Assembly: GCA_937981585.1 (NCBI GenBank)
Contig: CALJOA010000055.1
Span: 1 to 46,699, forward strand
DNA length: 46,699 nucleotides
Origin: an uncultured Pirellulaceae bacterium
GTDB taxonomy: Bacteria > Planctomycetota > Planctomycetia > Pirellulales > Pirellulaceae
Reading direction: 5' to 3'
Shown in pieces: positions 1 through 46,699 of this stretch. The notes under the pieces were generated by a model. It made no database searches. It saw nothing but the letters and a program-made list of their open reading frames with translations, and was not told the origin of the DNA. Each line of letters starts with the position of its first letter. Position 1 is the first letter of the stretch. The position numbers and the translations under genes are program-made.

Positions 1-308
1 GGCACAAGTGATTGACGTGGCATCAATGAATTATTGTTGCCGTTTGGATAAGAAGCTTGAGAATAGGGTGAATTGGCTTGTGCGATATTTGGATTGGGAA
101 ATCCGTTGGGATTGATTGAGGCATTGGGACCAACCATGGCACTGCCAGGATTGATCATCACGTTGTTTGGATTGACCTGGTTGGCCGAAGCATGTTCGGA
201 CAAGAAGTTGGAGAACCTCGGTGTCAACGTATAGGTCTCGACGAGATTCAACTGGATCCCAATAAAGATCAAGACGAATCCCATTGCCATAATTGAAGTG
301 CGTCGCAT
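1..308 (-). CDS. N-terminal part of a membrane-anchored Asn/Pro-rich protein (runs off the window)
   Basis: The reading frame starts at an ATG at 308 and stays open to the window edge (102 full codons), so this is the first part of a longer protein. It begins with two arginines and then a hydrophobic stretch at about residues 5-22, which looks like a signal anchor or single membrane helix. From about residue 40 the chain is rich in Asn, Pro, Ser and Gln (for example NPNNV, NPNGFPNPN), so it is probably a disordered region outside the cytoplasm. No domain is recognisable in the visible part. It is transcribed divergently from the acyltransferase fusion gene, with about 480 bp between them. The overlapping open frame at 31-369 is out of frame with it and lacks the signal-anchor pattern. 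Confidence 0.6.
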   Translation of the reverse strand, partial: MRRTSIMAMGFVLIFIGIQLNLVETYTLTPRFSNFLSEHASANQVNPNNVMINPGSAMVGPNASINPNGFPNPNIAQANSPYSQASYPNGNNNSLMPRQSLV

Positions 309-787
309 TGCTTTTTCCGATCGAAGAATATTCAGAGGACTCTGCTAAGCGACTTGAACTCCCTTTCAAATATCACTCATGGTTGGTTGGGTGGCGTCAC
401 CACCCTAATTGGTTATCGTTTGCGTCATGTTTTCTACTTGAGTGCTGCAACGACAATTGCTGGCAACTGTGCAATCGAGTACCGCATCTATCGATTCTTC
501 TGACAACTCGAATTTCAACGAGTAAAACGGGCGCAAGTCGCAATCAACTCGCGCTTCAATAACTCGCCATCAACAACTTCGATTCGATTGAGAAACCGAC
601 GATTGAGCTAACAAAGAAGGGCTTTTGCAGCCGTTGAGACGACCAAGAAAAAAGTGGCTTGGTAAAGTTCGACACTGGTAGCGATTATTTCTGTAAATCT
701 CGTTATCCTTATCCTCTCGTTATCCTTATCCTTTACGGTTTGCAATGTGCTACCACTGAAGACGCTTTCACAAAGCCATTGAAACAC
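309..787. other. Divergent intergenic region with a tandem repeat
   Basis: No convincing gene lies here. The only clear structure is an exact 17-bp tandem repeat, TCTCGTTATCCTTATCC, at 698-714 and 715-731, ending 56 bp before the ATG of the downstream fusion gene. The region must hold the promoters of both divergent genes, but I see no strong sigma-70 box. Confidence 0.4.
698..731. repeat. Exact tandem repeat of a 17-bp unit
   Basis: Two perfect adjacent copies of TCTCGTTATCCTTATCC lie upstream of the LplT-PlsC-Aas fusion gene. Adjacent identical copies close to a start codon can be paired operator half-sites or simple slippage products; the sequence alone does not decide. Confidence 0.8.
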
Positions 788-3700
788 ATGAACTCTGAAT
801 CGAATCCGCAAGACATCGACGGTGAACAAGCGATGGCTGGACCAACAGACGGCGACACCACGACCGTTGGCAGTGGAAAACTGAGGTCGCCCGCGTTTCA
901 GGGTTTGCTTTGGACACAGTGGTTGACTTCGATCAACGACAATGTATTTCGCTGGTTCGTGATCGGAGTTGGCAAAGACCAATTCGCTCCCGAGTACCAG
1001 GCGTTCTTACTGATCGTCGGCTCGGCTTTCTTCATCGTGCCTTACATCATTTTCAGTTCGGTCGCGGGCTGGCTGGGCGATCGGTTTGAGAAAAGCAAAG
1101 TCATCATCGGCTGTAAGGTCGCAGAGATCGTGATAATGACGATTGGCGTTTTCTCGGTGACTTTGATGGGCAAGCCCAGTCCTTCGGTCGCGGTGGACCC
1201 GTCGATGCTCCAAGTCCTAGCGGCAGTGGACCCGTTCTTCTACCTGCTTCTGGCGGCGGTATTCCTGATGGGGCTGCAAAGCGCACTTTTTGCCCCGGCC
1301 AAAATGGGGACGATACCGGAACTCTTAACCGAAAAGAACATTGCGGCGGGCAATGGGATTTTTAACCTAGCGACGCTTTCAGCAACCGTGATAGGAATGG
1401 CGCTTGGCGGTTGGCTGTCTGACATTACCAATCGAGGACTGGATAAAGTCTGGATCGCGGCTGTCGTACTGATCGGGATCGCGATCGTTGGAACGATGCT
1501 CAGCTTCCTCGTTCGCTCGCTTCCGGCGGCCAATCGTTTTGCCAAGTTTCCGGCTACCATCGTGGGCGAGGCAATTCGCGACATCCGCTTGTTGTTCAGC
1601 TACAAGTTTCTTTTTCGCATCGCACTGGGCATTGCTTTCTTCTGGTCGATCGCCGCGTTCGCCCAGCTGAATATCGACTTCTTTTCTGAAGAGAGTGGCG
1701 GATTCCTGGAGTCACACCGCACGCCGCTGTTGATCGCGGTTGTGATGGGCATCGGGCTGGGCTCTGTTCTGGCGGGAGTTATTTCGGCGGGCCGGATCGA
1801 ACTGGGGCTGGTGCCAATCGGCGCAATCGGATTGGCGATTTTCGCGGTTCTGCTTTACTTCTCCCCGGAAGGATTCATCGACGCAAATTTGTTTAGCTGG
1901 CAGAAGATTGTGGTTTGCTTGCTCTTGGTGGGGCTAGGCATGAGCGCCGGTATCTTTGATGTCCCGCTGGCTTCTTATCTGCAACACAACAGCCCGATTG
2001 AAACTCGTGGTTCATTGCTGTCCGCCACCAACTGCATTGCGTTCAGCGGCATCCTGTTGATGTTCGGAGTGCTTTCGTTTTGCCGAAGCCCAACGATTGA
2101 AGGTCCGCTCTCTAGCCTCTCATCAAAACTGTCGGCTTCGAAGATTTCGCCAGAAGACAAAACAAAACTCGAGGCGCTGATCAAAGATTTTGAGTCGACG
2201 CCGATTTCCGACGACACGTCCAATGTGGCTGCGTATGTCGAAAAAGCCGAAGCCTCGATCAAAGACATCGCTCTTTCCGAATTGGTGCTGGTCGATGCTC
2301 GTCGGCGTCGTGAAGCCGAGAAACCATACTCGCTGGACCAGTATCGAAAGGAATTTGCCCCCGACCCAACGCTAACGATCACGCCGGAAATGGAACGCGA
2401 GCAGTTCAACACCGGCCAGAAGATCAAGCAGTCGATTTCTCAAAGCGGAAAACTGCCTCGGTTCAGCTCGCGGCAGATCTTTCTGCTGATGGGACTTTGC
2501 ACAATCCCCGTTGTCTTTTACTCGCTGTTTCGATTGATCAAACCAACGGTTCGATTGCTGTTCCTGATGGGACTGTCACTGTTATATAAGATCAAGGTAA
2601 CCGGCACCGAAAACCTTCCTGACAAAGGACCGGCGATGGTGGTAGCCAATCACTCGTCATGGCTCGATGGAGTCATCATGCTGGTGCTGGTTCCTCGCCT
2701 GCCACGAGTCATCGCGTGGGCTGGCAACTTCAAAAGCAAAATAATGAAGAAGTGGGCGGACTTCTGCGGAATCATCTTGATTACCGGCGGTCCGAAATCG
2801 ATTCGAAAAGGATTGCAGACCGCCCGCGACGTTCTCGACGACGGCGGGGTTGTGGCTTTGTTTCCCGAAGGCGGATTGTCGCGAGAAAACCAAGTCAAAA
2901 CATTCAAGCCGGGGCTGACCAAGATTCTCGACAGCGAAAAACCCGTCCCGGTCGTCCCCGTTTACTTTGACGAAATCTGGGGCAGCATCTTCAGCTATTC
3001 CGAAGGCAAAGCATTCCTCAAACGCCCTCGGCGATGGCGACAACCGATATCGGTTCACATTGGAGAACCGATTGAAAACCCTGATACAATATTTTCGATT
3101 CGACAAGGTGTTCAGGAATTGAGTACACGTACCATGGAAAACCACTCTGGGAAATTCATCTCGCCTGCGGCGGCGTTCGTAGCAAGTTGCAAGAAGGCCA
3201 AGTTCCGATCAAAAATCGGCGATTCGATGAAGCAGGAAGAGACCGGTGGCAAACTGCTCACCCGTGCCCTGGTGCTTCGTAAGCTTCTCCGCAAGTTCGT
3301 CCTCGACGACGATGAAACCAACGTAGCCGTCCTTATTCCGCCAACCGTCGGAGGCGCGATCGTCAACGTCGCGCTGGCCCTCGACAGGCGCGTAGCGGTC
3401 AACTTGAACTATTCGCTTTCACAGGACTTGATCAGCCACTGTGTCAAAGACGCGAATATCAAAACAATTTTGACGACCAAAAAAGTCGCCGACAAATTCA
3501 ACTTTGAATTCGACTGCAAGGTCTTCTATCTCGATGACTTAAAAGAGAAGGTGACTGGCGGCGACAAAGCGATCGGTGCGATTCAAGCCTTCGCAGTCCC
3601 CGGATTCATGCTTACCCGGATGCTTGGCTTGAACAAGACCAAGCCCGAAGATCTCCTGACGGTCGTGTTCACTTCCGGTTCCACCGGCGTTCCCAAAGGC

Positions 3701-4753
3701 GTCATGCTCTCCCAGGCCAACGTTGTCAGCAACGTACAAGGAATCGAAAAGGTCGCCGCGCTGCGTTCATCTGACACCATCGTCGGCATCCTGCCGTTCT
3801 TCCACTCGATGGGATACACGGTGACATTGTGGGTGCCGATGATGACGTCGATCCGCAGCGTCTATCATTTCAATCCGCTCGACTCGAAAATCATCGGCAA
3901 GATCACCGAGCAATTCAAAGGCACGATCATCGTCGCCACCCCGACGTTTCTGCGGTCCTACATGCGTCGTTGCACGCCCGAGCAATTCAAATCGTTGGAC
4001 ATGGTGATCGCTGGCGCAGAACGACTGCCGCCCGAAATCTGCGAGGAGTTCGAACAGAAGTTTGGCGTGCGGCCAGTCGAAGGCTACGGAACAACTGAAC
4101 TTTCGCCCGTCGCCGCGGTTAACATTCCGTACTCGCGCCAGTCCGGCAAGAAATTTCAAATCGATGCCAAAGAGGGAACCGTCGGGCGGCCAATGCCAAA
4201 CGTCGCCGCTCGCGTGACTGACCTCGATTCGGGGGAACAGCTCGGGCCCAACCAGCCGGGAATGCTTTGGATCAAAGGACCCAACGTGATGCTCGGCTAC
4301 ATGAACAAACCCGAGGCGACCGCTGAGGTCCTTGTCGACGGCTGGTACAAAACTGGCGATGTCGCGATCATCGACGATGATGGATTCATCAAGATCACGG
4401 GACGTATGAGCCGGTTTTCGAAAATCGGTGGCGAAATGGTTCCGCATCTCAAGATCGAAGAAGTCCTGTCCAAGTTTCTCGACACGACTCCCGACGACGA
4501 TTCGGATGACCATCTGGCATGTGCTGTAACTGCGGTACCCAGTGAGAAGAAAGGCGAACGGCTGGTTGTGTTGTACGCCAAAACGCAAAAGTCGGTCGAC
4601 GAAATGCGTGAAGCACTCAAGGAAGACGGACTACCGAACATTTTCATCCCTTCAGCAGACAGCTTCTTCGAGGTCGAAAGCCTGCCGATTCTCGGGACTG
4701 GCAAGCTCGACCTGCGCGGCATCAAGGATCTGGCGCTCGAAAAGTGCAAATGA
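788..4753 (+). CDS. Trifunctional fusion: LplT-like MFS transporter + PlsC-type acyltransferase + Aas-type acyl-ACP/CoA synthetase
   Basis: This 1321-residue protein joins three functions for lysophospholipid re-acylation at the inner membrane. Residues about 30-560 form an MFS transporter of the LplT type, with a long hydrophilic insert before the last helices. Next comes a PlsC-type acyltransferase with the H-x4-D motif in NHSSWLD (residues 621-627) and FPEGG (692-696). The C-terminal half is an AMP-forming acyl-activating enzyme with TSGSTGVPKG (from 962), GYGTTE (1099), a YKTGD segment and the late catalytic lysine in GTGK (K1306). In E. coli LplT and Aas are separate proteins that import 2-acyl-lysophospholipid and re-acylate it; here they are one chain. 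I chose the ATG at 788: an upstream TTG at 659 would add a poor 43-residue leader that crosses a tandem repeat. The 3' end overlaps the convergent ATP-grasp gene by 32 bp. Confidence 0.9.
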   Translation: MNSESNPQDIDGEQAMAGPTDGDTTTVGSGKLRSPAFQGLLWTQWLTSINDNVFRWFVIGVGKDQFAPEYQAFLLIVGSAFFIVPYIIFSSVAGWLGDRFEKSKVIIGCKVAEIVIMTIGVFSVTLMGKPSPSVAVDPSMLQVLAAVDPFFYLLLAAVFLMGLQSALFAPAKMGTIPELLTEKNIAAGNGIFNLATLSATVIGMALGGWLSDITNRGLDKVWIAAVVLIGIAIVGTMLSFLVRSLPAANRFAKFPATIVGEAIRDIRLLFSYKFLFRIALGIAFFWSIAAFAQLNIDFFSEESGGFLESHRTPLLIAVVMGIGLGSVLAGVISAGRIELGLVPIGAIGLAIFAVLLYFSPEGFIDANLFSWQKIVVCLLLVGLGMSAGIFDVPLASYLQHNSPIETRGSLLSATNCIAFSGILLMFGVLSFCRSPTIEGPLSSLSSKLSASKISPEDKTKLEALIKDFESTPISDDTSNVAAYVEKAEASIKDIALSELVLVDARRRREAEKPYSLDQYRKEFAPDPTLTITPEMEREQFNTGQKIKQSISQSGKLPRFSSRQIFLLMGLCTIPVVFYSLFRLIKPTVRLLFLMGLSLLYKIKVTGTENLPDKGPAMVVANHSSWLDGVIMLVLVPRLPRVIAWAGNFKSKIMKKWADFCGIILITGGPKSIRKGLQTARDVLDDGGVVALFPEGGLSRENQVKTFKPGLTKILDSEKPVPVVPVYFDEIWGSIFSYSEGKAFLKRPRRWRQPISVHIGEPIENPDTIFSIRQGVQELSTRTMENHSGKFISPAAAFVASCKKAKFRSKIGDSMKQEETGGKLLTRALVLRKLLRKFVLDDDETNVAVLIPPTVGGAIVNVALALDRRVAVNLNYSLSQDLISHCVKDANIKTILTTKKVADKFNFEFDCKVFYLDDLKEKVTGGDKAIGAIQAFAVPGFMLTRMLGLNKTKPEDLLTVVFTSGSTGVPKGVMLSQANVVSNVQGIEKVAALRSSDTIVGILPFFHSMGYTVTLWVPMMTSIRSVYHFNPLDSKIIGKITEQFKGTIIVATPTFLRSYMRRCTPEQFKSLDMVIAGAERLPPEICEEFEQKFGVRPVEGYGTTELSPVAAVNIPYSRQSGKKFQIDAKEGTVGRPMPNVAARVTDLDSGEQLGPNQPGMLWIKGPNVMLGYMNKPEATAEVLVDGWYKTGDVAIIDDDGFIKITGRMSRFSKIGGEMVPHLKIEEVLSKFLDTTPDDDSDDHLACAVTAVPSEKKGERLVVLYAKTQKSVDEMREALKEDGLPNIFIPSADSFFEVESLPILGTGKLDLRGIKDLALEKCK

Positions 4754-5924
4754 CATCCGAGTTGGTCACCGGACGAATCGCTTGATCGATCATCCGCATC
4801 GCCAAGTTGCGACCAATCAATTCTGGATGAGCTGCGCCTGGAGATCCTTGGGGCGTTGGAGATTCCTGAGCCGTTTGGGCGCTAGCCTCCGTTGTGCCAC
4901 CGGAAGCGGGGCTAGCGCCCAAACGGCTAGTCAGTTCGCCAGAACTTTGGGCTTTCCATTGTGCGCTTTGACCATACACCTCCGTCAACCGCGAGTACGA
5001 CATCGTCAGTCGCGGGTTGATCTCAATAAGACGATCATCGCAGGCGTTGTCAGAATCGGAAATCACCAAGTCCAACCCGATGTAACCTTTCGTCTTGGGA
5101 AGTAGCCGAAGAACATCGCAAACCAGCGCTACGGCGCGACGGGAAAGACCTTCTGGGATCGGATATTTGGCTCCGACGTAGTGGCCACCCAACACGGTTT
5201 GAGTCCCACCATCGGTTCCCGCTCCCTCAAACAACTGAACTGTTGGAGTCAACACTTCGCATTGATCGCCGCCACACAAAACCGAAACGCTGACGGCTGT
5301 CCCGGGCACAAACTCTTCCAACCGGTACAGATCGTTTGAACGCGAAAGTGGTGAATTGAAACTGGACCAATTCTCGATCAAAAATATTTCTTCGCTTCCC
5401 GCGCCATCGACCGGCTTGAGCACAGCAGGAAACTCAACTGGAGCTTCGGCGACTTGATCGAGAAAACTTTGATAGTTGAGTCCTCGCGGAAACTGCGTGA
5501 AGCCTTTCGATTCCAAATGCTCAAACAACTCAGATTTATTGCTCGCCAATTGGGTAAACTTCAGATCCGGATTAAGTAGCTTACGCTTGACCGGCTCGAG
5601 CCAGTTTAAACATCGAGTCAAAATTGAATCTGTCTCAGGCGCAATCACCAAAACCCAATCTGCCTCCATAGCCAACTCAAGTAGCAGATTCGGCAGATCG
5701 TCGTCACCGACTTCATGAAGCGTCAGACCGGTTAGAGGAGCAACGGCACTTGGTAGTCGTGAATCGATCAGCGCAGTGACCTCCAGCCTGCCAGCGGTCA
5801 GATCTGCGGCGATAGCATTTAGCATCTGGCAACCCTGATGTTGGATTGGGCAGTCGGATGCAGGAGTTGCGCCGTCGTACCATAATCCACCTGAGTTCAA
5901 CCATTCAAATATCAATATGCTCAT
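4722..5924 (-). CDS. ATP-grasp ligase, MfnD/tyramine-glutamate ligase-like (methanofuran synthesis)
   Basis: A 400-residue protein whose N-terminus, MSILIFEWLNSGGL, matches the opening seen in ATP-grasp proteins of the MfnD type and in the ATP-grasp genes that accompany methylotroph C1 clusters. MfnD joins glutamate to tyramine in methanofuran synthesis. The central part has an ATP-grasp pattern: AVLKPVDGAGSEEIFLI (binding lysine), RLEEFVPG, and the Mg-binding end IEINPRLTMSYS. The exact substrate is inferred from family and context; an fhcB homologue lies at 40.4-41.7 kb. Residues about 333-352 are encoded by a perfect palindromic repeat (4869-4928), giving a Ser/Thr/Ala-rich insertion near the C-terminus. 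The gene converges with the Aas fusion and overlaps its last 32 bp. Confidence 0.7.
   Translation of the reverse strand: MSILIFEWLNSGGLWYDGATPASDCPIQHQGCQMLNAIAADLTAGRLEVTALIDSRLPSAVAPLTGLTLHEVGDDDLPNLLLELAMEADWVLVIAPETDSILTRCLNWLEPVKRKLLNPDLKFTQLASNKSELFEHLESKGFTQFPRGLNYQSFLDQVAEAPVEFPAVLKPVDGAGSEEIFLIENWSSFNSPLSRSNDLYRLEEFVPGTAVSVSVLCGGDQCEVLTPTVQLFEGAGTDGGTQTVLGGHYVGAKYPIPEGLSRRAVALVCDVLRLLPKTKGYIGLDLVISDSDNACDDRLIEINPRLTMSYSRLTEVYGQSAQWKAQSSGELTSRLGASPASGGTTEASAQTAQESPTPQGSPGAAHPELIGRNLAMRMIDQAIRPVTNSDVICTFRAPDP
4869..4928. repeat. REP-like palindrome inside the ATP-grasp gene
   Basis: The left arm AGCCGTTTGGGCGCTAGCC (4869-4887) and its perfect 19-bp inverted copy (4910-4928) flank a 22-bp loop with a small inner CCG/CGG pairing. 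It lies wholly inside the coding frame of the ATP-grasp gene and does not interrupt it. Confidence 0.9.
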
Positions 5925-5999
5925 TTTGGTTCGGCAAACGGGATCGGAAAAAGTCTCAGTTCAAAACACGCACTTGGGATGACTTGGGATGCCAAGCAA

Positions 6000-6028
6000 T
6001 TGATTCGGAAGAGAGGCAAGTCTACAAT
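6000..6028 (+). promoter_or_regulatory. Candidate sigma-70 promoter of the STAS gene
   Basis: TTGATT (6000-6005) and TACAAT (6023-6028) are separated by 17 bp, close to consensus. Transcription would start near 6035, downstream of the ATG at 5979, which supports the GTG at 6117 as the real start of the STAS gene. Confidence 0.45.
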
Positions 6029-6116
6029 CAAACCTGTTCTTTATATAGTCGGGGATGATCGCGGCGAGCGATGGCGACTTTTTGAGCAGAGCAAACATAA
6101 GAATCAGGTAAACACA

Positions 6117-6467
6117 GTGGCTACTTTGTTAACTCGTCAAGAAGAAGACGTTTTGGTCGCTTACTTTCAAGATGTTCGAATCATCGACGAGTCAAGAATA
6201 ACCGATCTTGGTCAGGAGCTGACCGACTTGGTGAGCGATCCCGATAACCAGAAGATTGTCTTGAATTTTCAAAAGGTCAGTTTTATGTCGTCGGCAATGA
6301 TCGGCAAACTGGTATCGTTTGGAAAGAAGTGCGATTCTGCCAAAGTAAGTTTGCGACTGTGTAACATCAACGACAACGTAGATGAGGTCTTCAAACTAAT
6401 GAAGCTCGGTAAAGTCTTCGCGCTTGATGCCGACGAGGAAACCGCGTTGACCAAGATTCACAGTTGA
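6117..6467 (+). CDS. STAS-domain protein (anti-sigma factor antagonist type)
   Basis: A 116-residue single-domain STAS protein. The core reads EEDVLVAYFQDVRIIDESRI, followed by IVLNFQKVSFMSSAMIGKL, where the serines after FM occupy the site that is phosphorylated in SpoIIAA-type antagonists, and it ends with a helix in EVFKLMKLGKVF. Such proteins switch partner proteins by reversible phosphorylation; no anti-sigma kinase gene lies next to it, so the partner is unknown. I chose the GTG at 6117: AGGT lies about 6 bp upstream, a candidate promoter lies just before it, and the length then fits the family. Starting at the ATG at 5979 would add 46 residues with no similarity. A weak hairpin and T-run follow the stop. 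Confidence 0.85.
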   Translation: MATLLTRQEEDVLVAYFQDVRIIDESRITDLGQELTDLVSDPDNQKIVLNFQKVSFMSSAMIGKLVSFGKKCDSAKVSLRLCNINDNVDEVFKLMKLGKVFALDADEETALTKIHS

Positions 6468-6503
6468 ACAGTTTTAGCCGCCCAAGTTTCGTATCGCCAT
6501 AAA

Positions 6504-6540
6504 GTCGAGCGTTTGCTCCTGGGGCGACTTTTTCTTTTGA
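6504..6540 (+). terminator. Possible terminator after the STAS gene
   Basis: AAAGTCG and CGACTTT form a 7-bp stem with a large loop, followed by TTCTTTT. The stem is short, so this is a modest candidate. Confidence 0.4.
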
Positions 6541-6629
6541 AATCCATAGGCGTTTTCATCGAATTGAACACATCCCCAATTCCGTTTTTTTTTAATTTAT
6601 CAGAGTCCAATATTTATTCAGTAATCAAC

Positions 6630-7073
6630 ATGAGTCACAAACACATATCCAGAGTCGAAACCGGGAAAACCAACGGTTGGCAAGTCCGTTTGATGCGAAA
6701 CAAGATCAAGCACTCAAAGTTTTTCTCAATCAAACGCTTTGGCGACATTGATTCAGCGCTAAAAGCTGCGATCGCCTATCGAGATTCACTGTTGTCCTTG
6801 GCCCCACCGAGCGGCCAAGGTGCCGTTGACCTTTCACCGGACGCCGGACTACGACTAGAAATTAATGGTTCTTACAAGGCTTGGGCGGCAAGCTGGGTAG
6901 ATGAAACGGGTCGTCGACGCGCACGGAGGTTCAGCGTTCGAAAGCACGGCAACCTCAAAGCCAAACAGATGGCCCGAAAAGCCCGACAGATGGGCGTTGC
7001 CCGCTTGGACAAACCCCAACCGAAAAAGGAACAGTCGGTTCCGGCTTTTTCAGAGCTTGTTGACCAGGTGTAA
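6630..7073 (+). CDS. AP2-like DNA-binding domain protein
   Basis: A basic protein of 147 residues with two segments that read like bacterial AP2/integrase-type three-strand DNA-binding modules. The first spans about residues 3-58 (HISRVETGKTNGWQVRLMR, KFFSIKRFGD, ALKAAIAYRD). The second, about residues 75-125, has YKAWAASWVDETGRRRARRF, then FSVRKHG and a basic helix. Bacterial AP2 domains usually sit on mobile HNH or integrase proteins, but no nuclease or recombinase part is present here. The ATG at 6630 is preferred: the upstream open extension crosses a poly-T tract and is not domain-like. The target is unknown. The gene converges with the DUF368 gene, with 38 bp between their stops. Confidence 0.65.
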   Translation: MSHKHISRVETGKTNGWQVRLMRNKIKHSKFFSIKRFGDIDSALKAAIAYRDSLLSLAPPSGQGAVDLSPDAGLRLEINGSYKAWAASWVDETGRRRARRFSVRKHGNLKAKQMARKARQMGVARLDKPQPKKEQSVPAFSELVDQV

Positions 7074-7111
7074 CATTTCTGAGTCACTCGGTAAAAACTG
7101 GGCTGATGCAA

Positions 7112-8200
7112 TCAAAGCTCATCGTCACCCTTACCACCGATCAATGACACTCCAATCGTGATCGCAAATCCGATCGCGACCAGACCAAGCGAACTTCCAA
7201 TCTGAGTTGCATCAGGTTGGAACGTTTTGGTAGGCCAATCCTCTTGATCGATTTCAGGCAACGACTCTGCTGTAACAACTTGCCCTTTGACAGTATCTCC
7301 GACCTCCGGCATTTCGCCGATACGAAACGGCCATAAACCGGCGACCGATCCAATCAACAGGCCCATTAGAAATCCGAGCGTCGCCTTTCGGTATCGGCTG
7401 AGAAGAAACTTTAATAGATTCCCGACCAGCACAACGCCAAAAACAACGCCCAACCCAACGGGCAACAACACCCCCATTGCCGGTTCCATCGCAGCCCCCA
7501 CATCTCTCGCCGAGAGCGCGTCCTTGAATTTATCGATCGCGTCAAGAATTGGAACGTACTGTCCCATCAACAGCAGCAAGTAACCTCCCGAAAGGCCTGG
7601 AAGAATCATCGCACTGGCTCCAGCCAATCCGGCGAGAAACAAAGTCAAAAAATTTGATCCCGTCGAACCCACTACGCCTGCGCCCTGCAGGTAAGCCAGC
7701 AACACCATCGCTGCGAACGCCACAATGGCCGCAGCGACCAGACTAGCCGACGCTGGACGAGCCATCTTCCAAACCACCGGCAATCCACCCAGCGTCAATC
7801 CGATGAACAGGCTGTACATCACCCAGCGATGATCGATAACCAGATCCTTCAGCGTGCCAGCCAAAAACAAAATTCCGATTCCGGCCGCCGCTACCACGCA
7901 GCCAAGCGTCAACAATGAGCTAAAACGAAACTTCAGCCGAGTTACATCGGACAGCGAATCGATAAACTTCGGATAGATTCCGGCGGCCAATAACATTGTT
8001 CCCCCACTGATTCCGGGAACCAGATTGGCCAAACCCATCAGGAATCCACCAAACGCGGAACGGGTGATTAGCGTTGGCGTCGAGATCTCCAATGAGCGTT
8101 CTGAATTGGCGCGCTGTTCCGAATCGGTAACGGGACTCTGATAAGGATTTGCATCGGGATCACTATTGTCAGTTTGCGTCATGCTCGCTCGCTTGTTCAT
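7112..8200 (-). CDS. popT: DUF368 membrane protein, probable polyprenyl-phosphate transporter (PopT family)
   Basis: A 362-residue multi-pass membrane protein. After a hydrophilic leader with the planctomycete motif NPYQSP, the chain shows the DUF368 signature GLANLVPGISGGTMLLAAG and a second related motif, ASAMILPGLSGGYLLLLMG, later in the chain, which suggests an internally repeated fold. DUF368 proteins have been shown to carry undecaprenyl phosphate back across the cytoplasmic membrane for envelope polymer synthesis; that role is taken from the family. An in-frame ATG at 8182 is an alternative start. The gene is divergent from ispE, whose pathway makes the isoprenoid units of the lipid it would carry. 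Confidence 0.85.
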   Translation of the reverse strand: MNKRASMTQTDNSDPDANPYQSPVTDSEQRANSERSLEISTPTLITRSAFGGFLMGLANLVPGISGGTMLLAAGIYPKFIDSLSDVTRLKFRFSSLLTLGCVVAAAGIGILFLAGTLKDLVIDHRWVMYSLFIGLTLGGLPVVWKMARPASASLVAAAIVAFAAMVLLAYLQGAGVVGSTGSNFLTLFLAGLAGASAMILPGLSGGYLLLLMGQYVPILDAIDKFKDALSARDVGAAMEPAMGVLLPVGLGVVFGVVLVGNLLKFLLSRYRKATLGFLMGLLIGSVAGLWPFRIGEMPEVGDTVKGQVVTAESLPEIDQEDWPTKTFQPDATQIGSSLGLVAIGFAITIGVSLIGGKGDDEL

Positions 8201-8741
8201 CGCTTAGTTGTGGATTTTGACCGGGGAATGTTGATTCCACGCCAATACTACACAGAGTACTAGCCCACTGTTGGATCGCTCAAAATAATTCTCTTAATTG
8301 AGTTGTTGTGCCGTTTGTTTTTGGATTCGGCTCCAAGGCAACACAACCCAGGGAACGATTTCTGAATCTTTTCAGCGTCAAAACCACTTGGACCGCGCCT
8401 CCCCATTTACCTGTATCGCCAAAATTCACAGAAATCCTAAACTTCCACTGCCTGTAAATCGTCCAAGCTACGTGTTTCGGTTTCTGAAGCTTCTCCCTAC
8501 TTATGAAATCACAATTAGTAATCTGTGACGACTTTGTTGCTTGGCGGGTTAAGCAAACGCGAACAAGTGCTTGAAATCAAAAACAAATGAACTTGGTTGC
8601 TGGTTAAACGCTCAGACCGTGATAAATTGATGTCCAGAGATGGGAGCCGAATCCGAGGAATTCTTTTCGGGTTGAACTAGGGATAAGTGACGTTGGCAAC
8701 GTCGGCCGATCGACGAGAACGCGATCTTTGTTTGTGGCATC
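8201..8741. other. Divergent intergenic region between popT and ispE
   Basis: 541 bp without a convincing gene. The only sizeable open frame (8298-8528, plus strand, 76 codons) has no domain and no ribosome-binding site. I see a weak promoter-like pair, TTGCTG (8597-8602) and TGATAA (8620-8625) with 17-bp spacing, that could serve ispE, and nothing else definite. Confidence 0.35.
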
Positions 8742-9668
8742 ATGAAAATAGTTGCTAGGGAAAACCAACTTGAGATTTCAGCACCTGCCAAGGTAAATCT
8801 TTTCCTTGAGTTGCTTGGACGCAGAACCGACGGTTTCCACGAAATCGAAACTGTTATGTCCAGCGTTTCGTTATATGACCGCTTGCGATTTTCACCGCGA
8901 AACGACTCGGAAATCGAGCTCAGCATCAGCTATGGCTCGCAGGGCTCCCGCCCCAAAGAACTGGACGAGATTCCAGTCGACAGTCGCAACCTGATTTGCA
9001 AGTCGTTGGAGCTGGTTCGCTCAATCGCGAATCAACAGGGGCAGGGAAACCAATGCTCGTCCGGGATGCGCGTTCACCTTCAAAAGAACATCCCCTCAGC
9101 CGCTGGGCTGGGCGGTGCTTCAAGTGATTCTGCCGCCGCTCTGGTGGCTGCCAATCACATCTGGAACCTGAACTGGAGTACCGAGCGTCTGGTCGAGATT
9201 GCAGCCCAGTTGGGTAGCGACATCGCGTTTTTTCTGACTGGTGGCACCGCAATATGTCGTGGCCGGGGCGAAGTGGTCACTCCTCTGATTGCTGCTCCCG
9301 GCATCCCAATCGTTATCGTCAAACCGTCTGATTCTCTCTCCACGGGGAGAGTTTTCAGCAACGTTAAGCTTGACGGTGAGACAAGGAGATCCGATCGCTT
9401 TATCCAACGTGTCCAAGCCGGTTCTCCTCGGTCAATTGGCGAAGACATGTTCAACCGACTACAGGAGTTCGCTAAGCCATTAACCCGCCAAATATCCACT
9501 ATTGAAGGGGAGTTTGAAAAACTGAATTGCCTCGGCCATCAAATGAGCGGTAGCGGATCGAGCTACTTTGGTGTGTTCAGCAACTTCAGGACTGCACGGC
9601 AAGCAGCCTCAAGCTTGTTTTCTCGTCTACCCAATGCAAGGATTTTTTGCACCCACACCCTCAATTGA
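8742..9668 (+). CDS. ispE: 4-diphosphocytidyl-2-C-methyl-D-erythritol kinase
   Basis: A 308-residue GHMP kinase that phosphorylates CDP-methylerythritol in the non-mevalonate (MEP) isoprenoid pathway in the cytoplasm. It has the N-terminal [20 protein letters not shown] segment, the glycine-rich ATP loop [18 protein letters not shown], and a C-terminal [16 protein letters not shown] motif. Length is normal for the family. It is followed 40 bp later by spoVG in the same orientation; ispE and spoVG are also close neighbours in Firmicutes, so the pair looks conserved and probably co-transcribed. Confidence 0.95.
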
Positions 9669-9708
9669 AACAAAGACTAGCCTCCCGGCTTCGTCAAGGA
9701 GAAACGTT

Positions 9709-10332
9709 ATGGAAATAACGGAAGTCAGAATCAAACTTATGGAAAGCGCTGAAGACCGTTTGCGCGGATTCTGCAGCATCACGTTTGATGACTGCTTCGT
9801 TGTTCGTGATTTAAAGATCATCGAAGGAAACAACGGACCATTCGTGGCGATGCCCAGTCGAAAACTCACTTCGAACTGCTTTAAGTGCCGATCGAAGAAT
9901 CACCTCAGAGCCAACTACTGCAACCACTGCGGTAATCGCCTCAAAAGCGACGCCATTGAGCACGACACTGGCGGTCGTGCTAAGCTGTATGCAGACATCG
10001 CTCACCCGGTAAACGCACGTTGCCGTGAGATGATTCAGAATCGTGTCGTTGATGAATTGAACAAAGAGCTCGAACTGGCCGCCGAGCCTGGCTACAGTTC
10101 GCGTTACGACGACGAGTACTTTGATGGGCCTTCCCGGAAACCAAAGGGCTCAGGAAATTCTGACGCCAAAACTAAATCTGCTCCTCAGCCAGTAGAGACT
10201 GAACCAGTCAAAACCGAACGGATTGACCAAGCCACTGATATTCCCCCCACCCCTCACAAACCTAAACAGGACGTGGGATCGGGGCGGTCCAAGCCTGCCA
10301 TGGAGGAATTCGGGAAAGGCGTATTTGACTGA
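9709..10332 (+). CDS. spoVG: SpoVG-family regulator with an internal zinc ribbon
   Basis: A 207-residue protein. Residues 1-52 are the SpoVG core ([30 protein letters not shown]) and the core resumes at [16 protein letters not shown]. Between them sits an insertion with four cysteines in a C-x2-C-x10-C-x2-C arrangement (C57, C60, C71, C74), a zinc ribbon. The C-terminal ~85 residues are Pro/Lys/Ser-rich and probably disordered. SpoVG proteins bind nucleic acid and act as global regulators; the ribbon should alter binding or add a partner. The ATG at 9709 is preceded by AAGGAG at a good distance, which fixes the start. Probably co-transcribed with ispE. Confidence 0.85.
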
Positions 10333-10362
10333 TTACCGATTGAAGATTTCGCCGAAATACTG

Positions 10363-10409
10363 AACGTCTGCGGTTGTTTTTGAAATCAACTTCGGACGTT
10401 TTGTTGTTT
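10363..10409 (+). terminator. Probable terminator after spoVG
   Basis: AACGTC (10363-10368) pairs with GACGTT (10395-10400) with an inner GTTG/CAAC pairing, followed by TTGTTGTTT. The position, about 30 bp after the stop, fits an end for the ispE-spoVG unit. Confidence 0.5.
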
Positions 10410-10443
10410 AAGACGAGACGTTGAAACGTTGGTTTTCCACGAA

Positions 10444-10629
10444 TTATCCATGAACCAGCGGCTTCAGTTCCCGAGGTAGTGGTTTTCGAGCGATCGACCG
10501 CTGGCTGCTCAACTGTCTGATCAGTTGTTCTGCCAATGGCAAATCGTATCGTCCGAGCGTTGGAACGCGATTATCCAGCACAACCTGCATCGGGAGCTGG
10601 CCTAATTTCTCGCCAATAACATCGGTCAA
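10444..10629 (-). CDS. Possible small hypothetical protein or gene remnant
   Basis: A 61-codon open frame between spoVG and the next gene. Its product (GEKLGQLPMQVVLDNRVPTL and a following helix-like AEQLIRQLSSQ) has a protein-like composition, but the only starts are a TTG at 10629 or an internal ATG, there is no ribosome-binding site, and a stop lies shortly upstream. I do not recognise the family. It may be the end of a decayed gene. Confidence 0.25.
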   Translation of the reverse strand: MTDVIGEKLGQLPMQVVLDNRVPTLGRYDLPLAEQLIRQLSSQRSIARKPLPRELKPLVHG

Positions 10630-10834
10630 ACCGGTAAAATTTAACCTTGGTAAACCCGCTTAACTATACTTGGTTGGTTCGTTTTTGACGGTGATTCCTA
10701 GTGCTAATCGGGATCAAGGTTCATTTGGCGGGACGGACCATACGCGGACGCTGCTGAAATTTCGATCCAGGATTCGAATTTGCCTGCGACGCTTTTCAAT
10801 CTTCAACAGATTCACACTTCAACTGGCAATTCAA

Positions 10835-12460
10835 ATGCATCGCTACCATTGCTTATTGGGATTTGCAATTTCACTGACGTTGGCCGCTGGCAACTTGATG
10901 GCTCAAGTCAACGGGCTACCGATGTCCGAACCTCAAATTCCGTTCCAAAACGAAGTCTTGCCACCGATCGTTCAGCCAGGAAATGTTCAGCCCGGTATTC
11001 CGATTGGGCAACCTCAAATTCTGCCGCCGATTGTCCAGCCATTTCAGCCTGAAGTAGTCCAGCCTCAGATAATCCAACCTCAAATTATTCAGCCTGAGAT
11101 CATCCAGCCGCAAATCATCTCTGTTCAGCCAGAAGCCATCTACCCAGAGCAGACAGTTCCAGAGCTCATCCAACCCGGAATCGTGCTTCCGGAAGTCGCG
11201 TTGCCAGAGATGTACGAACCTGCAAAAAAGCGCCCTACGAAACCGGCCGCGCCACGGCCTCTCGCTCCAGGTGTTTTGAAACTGATTCCGATTGACCTCA
11301 ACCCACGGGACATGTTTTCGATTCCTCGACCGCTTCCGGGTTTGACTGCTAATAGCTTCACTCCCAAAAGCATCCCGAAACAACAAACACTTTATGGCCA
11401 ATCCCAACGCGTCATGTTGCTGCGCGAGAACGTCTGGCAATACGAGTTCGCGTTCACCGGACTACGCCAAGCCAACTTGAAGATTCCGACCGCTGACGGA
11501 CAGGTGATTGACCGCAACGTTTGGTATCTGGTTTATCGTATCAGGGACACCGGGAAAACGATGACGTTTGAGCAGGTGAAACTTAACCCTGAGTTCGATC
11601 ACATCAAAAACGAGCTTCGCCGCGACAAACCAGTCGCCGCCGATGCAAAAAAGTTCCTGCCAAGATTCTCGCTTGAAGGTTGGGTCGTCAGCGACGCTGA
11701 CAAACGTGCCGGCAAGGACAAATATCACAAAGTCACTTACCGTGACGAAATCGAACCAGCGATTCTGGCTCAGATCCAGCGCCGCGAAGACAAGTTCCAA
11801 CGGCTACTCGATGGCCACCAGATGTCGCAAGCCAAAATCCCTGCCGCCAATTCGGCAACTGATCCGGGGCTTTGGGGCGTCGCGATCTGGACAGATGTTG
11901 ATCCACGAATCGACTACGTAAGCGTCTACGTCAAAGGACTGACCAATGCGTTTCGGCTGGGTCGAACGTTCGATGATCCCTCCAAGCTCAAAACGCTACA
12001 GCTGAACTTTTGGCGAGCTGGCGATATGGTTGAAGAAGACGACGATGTGGTCGACTTCGGAATTCCGCTGGTCGATGATGCTGCCGAGCAGTCAACCATC
12101 TGCAGGCGTTATGACCTTCCGGGACCAATCATTCGCGGCTATCACGTCAACCAGGTAGCCAAGCGAAATGTCCTTGTAATGGAAGCCGACGCTGAGGTGA
12201 GTCTTGACGATTTCCAGTCTGCTCTCACCCCTACGCTCGACCAAGGCAAATTACCGGCTGAAATCACCCAAGCTTTCGCTCAGTCGGGGCTCCAAATCGA
12301 CAAGGGCGCTGCTTTGACGACGATCATCAAAGGAAAACGCTGGAGTTTCAAAGACGGTGACAGCGAGTACATTTTGGCTCTCGAACCGCAGTTCTGGGAG
12401 CCTGATTTTGGGGCGATCCGCTTCATCAAAAGCCTTGATTATATCTGGATATACCGCTAG
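10835..12460 (+). CDS. Secreted protein with Pro/Gln/Ile repeats, function unknown
   Basis: A 541-residue protein starting at the ATG at 10835; the signal peptide follows at once (FAISLTLAAGNLMAQ, cleavage after about residue 24). An upstream start at 10670 would bury the signal behind 55 residues. Residues about 30-110 form a repetitive stretch with units such as QPQIIQPEI. After a basic linker comes a folded region of about 350 residues with alternating strands (WQYEFAFTGLRQ, WYLVYRIRDTGKT, GVAIWTDVDPRIDYVSVYVKG) in which tryptophans recur, ending with IRFIKSLDYIWIYR. I do not recognise the family; it resembles planctomycete secreted proteins of unknown role. The export signal suggests a periplasmic or cell-surface location. 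Confidence 0.75.
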   Translation: MHRYHCLLGFAISLTLAAGNLMAQVNGLPMSEPQIPFQNEVLPPIVQPGNVQPGIPIGQPQILPPIVQPFQPEVVQPQIIQPQIIQPEIIQPQIISVQPEAIYPEQTVPELIQPGIVLPEVALPEMYEPAKKRPTKPAAPRPLAPGVLKLIPIDLNPRDMFSIPRPLPGLTANSFTPKSIPKQQTLYGQSQRVMLLRENVWQYEFAFTGLRQANLKIPTADGQVIDRNVWYLVYRIRDTGKTMTFEQVKLNPEFDHIKNELRRDKPVAADAKKFLPRFSLEGWVVSDADKRAGKDKYHKVTYRDEIEPAILAQIQRREDKFQRLLDGHQMSQAKIPAANSATDPGLWGVAIWTDVDPRIDYVSVYVKGLTNAFRLGRTFDDPSKLKTLQLNFWRAGDMVEEDDDVVDFGIPLVDDAAEQSTICRRYDLPGPIIRGYHVNQVAKRNVLVMEADAEVSLDDFQSALTPTLDQGKLPAEITQAFAQSGLQIDKGAALTTIIKGKRWSFKDGDSEYILALEPQFWEPDFGAIRFIKSLDYIWIYR

Positions 12461-12507
12461 AATCCATGGTTCCAAATAGACTTCAGATTTGATAGAGAGA
12501 TAGATCA

Positions 12508-12759
12508 ATGGCCCATAAAAAGGGACAAGGTTCCAGCCGCAACGGTCGCGATTCAAACGCCCAACGTCGTGGAATCAAAAAATTCGGTGGCGAGCGAGTT
12601 ATCGCCGGCAACATTCTTGCACGACAGGTCGGCAACAAGTGGCACCCTGGAAAGGGTGTCGGCCAAGGCAAAGACTACACACTTTTTGCGCTGGTTGATG
12701 GTCACGTCATGTTTGACCGCAAAGGCCGACGAATCAACATCGTCGCGGAAAACAACTGA
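12508..12759 (+). CDS. rpmA: 50S ribosomal protein L27
   Basis: An 83-residue L27 protein with the typical start [20 protein letters not shown] and conserved [17 protein letters not shown] and [12 protein letters not shown] segments. The N-terminus reaches the peptidyl-transferase centre of the large subunit. Length is normal. The usual partner rplU (L21) is not next to it; the preceding gene encodes a secreted protein. A strong terminator follows, separating it from obgE. Confidence 0.97.
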
Positions 12760-12813
12760 TTCAACCGATCGGCTTCAAACGGCCGAGAGTTGTCAGTCTC
12801 AGCAATATCGAAC

Positions 12814-12848
12814 AAGGATGCCGGATTTCGGCATCCTTCTTTTTTTGG
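12814..12848 (+). terminator. Rho-independent terminator after rpmA
   Basis: AAGGATGCCG and CGGCATCCTT form a perfect 10-bp stem with a 5-nt loop, followed by CTTTTTTT. Confidence 0.9.
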
Positions 12849-12867
12849 TTCTCGGTGCAATAATTCG

Positions 12868-12941
12868 CACTAGCCAGAGTAGCACGGCTCTCCCGAGCCG
12901 TGAATTAGATTTCGGCTTCGGCTCGAAAAGCCGAGCTAGTG
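12868..12941. repeat. Cloverleaf-like REP element between rpmA and obgE
   Basis: Outer arms CACTAGC (12868-12874) and GCTAGTG (12935-12941) enclose two hairpins: CACGGCTC/GAGCCGTG (12883-12902) and CGGCTT/AAGCCG (12913-12933). Together they would fold as a three-way junction. The arrangement matches dispersed palindromic repeats common in planctomycete genomes. It ends about 30 bp before obgE. Confidence 0.75.
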
Positions 12942-12974
12942 ACACGCTCCAGCTCATCAACCCCAGCAACACCA

Positions 12975-13976
12975 ATGTTTGTTGACCAAGTAAAAATTCA
13001 AGTCACCGGCGGACGTGGCGGTCACGGATGCATGAGCTTTCGGCGCGAAAAGTACGTGCCTCGCGGTGGTCCCGACGGAGGTGACGGAGGTGACGGCGGA
13101 AGCATCATTCTGGTCGCCCGCCACGGCGTCAACAGTTTGGTCGCACTAGCCAACCGGCACCACATCCGCGCAGACAAAGGGACTGGCGGACAAGGATCAC
13201 AACGTCACGGAAAAAGTGCCGACGACATGACGATCGAAGTACCACCGGGCACAATCGTCATCGATGCCGACACCGACTTGATCATCAAAGATCTTGCCGC
13301 CGATGGCGACACCGTTGTCGCTGCCCACGGTGGAAAAGGAGGCAGAGGCAACACGCGTTTTAAGTCATCAACCAATCAGGCGCCCCGACAAGCAACCCAG
13401 GGCGGCGAAGGCGAATCACGAACCTTAATTCTGGAACTAAAGGTCATCGCCGATGTTGGTTTGATCGGCAAACCCAACGCAGGCAAAAGCACGTTGCTCA
13501 GTCGGCTTTCAAGTGCCAAACCCGAGATCGCCAACTACCCGTTCACGACCAAGTATCCGAATCTGGGCCAAGTCCAAATCGACATGGACCGTTCGTTTGT
13601 CATGGCTGATATTCCCGGTCTGATCGAGGGCGCATCACAAGGCGTGGGACTGGGCCATGACTTTTTGAAGCACATTGAGCGAGCAGGTATTCTTGTGCAT
13701 CTGGTTGAACCGAGCCCCATGGACCAGACAGACCCGATCGAGAACTACCATTCGATCCGCCGCGAACTGGAGCAGTACAGCGACCAACTAAAGGACCGAC
13801 CCGAAATCGTCGTCGTCACAAAATCGGAACTTCCCGATGCCGAGTCCGTCCGAGATTCGCTGGCCGAGTCGACCGAGGATGAAGTCTTTTTGATCTCCGC
13901 CGTCACTGGAGCCGGTTTGCCACCATTGCTCAATCGAATCAACGAAGTTTTGGAACAGCACAAAGCATGCAACTAA
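12975..13976 (+). CDS. obgE: Obg-family GTPase
   Basis: A 333-residue Obg/CgtA GTPase that acts in late 50S ribosome assembly and stress control. The glycine-rich Obg domain (residues 1-157) shows [20 protein letters not shown] and repeated GGDGG and GGKGGRGN loops. The G domain has G1 GKPNAGKST, switch TTKYPNLG and G3 ADIPGLIEG. The G4 position, normally NKxD, reads TKSE in [12 protein letters not shown], a departure from the consensus. The G5-like ISAVTGAGL follows. The ATG at 12975 begins the conserved [10 protein letters not shown]. The gene overlaps coaX by 10 bp. Confidence 0.95.
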
Positions 13977-14779
13977 TCGGCGCCGACATCGGAAACAGCT
14001 CGACCAAAATCGCAGTTGCATCAAACTTGGACCAAACGCTGTCTACCGTCAACGATCGGTGGAGCAGCAAGATCAGATTGCCAAACGAGACTTCGATCTC
14101 GCTGGAACCGGGCGAGCTAAAGCTTCCTGAGCAACCATCTTTCTGGTCTGTTTCGAGTGTCAATTCGCTGCGCGCAAACGAGTTGCGCGGCTGGGTAAAG
14201 AAAAATCGCCCCAACGATCAATTTCATTTGATCAACGAGTCAGCGGTCGATCTTGAATCAGATGTCGAATCAAGAAAGCAGTTGGGACGCGACCGTTTAG
14301 TTGCGGCTTGGATGGCAGTTCAGTTGAACGAAGGTTCCGGGCCGATCATCACGGTTGATGCCGGAACAGCCGTAACGATTGACTTGATTGACAAGTGTTT
14401 AGTATTTCGGGGTGGGCACATTTTTCCAGGCGCCGATACCTGTTTCGCTCAACTGGCTCAGGACACCGACGCACTACCTTCGCTTTCCCGTGAACGGCGC
14501 AGCGAGTTGCTTGTCGATTTGAAATTGGGAGCGGTGGGAAAATCGACCGACCAAGCGATCTTAAACGGTGTTTATCAGTCACAAATCACGGGCATCATTG
14601 GAATCGTCGAGGCGATGTCAAAAAGCGTTTCAAAACAACCGGACGTTTACTTAACCGGTGGCGGCATTCACGACATTTCAAACTTCCTTCCCGATTCTTG
14701 GCACCGAGTCCCTGACTTGGTTCTTCGTGGCGCAATCGGAATTGGCCACCTGTTGACCAGTGCGTCAAAAGGTAGTTGA
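13967..14779 (+). CDS. coaX: Type III pantothenate kinase
   Basis: A 270-residue CoaX enzyme that carries out the first step of coenzyme A synthesis. Visible motifs are the N-terminal phosphate loop [13 protein letters not shown], the GRDRLVAAW segment, the central [13 protein letters not shown] with its catalytic aspartate, [17 protein letters not shown], and the late YLTGGG. The ATG at 13967 overlaps the end of obgE by 10 bp, so the two are very likely translated from one transcript. Confidence 0.93.
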
Positions 14780-14914
14780 TCAATGACCACTGGCAGAGCC
14801 GGAGGTTAACAGGGACCAACCAATAAGCGGCGAGACGTTAGCCACATTTATAAAATTGCTTCCTCCCAAGAATTTCATGTTTTGACATACAAGCTCGTGA
14901 CAGTGGTGAAGTGA

Positions 14915-16270
14915 GTGGTCAACCATTCAAAAACAATTTGCTCTCTATTGACTCCGCGAGGTCGTGGAGCCGTAGCCGTTATTGCACTTCACGGCTCAAC
15001 CGCCAATAACGTATTGGATTCGTGCTTCACACCAGCCAACGGCAAACCGTTCGCCACTCAATCGCACCGAAAAATTGTTTACGGAATCTGGAACTCGACC
15101 GGCGAAGACCTGATCGTCTTTCGGCGGCCCTCTCAATCGTCGAAGCTCGCAATGCGGGAGGGCAAAGATCCTGCTAAGCCGCAGACTACTTCGCCCCCGG
15201 CTCGGCAGGAGCCTCGCCCTCCCGACGACTCTCGCCGTCTCGAGGCGCCTCAAACTCCCGCGAATAAAATTGAATCATTCTGTTTCGAAGTTCACTGTCA
15301 CGGAGGAACGATGGCTTCCAAGTCGATCCTCGAAGATTTGTCATCGGCGGGAATTGAACGACTGCCCCCACTCCAATTCATCCAATTGACTGCTGCTGAT
15401 TCGATTGGAGAGATTTGGAAGTCCGAGTTGCTGTTCGCTCTCTCCCAAGCCTCCACAAAACGGACGGCTGAGATTTTGCTGTGCCAACTCAGTATCGGTC
15501 CGGTGGCGATGGACTCGATTGCCGCCGAGATTGAAGGCAATCATTTCGAATCTGCGCTCCAGCAGATTCAAAAGATCCAACAATGGGCCGAGTTTGGCAT
15601 TCAACTGACGCAGCCTCGAATCGTCGTGTTCTGTGGCCAGCCCAATGTTGGCAAGAGTAGCCTCGTTAACTCGATCGTCGGGTTCCAACGGGCAATCGTC
15701 AACGAAGTCGCCGGTACTACCCGCGACGTAGTTTCACAGTCGACTGCGATCGCAGGCTGGCCAGTGGAACTGCGAGACACCGCAGGGCTACGAGAATCTG
15801 AGAACATAATTGAAGCAATCGGGATCCAAAAGGCTCGCACCGAAATCGCTGCTGCCGACCTCAAGATCTGCGTATTTGATGCTTCCCGATCATGGGATGA
15901 GTCCGACGGAGGCCTTATCGATTCCATCAATCCCGATTTGGTCGTGCTTAACAAATCGGATTTGGCAAACCAATCCGACGTTCAAGATTGGTTTGGTCGA
16001 ATCCCCGATGCTATCGTGACGTCGGCAGAGTCGGGAAAAGGCGTTGACGTCTTGATTCAACAAATCGGAACTCGCCTTACACCCAACCTACCCGACCCAC
16101 AACAGGCGATACCCATTTCGGCCGACCAAGCCGCCAGACTGGAAGAGTCGGCGACGATCTTGAGTGCGTCGCCAACCAATGGGAGTCAATCCGAGAGGAA
16201 CGCAGCCGCTGCCGAGGCTTTGGAACGGCTGCTCAAAAGGAAACACAGAGGCACGGAGATCACGGAGTAA
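14915..16270 (+). CDS. MnmE/TrmE-type GTPase without the C-terminal catalytic motif
   Basis: A 451-residue relative of the tRNA-modifying GTPase MnmE, starting at a GTG. The N-terminal folate-binding-type domain starts at KTICSLLTPRGRGAVAVIALHG and includes FEVHCHGG. The G domain is intact: GQPNVGKSS, GTTRD, RDTAGLRES and NKSDL. The C-terminal helices begin (ARLEESATIL, AAAEALERLLK) but stop at an odd tail, HRGTEITE, and the usual terminal C-I-G-K motif, which is needed for tRNA modification, is absent. Residues about 81-104 are a Pro/Arg/Glu-rich insertion encoded by a palindromic repeat (15155-15224). A different full-length mnmE may exist elsewhere in the genome; this copy may be specialised or decaying. 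Confidence 0.75.
   Translation: MVNHSKTICSLLTPRGRGAVAVIALHGSTANNVLDSCFTPANGKPFATQSHRKIVYGIWNSTGEDLIVFRRPSQSSKLAMREGKDPAKPQTTSPPARQEPRPPDDSRRLEAPQTPANKIESFCFEVHCHGGTMASKSILEDLSSAGIERLPPLQFIQLTAADSIGEIWKSELLFALSQASTKRTAEILLCQLSIGPVAMDSIAAEIEGNHFESALQQIQKIQQWAEFGIQLTQPRIVVFCGQPNVGKSSLVNSIVGFQRAIVNEVAGTTRDVVSQSTAIAGWPVELRDTAGLRESENIIEAIGIQKARTEIAAADLKICVFDASRSWDESDGGLIDSINPDLVVLNKSDLANQSDVQDWFGRIPDAIVTSAESGKGVDVLIQQIGTRLTPNLPDPQQAIPISADQAARLEESATILSASPTNGSQSERNAAAAEALERLLKRKHRGTEITE
15155..15224. repeat. REP-like inverted repeat inside the MnmE-type gene
   Basis: The 27-bp arms at 15155-15181 and 15198-15224 are inverted copies with 22 of 27 positions paired. The right arm on the complementary strand reads GGGAGGGCGAGGCTCCTGCC. 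It lies in frame in the coding region and adds a charged, proline-rich peptide. Confidence 0.8.
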
Positions 16271-16277
16271 ATGTATC

Positions 16278-16372
16278 AAGCCGTTCGGTCGAGCTTCTGT
16301 CCTGTGGTGGATAGGCTTCCAGCTTGTCATTGTCCCTCGATGCCGCTGACAGGCAGGATGCCTATCCCATCC
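16278..16372. repeat. Dispersed repeat, copy A
   Basis: This stretch matches 40268-40373 over most of its length: both hold CTCGATGCCGCTGACAGGCA, an upstream CCAGC(C/T)TGTCATT and a shared left end AAGCCGT(C/T)CGG(C/T)CGAGCTTCT. Each copy contains inverted segments (TGTCA and TGACA) that can pair. Copy A fills the gap between the MnmE-type gene and the end of the DUF58 gene. Confidence 0.75.
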
Positions 16373-16384
16373 CCCAACGAACCA

Positions 16385-17851
16385 CTACAGCAAATGGCGA
16401 GCTTTGATTTCGAGATAACGGTTGACCAACTCGGAAGTCAATTGCTCGGGAAACAAGTCCAGCGCTAACACGCCTTGATGTTTTAGATCACGAATGACCT
16501 GGTGTCGCCACGTCAGCACGCCGGTTGCCGCGGCGGCTTGATAGATCGTCTTATTGTTGGGATTGGGCTGTGATTCGAATTCGTCAACGGCGTCAAACAG
16601 CTCGCGATCTCGCAGCAACACGCCCAGCGGCAAATGGCGTCCCGTTAGCGATCCAAGATACTGCTGAATCTGATGCGCGTTGATTTCGTCGATCACATTG
16701 GTAACCAATATGACCAGAGAGCGTTTGAGGCAATGCGTCTTTAGATACAGGAACGCATCGTCGTAGCGTGACTCCACGTATTGGGCGTGCTGATTGTAAG
16801 TCGCGTGCAGCAAACGGTTGATATGCTTAACTCCGTTTTTGGCCGGGGTATAGTTATGCACGCGATCGCTGAAACTGATCATCCCAACTGAATCGCCCTG
16901 TCGTAACGCGACATAGCTAAGCATCAACATCGCGTTGAGCGAATGGTCGAGCAACGAAATATCCCCCGCCGTGCCGGTCATCATCCGTCCACAGTCAACC
17001 ATAAAGATGATTCGTTGACTTTGGTTGGCCTGAAAGTCACGGACGGTCAACTTCCGCCGTCTGGCCGTAGCATGCCAATCCATGTGCCTGTAGTTGTCGT
17101 CCTGAGAATAATCCCTGAGCCGCTCAAACTCGTTGTCTTGACCAATTTTTCGAGAACGACGCATCCCCAGTAGACTCAAGCGATTGGTTCGCGCGAGCAA
17201 ATCGTACTCGGCAATCTGCTTCATGTCCGGATAAACATTAACGGTTGACTCGAAGGGAACCTGATAAAAGGCGCGCCAAAATCGCAGTGGACTGTGGACC
17301 AGCAGGTGAACACATTCCAGCGTCGATTGGCCTCGTTGGTTGCAAACAAAGTCGTATGTAAACCCGGTTTTACTGAGTCCATCAATTTCGGTTTCAAACT
17401 TAGCGGGCTGGGCATTGAACGACTCGGGCAAGTCGTCTTTTACCTCGAGAAAACAAGATCGCCGCGAAAGATTGGTAAGCTTGATCTCGACTTCTTGCTT
17501 TTTCCCTTGCGAGGCAACACGCAGCGTTTTCCGGGTACAGGAAAAGTTTTTGGCCCTGATCACCATGAACATATCCAACATCGCGATCGCCAATATAGCG
17601 GCGTCAACGATCCACACGCCCCAGAGAATCCAATGCTTGAACTTCATCCCGGCGATCGTGGCTCCACCAGTTGGATCCCAGATCATGATCAGCGAGCAGA
17701 GAGCGGGCAAGGCCGCCAGATACAACAGTCGCTTACTGGGAAATAACCCTGATCGAACCGCCAGCAAGATCAGTGGAAGCGCCATCAGGATCATCAACAG
17801 CAACGGCCGATGGATCAGAAACTCAAACGTGTTTTGAATCAGTTCTATCAA
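16385..17851 (-). CDS. DUF58-domain membrane protein
   Basis: A 488-residue protein with two or three N-terminal membrane segments (LLLMILMALPLILLAV and following) and a cytoplasmic DUF58 domain. The DUF58 signature runs from SLLGMRRSRKIGQDNEFERL through MDWHATARRRKLTVRDFQ to a von Willebrand A-like fold that starts IIFMVDCGRMM. Such proteins are the usual partners of MoxR ATPases. The start is a TTG at 17851, 75 bp after the MoxR gene; it is the last gene of the seven-gene operon that begins with the RDD gene. Confidence 0.88.
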   Translation of the reverse strand: MIELIQNTFEFLIHRPLLLMILMALPLILLAVRSGLFPSKRLLYLAALPALCSLIMIWDPTGGATIAGMKFKHWILWGVWIVDAAILAIAMLDMFMVIRAKNFSCTRKTLRVASQGKKQEVEIKLTNLSRRSCFLEVKDDLPESFNAQPAKFETEIDGLSKTGFTYDFVCNQRGQSTLECVHLLVHSPLRFWRAFYQVPFESTVNVYPDMKQIAEYDLLARTNRLSLLGMRRSRKIGQDNEFERLRDYSQDDNYRHMDWHATARRRKLTVRDFQANQSQRIIFMVDCGRMMTGTAGDISLLDHSLNAMLMLSYVALRQGDSVGMISFSDRVHNYTPAKNGVKHINRLLHATYNQHAQYVESRYDDAFLYLKTHCLKRSLVILVTNVIDEINAHQIQQYLGSLTGRHLPLGVLLRDRELFDAVDEFESQPNPNNKTIYQAAAATGVLTWRHQVIRDLKHQGVLALDLFPEQLTSELVNRYLEIKARHLL

Positions 17852-17926
17852 GACAAGGCGTTTGTAAATGGGAAATGGAAGTAAAGTTGAATTCGGCAGG
17901 TTCTGATTCCTGCAATCGAATATGGA

Positions 17927-19225
17927 TCAACGCAAACGGGGGACTTGGACGGTTCGAATCAGTTCGCTTAACAACTGATCAACGTCTTGCCCTTCGACTT
18001 CTGCTTCGGCTGTTAATTGAACTCGGTGACGAAGCGTCGGTAGCGCGATCTGGACTACGTCGTCGGGCACTGCGTAGTCGCGACCGTAGAACGCCGCAAG
18101 CGTCCGGGCTCCTTGCATCAACGAGATCCCGGCTCGCGGCGAAGCCCCCATGTAAAACTGAGGCCACTTGCGAGTCAGCCGAACGATCTTGTTGATGTAA
18201 TTGACAAGCAAGGGGTCAACTCGAATAGAGGCATTGTCGCGCGTCATCTGGTTGATCTCGGCTGGCGAGGTCACGGTCAGGACGTCTTCCTTCAACCGCA
18301 AATCCAAATCGTCTTGCCCGCCATGCATCATCAGAATGCTTGCCTCCTGTTCCTCGGTCGGATAGTCGGCGATCAGCTTGAACATGAAACGGTCCAACTG
18401 GGCTTCGGGCAAATTGTAGGTACCCTCTGACTCGATGGGGTTCTGCGTCGCCACTACCAAAAACGGAAGATCCAGTTGGTGGGAGGTGCCATCCACAGTT
18501 ACGCGTTTCTCCTGCATGATCTCCAAAAGCGCCGCGTGCGTTTTGGCAGGCGAACGATTGATCTCATCGGCCAGCAGCAATTGAGTGAAAATCGGACCGG
18601 GACGAAACTCAAACTCCTGCGACTTCATATTGAAAATCGGCGATCCAGTAATGTCCGAAGGCATCAAGTCGGCGGTGAACTGGATACGACCAAAATCGCA
18701 GCCGAGGATTTTGCCAAGCGTCCTAACGAAAAGCGTCTTCCCCAATCCTGGAACACTTTCGATCATTACATGTCCGCCGGAGAACAAAGCTACCAATGCA
18801 CCCTGCACCAGCTCGTCCTGTCCAACAAACACTTTGGCGACTTCGGTGGTGATTTTTCGATAAAGCTGTCGGGCTGGTGTGTCTTCACCAATCTCGGGTC
18901 CGGCAGCCGGCTCTGACACTGAAGACGGCGTGACCAATGGAGCGACTTCAGGAACATTCTTCTGAGTTGTCGGGGCAGAAACTGGCGGAGAAAAATCGCC
19001 AGTCGCGCTCGGTTGAGATGACTGAGACGTCATGGGCACTGGCAGAACGCTGGCTTGCACAATCGAATCGTTCGACTGGGGAATGGGAACCTCGGCGACT
19101 GCACCGCACTTGGGACACTTGGCCGCTTTGCCAACCAGCTCAACACCGACTTTGAGGCGGGTGGAACATTGAGGGCAAGGGAACTCGACAAAGTCCGGCC
19201 CGGCTTTAACTCCGATATCATTCAT
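17927..19225 (-). CDS. MoxR-family AAA+ ATPase with N-terminal zinc ribbon
   Basis: A 432-residue ATPase. Residues 17-40 hold two CPxC pairs (C17/C20 and C37/C40), a zinc ribbon uncommon in MoxR proteins, then a Pro/Ser-rich linker to about residue 110. The AAA+ core shows Walker A ESVPGLGKTLFVRT, Walker B LLADEINRSPAKTHAALLE, the sensor ATQNPIESEGTY and the arginine-finger region LDRFMFKL. MoxR proteins are chaperone-like and prepare or assemble partners with metal-ion-adhesion (VWA) domains, here presumably the DUF58 protein. The ATG lies 6 bp after the DUF4350 gene. Confidence 0.9.
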   Translation of the reverse strand: MNDIGVKAGPDFVEFPCPQCSTRLKVGVELVGKAAKCPKCGAVAEVPIPQSNDSIVQASVLPVPMTSQSSQPSATGDFSPPVSAPTTQKNVPEVAPLVTPSSVSEPAAGPEIGEDTPARQLYRKITTEVAKVFVGQDELVQGALVALFSGGHVMIESVPGLGKTLFVRTLGKILGCDFGRIQFTADLMPSDITGSPIFNMKSQEFEFRPGPIFTQLLLADEINRSPAKTHAALLEIMQEKRVTVDGTSHQLDLPFLVVATQNPIESEGTYNLPEAQLDRFMFKLIADYPTEEQEASILMMHGGQDDLDLRLKEDVLTVTSPAEINQMTRDNASIRVDPLLVNYINKIVRLTRKWPQFYMGASPRAGISLMQGARTLAAFYGRDYAVPDDVVQIALPTLRHRVQLTAEAEVEGQDVDQLLSELIRTVQVPRLR

Positions 19226-19231
19226 CAGTTG

Positions 19232-20419
19232 CTAGTCTTTCTTTCGTTTTGAGTCGCCAGAAGCCAGTTGTTGGTACTTCCGAATTTTGTTGATCGCGCG
19301 ATTGGGAAGCCCGGTTCGCCCCATCATTTTTCCCAACGCGTTGATGTGGTTTCTAAACGTCGAAGTGCTTTCGCGCTCAAGATACTTTGGCCGGCCAAAG
19401 CTCGGAAAGTATACAAAGCAAAACAAGATTCCCCACATCAAAAAATGCGGAACGATGTGGCATAGCGGAGCTTGAGAAATCCAAGACCAGGAATTGTGAT
19501 TGTTGGTGTCGGAATCGCTCACGTCGATTCCGCCGGGGCCGCTTTCGAGGAACATCACGTCTCCGGTGGGATCACACAAATCGATCAGGTTGCCCGCCAG
19601 TTTCCTGTTCTCTGAGTCGACCAACGCGTAGTTAAGTAGAAATGATCCGTTGGAGACAACGATAATTCTTCCATCGGAACGGTCGCCCCAGGGACGAGTC
19701 AACTCAAATACAAACTCCTTCTTGTCGCTAACAACCAATGGTTCTGAAACCCACGATCCTTCGTCCTCAGTGGGCTCAAGCATGTCCGAAAGTTCAATCT
19801 CGACGGAATCCGAAACAAGCTCAGTCATCGAACCACGGAGTTTACTGGTTTTGGTCCGAGAGCCTTCTACTCGGTCGAACCAATCACAGGAAGGCAAATC
19901 GTCTTTCCACCAAAAGTAATCAGTCCAGCCAGTGTCGTGCTCCAAATCGGACTCCGCCAAGCGCCGCAGCAACTCTTCTTTTTCAGATGTCGGGGCCTTT
20001 TCAAAAACGTCTCTCAAATAGTCCGACATCGCTTCGTAGTCTCGCCCGACATAAATGAAAGTGCGATTGTAATCGGAATCGATCCATTGGTTGATCGCGT
20101 CGGTGACTTCCGGATCGGGACAGGAAGTACTGTCAGGAACCCAAACCAAAGTCTGATAGCGATTGATGCGTGGAGAGATTTTGGAGCGGCGTTTGACGCG
20201 GAATCCACGATTGGCAAACATGTCGGCAAACACGCTTGTCCCGTTGATGCTGACACCACCTTCGATACCTGCAATCTTTCCGTACTCAGTGCTCAACTCT
20301 TGCTCGGCTTGCTGGCAACCCGCCGATATCGCGCAAACCAAAATCAGCGCTGACATCAGCATTTGAAGATACGGCCATGCAAACCGATCAATGTTTCGAT
20401 CTAATGCGCGACTAAACAT
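19232..20419 (-). CDS. DUF4350-domain lipoprotein/membrane protein
   Basis: A 395-residue protein. A hydrophobic segment ending SAGCQQ resembles a lipoprotein signal with a lipobox cysteine at about residue 35. The central domain (NGTSVFADMFANRGFRVKRR, then QTLVWVPDS and RTFIYVGRDYEAMSDYL) matches DUF4350, a periplasmic domain that typically accompanies MoxR/DUF58 operons. A second membrane segment follows (HIVPHFLMWGILFCFVYF) and the tail is basic. It overlaps the DUF4129 gene by 8 bp and lies 6 bp before the MoxR gene, so translation is likely coupled. Confidence 0.8.
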   Translation of the reverse strand: MFSRALDRNIDRFAWPYLQMLMSALILVCAISAGCQQAEQELSTEYGKIAGIEGGVSINGTSVFADMFANRGFRVKRRSKISPRINRYQTLVWVPDSTSCPDPEVTDAINQWIDSDYNRTFIYVGRDYEAMSDYLRDVFEKAPTSEKEELLRRLAESDLEHDTGWTDYFWWKDDLPSCDWFDRVEGSRTKTSKLRGSMTELVSDSVEIELSDMLEPTEDEGSWVSEPLVVSDKKEFVFELTRPWGDRSDGRIIVVSNGSFLLNYALVDSENRKLAGNLIDLCDPTGDVMFLESGPGGIDVSDSDTNNHNSWSWISQAPLCHIVPHFLMWGILFCFVYFPSFGRPKYLERESTSTFRNHINALGKMMGRTGLPNRAINKIRKYQQLASGDSKRKKD

Positions 20420-21386
20420 TGGCCACCACCTGCGTGCTGGACTGGGATTGCGAGGTCACTGAACTACGCGAAGCCTGGGTGACGTTAGACTGAAACTCAT
20501 CAAGCCCATCCCAACAGGCCGCAAAATCGGCTTGGGTTAACTCATGGGCGCCAAAAAACGAAGCTTCAAATGGAACCATCACGCGCTGATAGTAACTGGC
20601 AAGCCGTCGGTGCGGTCGAAGCTCATTGAGATACTGCCGATTCGTTTTTCCTTTTCGTAAACGAATCAGTCCTGTTTGATCAAGCGTCACCAGCACGTGA
20701 CTGAACAGGTAATTCATTGCCTCTCGATGATTGCCGGCCGAATAGGCCGCCTTGGCCAGTTGGCGAAAATCTCCCGTGGGAGCGTCCAATTCAAATGGAA
20801 GCTGCTTGATGCTCTCTTCCATCGATCGTTGGGGAACAACTTCATCTTCCAGTTCCTGTGTTTCCATTCGCATCATTGCCCAGATCAAAACGCCGATGAT
20901 CAAAAACCCCACTCCGATTACGATCGCCCAGACTAGCACACTGATTCCACTTGTGACCGAGTTTCCAAAATTGGTAACGCCGCCGCCACCCAATGCCGGA
21001 CGATTGTTAGGAGTGTTTTTTTTGCTCGACTGAATCTCTTTGAGTGGAATGTTCTCTCGGTTAGCAGATCTCGCATCGGGTCGTTGGCCCAATTCGATCG
21101 TTCGAGTTCCATCGTTGTCCGCGTCGTACCAAGGATATGGCTTGCTGGACAACGCTTGTTTTGCATCACTGATACTTCCTTGGCCAAGAGCTGGCAAGAC
21201 AAGCCAGTTCAACAGGCAAACTGCCACAGTTAAGCACAGTGCCACATGGACTACCGAGTGAATTCCGTTGGACGCCCGCAGGGCTCGGCACCTGTAGCGC
21301 GCATCATTCCAACGCGCGCCGCAAAACTGCAGCGGCTTGGTCAGGGCGCCGGCCCTTTCAATAATAATGGTGTAATAACTGATCAT
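20412..21386 (-). CDS. DUF4129-domain membrane protein
   Basis: A 324-residue protein. A hydrophobic stretch (VALCLTVAVCLLNWLVLPAL) is followed by a hydrophilic periplasmic region, a membrane helix (LVWAIVIGVGFLIIGVLIWA) and a C-terminal DUF4129 domain (AAYSAGNHREAMNYLFSHVL, then RQYLNELRPH and a WDGLDEF end). DUF4129 domains are often joined to transglutaminases; here there is no enzyme part. The ATG at 21386 is 25 bp after the previous gene, but the first ~35 residues are encoded by GC-rich palindromes (21297-21356), so the true start may lie further in, near the hydrophobic stretch. Confidence 0.75.
   Translation of the reverse strand: MISYYTIIIERAGALTKPLQFCGARWNDARYRCRALRASNGIHSVVHVALCLTVAVCLLNWLVLPALGQGSISDAKQALSSKPYPWYDADNDGTRTIELGQRPDARSANRENIPLKEIQSSKKNTPNNRPALGGGGVTNFGNSVTSGISVLVWAIVIGVGFLIIGVLIWAMMRMETQELEDEVVPQRSMEESIKQLPFELDAPTGDFRQLAKAAYSAGNHREAMNYLFSHVLVTLDQTGLIRLRKGKTNRQYLNELRPHRRLASYYQRVMVPFEASFFGAHELTQADFAACWDGLDEFQSNVTQASRSSVTSQSQSSTQVVANV
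21297..21356. repeat. Palindrome cluster at the start of the DUF4129 gene
   Basis: Three adjacent hairpins: GCGCGC (21297-21302) with GCGCGC (21314-21319); GCCGC (21318-21322) with GCGGC (21332-21336); and AGGGC (21343-21347) with GCCCT (21352-21356). The base composition stands out from the flanking AT-richer DNA. It may be a REP-type unit that was taken into the reading frame. Confidence 0.5.
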
Positions 21387-21411
21387 TTAAACCATGCTTG
21401 ACTTGTTTGCG

Positions 21412-22302
21412 TTACTCCAGCTCTCGCGCTAGACGCTGGCCTTCGGCTCTCATCCTCAACTCGACCGCCCAGCCTTCCTGGCGAATTCGAGTGTCAATGT
21501 ATGAAAGAAATCGAATCACGCAGAAGAACCCCGCAACCATCCATAGCGAAACGATCCAATAGAACGGATAGAAAGTAAACTCCAAATTGTTGGCTTGGAT
21601 ATTTAGCGTCGAATCAGTTATGGCAAACAGCGCGAAACATGAGAACGCAAGAGGTAGCACGAATACGAGAGCCACGATCATTCGCCCAATCAGCTCCCCC
21701 GAAGCCGAAGCATGCAGCGTCGACGAACGCTTGGAGAAGAAAATTCGGTTTGGATCTTTGCTGTGGATCGGAGTTCGCTCAAGCAACAAGATCTCAGAAA
21801 CAAATGGCCGTAGCGCCCGAACGAACAGCCCCAGCACCACCAAACCTGGAATAAGCAGAGCGCCTGCAAAGAATGATAATTCTTCTGAGTCGTGGCTGAA
21901 CATCAGGCAACACAGCAGTACGGGCAAAACGCACCGCAAGATTCCTTGTGACCAGACATAGTATAAGGACGTCTGGAACAAGACTTCTTTGACCGTAGTC
22001 CCAACGCTTGGTCGGCCCTCAAACATGGCTTGCCCGAGATAGCGGGTCATGAAAGTTGTCCCAACGTGGGCCTGCGAAGCAATCAGCAGCATCATGACCC
22101 AATAGTAAAGCGAAGCATCAAAAAAATCTGAAGTCGCGATCCACCCAATCAGATAATAGTCCAACACAATCCAGGGAAGCGTACCGATCAGCAACAGCCA
22201 GAATAGTGGTTTGAAATGATCAACGATCACATGCAATGCCAAGTCAAATATCTCCAGCGTACCTCGCTCGCGGATTGCGATAAAAGTTTCGTCAAATCGC
22301 AT
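21412..22302 (-). CDS. Integral membrane protein of the RDD-SpoIIM-DUF4129 operon
   Basis: A 296-residue protein with about five or six membrane segments, including FWLLLIGTLPWIVLDYYLIG, CVLPVLLCCLMF, AGALLIPGLVVLGLFV, ALVFVLPLAFSCFALFA and IVSLWMVAGFFCVIRFL. No conserved catalytic motif is visible and I do not recognise a named family. The start is the ATG at 22302, which overlaps the stop of the SpoIIM gene in the arrangement TGATG and is preceded by AAGGAGG, a strong ribosome-binding site; an upstream in-frame ATG at 22473 lies inside that gene and is rejected. Coupling suggests it works with SpoIIM at the membrane. Confidence 0.75.
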   Translation of the reverse strand: MRFDETFIAIRERGTLEIFDLALHVIVDHFKPLFWLLLIGTLPWIVLDYYLIGWIATSDFFDASLYYWVMMLLIASQAHVGTTFMTRYLGQAMFEGRPSVGTTVKEVLFQTSLYYVWSQGILRCVLPVLLCCLMFSHDSEELSFFAGALLIPGLVVLGLFVRALRPFVSEILLLERTPIHSKDPNRIFFSKRSSTLHASASGELIGRMIVALVFVLPLAFSCFALFAITDSTLNIQANNLEFTFYPFYWIVSLWMVAGFFCVIRFLSYIDTRIRQEGWAVELRMRAEGQRLARELE

Positions 22303-23282
22303 CAGTAGTCCTCCTTGACGTCGCCATGGGGATAACCAAGCACGACAAAGTAGAACATCATCAGGCAGCTTGAACCGACTCCAACCAAACCCTTGACCGA
22401 CCACGGCATGTAATCCGCGGGCGAGACAAAGCCCTCGATCAAAGCGGCCAGGATAAACAGGATCACAGCGCACATCGCGATCGGTAGTGTCTCGCGAGCG
22501 GTCTTCAATAGGGAGTCAACTCGACCAAGTCCGCCAGTCATTATCCAGCTAAGCCCGATCTTCAAACCGGCGCCAGCCGAAAGCACGATCGCCGTCAGCT
22601 CGAACGGCCCGTGGGCAGTCACAAAATTCTGAAAGTTGATACTCGCATCGCCGTGTTCAGGTCGAAACATATACCCAAAAATGGTTCCCAGTTGGACGGC
22701 GTTGAACGACAGTGTTACGAGCCCCGGAATTACCGCCAGCATCGTAACGAAACACTTCAAACCGATTCCAGCGTTGTGATGGACGTAAAAGCCAGCCATG
22801 TTGGCGTCGGCGCCGATCCCGCCTCGACCACCGAACGAAGTATACATGTCCTTGCAACCCTCGAGCGCCTGTTCTCCGACGACTTCTTCGGCGAATCCTG
22901 GCCAGAGTGTATTGCTGAACGCGAGGTACGCGGTCACCAGGAACAAGCCCCAGAACAACACGGCAGCGATATGGATACACGGATCGTTAAAGATCAACCG
23001 GGGCGTTTCAAAAAAGATCTTGTCGTACCAGTCGCGCCAACGAAACTTCTGTCCTCGGTAAAGCTGATTGTGAGATTTCGCCACCAACCGGTGTAGATAG
23101 TCAACGGTGTTGGGTGGAAGTTGATAGGACTCCGCCAGCGCCAGGTCGGCGCATGCTGCGCGATAGAGACTTGAAAACCGTGCCGCAGTTTCAGGATCCG
23201 GCTTGCGGCCAACGCGCTCATTGAGCCGTTCCAACTCTCTCCAGAGTGGCTGGCGTTTTTCAATAATCTCAGAAACTTTCAT
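22302..23282 (-). CDS. Stage II sporulation protein M (SpoIIM/DUF95) family membrane protein
   Basis: A 326-residue protein with a soluble helical N-terminal third (EIIEKRQPLWRELERLNERV, then a segment with ADLALAESYQLPP) and several membrane segments. The SpoIIM/DUF95 signature is visible in GIGLKCFVTMLAVIPGLVT and in AHGPFELTAIVLSAGAGLKI. In Bacillus SpoIIM is part of the septal peptidoglycan-hydrolase complex; in non-sporulating bacteria the family sits with RDD, MoxR and DUF58 genes, and its role is unknown. It is the second gene of the operon, 58 bp after the RDD gene. Confidence 0.88.
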   Translation of the reverse strand: MKVSEIIEKRQPLWRELERLNERVGRKPDPETAARFSSLYRAACADLALAESYQLPPNTVDYLHRLVAKSHNQLYRGQKFRWRDWYDKIFFETPRLIFNDPCIHIAAVLFWGLFLVTAYLAFSNTLWPGFAEEVVGEQALEGCKDMYTSFGGRGGIGADANMAGFYVHHNAGIGLKCFVTMLAVIPGLVTLSFNAVQLGTIFGYMFRPEHGDASINFQNFVTAHGPFELTAIVLSAGAGLKIGLSWIMTGGLGRVDSLLKTARETLPIAMCAVILFILAALIEGFVSPADYMPWSVKGLVGVGSSCLMMFYFVVLGYPHGDVKEDY

Positions 23283-23340
23283 GCAGCGCCGGTTTTGATT
23301 TACGTGGAGTTGTGACTTGAGAACGTAGTCGTTTTTAAAA

Positions 23341-24507
23341 CTAAGGGTTGATTCGAAAATCTTCGGGGTCCAATTGAAACTCGCTTTTGAGTTTTTCGGA
23401 TCCAGATTGAATCGGATTCGGCGAAATCGACTGAGCCCGGATTCCTATCGGCCCAGGTTGGTTTGATTGACTAGGCAGATTAGATTGCGCAGGCAGAGGG
23501 GCGGCTTGATCAGGATCAATTTCGGTTGAAATGAATGTCTTGTGATAAAGGGCACAGAGAAACAGATCGTAATCGGTGTCCGCCGGAAGCCGAAATTTCT
23601 CAAGCAGCGGAGCAGCCAGATGGCTGGCGATCTCCGATGCCCGCTGATAGGGCAGAAGATTCCGCCGGTCAACGTACTCCGCGATCGTTTTACCCATCGA
23701 CGCCGGAACTACAAAACTCGTTGGAATTAGCTCCGCCAGTAGCGGCACGCGATTGTCAGTGAACTTTTCGAGTTGAGGCAACCGGTTGAGTTCTTCGTTA
23801 ACCACGACCGTATTGGCAACCAGATCACCAACTCGCTGGTATTTTCGGTTGAACGTCATGACGATCAATCCGAAAAGGCAGGTAGGTAGAAGTGGTACAT
23901 AGGCTATTTGAGCGAGAACTTCGTCCATCGGATACGGCCAATCGGAGGGAACAACCAGAAACAGAGCTGCGAGCGAACCCATCGGCATGATATCGAGGAA
24001 CCGGAAAAAGTTTCGCAAGGCCGCCTGCACACCATCAATGGCATGCCCATCGGTTGTAATCACGCGCATTTTGGTGATTCGCTTGCCAAGTGTTTGCCCG
24101 TTGAACTGGGCTTCCATGTAAGCACCATAGAACCAGTAAAGGACAAACCAACCAACGCCCAACAGCCCGCCAACAATTCCACTGATCGCTTCGACAACTC
24201 CGGTAGCGCCAATCCTAAAAAGCAAAGCACTAATCATGGCAAGCACCATGTAAATTGCGAAGCAAACGATCGCGTAAGCGCCAATTGAAATCACAATATC
24301 CAGAAAGTAAGCCAAGATTCGGCGAAATGGGCCCGCCAACTGATAGTGAAACGAGATGTTCTCAGGCGTGGTGACCTGCATCGTCGTATCGAGGACGCGA
24401 GAAGACTTCTTGGCGCTCGATGTTCTCCAACGGGGCGTTCCGACAACCGGCTCATGGGTGGCGCCGAAGTCATCCTGATTCGAATTGGAAACGCCCGTCT
24501 TCAACAT
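23341..24507 (-). CDS. RDD-family membrane protein
   Basis: A 388-residue protein. The RDD core (residues about 43-200) starts VTTPENISFHYQLAGPFRRI, continues with a membrane segment (AYFLDIVISIGAYAIVCFA) that holds the typical arginine and aspartate, and includes GQTLGKRITKMRVITTDG. A C-terminal soluble tail of about 160 residues contains a helical part (YVDRRNLLPYQRASEIASHL) and a Pro/Gln/Ser-rich end. RDD proteins have been linked to ion or small-molecule movement, but the function is not settled. The start is uncertain: an ATG at 24381 begins just before the core. It heads the seven-gene minus-strand operon. Confidence 0.83.
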   Translation of the reverse strand: MLKTGVSNSNQDDFGATHEPVVGTPRWRTSSAKKSSRVLDTTMQVTTPENISFHYQLAGPFRRILAYFLDIVISIGAYAIVCFAIYMVLAMISALLFRIGATGVVEAISGIVGGLLGVGWFVLYWFYGAYMEAQFNGQTLGKRITKMRVITTDGHAIDGVQAALRNFFRFLDIMPMGSLAALFLVVPSDWPYPMDEVLAQIAYVPLLPTCLFGLIVMTFNRKYQRVGDLVANTVVVNEELNRLPQLEKFTDNRVPLLAELIPTSFVVPASMGKTIAEYVDRRNLLPYQRASEIASHLAAPLLEKFRLPADTDYDLFLCALYHKTFISTEIDPDQAAPLPAQSNLPSQSNQPGPIGIRAQSISPNPIQSGSEKLKSEFQLDPEDFRINP

Positions 24508-24695
24508 TCAATGATCTCACCGATAACCCATGCCGGCGAGGGTCGAATTCCTACTCGTTCAAAACCGTTTCCAGCAAGTCTATCTTCGCTTCTGGATACT
24601 TGATTCGCAAGTTCACAGAGAGCGACTGCAACGAATTCGAGGGGATTGTTTGCTCAGCAAAATCAAAATTTTTGGCAAACAACTGGCGACCGGAA

Positions 24696-26192
24696 TTACT
24701 TTTTCTTCTTCGACCAGTCGCGTCGAACGCGGGAGCTGGGAATGTCGAGAAGCTCACGGTACTTGGTCACCGTTCGGCGAGCGACATTGAAACCCTTTGA
24801 TTTAAGCCGACGCATGATTTCCACGTCGCTGTAGGGTTTGGAAGAATCTTCGTTGTCGATCAATTTCTTCAATTCGATCTTGATCTTGTTCCAGGCGACG
24901 TCTTCGCCGCCTTCGGTTGTCGTTCCGCCCATGAAGAACATTCGCAACGGCAAAATGCCGCGATGGGTTTCAATCCATTTTTCACCAACAGCACGACTGA
25001 CCGTTGTCACGTGGACTTTTACTTTCTCAGCAATCTGCTCCATCTTGAGCGGCTTGAGAAACTCCGGCCCATTGTCGAAAAAGTCCTTTTGGTGATCGAC
25101 GATTTCCTGGGCAACCCTTGTCAATGTGTTGCGACGCTGTTCAATCGATCCGATCAACCACTGAGCCGAAATGATCTTGGCTTTGATGAATTCTTTTTCC
25201 TCGGCCGTAGCCTGGCCAGTTGCCAATCGCTGTCGGTAATACTTGCTGATGTACAGACTTCGAGAAGGCCCTTCATCCATTTTGACGACATAGTTGCCTT
25301 CGTCAGTAATTTCCAACCACATGTCGGGAGTTACCGTTGGAACAAAGTCGTCGGCAAAACTGCTGGCCGGGCGCGGGTCAAGCTTACGAAGTTCATCCCA
25401 GGCTTCATTGATTTCTTCGATCGAAAGCCCTGTCGCCTTTTGGATTTGCGGCATTCGATTGTGCTGGAGGTCTTCGAGATGATGGAGAATCAACGTTCTA
25501 ACGTTTTGCAGGTTCTCGATATCTGCCGAAAGCTGAAGCACGAGACACTCGCTCAAATCTCTGGCTCCGACACCGGGAGGATCAAGCTGCTGAATATGCG
25601 CCAACGCGTTTTCGGCAAGCTCCTTGTCCGCCGGTCCAGCGTCGGCAGGTAGGAGATCTTCAAGCGCGACCTTAAGGTACCCGCCGTCTTTGGCTGAAAG
25701 CGAAGAAACGATTCGCTCGCACATCTTCAACAACGCCGGCTCAAGATCCATTTCATGAAGCTGGCCAACCAGATGGCTTTGCAGCGTTTCGGCGCGATCG
25801 ACGATGTTGGCGATCATGTCATGCTGACGATCACGGCTTTCCTGAATCCGGTTAGACGAAGGGCGTGTGCTCTCATCAAAGTGATCGGGGATATCGTTGT
25901 CGAGATTCAGCAGTCGCTCAAAATCGTCTTCTCCACCCTGATTCTCTTCGACGACCAGTTCTTTCTGATCGACGTCCTTGGATTCTTTTTCTTTGTCGAG
26001 CTTGTTCTCAGATTCGTCTTCGACTCTGTTTTCGTCTCCCCGCTCCAGCGCGGGATTCTCAACCAACTCCTGCTCGATCTTTTCTTCCAACGCAGCCTGA
26101 GCCATCTGCAGGATCTCCATGGACTGGATCATCCGCGGAGCCATCGTCTGCGATTGCTTTTGCGATAAATTTTGACCGAACGAAAGTTTCAT
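24696..26192 (-). CDS. rpoN: RNA polymerase sigma-54 factor
   Basis: A 498-residue sigma-54 factor. Region I is the glutamine-rich start (MKLSFGQNLSQKQSQTMAPR, then MEILQMAQAALEEKIEQEL), which contacts enhancer-binding activators. An acidic region II (about residues 55-110, rich in Asp/Glu) follows. The core-binding domain contains LDPPGVGARDLSECLVLQL. The DNA-binding part ends with the RpoN box ARRTVTKYRE near the C-terminus, which reads the -24 element. Length is normal. It directs transcription that needs ATP-driven activators; no activator gene is in this window. Confidence 0.96.
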   Translation of the reverse strand: MKLSFGQNLSQKQSQTMAPRMIQSMEILQMAQAALEEKIEQELVENPALERGDENRVEDESENKLDKEKESKDVDQKELVVEENQGGEDDFERLLNLDNDIPDHFDESTRPSSNRIQESRDRQHDMIANIVDRAETLQSHLVGQLHEMDLEPALLKMCERIVSSLSAKDGGYLKVALEDLLPADAGPADKELAENALAHIQQLDPPGVGARDLSECLVLQLSADIENLQNVRTLILHHLEDLQHNRMPQIQKATGLSIEEINEAWDELRKLDPRPASSFADDFVPTVTPDMWLEITDEGNYVVKMDEGPSRSLYISKYYRQRLATGQATAEEKEFIKAKIISAQWLIGSIEQRRNTLTRVAQEIVDHQKDFFDNGPEFLKPLKMEQIAEKVKVHVTTVSRAVGEKWIETHRGILPLRMFFMGGTTTEGGEDVAWNKIKIELKKLIDNEDSSKPYSDVEIMRRLKSKGFNVARRTVTKYRELLDIPSSRVRRDWSKKKK

Positions 26193-26598
26193 CAGTAGCG
26201 ATATTAAAACGAAGTTTAGTTTGAACGCCCGAAGTATCTGATTGTACGCTGATAGGTGGCAAGTTGTTTCATTTATAAGTAAATGAATGCTTTCACTCGT
26301 CCACCCGCTGGCCGATTCAGCCTCTACGATTATTCTATCGTGTGAATCGAACTAAAGCGCAAACACACTTACCAATTTACGTTTTGAAATGGCGACAGTT
26401 GAAACAGCAGGGCAATAAACCCGAAATAACCCCTTGGATTGCGAAACTTTCCACCGAGAGATTCGCCACAAATAGCGGAAGAAGCCAGAAAAATTCGCAA
26501 AATCGGAAATCAAGGAAAACAACCAACTCATTGTTCACCTGCAACACTCGCTGGCATCCTTCACCAGCGCCGGCAATTTATTGCCAATAATTTATTGC
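26193..26598. other. Intergenic region between recR and rpoN
   Basis: 406 bp with no convincing gene in either strand. Beside the recR stop there is a small palindrome GGCAATTTATTGCC (26572-26585) and a partial direct copy (26589-26599). The rpoN promoter must lie near 26200-26300; AT-rich DNA is present but no clear box pair. Confidence 0.35.
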
Positions 26599-27198
26599 CT
26601 ACAGCGGCTGGCGACCCGACATTGCGTCAGCCAGAATTTCCTTGTTGGTGTATTCGAGGATGCTACCAGTCGTGATGCCTCGCGCCAATCGAGTCAGCCG
26701 AACATCATAGTCGGCCAGCAAGTTAGAAATATGAAGTGCGGTCCCGTCGCCCTCCACCGTAGGATTGGTCGCCATAATGACTTCGTTGAATTCGCCTTCA
26801 ACGACACGACCAACGAGCTGGTCAATTGTCAGCTGATCAGGACCGACGTTCTCCAGCGGCGCGATTCGCCCAAGCAAGACATGATACAGTCCCTTGAACG
26901 TCCCCGACTGCTCAAGCGCCATCAGATCACGGGGCTGTTGTACGACACAAAGTGTTTTCTGATCACGAACGGGATCACGACAAACGTTGCACATTTCGCT
27001 TTCGGCCAGATTGAAACAAATGTCACAGTACCTGACGTTCTCGCGAACAGTACGAATTGAATCCGAAAGCGCGAACGCTTCCGACTCGGGGACTCGCAAA
27101 ATGTGATACGCCAGCCGTTCGGCTGATTTGCGCCCAATACCAGGCAGCCGCGAAAGCTGCTCGATCATGTGCGTTACTGAATCCGAAAGTTCTGCCAT
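26599..27198 (-). CDS. recR: Recombination protein RecR
   Basis: A 199-residue RecR protein, which with RecO (and RecF) loads RecA at gaps. It has the helix-hairpin-helix LSRLPGIGRKSAERLAYHIL, the four-cysteine zinc finger CDIC...CNVC, and a Toprim domain with YHVLLGRIAPLENVGPDQL and TNPTVEGDGTALHI. The Toprim position that is usually VVE reads VVQ here (LCVVQQPRDLMALE), a change of the first acidic residue. It sits 19 bp after ybaB, in the classic dnaX-ybaB-recR order. Confidence 0.96.
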   Translation of the reverse strand: MAELSDSVTHMIEQLSRLPGIGRKSAERLAYHILRVPESEAFALSDSIRTVRENVRYCDICFNLAESEMCNVCRDPVRDQKTLCVVQQPRDLMALEQSGTFKGLYHVLLGRIAPLENVGPDQLTIDQLVGRVVEGEFNEVIMATNPTVEGDGTALHISNLLADYDVRLTRLARGITTGSILEYTNKEILADAMSGRQPL

Positions 27199-27217
27199 TG
27201 TTGTCTGTTACCTTGAA

Positions 27218-27601
27218 TCACTCGCTGACATCGGGTGCGGTGCCAGAGTCATCGCCCATGATCTGCTTGAGCATGTTTCCCATGTCTCCCGGAATCGGCA
27301 GATCCCCGGTTACCGACTGCATCGCATCAACGTGAAGCTGTTTGGCTTTAGCCAATGCATCATTGATTGCTGCGGGAAGCAAGTCAGCCACCATTTCCAT
27401 ATCGTTCTTTTCCGCCAACACTGGATCAATTTTCACGTCGATCACCTGGCCTGTTCCGTTGGCAGTGACCGAAACCATACCACCGCCCGCAGATCCGGAC
27501 ACTTGCCGCGTCTTTAGCTGCTCCATCGCTTCCTGCATCTTGGGGCCCATGGTCCGGGCCTGGCTCATCAGAGCGGCAATATTTCCAAGTCCTTTTAACA
27601 T
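27218..27601 (-). CDS. YbaB/EbfC family nucleoid-associated protein
   Basis: A 127-residue YbaB/EbfC protein that binds DNA as a dimer. The N-terminal helix MLKGLGNIAALMSQARTMGP, the strand region GGGMVSVTANGTGQVIDVKI and a C-terminal helix (LLPAAINDALAKAKQLHVDA) follow the family pattern; the last ~25 residues are a flexible tail. I chose the ATG at 27601, preceded by GGAGAT, over the in-frame ATG four codons upstream. It lies between dnaX and recR, as in many bacteria. Confidence 0.92.
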   Translation of the reverse strand: MLKGLGNIAALMSQARTMGPKMQEAMEQLKTRQVSGSAGGGMVSVTANGTGQVIDVKIDPVLAEKNDMEMVADLLPAAINDALAKAKQLHVDAMQSVTGDLPIPGDMGNMLKQIMGDDSGTAPDVSE

Positions 27602-27685
27602 CGTAATCTCCAATCAATTTTTGCAACCAACATCAATCGCATCCGAAACGGGGAGCTTGACGTTGTAGACACAAATTCTATCGGT

Positions 27686-29725
27686 TTAGACTTTTTTTGT
27701 CCGTACCGGTTCCTCGTAGCCAGTGATCTGAGCATCAAAAAGTGATATCGCTTTCTTAACAAAGTCCTGGTCGTGAAGCTTTCGAATCTGCTGCTGTCGA
27801 GTCATCTTGGGAGCCAGTTTTTGCTGGTTCATGGAATTCTTGGAAGCCCGGAAATCTATTCGGATTTGCTTTCCTGCCAGCGAGTGGAGCGCCGTTTCAA
27901 ACTTCTGTCTCTTGTCAGGCCGCGAGCACATGTCACTGTTGAACTTCTGATTCAAGGTCACGACCAATTGGTCAGGCTCCGTCAACTCGAGGCTTTCATA
28001 GTCCGAGGCATAGCCACCTGTGATCGGAGTCATTTGCGCGATGACTTCTTTCCAAACTGTCTCAATGTTATCAGAGTTAACCGCTGAAGCTTCGCTGGCC
28101 GCTGAGGGCTCCTCAGACCTCGGCGGAACGGTTGGCTCTGGTTCCAATTTCGGTCCGCTGGACGATTCAGGTTCACTGACCTGATTCTTTCGAGCTACGG
28201 GCTGGGGAGTTGGAGGATCTGGAGACAATTCGCCAGACGAATCTGAAACGGATTTAGTCGCGACGGTCGCGGCAACACCTGCACCCGCTGCAACGGTTCC
28301 GACAGCCGTGGCAATCAAAGCAGCCTCCCCGTTGAGCTCGGAATCGGGCTGCCCAGACGCCAGCGCGTTCGGCAGGCTATCGACTGGTTTACTAAGATTT
28401 TCCGGCTCTTGCTTGACGGGCGCCGCTGGTTTGTCGGTTGAAGCAATTGGCGATGAGGAAGCGACCGGACTAGCTATTTCGTTTTTTTTTGACGGAGGTT
28501 CGACTTGTCGCATCTTCACGCGCGGCCTACCTGAAGGCGTTGGCCTGGGCTTTGACGATCCACCTTCAGATTTTGCCAAGGCACCAATCAAATCAGAAAT
28601 CGAATCAAGCGATTCCAAATTACAAACCCGAATCGCGGCGGCCTCCAACAAGGTCCTTGCGTGGAGACTCGACTGCATTCGCACCACGGCAGCATCAATC
28701 AATTGCACGATCGAGAGAATCGTTTCCAAGCCGAGACTGTCTGCCAAGCTACTCAAATTCTCGATGTCGCTGGCGTTGCAATTGAGCAGCGTATCCTCGC
28801 CGCAACCGACCCGCACAGCCATCATGTCGCGGAAATAACCAAGTAGCTGGCTGGCCATTTGCCCGGCATCGACGCCTTGGAGAATACCGGCGTGAATCAG
28901 ATTCAATGTTTGGGCCGAATCATTGTTGGCCATCGCGGTGGCAATCTCAGCGATCCGCCCCATGTCCGCCGTGCCCAGCAGCTGGTGGACTTCGTCGACT
29001 GTGATCTCTTTTCCGCAAAACGAAAACAACTGTTCCAGCAAAGACTGACTGTCACGCATCGAACCGTTTGCGCGACGAGCCAACAACGCCAACGATTGCT
29101 CGTCGGCTTCGACTCCTTCTTCCTTGGCGATCTCACGCAGCCGGTTGGCAATCTCGCTGGTCTGAACCGGTGAAAAATCGAAACGCTGACAACGTGAAAG
29201 GACCGTGATCGGAATCTTCTGAGGATCCGTCGTGCAGAAAATAAACTTCACATGCAGCGGCGGCTCTTCAAGCGTCTTTAGCAGCGCATTGAAGGCCTGC
29301 GTGGTGAGCATGTGGACTTCATCGATGATATAGATCTTGTACTTCGACCTACCAGGACGAACAGCAGCATTGGACCGTAGCTGTCTGATCTCATCGATAC
29401 CGCGATTGGAAGCACCGTCAATCTCGAGTACGTCGACGTCTTCGCCGGCCGATACCGATTGGCAGATGTCGCACTGGTTACAGGGCGTCATCGTCGGGCC
29501 TTGCTCGCAGTTCAAGCACTTGGCAAAAATCCGCGCCGAAGAGGTCTTACCGACTCCGCGAGCACCCGTGAACAAGTACGCATGCCCAACGCGATTCTTC
29601 TCGATGGCATTGGAAAGCGCCGTTGCAATATGGCTTTGCCCTACCAGGTCGTTGAACGATTGCGGACGGTACCGCAACGCCACCACTTGATACTGGGTCT
29701 CTGGCTGAGTCTCTTTCGAATTCAT
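27686..29725 (-). CDS. dnaX: DNA polymerase III subunits tau/gamma, with a probable slippage site
   Basis: A 679-residue clamp-loader subunit. The ATPase has Walker A GARGVGKTSSARIFAKC, a zinc module with four cysteines (C-x9-C-x2-C-x2-C starting NCEQG), Walker B YIIDEVHMLTTQAFNALLKT and the sensor SRCQRFDF. Clamp-loader domain III ends near residue 385. A long Pro/Ser/Glu linker (about 390-570) precedes a C-terminal domain with IDFRASKNS. At codons 412-415 the coding strand has nine adenines (28490-28482); shift in either direction meets a stop within a few codons, giving products of 416 or 418 residues, like gamma. The linker also has an unusual hydrophobic Ala/Val/Gly stretch near residue 480. 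Confidence 0.96.
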   Translation of the reverse strand: MNSKETQPETQYQVVALRYRPQSFNDLVGQSHIATALSNAIEKNRVGHAYLFTGARGVGKTSSARIFAKCLNCEQGPTMTPCNQCDICQSVSAGEDVDVLEIDGASNRGIDEIRQLRSNAAVRPGRSKYKIYIIDEVHMLTTQAFNALLKTLEEPPLHVKFIFCTTDPQKIPITVLSRCQRFDFSPVQTSEIANRLREIAKEEGVEADEQSLALLARRANGSMRDSQSLLEQLFSFCGKEITVDEVHQLLGTADMGRIAEIATAMANNDSAQTLNLIHAGILQGVDAGQMASQLLGYFRDMMAVRVGCGEDTLLNCNASDIENLSSLADSLGLETILSIVQLIDAAVVRMQSSLHARTLLEAAAIRVCNLESLDSISDLIGALAKSEGGSSKPRPTPSGRPRVKMRQVEPPSKKNEIASPVASSSPIASTDKPAAPVKQEPENLSKPVDSLPNALASGQPDSELNGEAALIATAVGTVAAGAGVAATVATKSVSDSSGELSPDPPTPQPVARKNQVSEPESSSGPKLEPEPTVPPRSEEPSAASEASAVNSDNIETVWKEVIAQMTPITGGYASDYESLELTEPDQLVVTLNQKFNSDMCSRPDKRQKFETALHSLAGKQIRIDFRASKNSMNQQKLAPKMTRQQQIRKLHDQDFVKKAISLFDAQITGYEEPVRTKKV
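28482..28490 (-). promoter_or_regulatory. A9 slippery run in dnaX (candidate frameshift/slippage site)
   Basis: Nine consecutive adenines on the coding strand cover codons TCA AAA AAA AAC (Ser412-Asn415). Reading with one more A gives S-K-K-K-R-N-S-stop; with one less A gives S-K-K-T-K-stop. Thermus dnaX uses an A9 run for transcriptional slippage to make gamma, and E. coli uses A-AAA-AAG for ribosomal frameshifting. Confidence 0.65.
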
Positions 29726-29828
29726 TTAAATCATGGATCCAATACTTGCTGTGATTTGGAATCCAGATTCTATCCGATATTGGGACCAGCCGTTAAGGGA
29801 TTGACGAAGGATTGAGCAAAGATCCCTC

Positions 29829-29885
29829 ATGGTAACCCGAAGCGTGAGCGAGGGACGGTCTCTCGCTCACGCATCGGGTTACCAT
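29829..29885. repeat. REP palindrome of the GGTAACCCG family
   Basis: Arms of 23 bp (29829-29851 and 29863-29885) pair at 22 positions; the left begins ATGGTAACCCGAAGCGTGAG. Related copies lie at 41862-41937 and 46131-46446. It sits between dnaX and the 757-residue protein gene. Confidence 0.9.
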
Positions 29886-29893
29886 TGGAATTA

Positions 29894-29941
29894 TTAGCAG
29901 TCCTCGCCGCCACAGCCGCCCTCCTCCGCGAGGTCCCGCAT
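29894..29941 (-). other. Orphan cysteine-rich mini-frame, probable gene remnant
   Basis: On the minus strand an ATG at 29941 opens a 15-codon frame, MRDLAEEGGCGGEDC, closed by two TAA codons. The frame extends 8 codons further upstream to a TAG. No ribosome-binding site is visible. The composition (GC-rich, with a C-x4-C end) differs from the neighbouring DNA and suggests the tail of a lost gene; a real small peptide cannot be excluded. Confidence 0.25.
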
Positions 29942-30011
29942 GGCGTTGAAAGCCTCGATTGGGCTCTATGCAATCGAAGCAGCGATTTTGAGCGTCAAAG
30001 CTAAACGAGTA

Positions 30012-32285
30012 TTAGTTCACACTCGTTAGATCAACTCTCGCCCCCTCGGCGAAAAGAACGTACTGGATGTTCTTGTAGTGGACTTCGAAGGTTGAATTGT
30101 CATCCTCGATTACGATCCGCCCCGGCTCTACCGTAGCAGCGCTCTGTTGGAAGCAAGCCAGATCGATGAACTCATAACCATCATTGCCGTCGATCCGGAT
30201 CACATCGCCTTCATCGACCAAAAACGTATCGTCTGACTTTCGCTCGGGCTCTACCTCTTCTACCCCGGAATTAAAAATCTCAGGTTCATCGAATGTCTCA
30301 TCGGAGAACGCGGGAACGCCGAAATCCGGAACCGGATCAGGAATGTCGCTACACTTTGCCAGAGCCGCAGCGATTTCAGCGTCAGCATCAAACTCTGGAA
30401 CGGTCGGCATGGCATCTTTAATCGGCTCCGACTGCTCAGGCTCCTGAACATCTGTTTGCGTGGAAGCTTCGGCCGCCACAGAGGCGAGAGCTTCTTCTAA
30501 TGCGACTTGGTCAGAGCGCATGTTCGGGACGTCCGATGCAGTCGGTTCGGGGGCTACTCCAGGGGCCGCGGTTGCCTCAGCTGAATTGACTGGCAAGGAG
30601 TGCAATTCTGGAGACACCGTAGACTCGTCGACAACTGAACCGACGGTGACAGGTTCTGAGCTGTTGGAAACGATAGAGTTGGAGGTCACGAAATCGGAGC
30701 TCCCGGTTGCTGTAACCACTGATGAAAGCGGCTTGCTACCCTCGGGAGTCGGCGTGATCGAGATCTGTTTAGCCGGTTTGGTTTTGGCTGGGCCCGATGA
30801 GTCGGAAACAGGTTGGCGAGTTGGTCCACTTTCCGTATCAGCGGGTTGGCTGGAAGCTGGTTGACTCGACAGTGAATTGGCAACTTCGGCGGTTTGGCTT
30901 GGAGCAACTTGGTCGACTTCGGATTGGGGTGCCAGTACTCGTTCCCGTTCCCCTACTGCTTGGCTCAAGCTGGCTGCCCCAACTGCCGCTCCGCCCAGAA
31001 TCGCTGAACTGGCCAAGATTGACGAGGCCGTAACAGCCGAGGAAGAGGCTGATGCCGCTTCCGAGGCGGCTGTTGACTGGGCCGAACCAAGTCGCATGTC
31101 CGGTTTGGCGGCTGCCAATTGCTGCAACACATCGGCACTCAATGGACTGTGAATCTTCTCGTCGGATTCGGGTGGGGTTTCGCGGGATGAAACAGTGGAG
31201 GTCTCATCAACTTTGCCGTTAGCCGGCTCACTGGAAGCAGACAACATCGATTCGTCGACCTCGGAGACTTCATCAGTGACTCCTTCATTTTTGAACGCGT
31301 TGGGAATCGGCTGAATCTTTTCCTCAGCCATTTCGCTGAAGTCACGCACGTCAAACTCAGCTTCTCCAGAAACCGGATCGACTAATGCTGAGACAGCTGC
31401 ACTGGATTCTGCGGGAGCCTGGTTAGGCGCAATTTCTTCCTGTTTCTCTTGAGCTTCTTGAGCGAACCATGAAACAGGAACCTCTGCTTCTTCACTTTCG
31501 ACTTGCGTTCCCTTGAGCAGCCCGGCCGCCAACGACGGATCGCTCAGTGGTCGCTGCTCTTCCTTGATTTGAGCGTCCTGCGGTGAATCTTTTTTCGAGT
31601 CGACTACCGGCGCATTGGAGAGTTTGAATGGAGCGACATTCTTGGTTGGGACGGCTTGCCCGTGAGATTCAGGAGATTCAGACGCGGTGTCTTTTGCCTG
31701 ACTCGACTTTTCCGGTTCGGAGGTCGCAGTGGGTTCTGATTCGGGTGTGGGTTCCGGCTCAGGGACGTAGCCAGGGATGGTGGCCAGAATCTCATCGATC
31801 GTTCTGGCTTTTTGGGTTACACCTTCGCTTGAAGAACTTTGATCTCCAATCGAATCCAAGCCACTTTGCGGTGGTTTTTGGGTAGACGCCTGCCCTGATG
31901 CCGTTGCCTCTTTAGTTTCTGTGATCGCCAAGTTTTTAGTCTCTATAGGTTTGACTGTTTTGTTGTAGGCCGCGGACTCACTCGTGTTGACGTAGGGATC
32001 GGCGGCGGCGAAATCACCAGGTCTTAGGTCTGATTCGTCAGCGAAAGAAACATAGGTGATTTCATCTTGGTCTTGGTCACTTAGGGAAGCGATCAGTTCC
32101 TCTGCTTTGGCCCGATCCAGTTTGGCTTGGTTCAAGACTTGATCATGCTCGGTTGAAGAGGAAGGGGAAGAAGGCGTGGAAGGCACCGAAGCTGTTGCCT
32201 GAGCACTTGGGGAGGGAGAAACAATTCCGCTTGTTGATAGCGGAAATGGGAAACTTGCCTCTTGATTGTTCGAAATTTGACTCAT
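30012..32285 (-). CDS. Large acidic low-complexity protein, function unknown
   Basis: A 757-residue protein made mostly of Ser, Pro, Ala, Glu and Thr, highly acidic and probably disordered. Two features stand out: a hydrophobic Ala/Ser/Gly/Val stretch (about residues 412-445, including ILASSAILGGAAVGAASLSQ) that could cross or touch a membrane, and a compact C-terminal segment of about 70 residues (DEGDVIRIDGNDGYEFIDLA, then IVIEDDNSTFEVHYKNIQYV) that looks like a small beta domain. I do not recognise the family. It lies upstream of dnaX on the same strand, 286 bp away, with a REP palindrome between, so co-transcription is doubtful. The similar linker composition of DnaX is noted as a curiosity. 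Confidence 0.7.
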   Translation of the reverse strand: MSQISNNQEASFPFPLSTSGIVSPSPSAQATASVPSTPSSPSSSTEHDQVLNQAKLDRAKAEELIASLSDQDQDEITYVSFADESDLRPGDFAAADPYVNTSESAAYNKTVKPIETKNLAITETKEATASGQASTQKPPQSGLDSIGDQSSSSEGVTQKARTIDEILATIPGYVPEPEPTPESEPTATSEPEKSSQAKDTASESPESHGQAVPTKNVAPFKLSNAPVVDSKKDSPQDAQIKEEQRPLSDPSLAAGLLKGTQVESEEAEVPVSWFAQEAQEKQEEIAPNQAPAESSAAVSALVDPVSGEAEFDVRDFSEMAEEKIQPIPNAFKNEGVTDEVSEVDESMLSASSEPANGKVDETSTVSSRETPPESDEKIHSPLSADVLQQLAAAKPDMRLGSAQSTAASEAASASSSAVTASSILASSAILGGAAVGAASLSQAVGERERVLAPQSEVDQVAPSQTAEVANSLSSQPASSQPADTESGPTRQPVSDSSGPAKTKPAKQISITPTPEGSKPLSSVVTATGSSDFVTSNSIVSNSSEPVTVGSVVDESTVSPELHSLPVNSAEATAAPGVAPEPTASDVPNMRSDQVALEEALASVAAEASTQTDVQEPEQSEPIKDAMPTVPEFDADAEIAAALAKCSDIPDPVPDFGVPAFSDETFDEPEIFNSGVEEVEPERKSDDTFLVDEGDVIRIDGNDGYEFIDLACFQQSAATVEPGRIVIEDDNSTFEVHYKNIQYVLFAEGARVDLTSVN

Positions 32286-32462
32286 GAGACGTAACAGGAT
32301 TTGAGAAGAAGTTTCGTCAAACTAATTGGTCCTTTCAGATTCATCGGGTAATGAGCGTGAATCTGACCAACGGGAATACTGGCGTTACAGATTTGAGGAT
32401 TAAAATGACGATCTGATTTGGTTGTGTGTCGGATTGAGGCATGAGAGCTCAAACTCGTCCCG

Positions 32463-32492
32463 TTGACCGTTAAAATCTTCGTTTCTTATAAT
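32463..32492 (+). promoter_or_regulatory. Likely sigma-70 promoter of sucCD
   Basis: TTGACC (32463-32468) and a perfect TATAAT (32487-32492) are 18 bp apart. The expected transcript start near 32499 leaves a leader of about 60 nt before the sucC ATG. Confidence 0.6.
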
Positions 32493-32559
32493 CCTGACTG
32501 CAGCATCTGTAGGCGCTAAATTGCCGGCTCCAATAACCCATCCAATTGAACGTAATTAA

Positions 32560-33744
32560 ATGAAAATCCACGAGTATCAGGGCAAACAGCTATTCAATAA
32601 GTTCGGAGTCAAGGTTCTGGAAAACCGAGTTGCCAAGACTGCCGCCGAGGCCGAAGCGGCTTATAACGACTTGGGAGGGAAGATCGCCGTCGTCAAATCA
32701 CAGATTCATGCTGGCGGACGCGGTAAGGGGACATTTATCGAGAATCCGGATCAGCACGGAGTTCAACTGGTCAAGTCAGCCGCAGAAGCCAAAGCGGCGG
32801 CAGAGAACATGTTGGGCAATCGACTTGTTACGATCCAAACCGGCCCCGAAGGAAAAACGGTCAACCAAGTCATTGTCGAAGCCGGTTGTGACATCGCCCG
32901 TGAGTTGTATCTCGGGATTGTGCTCGACCGAGCCGAGATGAAGCCCGTCTTGATGTGCTCTCAGGAAGGTGGCGTCGAGATCGAGAAAGTCGCTCACGAA
33001 ACGCCCGAGAAGATTTTCAAAGAGCACTTTAACCCGGCTCAAGGCATCGAGAGTTTTCAAGTCCGAAAACTTTGCAAGCTTTTGGGCATCGAAGGCAAGT
33101 CCGTCCGCGCTGCCGACAAGTTCATGAAGTCGCTTTGTCGAATGTATGTCGACACCGATTGTAGTCTGCTTGAGATCAACCCGCTAGTCGTAACAGGCGA
33201 CGGCGAGCTGGTGGCGTTGGACTCGAAAATCAACTTCGATTCCAACGCGGCTTTCCGCCACAAAGACTGGGAAGAAATGCGGGATCTCAGCGAAGAAGAA
33301 GAATCGGAAGTCCGCGCGTCCAACGCCGGCCTGAGCTACGTGAAACTCGAAGGCAATATCGGATGCTTGGTCAATGGCGCCGGTTTGGCGATGAGCACAA
33401 TGGACATCATCAAATTGCACGGTGGCCAGCCGGCAAACTTCCTCGACGTCGGTGGTGGTGCCAATGCTGAACAAGTAACCGAAGCGTTTCGCATCATTCT
33501 CTCAGACAAAAATGTCAAAGCCGTCCTGGTGAACATTTTTGGCGGAATCATGAAATGCACCACGATTGCAGAAGCGATTGTGGTTGCGGCCAAGTCAGTT
33601 GGTTTCGAAGTCCCGTTGGTTGTTCGACTCGAAGGCACCGAAGTCGAGGGCGGACGAAAGATTCTCGAGGATTCCGATGTCGACTTGATCACTGCAACCG
33701 ACTTGGGCGACGCCGCCGAGAAAGTGGTCGCAACGCTTGGCTAA
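32560..33744 (+). CDS. sucC: Succinyl-CoA ligase, beta subunit
   Basis: A 394-residue ATP-grasp protein, the nucleotide-binding half of succinyl-CoA synthetase, which converts succinyl-CoA to succinate with formation of ATP or GTP in the TCA cycle. It starts [19 protein letters not shown] and shows [32 protein letters not shown] and the C-terminal [20 protein letters not shown] and [15 protein letters not shown] motifs. Length is normal. It is followed by sucD after 108 bp, and a good promoter precedes it. Confidence 0.97.
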
Positions 33745-33852
33745 ACGCCTGACCAATCTCGATTGGACCTTCGTTCGATCATTGGCTTGAGCGTGCATCA
33801 GCCTTTCACACGATTCAAACAAACACACAACTACTTAGAACCCGGAAATTCA

Positions 33853-34731
33853 ATGAGCATTCTGATCAACAAAGACACCAAAGTGATCTGCCAGGGCATC
33901 ACTGGAAGAGTGGGCGAATTCCACACACGCGGGTGTCTTGAGTACGGCACGAAAATGGTAGGCGGTGTCACGCCGGGCAAGGGCGGACAGGAAGTCGCTG
34001 GCCTGCCGGTATTCGACACCGTTGCGGACGCCAAAGAACAAACGGGGGCCGACGCGACGATGATCTTCGTCCCGCCGCCGTTCGCCGCCGACGCAATCCT
34101 CGAAGCGATCGATGCTGAAATCAAAGTCGTTATCGCGATCACCGAAGGCGTTCCCGTCCTCGACATGGTTCGAGTTTACAAAGCCGCCAAGGAATCGGGT
34201 TCAGTTCTCGTCGGACCAAACTGCCCGGGGGTCATCACGGCCGACGAGTGCAAAATCGGAATCATGCCTGGCTACATTCACCAAAAAGGCTCGGTCGGCA
34301 TCATGAGCCGCTCGGGCACGCTGACTTACGAAGCGGTCTGGCAGACTTCAAGCCTCGGCTTGGGCCAGACGACTTGTGTTGGCCTTGGGGGAGACCCGAT
34401 TGTCGGGACTTCGTTTATTGACTGCTTGAGGATGTTTGAAGAAGACGGAGAGACGGAGTCGATTTTGATGATGGGCGAGATTGGCGGTACGGCTGAAGAA
34501 GAAGCCGCTGCCTACGTCAAGGAAAACGTCACTAAACCAGTCGCCGCATTTATCGCCGGTCGCACCGCACCTCCCGGAAAACGAATGGGACATGCCGGTG
34601 CGATTATCAGTGGTGGCAAAGGGACCGCTGCGGAAAAAATCGCGGCGCTCGAAGACGCCGGGATTGAGGTCGCACAAAGCCCTGCCGACATGGGTGCTGC
34701 GATGGCTCGAGCGATCAAGAACAGCCAATAA
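33853..34731 (+). CDS. sucD: Succinyl-CoA ligase, alpha subunit
   Basis: A 292-residue CoA-binding subunit, the partner of SucC. It starts [20 protein letters not shown] (Rossmann phosphate loop), has [20 protein letters not shown] and the phosphohistidine region [15 protein letters not shown] chose the ATG at 33853; the open frame continues 30 codons upstream without similarity. The last two codons and the stop (S-Q-TAA) lie where a degenerate copy of the window's MITE-like repeat begins, so the end of the gene has been defined by, or has been kept through, a repeat insertion. Confidence 0.96.
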
Positions 34732-34806
34732 CCCCATGCTGATGCATTGGGCGGCATCCCTTCGGCTCTTCGAGGTCGAGGTTGGCAATGTGCAATTTCA
34801 AACTTA
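34728..34806. repeat. Degenerate end of the MITE-like repeat family, abutting sucD
   Basis: On the plus strand this reads GCCAATAACCCCATGCTGA and ends TTGGCAATGTGCAATTTCAA. It matches, with substitutions, the reverse complement of the left end of the element at 46190-46425. The sucD stop codon lies within the shared AATAACCCC. Confidence 0.65.
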
Positions 34807-34893
34807 GCGCGGCGGGGAAGCCCTGGCTCTCAACCGATTACTTCTGCGACACTTCTACGACCTAACTGGCTGTAGAATTCGTTCGACGGTTCA

Positions 34894-34922
34894 TTGGTGA
34901 TCTGGTAAACTCGTCGTATAAC
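34894..34922 (+). promoter_or_regulatory. Candidate promoter of the sulfatase gene
   Basis: TTGGTG (34894-34899) and TATAAC (34917-34922) with 17-bp spacing lie about 80 bp before the sulfatase start. Confidence 0.4.
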
Positions 34923-35000
34923 AATGAGCAACGCAAAATAGTCGCAAGGATGTGCCTCGAATTCAATAGCTCAGAAACGAATCAGCTCCGGTAGGACATC

Positions 35001-36791
35001 ATGTTTGTGACAACAAGAATTCGATTGCTTTTTTGCTTTTTCATGCTGCTTTCGACAAGTATCGCTGGAGCTTGTTCTGCCCAACAACCCAACATCATCC
35101 TGATCAACTTTGATGATGCCGACAGCGAGATGTTCGAGCTGGACTACTCGGATCAACTCTACCCCAACATCATGAGTGTTGCGAAGTCGGGAATCAGTTT
35201 CAACAACCTGCACGTCACCACTCCCTTTTGCGGGCCATCGCGAGCCTGCCTTTACCGAGCACAGTACGCCCACAATTCCGGAATCCGAATCAACGACCCT
35301 TCCGCTCGCACATCAAACAACTTTGATGGAGGAATGGAGTTCTACGATCTGCAAGGTTACTTTTTCAATGACCTCGGTACGTGGATGCAGAACGCCGGTT
35401 ACCGGACGATGATGGTCGGAAAATTCCTTCATCATGGCTTTAAGACAACCATACCGCCTGGGTGGGACGATTTTCATTCGTATCTCGGGGCCCGCTACTG
35501 GCGCACCTGGCGGTACACCAATGAGGACGCACCTGAAGGTCGGTTCGAACAGTTGCCAGCGGGACTTTATCGAACGACCGAAGAAACCAGAGATGTCGTC
35601 CGGACTCTGGAAAATCATGCGGCCAACGGCGGAGACCGCCCATTCTTTCTCAACATCAATACCTTTGGACCGCACGAAGGCGCACCGGGTACTGACATGG
35701 TTGACACTACCAAATTGGACTGGTGGCCGGAGATGAAACAGCCCTATTCGTCGGCGTTCAATGAAGCCGACATCTCTGACAAGCGTGGCTTCTTTCGTGA
35801 CCTCCCCGAACTTTTCCCCGCTAGTTTCCGGTACGCTGAAAATCTGCACCGAGACCGCGCTTTGGCGATGCGCTCATGTGATGACATGGTTGGTGTTGTT
35901 CGCCACACGCTGGCGCGACTAAACATGGACGACAACACTTATATTTTTATCACCTCAGACAATGGTTTTCTGAACGGACACCATCGTGCGTTTGGAAAAG
36001 GAACGCCAGTCAATCGTGCGACTCGAGTCCCATTTTTCATCATGGGACCAGGAGTTCCTGCGGGAAGAACTGCCAATCACCTGATGGCTCATATTGACCT
36101 CGGACCAACAATTCTCGGGCTGGCTGGCCGCGTGCCCCCATCTTTTGTTGACGGTCGCTCTTTTACGCACCTGTTGACGCCGACTGGAATTGACGACCAC
36201 GCGGGGTTCAGAAGTGAAGTCCTGATTGAAAACGTAGCGCAGTACAATGTCTCGGGACGAACGGCAGAATCGGCGTCCAACGCACTGCGAACAGTCGACT
36301 CTATTTACACCGAATGGGCCAACGGGGACAAAGACTTTTACAATCTTGTGGAGGACCCGGAACAGCTTAACAACCGCTACGATGACCTCCATCCGATCAT
36401 TCAGAACTTCTACGCTTCATGGCTAAGGACGCTTAAGAACCCGGACCAGAAATCGAACGCTCGATTCTCTGTTCCGTTTGGACTGGGGAATCAGATTCCA
36501 GCAGGCCAAGGTCTTCGGGGGCTGGCCGAGGACCCACAAGGCGTCGAGCACGTCCGGTTGGCGATTTACGATCTCCAGGCAAAGCGATACTGGAATGGTT
36601 CTCAGTGGCAACCATCGTTTGCGTTGGTCCGCGGCGAGCTCGAAAACCCCGGCGGACAAATTTCATTTTGGAATTACCGGGAGATGCCAGTTGGTGACAA
36701 TGTCGTGACCGGGCAAATGGCGGCATGGGTTTGGTCTTACGACAAGAACTTCGTCCACGCGCCTCCCACGGTAGCGATCTTCAGCAATTAG
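35001..36791 (+). CDS. Secreted sulfatase (arylsulfatase family) with C-terminal Ig-like domain
   Basis: A 596-residue exported enzyme. A signal peptide (LLFCFFMLLSTSIAGACSA) leads into the sulfatase fold: metal ligands in INFDDADSEMF, and the key C-x-P-S-R motif in TPFCGPSRACLYRAQYAHNS, whose Cys (about residue 77) is converted to formylglycine by a maturase. Further metal or substrate motifs are MVGKFLHH, FFLNINTFGPHE and FITSDNGFLNGHHRAFGKG. The last ~90 residues (from GLRGLAEDPQGVEHVRLAIY, then YWNGSQW) form an Ig-like beta domain often seen on surface enzymes. It removes sulfate esters, probably from marine polysaccharides; the exact substrate is not visible. A convergent DUF4105 gene follows. 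Confidence 0.92.
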   Translation: MFVTTRIRLLFCFFMLLSTSIAGACSAQQPNIILINFDDADSEMFELDYSDQLYPNIMSVAKSGISFNNLHVTTPFCGPSRACLYRAQYAHNSGIRINDPSARTSNNFDGGMEFYDLQGYFFNDLGTWMQNAGYRTMMVGKFLHHGFKTTIPPGWDDFHSYLGARYWRTWRYTNEDAPEGRFEQLPAGLYRTTEETRDVVRTLENHAANGGDRPFFLNINTFGPHEGAPGTDMVDTTKLDWWPEMKQPYSSAFNEADISDKRGFFRDLPELFPASFRYAENLHRDRALAMRSCDDMVGVVRHTLARLNMDDNTYIFITSDNGFLNGHHRAFGKGTPVNRATRVPFFIMGPGVPAGRTANHLMAHIDLGPTILGLAGRVPPSFVDGRSFTHLLTPTGIDDHAGFRSEVLIENVAQYNVSGRTAESASNALRTVDSIYTEWANGDKDFYNLVEDPEQLNNRYDDLHPIIQNFYASWLRTLKNPDQKSNARFSVPFGLGNQIPAGQGLRGLAEDPQGVEHVRLAIYDLQAKRYWNGSQWQPSFALVRGELENPGGQISFWNYREMPVGDNVVTGQMAAWVWSYDKNFVHAPPTVAIFSN

Positions 36792-36888
36792 GACGCATGC
36801 AACGCTCTGCAACTATCCTTAGAGGACTTTGCGGTTAGGCGAATCGACGCGCGGTGAGATTGGTAAACTCCACCCTCGTCACAATTGA

Positions 36889-38040
36889 TCAATCGGAGGC
36901 TCGAATGAACTTCGAAAAATCACCTTGCCCGGAGTAGGCTTTTACCCGCTGGTCGATCCTGAACTTCTCTCGGGCTTCACCCAGTGGCAACTCCGTATCA
37001 ATGATGCCCAGCCGGTAGGCCAGCCAGTCTGAATAACCCGGAAACACGACGCCCCGCTGCCACGGGCTGATCGGCTGATCAAGCACCTTGTTGGTGTGAT
37101 ACACGATATTGTTTGTGCAATTGCTTGTCACCGTGTGATAAAACTCAGGCGACTGGCGAATGGAATTGGCCCGTTTGAGCATGTCGACAAACATGTCTCT
37201 TGCCTGCCGTTGCGTCGCTCGGACGGGATAAAGTTGCACAACATGCTCCTGGACATCGGAACGCACCGAAAGCACATCCTGTTCGTCTGCGATCACATAA
37301 ATCACTTCGTAGTTGTTGAAGATTCCCCGAATGGGAGAATACATCAGCTCGTCTTTTTCTCGGCGAGTCTCGACTGAGAACGCGAGAAAGTTGGACCGTT
37401 GGGAACCTGGCTCAAACTCAAAACTCAAGAACGTGTGAGCCAACGGTTCGACTTCGGTAAACCGGTCCACACCGAACCAGACCGATTTGAGTTTTGCGAG
37501 ATCGTAAGTGTCGTTGTATCTGCTAGGTCCGCCCTCAGCGACAGGTCCGTAACGAGTCGCGCGAATGTTGTTTACGGTGACAAATTCTGATCTGCCCAGA
37601 TCTTCGGTGTCGCTTGCATCGGAGGGTTCGGTTTCAAACTCAGCAAACGGCAACACTTCCTGCGCTTCTCCCCATTGCCTGTCGTGAGACGGCTGCATTG
37701 TTTTAAAGCCGACCAGACAAGCCACAAAGACAACCCCCAGCGTGATGACCGGGACCCGTCTGTTTCTCCGGGAATTCAAAAACAGTAGTGGAAATCCAAT
37801 TCCGATCAAACCGGCGATTGACTTTGCCAGCCACTGAGGAAAACAGTCGTCCAGACAATACACGAAACCAACGCACCAAAGCCAAACAAGCAGACAGACA
37901 GCAATGACAATCAGAAACACAAGCCAACCCAGCTTCGTCCTGCCGGCAGCCCGACTCTCAGTTTTCGGGGATGTGTTTTCAGAAGATGTATTCAAGCGTT
38001 CATTCGATGGGTTGGGCCAAAACAACGTCGTGAATCTCAT
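36889..38040 (-). CDS. DUF4105-domain membrane protein
   Basis: A 383-residue protein with three N-terminal membrane segments (GWLVFLIVIAVCLLVWLWCV, LAKSIAGLIGIGFPLLFL, VITLGVVFVACLVGF), then a soluble domain. The domain shows the DUF4105 features: VNNIRATRYG, a TYDLAKLKSVWFGV stretch, AHTFLSFEF, and the conserved EFYHTVTSNCTNNIVYH segment, in which the NC-T residues are thought to be active-site-like (a papain/NlpC-like relation has been proposed for such domains; not tested here). The C-terminal half faces the periplasm if the helices run as expected. It converges with the sulfatase gene and heads a single-gene unit. Confidence 0.8.
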   Translation of the reverse strand: MRFTTLFWPNPSNERLNTSSENTSPKTESRAAGRTKLGWLVFLIVIAVCLLVWLWCVGFVYCLDDCFPQWLAKSIAGLIGIGFPLLFLNSRRNRRVPVITLGVVFVACLVGFKTMQPSHDRQWGEAQEVLPFAEFETEPSDASDTEDLGRSEFVTVNNIRATRYGPVAEGGPSRYNDTYDLAKLKSVWFGVDRFTEVEPLAHTFLSFEFEPGSQRSNFLAFSVETRREKDELMYSPIRGIFNNYEVIYVIADEQDVLSVRSDVQEHVVQLYPVRATQRQARDMFVDMLKRANSIRQSPEFYHTVTSNCTNNIVYHTNKVLDQPISPWQRGVVFPGYSDWLAYRLGIIDTELPLGEAREKFRIDQRVKAYSGQGDFSKFIRASD

Positions 38041-38507
38041 GCAGCTATAGGTTGAGGAATTGCTGAAACCATCGAAACCTTCTGCGACACCGCGAGTTCA
38101 ATAACTGCCGACTGAATTAGAGACGGGTCTTTGCACTGGCCGAACCGCAATTCAGCCTTTACTTTGGCCCGTCTCGTTTCTTGATCCAAAACCTCGCACT
38201 CACGGATTCTATCTGATCACCGCGACGCTCCAACGGATTCTCAGGCAGTCCCGCGAACGGATTTCAGCCTCAACACGTGGGAAATTTCAAAGATCTTCCT
38301 AATTCTGACCGCCCTCAGATCAACAAGCCAATACCCAGTTGAGCCGATCTGATCTATGATTTTGGTTCTGCAAACATCGGCTCGTCAAAGCAGCCTTTGT
38401 GGACTTAAAAATTATACTGCATTTCAAGAATCCTTGATAACTCCGTGAGCAATTCCTGTTGGCACGGTTGTTGATCGGGATCGAATGCCTGATTCAGGAA
38501 AAAGACT
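38041..38507. other. Divergent intergenic region between the DUF4105 and uxaE genes
   Basis: 467 bp without a gene. It contains two interlocking perfect inverted pairs, CTGAATT (38112-38118) with AATTCAG (38149-38155) and GAGACGGG (38120-38127) with CCCGTCTC (38168-38175), and, just before uxaE, a partial sigma-54-like box at 38460-38474. Confidence 0.35.
38460..38474 (+). promoter_or_regulatory. Weak sigma-54-like box before uxaE
   Basis: TGGCAC followed after 5 bp by TTGA. The -24 half is perfect, and the -12 half has GA where GC is normal. It ends 33 bp before the GTG start. The mismatch makes it a low-confidence site. Confidence 0.25.
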
Positions 38508-39761
38508 GTGGCACTGATTATTGAAAAATTTTCGTTTGGTGTTGGCGATCGCTTCGCTCACCAAGGTAAAGCTCAACTGGCTGCGATCATGAAAGCCGCC
38601 GAGCAAGGCGTCGAGATAGTACCGGTTTGGAACAAATCCAATCGTGAGCATCAAACCATCGGCTCTGAAATCGCCAGCTGCCGCACCGCGGCAGACGCCG
38701 CCGTCAAAGATCTCGGCTGGAAACATTCCCACTATGTTGACGCGGACCATATCAATCTGAAGATCGTTGACCCGTTTCTGAGCAACAGCGACTTCTACAC
38801 CATCGACGTTGCCGATGCGATTGGCACTCCAGCCGATGCGGCCGAGGTCGACGCGTTCATCGATTCGATCCCCGAACTGATCGGCAGTTTGACGATTCCG
38901 GGAATTGACGGCCCACTTGAAATGACACGTGAGTCAATCGCGGCGACCGCAAATCAGTATTTAAAAGCGGTAAAGTTGGCCGGAGAAATCTATCGTTACA
39001 TCGCCAGCAAAAATGGCGAAGGGACTTTTGTGACCGAAGTTTCAATGGACGAAACCGACAGTCCACAAACTCCGCCAGAGCTATTGGTCATTCTGGCCGC
39101 GCTAGCTCAGGAAAAGATTCCGATTCAGACGATCGCTCCCAAATTTACAGGGCGCTTCAACAAGGGCGTCGACTATGTGGGCGATGTCGCACAGTTTGAA
39201 AAAGAATTCGAAGACGATCTGGCTGTGATTGCTTTCGCTGTCGAAAAGTACGGACTCCCAGAGAACCTCAAGCTCAGCGTCCACTCAGGGAGCGACAAGT
39301 TCTCGATTTACGGTCCGATCCGCCGAGCGTTAGCCAAGACAGGAGCTGGTCTGCACATCAAGACCGCTGGCACGACTTGGCTTGAAGAGTTGATCGGTCT
39401 TGCGGAAGCCGATGGTCCCGGCCTGGAACTCGCCAAAGAGGTCTACGCCAAAGCATTCGAAAACTCGGCCGCACTTTGCGAGCCCTACGCCACCGTAATC
39501 GACATCGACGCCGACCAATTACCATCCCCCGAGGAAGTTAACGGCTGGACTGCATCACAATACGTAAACGCGCTCAGACATGATCCCAATCACCCTGAGT
39601 TCAATTCCTCATTTCGCCAGCTTTTGCATGTCGGCTACAAAATCGCAGCGAAAATGGGTGATCGCTATCTCAATATGCTCGTCCAATGCGAAGAGTCAAT
39701 CAGCCGAAACGTGACTGAAAACCTATTCGAACGACACCTCAAGCCATTGTTTCTCGACTGA
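38508..39761 (+). CDS. uxaE: Tagaturonate epimerase family protein
   Basis: A 417-residue protein of the UxaE family, whose characterised members interconvert tagaturonate and fructuronate in hexuronate use. Recognisable segments are HSHYVDADHINLKIVDPFL, TEVSMDETDSPQTPPELLVI, IAPKFTGRFNKGVDYVGD and LKLSVHSGSDKFSIYGPI; the conserved His, Asp and Glu residues in these would bind the metal and sugar. The start is a GTG at 38508 with AGGA about 8 bp upstream. The pathway partners (uxaC, kdgK) are not in the window. It would be consistent with breakdown of uronate-rich algal polysaccharides, as is the nearby sulfatase. Confidence 0.78.
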   Translation: MALIIEKFSFGVGDRFAHQGKAQLAAIMKAAEQGVEIVPVWNKSNREHQTIGSEIASCRTAADAAVKDLGWKHSHYVDADHINLKIVDPFLSNSDFYTIDVADAIGTPADAAEVDAFIDSIPELIGSLTIPGIDGPLEMTRESIAATANQYLKAVKLAGEIYRYIASKNGEGTFVTEVSMDETDSPQTPPELLVILAALAQEKIPIQTIAPKFTGRFNKGVDYVGDVAQFEKEFEDDLAVIAFAVEKYGLPENLKLSVHSGSDKFSIYGPIRRALAKTGAGLHIKTAGTTWLEELIGLAEADGPGLELAKEVYAKAFENSAALCEPYATVIDIDADQLPSPEEVNGWTASQYVNALRHDPNHPEFNSSFRQLLHVGYKIAAKMGDRYLNMLVQCEESISRNVTENLFERHLKPLFLD

Positions 39762-39920
39762 GACGCCAGGGTCCGCTAACGTCATATTTGGAATATTTGG
39801 TTTTTCTTGGCTTCATCACCCTCCATAAGGGGGAAGTTGCTGGTAGGATACTCAGCGTAGCCAGTTAGCTGGACATTGGATTCACACAGACGCTGCAGAA
39901 CACTTTTTTGGGATTTTATA

Positions 39921-40121
39921 ATGGCTGAAGGTACTATCAAACGACTCACTGATAAAGGATTTGGATTCATCGATGTTGGAACCAACAAGGATCTGTTCTT
40001 CCACTCATCAAACGTAGAAGGCACGTCTTATGACGAGCTACGCGAAGGGCAAAAAGTAACCTTCACAGAAGCTCAAGGTCAGAAAGGCCCATGTGCCGAG
40101 AATGTCCAAGTCGCTCAGTAG
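39921..40121 (+). CDS. Cold-shock domain protein
   Basis: A 66-residue single cold-shock domain. It has RNP1 KGFGFI and RNP2 in the form DLFFHSS, and ends with GPCAENVQVAQ. Such proteins bind single-stranded RNA or DNA and melt RNA structure. The ATG at 39921 (MAEGTIKRLTDKGFGFI) fits the family; an upstream in-frame ATG does not. A strong terminator follows directly, so it is a single-gene unit. Confidence 0.93.
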   Translation: MAEGTIKRLTDKGFGFIDVGTNKDLFFHSSNVEGTSYDELREGQKVTFTEAQGQKGPCAENVQVAQ

Positions 40122-40158
40122 TCTAACCGCTACTAACGATTAATCAGATCGAACGATC

Positions 40159-40192
40159 AAGGCGAGGGATTTGTTTCCCCTCGCCTTTTTTT
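40159..40192 (+). terminator. Rho-independent terminator after the cold-shock gene
   Basis: AAGGCGAGGG and CCCTCGCCTT form a 10-bp stem with a 9-nt loop followed by TTTTT. Confidence 0.9.
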
Positions 40193-40267
40193 GTCTTGGT
40201 AATCTCGAAGATCATTCCCAGCGGCGATAGTTGGACAGCTATGTTAAATAAATTTAGCGGAACGGCG

Positions 40268-40373
40268 CAAGCCGTCCGGCCGAGCTTCTTTCTGGGTGAG
40301 ATAGGTTTCCAGCCTGTCATTTTCCTCGATGCCGCTGACAGGCAAGATGCGTAAGATGCCTGTCTGTCCCACC
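40268..40373. repeat. Dispersed repeat, copy B
   Basis: Close match to 16278-16372, with a 5' block AAGCCGTCCGGCCGAGCTTC and a shared CTCGATGCCGCTGACAGGCA. GCCTGTCA and TGACAGGC give a hairpin. It sits between the cold-shock terminator and the end of fhcB. Confidence 0.75.
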
Positions 40374-40388
40374 TACCGCGAACAAACT

Positions 40389-41654
40389 TTAGAAGTGCTC
40401 TAGCATTGCCCGCAATGCGATCACCGCCGCCGAGTCAGTGGATCCCGAGTCAGTGGATCCCAAACCACTCGGCAACGATACAAGCGGCATTGATACATCG
40501 TCGTTGCGGCAAAACTCTCCCGATTCATCGATGCCATTGACGCCAACGGCTATCGATACTTCGGCAGCCAAGTTTTCGATCGGAGAAAGCAAAACTCTGG
40601 GAATCGACGACAAATACTCCTGAGCCGTTCGACTCAGGCCACCCAACGCCGTACTTAAATCAGCGCCAGTCGCCATCAGTACCGCATCGCATTCCTGGCG
40701 ATTCAAAACCGTTTCACACGAATACTCCAGCCAGTTGGAACGTGGCGAACCTGTTGCATGATTGACCGCCATCGCGTATCCGCTACTCCACGACAACACG
40801 TTTTCGGCACTGATCGCGTTGCTATCGGTTCTCAATTTCATCCCGACGAACCGTGTCGACTGATTGAGGCTCCGAACCAAAGCCGCCAGCGATTCTCCCG
40901 CCAAATCAAATGCGGAGTCTTCCGCAGTCTGACCGTAGAAGACGGCCCCGTACTTGGCGGATACAAGTTGCTCAGCCAGATCGACGCATTGCTCGGAGCA
41001 AGAATCGTGAGCAGAATCGGACGACTCAGATTGAGCTGCAACATTGCCGTCCATTAAACTTGCTCGCACGAAAGCCAAAGCATCCGAAGCTTGATTTGGA
41101 GCAATCTCAAAAAACTGATCGGCATGGGCTACCGTGGAATTCCCGGGCTCGCCAACCAAGATAATTTTGCGTTTGACGTTCCCTCGGTTTAGTCGTTCAA
41201 GCAGCCGAGGATGGGTTTTCGCTGGATCGCAGCACCAAAACAGAATGACGTCACTGCGCTGAGCAATTTCTCCGATACTGGCGGTAACTTTCCCAACCCG
41301 CTGCAACGAAAATAGACTCGAACGTCCGTAGTTGCTGATTGTTGTATCCACCGTAGCACCGATTCGATCGCCGATCTTCCAGGCAATCTGTTGGGCTTGA
41401 GTCGTCAAATGATCTAGACCGCAAACTAGCGGAGCCTTGGCCTGGTTCAGGATACCAACCGCAGCGGCAACTGCGTCATCGAGTTTGGCTGGCTTTCCGG
41501 CCACGTAGTGAGTGAGTTTTGGCGTCGATTCGATTTGGAAAAACTCGGCACCCTTTTCGCATCCGCGCGCATCGATTGAACCGTCACTCCCAACAATGAT
41601 GTCATCGCAGAGCAGGGTGCAGGCGGGGCAAGTTGTTTGATTTTCTTGTTTCAC
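40389..41654 (-). CDS. fhcB: Formylmethanofuran dehydrogenase subunit B-like protein (FhcB)
   Basis: A protein of about 421 residues if started at the GTG at 41654. It opens TTCPACTLLCDDIIVG, the cysteine motif of FwdB/FhcB, followed by GCEKGAEFF, and continues with a molybdopterin-enzyme-like fold (PLVCGLDHLTTQAQQIAWKI, then VILFWCCDPAKTHPRLLERL). In methylotrophs FhcB is part of the formyltransferase/hydrolase complex that turns formyl-tetrahydromethanopterin into formate; planctomycetes carry this C1 pathway. The subunits fhcA, C and D are not in this window. The open frame extends 50 codons further upstream through a palindromic repeat (about 41745-41815), which is probably not coding. 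Confidence 0.8.
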   Translation of the reverse strand: MKQENQTTCPACTLLCDDIIVGSDGSIDARGCEKGAEFFQIESTPKLTHYVAGKPAKLDDAVAAAVGILNQAKAPLVCGLDHLTTQAQQIAWKIGDRIGATVDTTISNYGRSSLFSLQRVGKVTASIGEIAQRSDVILFWCCDPAKTHPRLLERLNRGNVKRKIILVGEPGNSTVAHADQFFEIAPNQASDALAFVRASLMDGNVAAQSESSDSAHDSCSEQCVDLAEQLVSAKYGAVFYGQTAEDSAFDLAGESLAALVRSLNQSTRFVGMKLRTDSNAISAENVLSWSSGYAMAVNHATGSPRSNWLEYSCETVLNRQECDAVLMATGADLSTALGGLSRTAQEYLSSIPRVLLSPIENLAAEVSIAVGVNGIDESGEFCRNDDVSMPLVSLPSGLGSTDSGSTDSAAVIALRAMLEHF

Positions 41655-41927
41655 GATTGGATGAGTATATCTGCACTTATCGAATATCTGGGTCAGAGTA
41701 CTAGTGGTTCCCTGCAGCTCAGTTTTCGGGTCTGATCCGTAGCGGAAGTCGTCAAGACTTTCGAATTTTAACGCCAAGCCCGAAACTCTTGACGAGTTTC
41801 GCAACCTGAAAATTAAGCCACGATGGAATACTAATTGGACAGCGTCACTTTCTTTATCACCTAATGGTAACCCGAAGCGGTAGCGAGGGCGAGGTTAGCG
41901 CCGCTTCGCCCTCGCTAACGCGTCGGG
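41655..41927. other. Intergenic region with two repeats between astD and fhcB
   Basis: 273 bp. It holds a long imperfect hairpin at 41745-41815 and most of the GGTAACCCG-family palindrome at 41862-41937. No gene or promoter is evident. Confidence 0.5.
41745..41815. repeat. Imperfect palindrome upstream of fhcB
   Basis: The arms read GCGGAAGTCGTCAAGACTTT on the left and CGAAACTCTTGACGAGTTTC on the right, pairing at most positions. The core GTCAAGA/TCTTGAC type is seen in planctomycete dispersed repeats. Confidence 0.65.
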
Positions 41928-41937
41928 TTACCAATTA
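41862..41937. repeat. REP palindrome of the GGTAACCCG family, containing the astD stop
   Basis: The left arm starts TAATGGTAACCCGAAGCGG and the right arm ends CGCGTCGGGTTACCAATTA. The astD stop codon (41928-41930) lies in the right arm. Confidence 0.9.
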
Positions 41938-43397
41938 ATCCCCGTCAACAACTTCTCTGGCATTTCCAGCTTACTCGATTCCAATGACGCAACCGGGAAA
42001 GAACAATAGTCGACCGCAAAGTACGCGCTGGGCCGGTGGTTGCCGCTCATCCCCGAACCTCCAAAAGGTAGTTTCCCACTGGCACCCGTTGTCTGTCTGT
42101 TCCAGTTCACGATCCCGGCTCGGATCTGGTGAATGAACTGTTTGTAGCAATCTTCATTGCTACTGAGCAAACCAGCCGACAATCCGTACGCCGTATTGTT
42201 GGCTTCCTTGATCGCAGCGTCGAAATCTTTAACGCGAACGACGTTGAGCAATGGCCCAAACAACTCTTCATCACTGCGATTGGCAACCTCAGTGACATCG
42301 ATCAAGCCAGGTGAAACGAGCGCGTCGCAGTTACGATGAGTTTTGAGCTCAACGATCGACCTACCGCTCTGCTTGATCAAATCGGCTTGGGCCTCGACCA
42401 TCCGCCTGCCCATCGGCTGAGAAATAACGGTTCCCATGAACGGCTGTGGATCGTCGTCGAAAAAACCGAAGCTAACTCCGGACATCATCTCCACCAACGT
42501 CTCAAGAAAACGGTCTGACTGCTTGTTGTCCGGTAAAATCAAACGTCGGGCACAGGTACAACGTTGGCCAGACGTGTAGAACCCTGAGAGAATCGTCAGA
42601 TAGGCAGCCGCCTCGAGATCATCGGCCTCGTGGACAATCAACGGATTGTTCCCGCCCATCTCAAGAGCCAGAATTTTCTGTGGGTAATCCGCTAACGCCT
42701 TGTGGAGCGACTTGCCCGCGCGGCTGGAACCGGTAAAAAACAGACCGTCCAGTTCTGCGTGGCCGGCGATCGCCTCGCCGACCGATCGCGAGCCCTGAAC
42801 AAGATTCAGAACGCCATCTGGGAGTCCGGACTCAGACCACTTCTGAGCCATCCACGCGCCGACGCCCGGGGTCATTTCACTGGGTTTGAAGACCACCGTG
42901 TTTCCAGTAATCAACGCCGGAACGATGTGGCCGTTGGGCAAATGAGCGGGAAAGTTGAACGGGCCCAGCACCGCGCAAACGCCATGAGGCTTGTAGCGTG
43001 TTACCGCTTGCATTGACGACAGCTCAAATGAGGTCGTATCGCGACGCGTCCTAAAAGCGTCGATCGAGAGGTCGACCTTGCCGGCAACAGCGCCGGCTTC
43101 TGTTTTCGTCTCCCATAACGGCTTGCCGGTTTCACGTGCGATCAGGAGCGACAGCTCGTCCGCCGACGATTTAACGTTGTCCCGGAAGGCTTCGGCGATC
43201 GCAATTCGCTCGTCCGAAGTCTTATCCCACCAGGGGCCGAAAGCCTTTCGAGCTGCCGAAAAGGCCTCATCAACTTGAACGTCAGTTGCGGCGTTGCCTT
43301 CCCAAACTACCGATTCATCGACCGGGCAGGTCGACTGAAACGTTTCGCCTTGTCCCTCAACCCACTGACCGGCGATTTGAAGTTTGTTTTGCGCCAT
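41928..43397 (-). CDS. astD: N-succinylglutamate 5-semialdehyde dehydrogenase
   Basis: A 489-residue aldehyde dehydrogenase of the arginine succinyltransferase pathway; it oxidises succinylglutamate semialdehyde to succinylglutamate with NAD. It shows FNFPAHLPNGHIVPALITGN, the glutamate in LEMGGNNPLIV and the catalytic cysteine in GQRCTCARRL, and the end GTGASGKLPFGGSGMSGNHR-like segment. The start is the ATG at 43397, with AAGGAAAA upstream, and it overlaps the astA stop as TGATG. Its last residues and stop are encoded by a dispersed palindrome arm. Confidence 0.93.
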   Translation of the reverse strand: MAQNKLQIAGQWVEGQGETFQSTCPVDESVVWEGNAATDVQVDEAFSAARKAFGPWWDKTSDERIAIAEAFRDNVKSSADELSLLIARETGKPLWETKTEAGAVAGKVDLSIDAFRTRRDTTSFELSSMQAVTRYKPHGVCAVLGPFNFPAHLPNGHIVPALITGNTVVFKPSEMTPGVGAWMAQKWSESGLPDGVLNLVQGSRSVGEAIAGHAELDGLFFTGSSRAGKSLHKALADYPQKILALEMGGNNPLIVHEADDLEAAAYLTILSGFYTSGQRCTCARRLILPDNKQSDRFLETLVEMMSGVSFGFFDDDPQPFMGTVISQPMGRRMVEAQADLIKQSGRSIVELKTHRNCDALVSPGLIDVTEVANRSDEELFGPLLNVVRVKDFDAAIKEANNTAYGLSAGLLSSNEDCYKQFIHQIRAGIVNWNRQTTGASGKLPFGGSGMSGNHRPSAYFAVDYCSFPVASLESSKLEMPEKLLTGINW

Positions 43398-44431
43398 CAA
43401 TTTTCCTTCTTCGCCCTCAAATCGACAGCCCGGACCTTGTCTCCGACCTTCAACCCAAGCCTTAACGCCGTAACCTGATCGATCGCCACTCGGGCCCCAT
43501 CCCAGTTTGTGTCGCCCAGACACACCTTGAAATCGAGTTTGGCGTTGGAGACAAGTTGCTGTTGGCCACCGACGACTTCTTTTTCAATCGCGCCAATCGT
43601 ACCGGCGATGCTTCGTTTGATCGCTCCGATCTCGGACATTTGGCAATGAACCGTTGGACCTCCGTCGAAAATATCGACTAGATTGCGATATTCAAAACCC
43701 TCCTTCTCAAGCACGCTCAGCGCCGGCCGGGTGTTCTCATGAACTTGGCCAATAACTTCACGGGCGTCCTTGGGAAGCAGCGGAATGTAAATCGGATGCT
43801 TGGGCATCAGGTCGGCGATAAATTTCTTCGACTGACTGGTCAACGTTTCGGCTTTTGGGAAACCGATTTGAAAAAAGTGCGAACCGAGCGCAGTCCACAG
43901 TGGAGACTTGCCGTCCTTGTCGACGGCACCCCGCATTTCGGCCACGACTTCTTCTTCGAATCGTTCTGTAAAATCGGCCATGAACAAGAATCGGGACAGA
44001 CTAAGCAATCGACCATGCCCGTTGCCCCAATACTCGGGCGAAAGAAACAGACTGCCGATCTCGGTCGGGCCATTGTGCTCCTCACGCAAATGCAGAACTT
44101 GCATTGTATTCTCAACCGGCGGATCGAGATCGTCTGACTTGTGCACCGACTCTTTGATTTCGTAAGAGTACATCGGCTCAAAACCGCCGATCTTCGAATA
44201 GATCGAACAGGTCCCGACAATCTTGCCGCTGTTCAAATCCTCCATCACAAACACGTACGGTTGCCCGCTGGGCTTGGATGATTTCTGGCTGAAGGCGAAT
44301 AGAGATTTTTCAATCCGGGATTCGAGTTCGTCTTTGGAGATTTTCAGCGTCGTCAGGCCGTACTCCGATTTCTGGATCAGCTCGAACAGCGGATCAAGAT
44401 CGGACTCTTGGACTCGTCGGACGACTAACAT
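43397..44431 (-). CDS. astA: Arginine N-succinyltransferase
   Basis: A 344-residue AstA family enzyme, which transfers succinyl from succinyl-CoA to arginine (some members also use ornithine). It begins MLVVRRVQESDLDPLFELIQ and contains IGSLFLSPEYWGNGHGRLLS, the acyl-CoA-binding part, and HPIYIPLLPKDAREVIGQVH and FDGGPTVHC. I chose the ATG at 44431; the upstream in-frame ATG adds 18 unrelated residues. Its stop overlaps the astD start by one base, so translation is coupled. Succinyl-CoA supply comes from the TCA cycle, which also includes sucCD in this window. Confidence 0.92.
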   Translation of the reverse strand: MLVVRRVQESDLDPLFELIQKSEYGLTTLKISKDELESRIEKSLFAFSQKSSKPSGQPYVFVMEDLNSGKIVGTCSIYSKIGGFEPMYSYEIKESVHKSDDLDPPVENTMQVLHLREEHNGPTEIGSLFLSPEYWGNGHGRLLSLSRFLFMADFTERFEEEVVAEMRGAVDKDGKSPLWTALGSHFFQIGFPKAETLTSQSKKFIADLMPKHPIYIPLLPKDAREVIGQVHENTRPALSVLEKEGFEYRNLVDIFDGGPTVHCQMSEIGAIKRSIAGTIGAIEKEVVGGQQQLVSNAKLDFKVCLGDTNWDGARVAIDQVTALRLGLKVGDKVRAVDLRAKKEN

Positions 44432-44483
44432 GCTGATGCCTGTTGGTTTGTCAAAGTTACAATACCCCGTTTTTTTCGGAAGC

Positions 44484-44512
44484 AACCGTGGCTATCGCCA
44501 AAACGGCTAATC
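44484..44512. repeat. Single arm of a dispersed repeat
   Basis: AACCGTGGCTATCGCCAAAA followed by CGGCTAA resembles one arm of the family seen at 4869-4928 and is related to CGATCGCCACGGTT at 46109-46122. No partner arm lies next to it. Confidence 0.4.
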
Positions 44513-44536
44513 CTGAACGTCGATGCTGACGAACAT

Positions 44537-45940
44537 TTAGGCTTTCATTTCCGATTTCATCTCCGCAATGACGCTTTCGATGATCTGACACGCCATGTCG
44601 ATGTGAGCTTCGGTAACGCAGCCCAACGGCATCAGGAATCGAACGCGACTGGGATCTCCACCGGCCATGAAGGACATCAAACCAGCGTGGAACATGCGAT
44701 TGACGACTTCTTTGGCTGCATCGGCCGAACCATCAAACGGCGTGAACGCCACCATCCCGCCAACGCCGTGGGGACCAGCAACCGTTCCTGGATGCTTTTC
44801 ACCAATCGCTCTCAACCCGGCAGCAAAGTGATTGTGAAGCTGAACGTTGCGGCCGTTGGAGCCGAAGTTTCCATTCTCGATCAATCCAGAAACGATCGCG
44901 TGTGCGGCGTACATCGCCCAAGTACTTCCGGTAAACGTCTGGCTGATCAATCCGGGCTTGGGGTTGTAATCGTCGGTGAAGAGCGTCGCGCAAACCTGAG
45001 AGATTTTTCCAATCGTGACCAGATCAACAAGCTTGTCCAAACCGAAATGCTGGAACGCGAACGGGCGAGTCGTGCGGCAGAACGATTGGACTTCGTCAGC
45101 GATCACGGCGATGTTATTTTCTTTGGCGACGTCGATAATCGCTTTGAAGTATTCCGTGTCGCCTTCGTAATATCCGCCTTCGCCTTGGACGAGTTCCATC
45201 CACATCGCGGCGTGTTTGCCGGGATAACGGGCGATATGATATTTCAATCGTTTGACCGCATACTCTGTGCTCTTCTCTGGATTCTTGTAATTGAAAAACG
45301 GAATGTAATCGACTGAAATCGTGTCCGGTAACCCGACGCGGTACTTTGCCTTGTCGGTTATTTGAGCCAGCCCGAGCGTTCGCCCGGCAAAACATTTTGG
45401 AAACGCGATGATACGGTTGGCCGGATGATTCTTTTGAAAAGCCATCTTGAGCGAGTTCTCGTTGGCCATCGCTCCACTGGTCGTCAGAAAACAGTGCTTA
45501 AGTTCGGCTCCGGATTCACACGCGGTCTCGGTCAGCAATCTGGCGATATCGCAGCTGTTGGTGTTCTGTTGCAGATTGCCTTGCATGACCGTGTCGCTGA
45601 TCGCTGCATCAACTCCTGCCTCAATCAGCATCGGATGACTGTGGCCGTAACCGTGAACGCCGATGCCGGTAATCATGTCAAGTTTTACGCTTCCATCGGC
45701 AAGCTCAACAAAAGGCCCGTTTCCGATCCCGCTTCCCAGATAGGGGAAGAAGATATTGTTACCGCGGATCGAACCAAATTCGGCTAACAATTTCTCATAA
45801 TCAACTGTCAACTCAGGATTAGGCGGACGGACCGAAACCAGCGTCTGGGAATGTTCTGCCACGGCGGCGAGAAGAAGCTTTTTGGCTTCTTCAATTCGTG
45901 GGTCGTTGCGAAGCTTGTCAGCATGCAGTGAATTTGTCAT
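44537..45940 (-). CDS. Class III aminotransferase, AstC-like
   Basis: A 467-residue PLP-dependent aminotransferase. It has GSGIGNGPFVELADGSVKLD near the N-terminus, LTTSGAMANENSLKMAFQKN, MELVQGEGGYYEGD, the PLP aspartate in VIADEVQSF and the Schiff-base lysine in VTIGKISQ. Because astA and astD follow on the same strand (105 bp gap), the substrate is likely succinylornithine or a related omega-amino compound, in place of AstC; but the protein is longer than typical AstC and resembles a distinct planctomycete aminotransferase branch. The start is the ATG at 45940 (MTNSLHADKL). Confidence 0.78.
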   Translation of the reverse strand: MTNSLHADKLRNDPRIEEAKKLLLAAVAEHSQTLVSVRPPNPELTVDYEKLLAEFGSIRGNNIFFPYLGSGIGNGPFVELADGSVKLDMITGIGVHGYGHSHPMLIEAGVDAAISDTVMQGNLQQNTNSCDIARLLTETACESGAELKHCFLTTSGAMANENSLKMAFQKNHPANRIIAFPKCFAGRTLGLAQITDKAKYRVGLPDTISVDYIPFFNYKNPEKSTEYAVKRLKYHIARYPGKHAAMWMELVQGEGGYYEGDTEYFKAIIDVAKENNIAVIADEVQSFCRTTRPFAFQHFGLDKLVDLVTIGKISQVCATLFTDDYNPKPGLISQTFTGSTWAMYAAHAIVSGLIENGNFGSNGRNVQLHNHFAAGLRAIGEKHPGTVAGPHGVGGMVAFTPFDGSADAAKEVVNRMFHAGLMSFMAGGDPSRVRFLMPLGCVTEAHIDMACQIIESVIAEMKSEMKA

Positions 45941-46130
45941 TTTGATTTTCACACTAAAAGTGGCCGTTGGCTTGCGTAGCTGTCGCATCGGGCACAAGTT
46001 GCATCCGTCCAGCGTTGCGGACGCATTCTAAGCGCTGAAGTTGGTTTGAAAAAGAGAGCTTGCCGACGGTCGAAGGTTCACGGTCAATCGCTGACTAGAC
46101 GTCATGGCGATCGCCACGGTTCCCGCACCA

Positions 46131-46446
46131 TTGGTAACCCGACGCGTTAGCGGGGGAGAAGCAGCGATTAACTCGTCCCTCGCTAACGCTTTTTGAAGTT
46201 GCACATTGCCAGCCTCAAAGAGGCGAGAGGATGTAGCCCCAGGCGTCAGCATGGGGTTATCGGCTCGCACAACCGCCTAAGCCGCGAAGCGGCGACAGGA
46301 GTTGAGCATCAAATCTTTCTGTCGTCGCTTCGCGACTTTGCGATTATTTGTTCATTTTTCCGTGGGTTTACACCCACGGCTACATCCTGCCACCGCTTCG
46401 CGGTTGAAAAGGTGCAACTTCAAAACTAACGCGTCGGGTTACCATT
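46131..46446. repeat. GGTAACCCG-family palindrome split by a MITE-like insertion
   Basis: The left arm TTGGTAACCCGACGCGTTAG (from 46131) and the right arm CTAACGCGTCGGGTTACCA (from 46426) are inverted partners, now separated by about 290 bp because an element inserted in the right arm. Confidence 0.85.
46190..46425. mobile_element. MITE-like element with terminal inverted repeats and 7-bp target duplication
   Basis: The element ends in TTTTGAAGTTGCAC (46191-46204) and its exact inverted copy GTGCAACTTCAAAA (46412-46425). The flanking bases CTAACGC occur at 46183-46189 and again at 46426-46432, a 7-bp target duplication. No open frame for a transposase is present in the 236 bp. Inside are further palindromes (CCGTGGGTTTACACCCACGG, CCGCGAAGCGG). 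A diverged end of the same family abuts sucD at 34728-34806. Confidence 0.8.
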
Positions 46447-46560
46447 GAGCGCCAAAGTGACGCTGCCCACTGGATTCCAACAGCAAAAAGCAAATGCTAC
46501 CAAATAGACTAGCAAGTTGTAGGCGGACCATTTTTACGGACCGATGACGCCCGACAGGAC

Positions 46561-46699
46561 TAAGAGCCTATCCCAGAACCCCTGCAACCTTGAGTGTGTT
46601 ATAAGCGAACGAGAATTGTAGCATGGCCAGATAGTTTTCGGACTTTTTCTCCCATCGAACCAGGAGTCTTCGAAAGCGATTGATCCAGGAATGAGTCCG
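46561..46699 (-). mobile_element. End of an IS5-type insertion sequence (cut by the window edge)
   Basis: The outer end TAAGAGCCTATCCCAGAACC resembles the terminal inverted repeats of IS5-type elements, and the adjoining DNA encodes the end of a transposase. The rest of the element lies beyond the window. Confidence 0.65.
46568..46699 (-). CDS. C-terminal end of an IS5-family transposase (partial)
   Basis: The last 43 codons and stop of a frame entering from the right edge. The peptide includes RTHSWINRFRRLLVRWEKKS, then ENYLAMLQFS and a short end; the R-x6-NRFRRL and ENYLAM pattern is typical of the C-terminus of IS5/IS4-superfamily DDE transposases, where the catalytic glutamate lies just before this part. 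Only the end is visible, so completeness cannot be judged. Confidence 0.7.
   Translation of the reverse strand, partial: RTHSWINRFRRLLVRWEKKSENYLAMLQFSFAYNTLKVAGVLG

Follow-up and report, generated by a model that had tools for sequence, protein, structure and literature searches.

Transcriptional slippage in the dnaX gene of Thermus thermophilus was reportedly described by Larsen et al. in 2000. The same gene is treated as a slippage case in excerpts of three later papers (PMC1088944; PMC5009743; PMC6260861), two of which report polymerase slippage from runs of nine residues upward (PMC1088944; PMC6260861). According to a section of the second of these, E. coli RNA polymerase slips in both directions on at least nine A's or T's, the Thermus dnaX run included (PMC6260861). 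The dnaX frameshift of E. coli itself uses a hairpin, as stated in part of PMC3711429, and for two-ORF dnaX genes with poly-A the same excerpts give a proposal of transcriptional realignment, with ten A's in 9 of 17 genes (Antonov et al., 2013; PMC3711429). The usefulness of the short gamma form has long been debated, mostly on the basis of E. coli (PMC5009743, in part).

In the 46,699-nt stretch of DNA from an uncultured Pirellulaceae bacterium that was analyzed here (the window), the gene order on the minus strand is dnaX, ybaB/ebfC, recR and rpoN (Table 1). The predicted product of the first gene was identified as DnaX by its match to TIGR02397 (dnaX_nterm; 451 bits, cut-off 250). A T9 on the plus strand at 28482-28490 reads as an A9 in the sense direction of the minus-strand ORF at 27686-29725, where it occupies nt 1236-1244 of the reading frame in phase 2 (TCA AAA AAA AAC GAA ATA GCT AG) and is placed 61% of the way through the gene. 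Reading of each frame predicted products of 416 residues with one A fewer, 418 with one A more, and 417 with two A's more or fewer; three extra A's restored the frame and gave 680 residues. The zero frame was open through the run to residue 679, and a two-ORF layout, in which the zero frame stops at the run, was not found in this gene. These readings bear out an earlier note on this DNA, which had placed nine A's at codons 412-415 of 679, with stops in both shifted frames (416 and 418 residues) and a zero frame continuing to full-length tau. The note had also put the run past the ATPase and domain III at the start of the linker, which agrees with the Pfam boundaries and the conservation profile: residue 377 is the last one covered by the ATPase, lid and domain III matches and the run starts at 412, and when 143 class proteins were aligned (the 146 class genes described below minus L015, L022, and L264) conservation fell from 0.48 (residues 361-390) to 0.19 (391-420) and 0.02 (451-480), then stood at 0.29-0.41 past residue 541. 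Because conservation drops across residues 361-480, the run is assigned to the beginning of the variable linker. Pfam gave no domain match within the C-terminal part (residues 561-679). The minus strand also carries, directly upstream of dnaX, a frame of 757 codons (30012-32285) with a high content of Ser, Pro, Ala and Glu.

Table 1. Features of the dnaX region, in window coordinates.
Feature	Position	Strand	Basis or remark
A9 slippery run	28482..28490	-	codons 412-415 of dnaX; sequence, position, A9/A10 in 119/146 class genes
TAG met with one A fewer (or two more)	28474..28476	-	predicted product of 416-417 residues
TAG met with one A more (or two fewer)	28470..28472	-	predicted product of 417-418 residues
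dnaX, zero frame = long form (tau), 679 codons	27686..29725	-	ORF, Pfam, TIGR02397
Clamp-loader ATPase, lid, domain III (residues 30-377), common to both forms	28595..29638	-	PF13177, PF22608, PF12169
Variable linker (~residues 391-560), mostly removed from short form	28046..28555	-	conservation profile
Moderately conserved C-terminal part (residues 561-679), long form only	27689..28045	-	conservation 0.29-0.41
ybaB/ebfC, downstream of dnaX, same strand	27218..27613	-	TIGR00103, 71.6 bits, cut-off 49.45
recR, downstream of dnaX, same strand	26599..27198	-	TIGR00615, 227.4 bits, cut-off 162.55

We propose, with a probability of roughly 0.8, that the A9 of the window is a programmed transcription-slippage site of the T. 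thermophilus type, from which both tau and a gamma-like product would be made. RNA polymerase would slip on the nine A's and generate a pool of dnaX mRNAs with mixed run lengths. Messages with 9 (or 12) A's would be translated into full-length tau, and those of other lengths would lead the ribosome to one of the two stops within a few codons, yielding a gamma-like protein of 416-418 residues that would consist of the ATPase core and domain III and lack most of the linker and the C-terminal part. Slippage at this site, its yield, and the existence and use of the short protein are what we infer from the sequence.

Relatives were searched with the conserved part of DnaX (residues 1-375) as the query. 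Strong dnaX matches were obtained in the source genome and most of its 59 relatives, in 123 genomes of a phylum sample of 128, and in 96 of a class sample of 98; genomes without a strong match were G002 and G058 in the 60-genome set and G238 and G249 in the 98-genome class set. The class genes were drawn from the 60 genomes (the source genome included) and the 98 class genomes, partly overlapping, together with the phylum sample, and cover part of the class only. In total, 178 genes were read, comprising the window gene, 26 from the same genus, 21 from the family, 26 from the order, 73 from the class and 31 from the rest of the phylum. One same-genus gene (L023), whose contig ends short of the site, was left out of the counts, giving a class set of 146. 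The 31 genes from the rest of the phylum were taken from 111 matching genomes as the 18 best-scoring and 13 from further down the score list, so this sample is tilted toward nearer relatives. Run length was defined as the longest A-run within the 110 codons following domain III, and the second run was scored in genes with two (n = 6).

The longest linker A-run was nine in 80 and ten in 39 of the 146 class genes, a total of 119 carriers, although kinship among the genes means that they cannot be counted as separate events. In the remaining 27 genes the longest run had 2-5 (24 genes), 7 (two) or 8 (one) A's, and a longest run of 6 or of more than 10 A's occurred in none of the 146. An A9 or A10 was carried by the window gene (1/1), 25/25 same-genus genes, 17/21 in the family, 19/26 in the order and 57/73 elsewhere in the class, with at least one carrier in 23 of the 26 families sampled. 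Loss of the run in close relatives had been named in the earlier note as an outcome that would refute its reading, and the 25 readable same-genus genes all retain the run. Outside the class, nine or ten A's were present in 5 of the 31 genes. The longest T-run in class linkers did not exceed 6, nor did the longest A-run in domains I-III exceed 7, and in four carriers the locus G+C is 0.71-0.74. When synonymous codons were resampled for the same linker proteins, 11.1 genes with at least nine A's were expected, as against the 119 observed. The start of the run ranged from 393 to 444 in window numbering among the 119 genes, and its phase was 2 in 71, 1 in 39 and 0 in nine of them. Because both phase and position vary, it is a run with its stops that is conserved rather than a fixed site; together with the excess over resampled codons, this means that the nucleotide run and its stops are what selection maintains.

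Genus g34, which belongs to the window's own family, had no run in any of its four sampled genomes (L076, L186, L187, and L188), and inspection of the runless class genes by eye showed no common substitute slippery sequence. Given these 27 genes, the making of two forms by this route would not be indispensable. Tandem runs (A9-TTG-A9 or A9-TTG-A10) were seen in six genes of family f21 (L083, L085, L086, L216, L219, and L234). The nearest named DnaX loci were those of Candidatus Anammoximicrobium and Aporhodopirellula, with 63% and 62% identity, respectively, followed by Gemmata and Schlesneria with 52-53%, a level also seen in other class members.

In the 119 class genes the first stop past the run lay a median of 3 codons away, whether one A was removed or added, compared with 24 and 23 codons, respectively, at other positions of the same linkers. 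Both stops fell within 10 codons in 101 of the 119 genes versus 7.7% of other linker positions, and each of the remaining 18 had exactly one shifted frame without a stop in that distance. Two controls, Lys codons elsewhere past domain III (n = 1194) and A5-A8 runs in the same genes (n = 215), had both stops close in 8.6% and 10.7% of cases, respectively. Linker positions with both stops close made up 4.1% in runless genes and 13.0% in run genes, the latter figure counting the site itself. At the level of families, both stops were close in one or more genes of 21 of the 23 families with the run. Since close pairing at the run is far above the controls and is rarer in runless genes, the two stops seem to be maintained because of the run. 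The alignment check suggested in the earlier note thus came out as foreseen, with the run in most class genes, both stops mostly kept and the flanks drifting, and this class-wide conservation supports its idea that two DnaX forms may be produced by slippage.

The source genome is a draft of 3.5 Mb in 158 contigs, 80% complete. It contains 24 A9 windows, equivalent to 19 distinct runs of at least nine A's on either strand, and among these 19 only the dnaX run has sense A's placed centrally (at 10-90% of the length) in a frame that spans at least 300 codons from stop to stop. Four other sense-A runs lie near the ends of such frames (codons 26/528, 36/537, 501/520, and 7/509), and one sense T9 was found at codon 98 of 407. 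In the window alone, A7 had 13 matches compared with 21 expected; 90 of 100 shuffles reached 13, so this shortage is weak.

Among 80 named loci gathered by protein similarity, 15 had nine or ten A's at 385-433, nine of them labelled as planctomycetes of kinds near the window and six labelled Ignavibacteria, Verrucomicrobia, Bacteroidetes, Opitutaceae, Phycisphaerae, and Phycisphaerales. The cultured carriers Gemmata sp. IIL30 (L112) and Aporhodopirellula aestuarii (L106) have an A9 and an A10, respectively. A sixteenth locus (L166) had ten A's far downstream, at 532, and the other Verrucomicrobia- or Ignavibacteria-labelled loci among the 80 were without a run. The order around the Opitutaceae genome, which we take from the title of locus L163 to belong to the Verrucomicrobiota, gave a dnaX match in 31 of 35 genomes, and 30 loci (L334-L363) were read. 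At least nine A's were present in 25 of the 30, at 372-394, with ten A's in 19 loci, 11 in one and 13 in one; the ceiling of ten A's is therefore valid for the window's class only. The long frame, which encodes the putative tau tail, was the zero frame in 11 of these 25 genes, was reached with one A more in another 11 and with one A fewer in three. Polymerase slippage allows, or even predicts, such indifference to frame, so the mixed frames of this order fit a frame-blind polymerase mechanism. That the zero frame is the long one in the window's class may be due to weaker slippage on nine A's, which would oblige the unslipped message to encode tau. With the long frame in the zero frame in so few of the run-bearing genes, many dnaX genes of the Opitutaceae order may be annotated as truncated.

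In a single FastTree of domains I-III, with the remaining phylum members as outgroup, run presence required 19 changes, compared with at least 39 in 200 label shuffles. The 147 class rows formed one clade, for which a root with the run implied 17 events and a root without it 19; with 146 of those rows the numbers were 17 and 18. All 17 events with the run at the root are losses, and the four g34 genomes of the window's family are among the lines affected. The class ancestor thus probably had the run, with about 17 later losses, and the runless lines would either do without gamma or make it in another way. We give even odds to a broader history in which slippage was present in the class ancestor and was kept by selection while the site moved through the linker and changed phase, in which it became frame-blind in the Verrucomicrobiota order, and in which the gamma/tau mixture is itself a selected trait and not a by-product.

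A -1 ribosomal shift usually prefers A_AAA_AAG and uses stimulators, and the short form could be made by ribosomal frameshifting or sliding on AAA AAA, with no slippage by the polymerase. The short product would be identical, tandem AAA or AAA-AAN codons are present in every A9 phase, and an in-frame A_AAA_AAG occurs in 22 of the 119 class genes; the window, however, reads A_AAA_AAA_AAC, with AAC where the heptamer has AAG. Moreover, a Shine-Dalgarno-like motif (5-6 bases, sought 4-20 bases upstream of the run) was found at none of the 119 sites, the window included, versus 3.9% of control positions, and the same test was positive for E. coli dnaX (AGGGAG). Folding of a downstream hairpin (z of +1.6 in the window; mean z of +0.24 over the 119 sites) was left uncounted because the known E. 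coli site was itself unremarkable (z of -0.37), making the test blind. A -1 shift alone would select one stop, yet both are equally close. Sliding, which according to part of PMC4363877 may run forward and backward and for which truncated product was seen with only three Lys codons, might explain the double stop; but in the E. coli cell-free system of that excerpt it was robust at A11 and gave little product at A9/A10 (PMC4363877), and the class runs end at ten. A minimum of nine and a maximum of ten A's in the class fit a polymerase, for which slippage is reported from nine A's up. A ribosomal origin of the short form is accordingly judged unlikely, and an E. coli-type -1 frameshift as the main reading is rejected for the missing AAG, the missing Shine-Dalgarno-like motif and the retention of the second stop. 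The earlier note had left polymerase and ribosome open; this comparison favors polymerase slippage.

There are two further explanations. The run might be incidental, reflecting two Lys codons in a disordered linker and a common AAA codon, as Lys codons outside the run comprise 1143 AAA and 1292 AAG (~47% AAA) in the 119 genes. This is very improbable in view of the more than tenfold excess over resampled genes, the bimodal run lengths, the closeness of both stops, and a source genome otherwise without such runs in the middle of long sense frames; chance and codon preference are rejected on the strength of the synonymous resampling and the stop controls. Alternatively, the run could be a contingency locus at the DNA level, with replication slippage toggling the long form within a population, as the one same-genus gene with its long form out of frame (L022) might suggest. 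We find this scarcely credible, since dnaX is presumably essential and the zero frame continues past the site in 118 of the 119 class genes despite the presence of both nine and ten A's (L264 being readable only to its contig end). The exception, L022 (G008), has an A8 (2693-2700) and an A10 (2705-2714) within 2693-2714, with a zero-frame stop just past them; read with one A more, it continues for 283 further codons, and the tail of this stretch matches a relative with 59% across 199 positions. L022 could represent a genuinely reversed layout or a mistake in the assembly.

A review suggests, in the part available, that a second Lys tRNA may accompany polymerase slippage (PMC5009743). G025, a same-genus genome in a single contig, has a tRNA-Lys(UUU) at L289 and both UUU and CUU copies in the L319 array. 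The latter (G025:C1:2656100-2658500) holds 15 tRNA genes in 2.4 kb, including the sole tRNA-Lys(CUU) among the scanned tRNA loci of G025, and could be part of a mobile element.

That most of the class has retained a run of nine or ten A's, followed by stops in the two shifted frames, suggests that two-form production is under selection there. It also suggests that an entire group can rely as a rule on polymerase slippage, which the papers examined describe for few dnaX genes. The runless lines (g34 and others) offer natural comparisons for the role of the short DnaX, and the run-bearing genes would serve as natural reporters of RNA-polymerase slippage. Differences in A-run length among dnaX assemblies are not necessarily errors or signs of pseudogenes.

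A search of a library of PMC papers found no report of dnaX slippage in planctomycetes, and in the part of PMC3711429 covered by a term search, Planctomycetes are mentioned only in a table. The kind of system is already known from Thermus; it is its range across the class for which we found no report. With E. coli dnaX the window gene shares the predicted derivation of gamma and tau from one gene and a site past domain III, but the E. coli site has A_AAA_AAG and an upstream AGGGAG, whereas both the AAG codon and a Shine-Dalgarno-like motif are missing at the window's run. In the two-ORF genes of Antonov et al., the long subunit requires recoding, whereas the zero frame of the window gene encodes tau; a similar reversed layout is seen among relatives in L022 of the class and in 14 of the 25 run-bearing genes of the Opitutaceae order. 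The likeness to T. thermophilus is closest, with one ORF for tau, a sense A9, near stops in both other frames and a short product without the C-terminal part. At least nine sense A's past domain III, and two near stops beside an open zero frame, are both present in the window gene, which likely belongs to the Thermus-type slippage kind. The two differ in that the Thermus run lies at seven-eighths of the gene (PMC1088944, in part), further along than in the window, and in that slippage has been demonstrated there and is proposed here from nucleotide sequence. As the two bacteria belong to different phyla, the planctomycete site would be either convergent with that of Thermus or very old.
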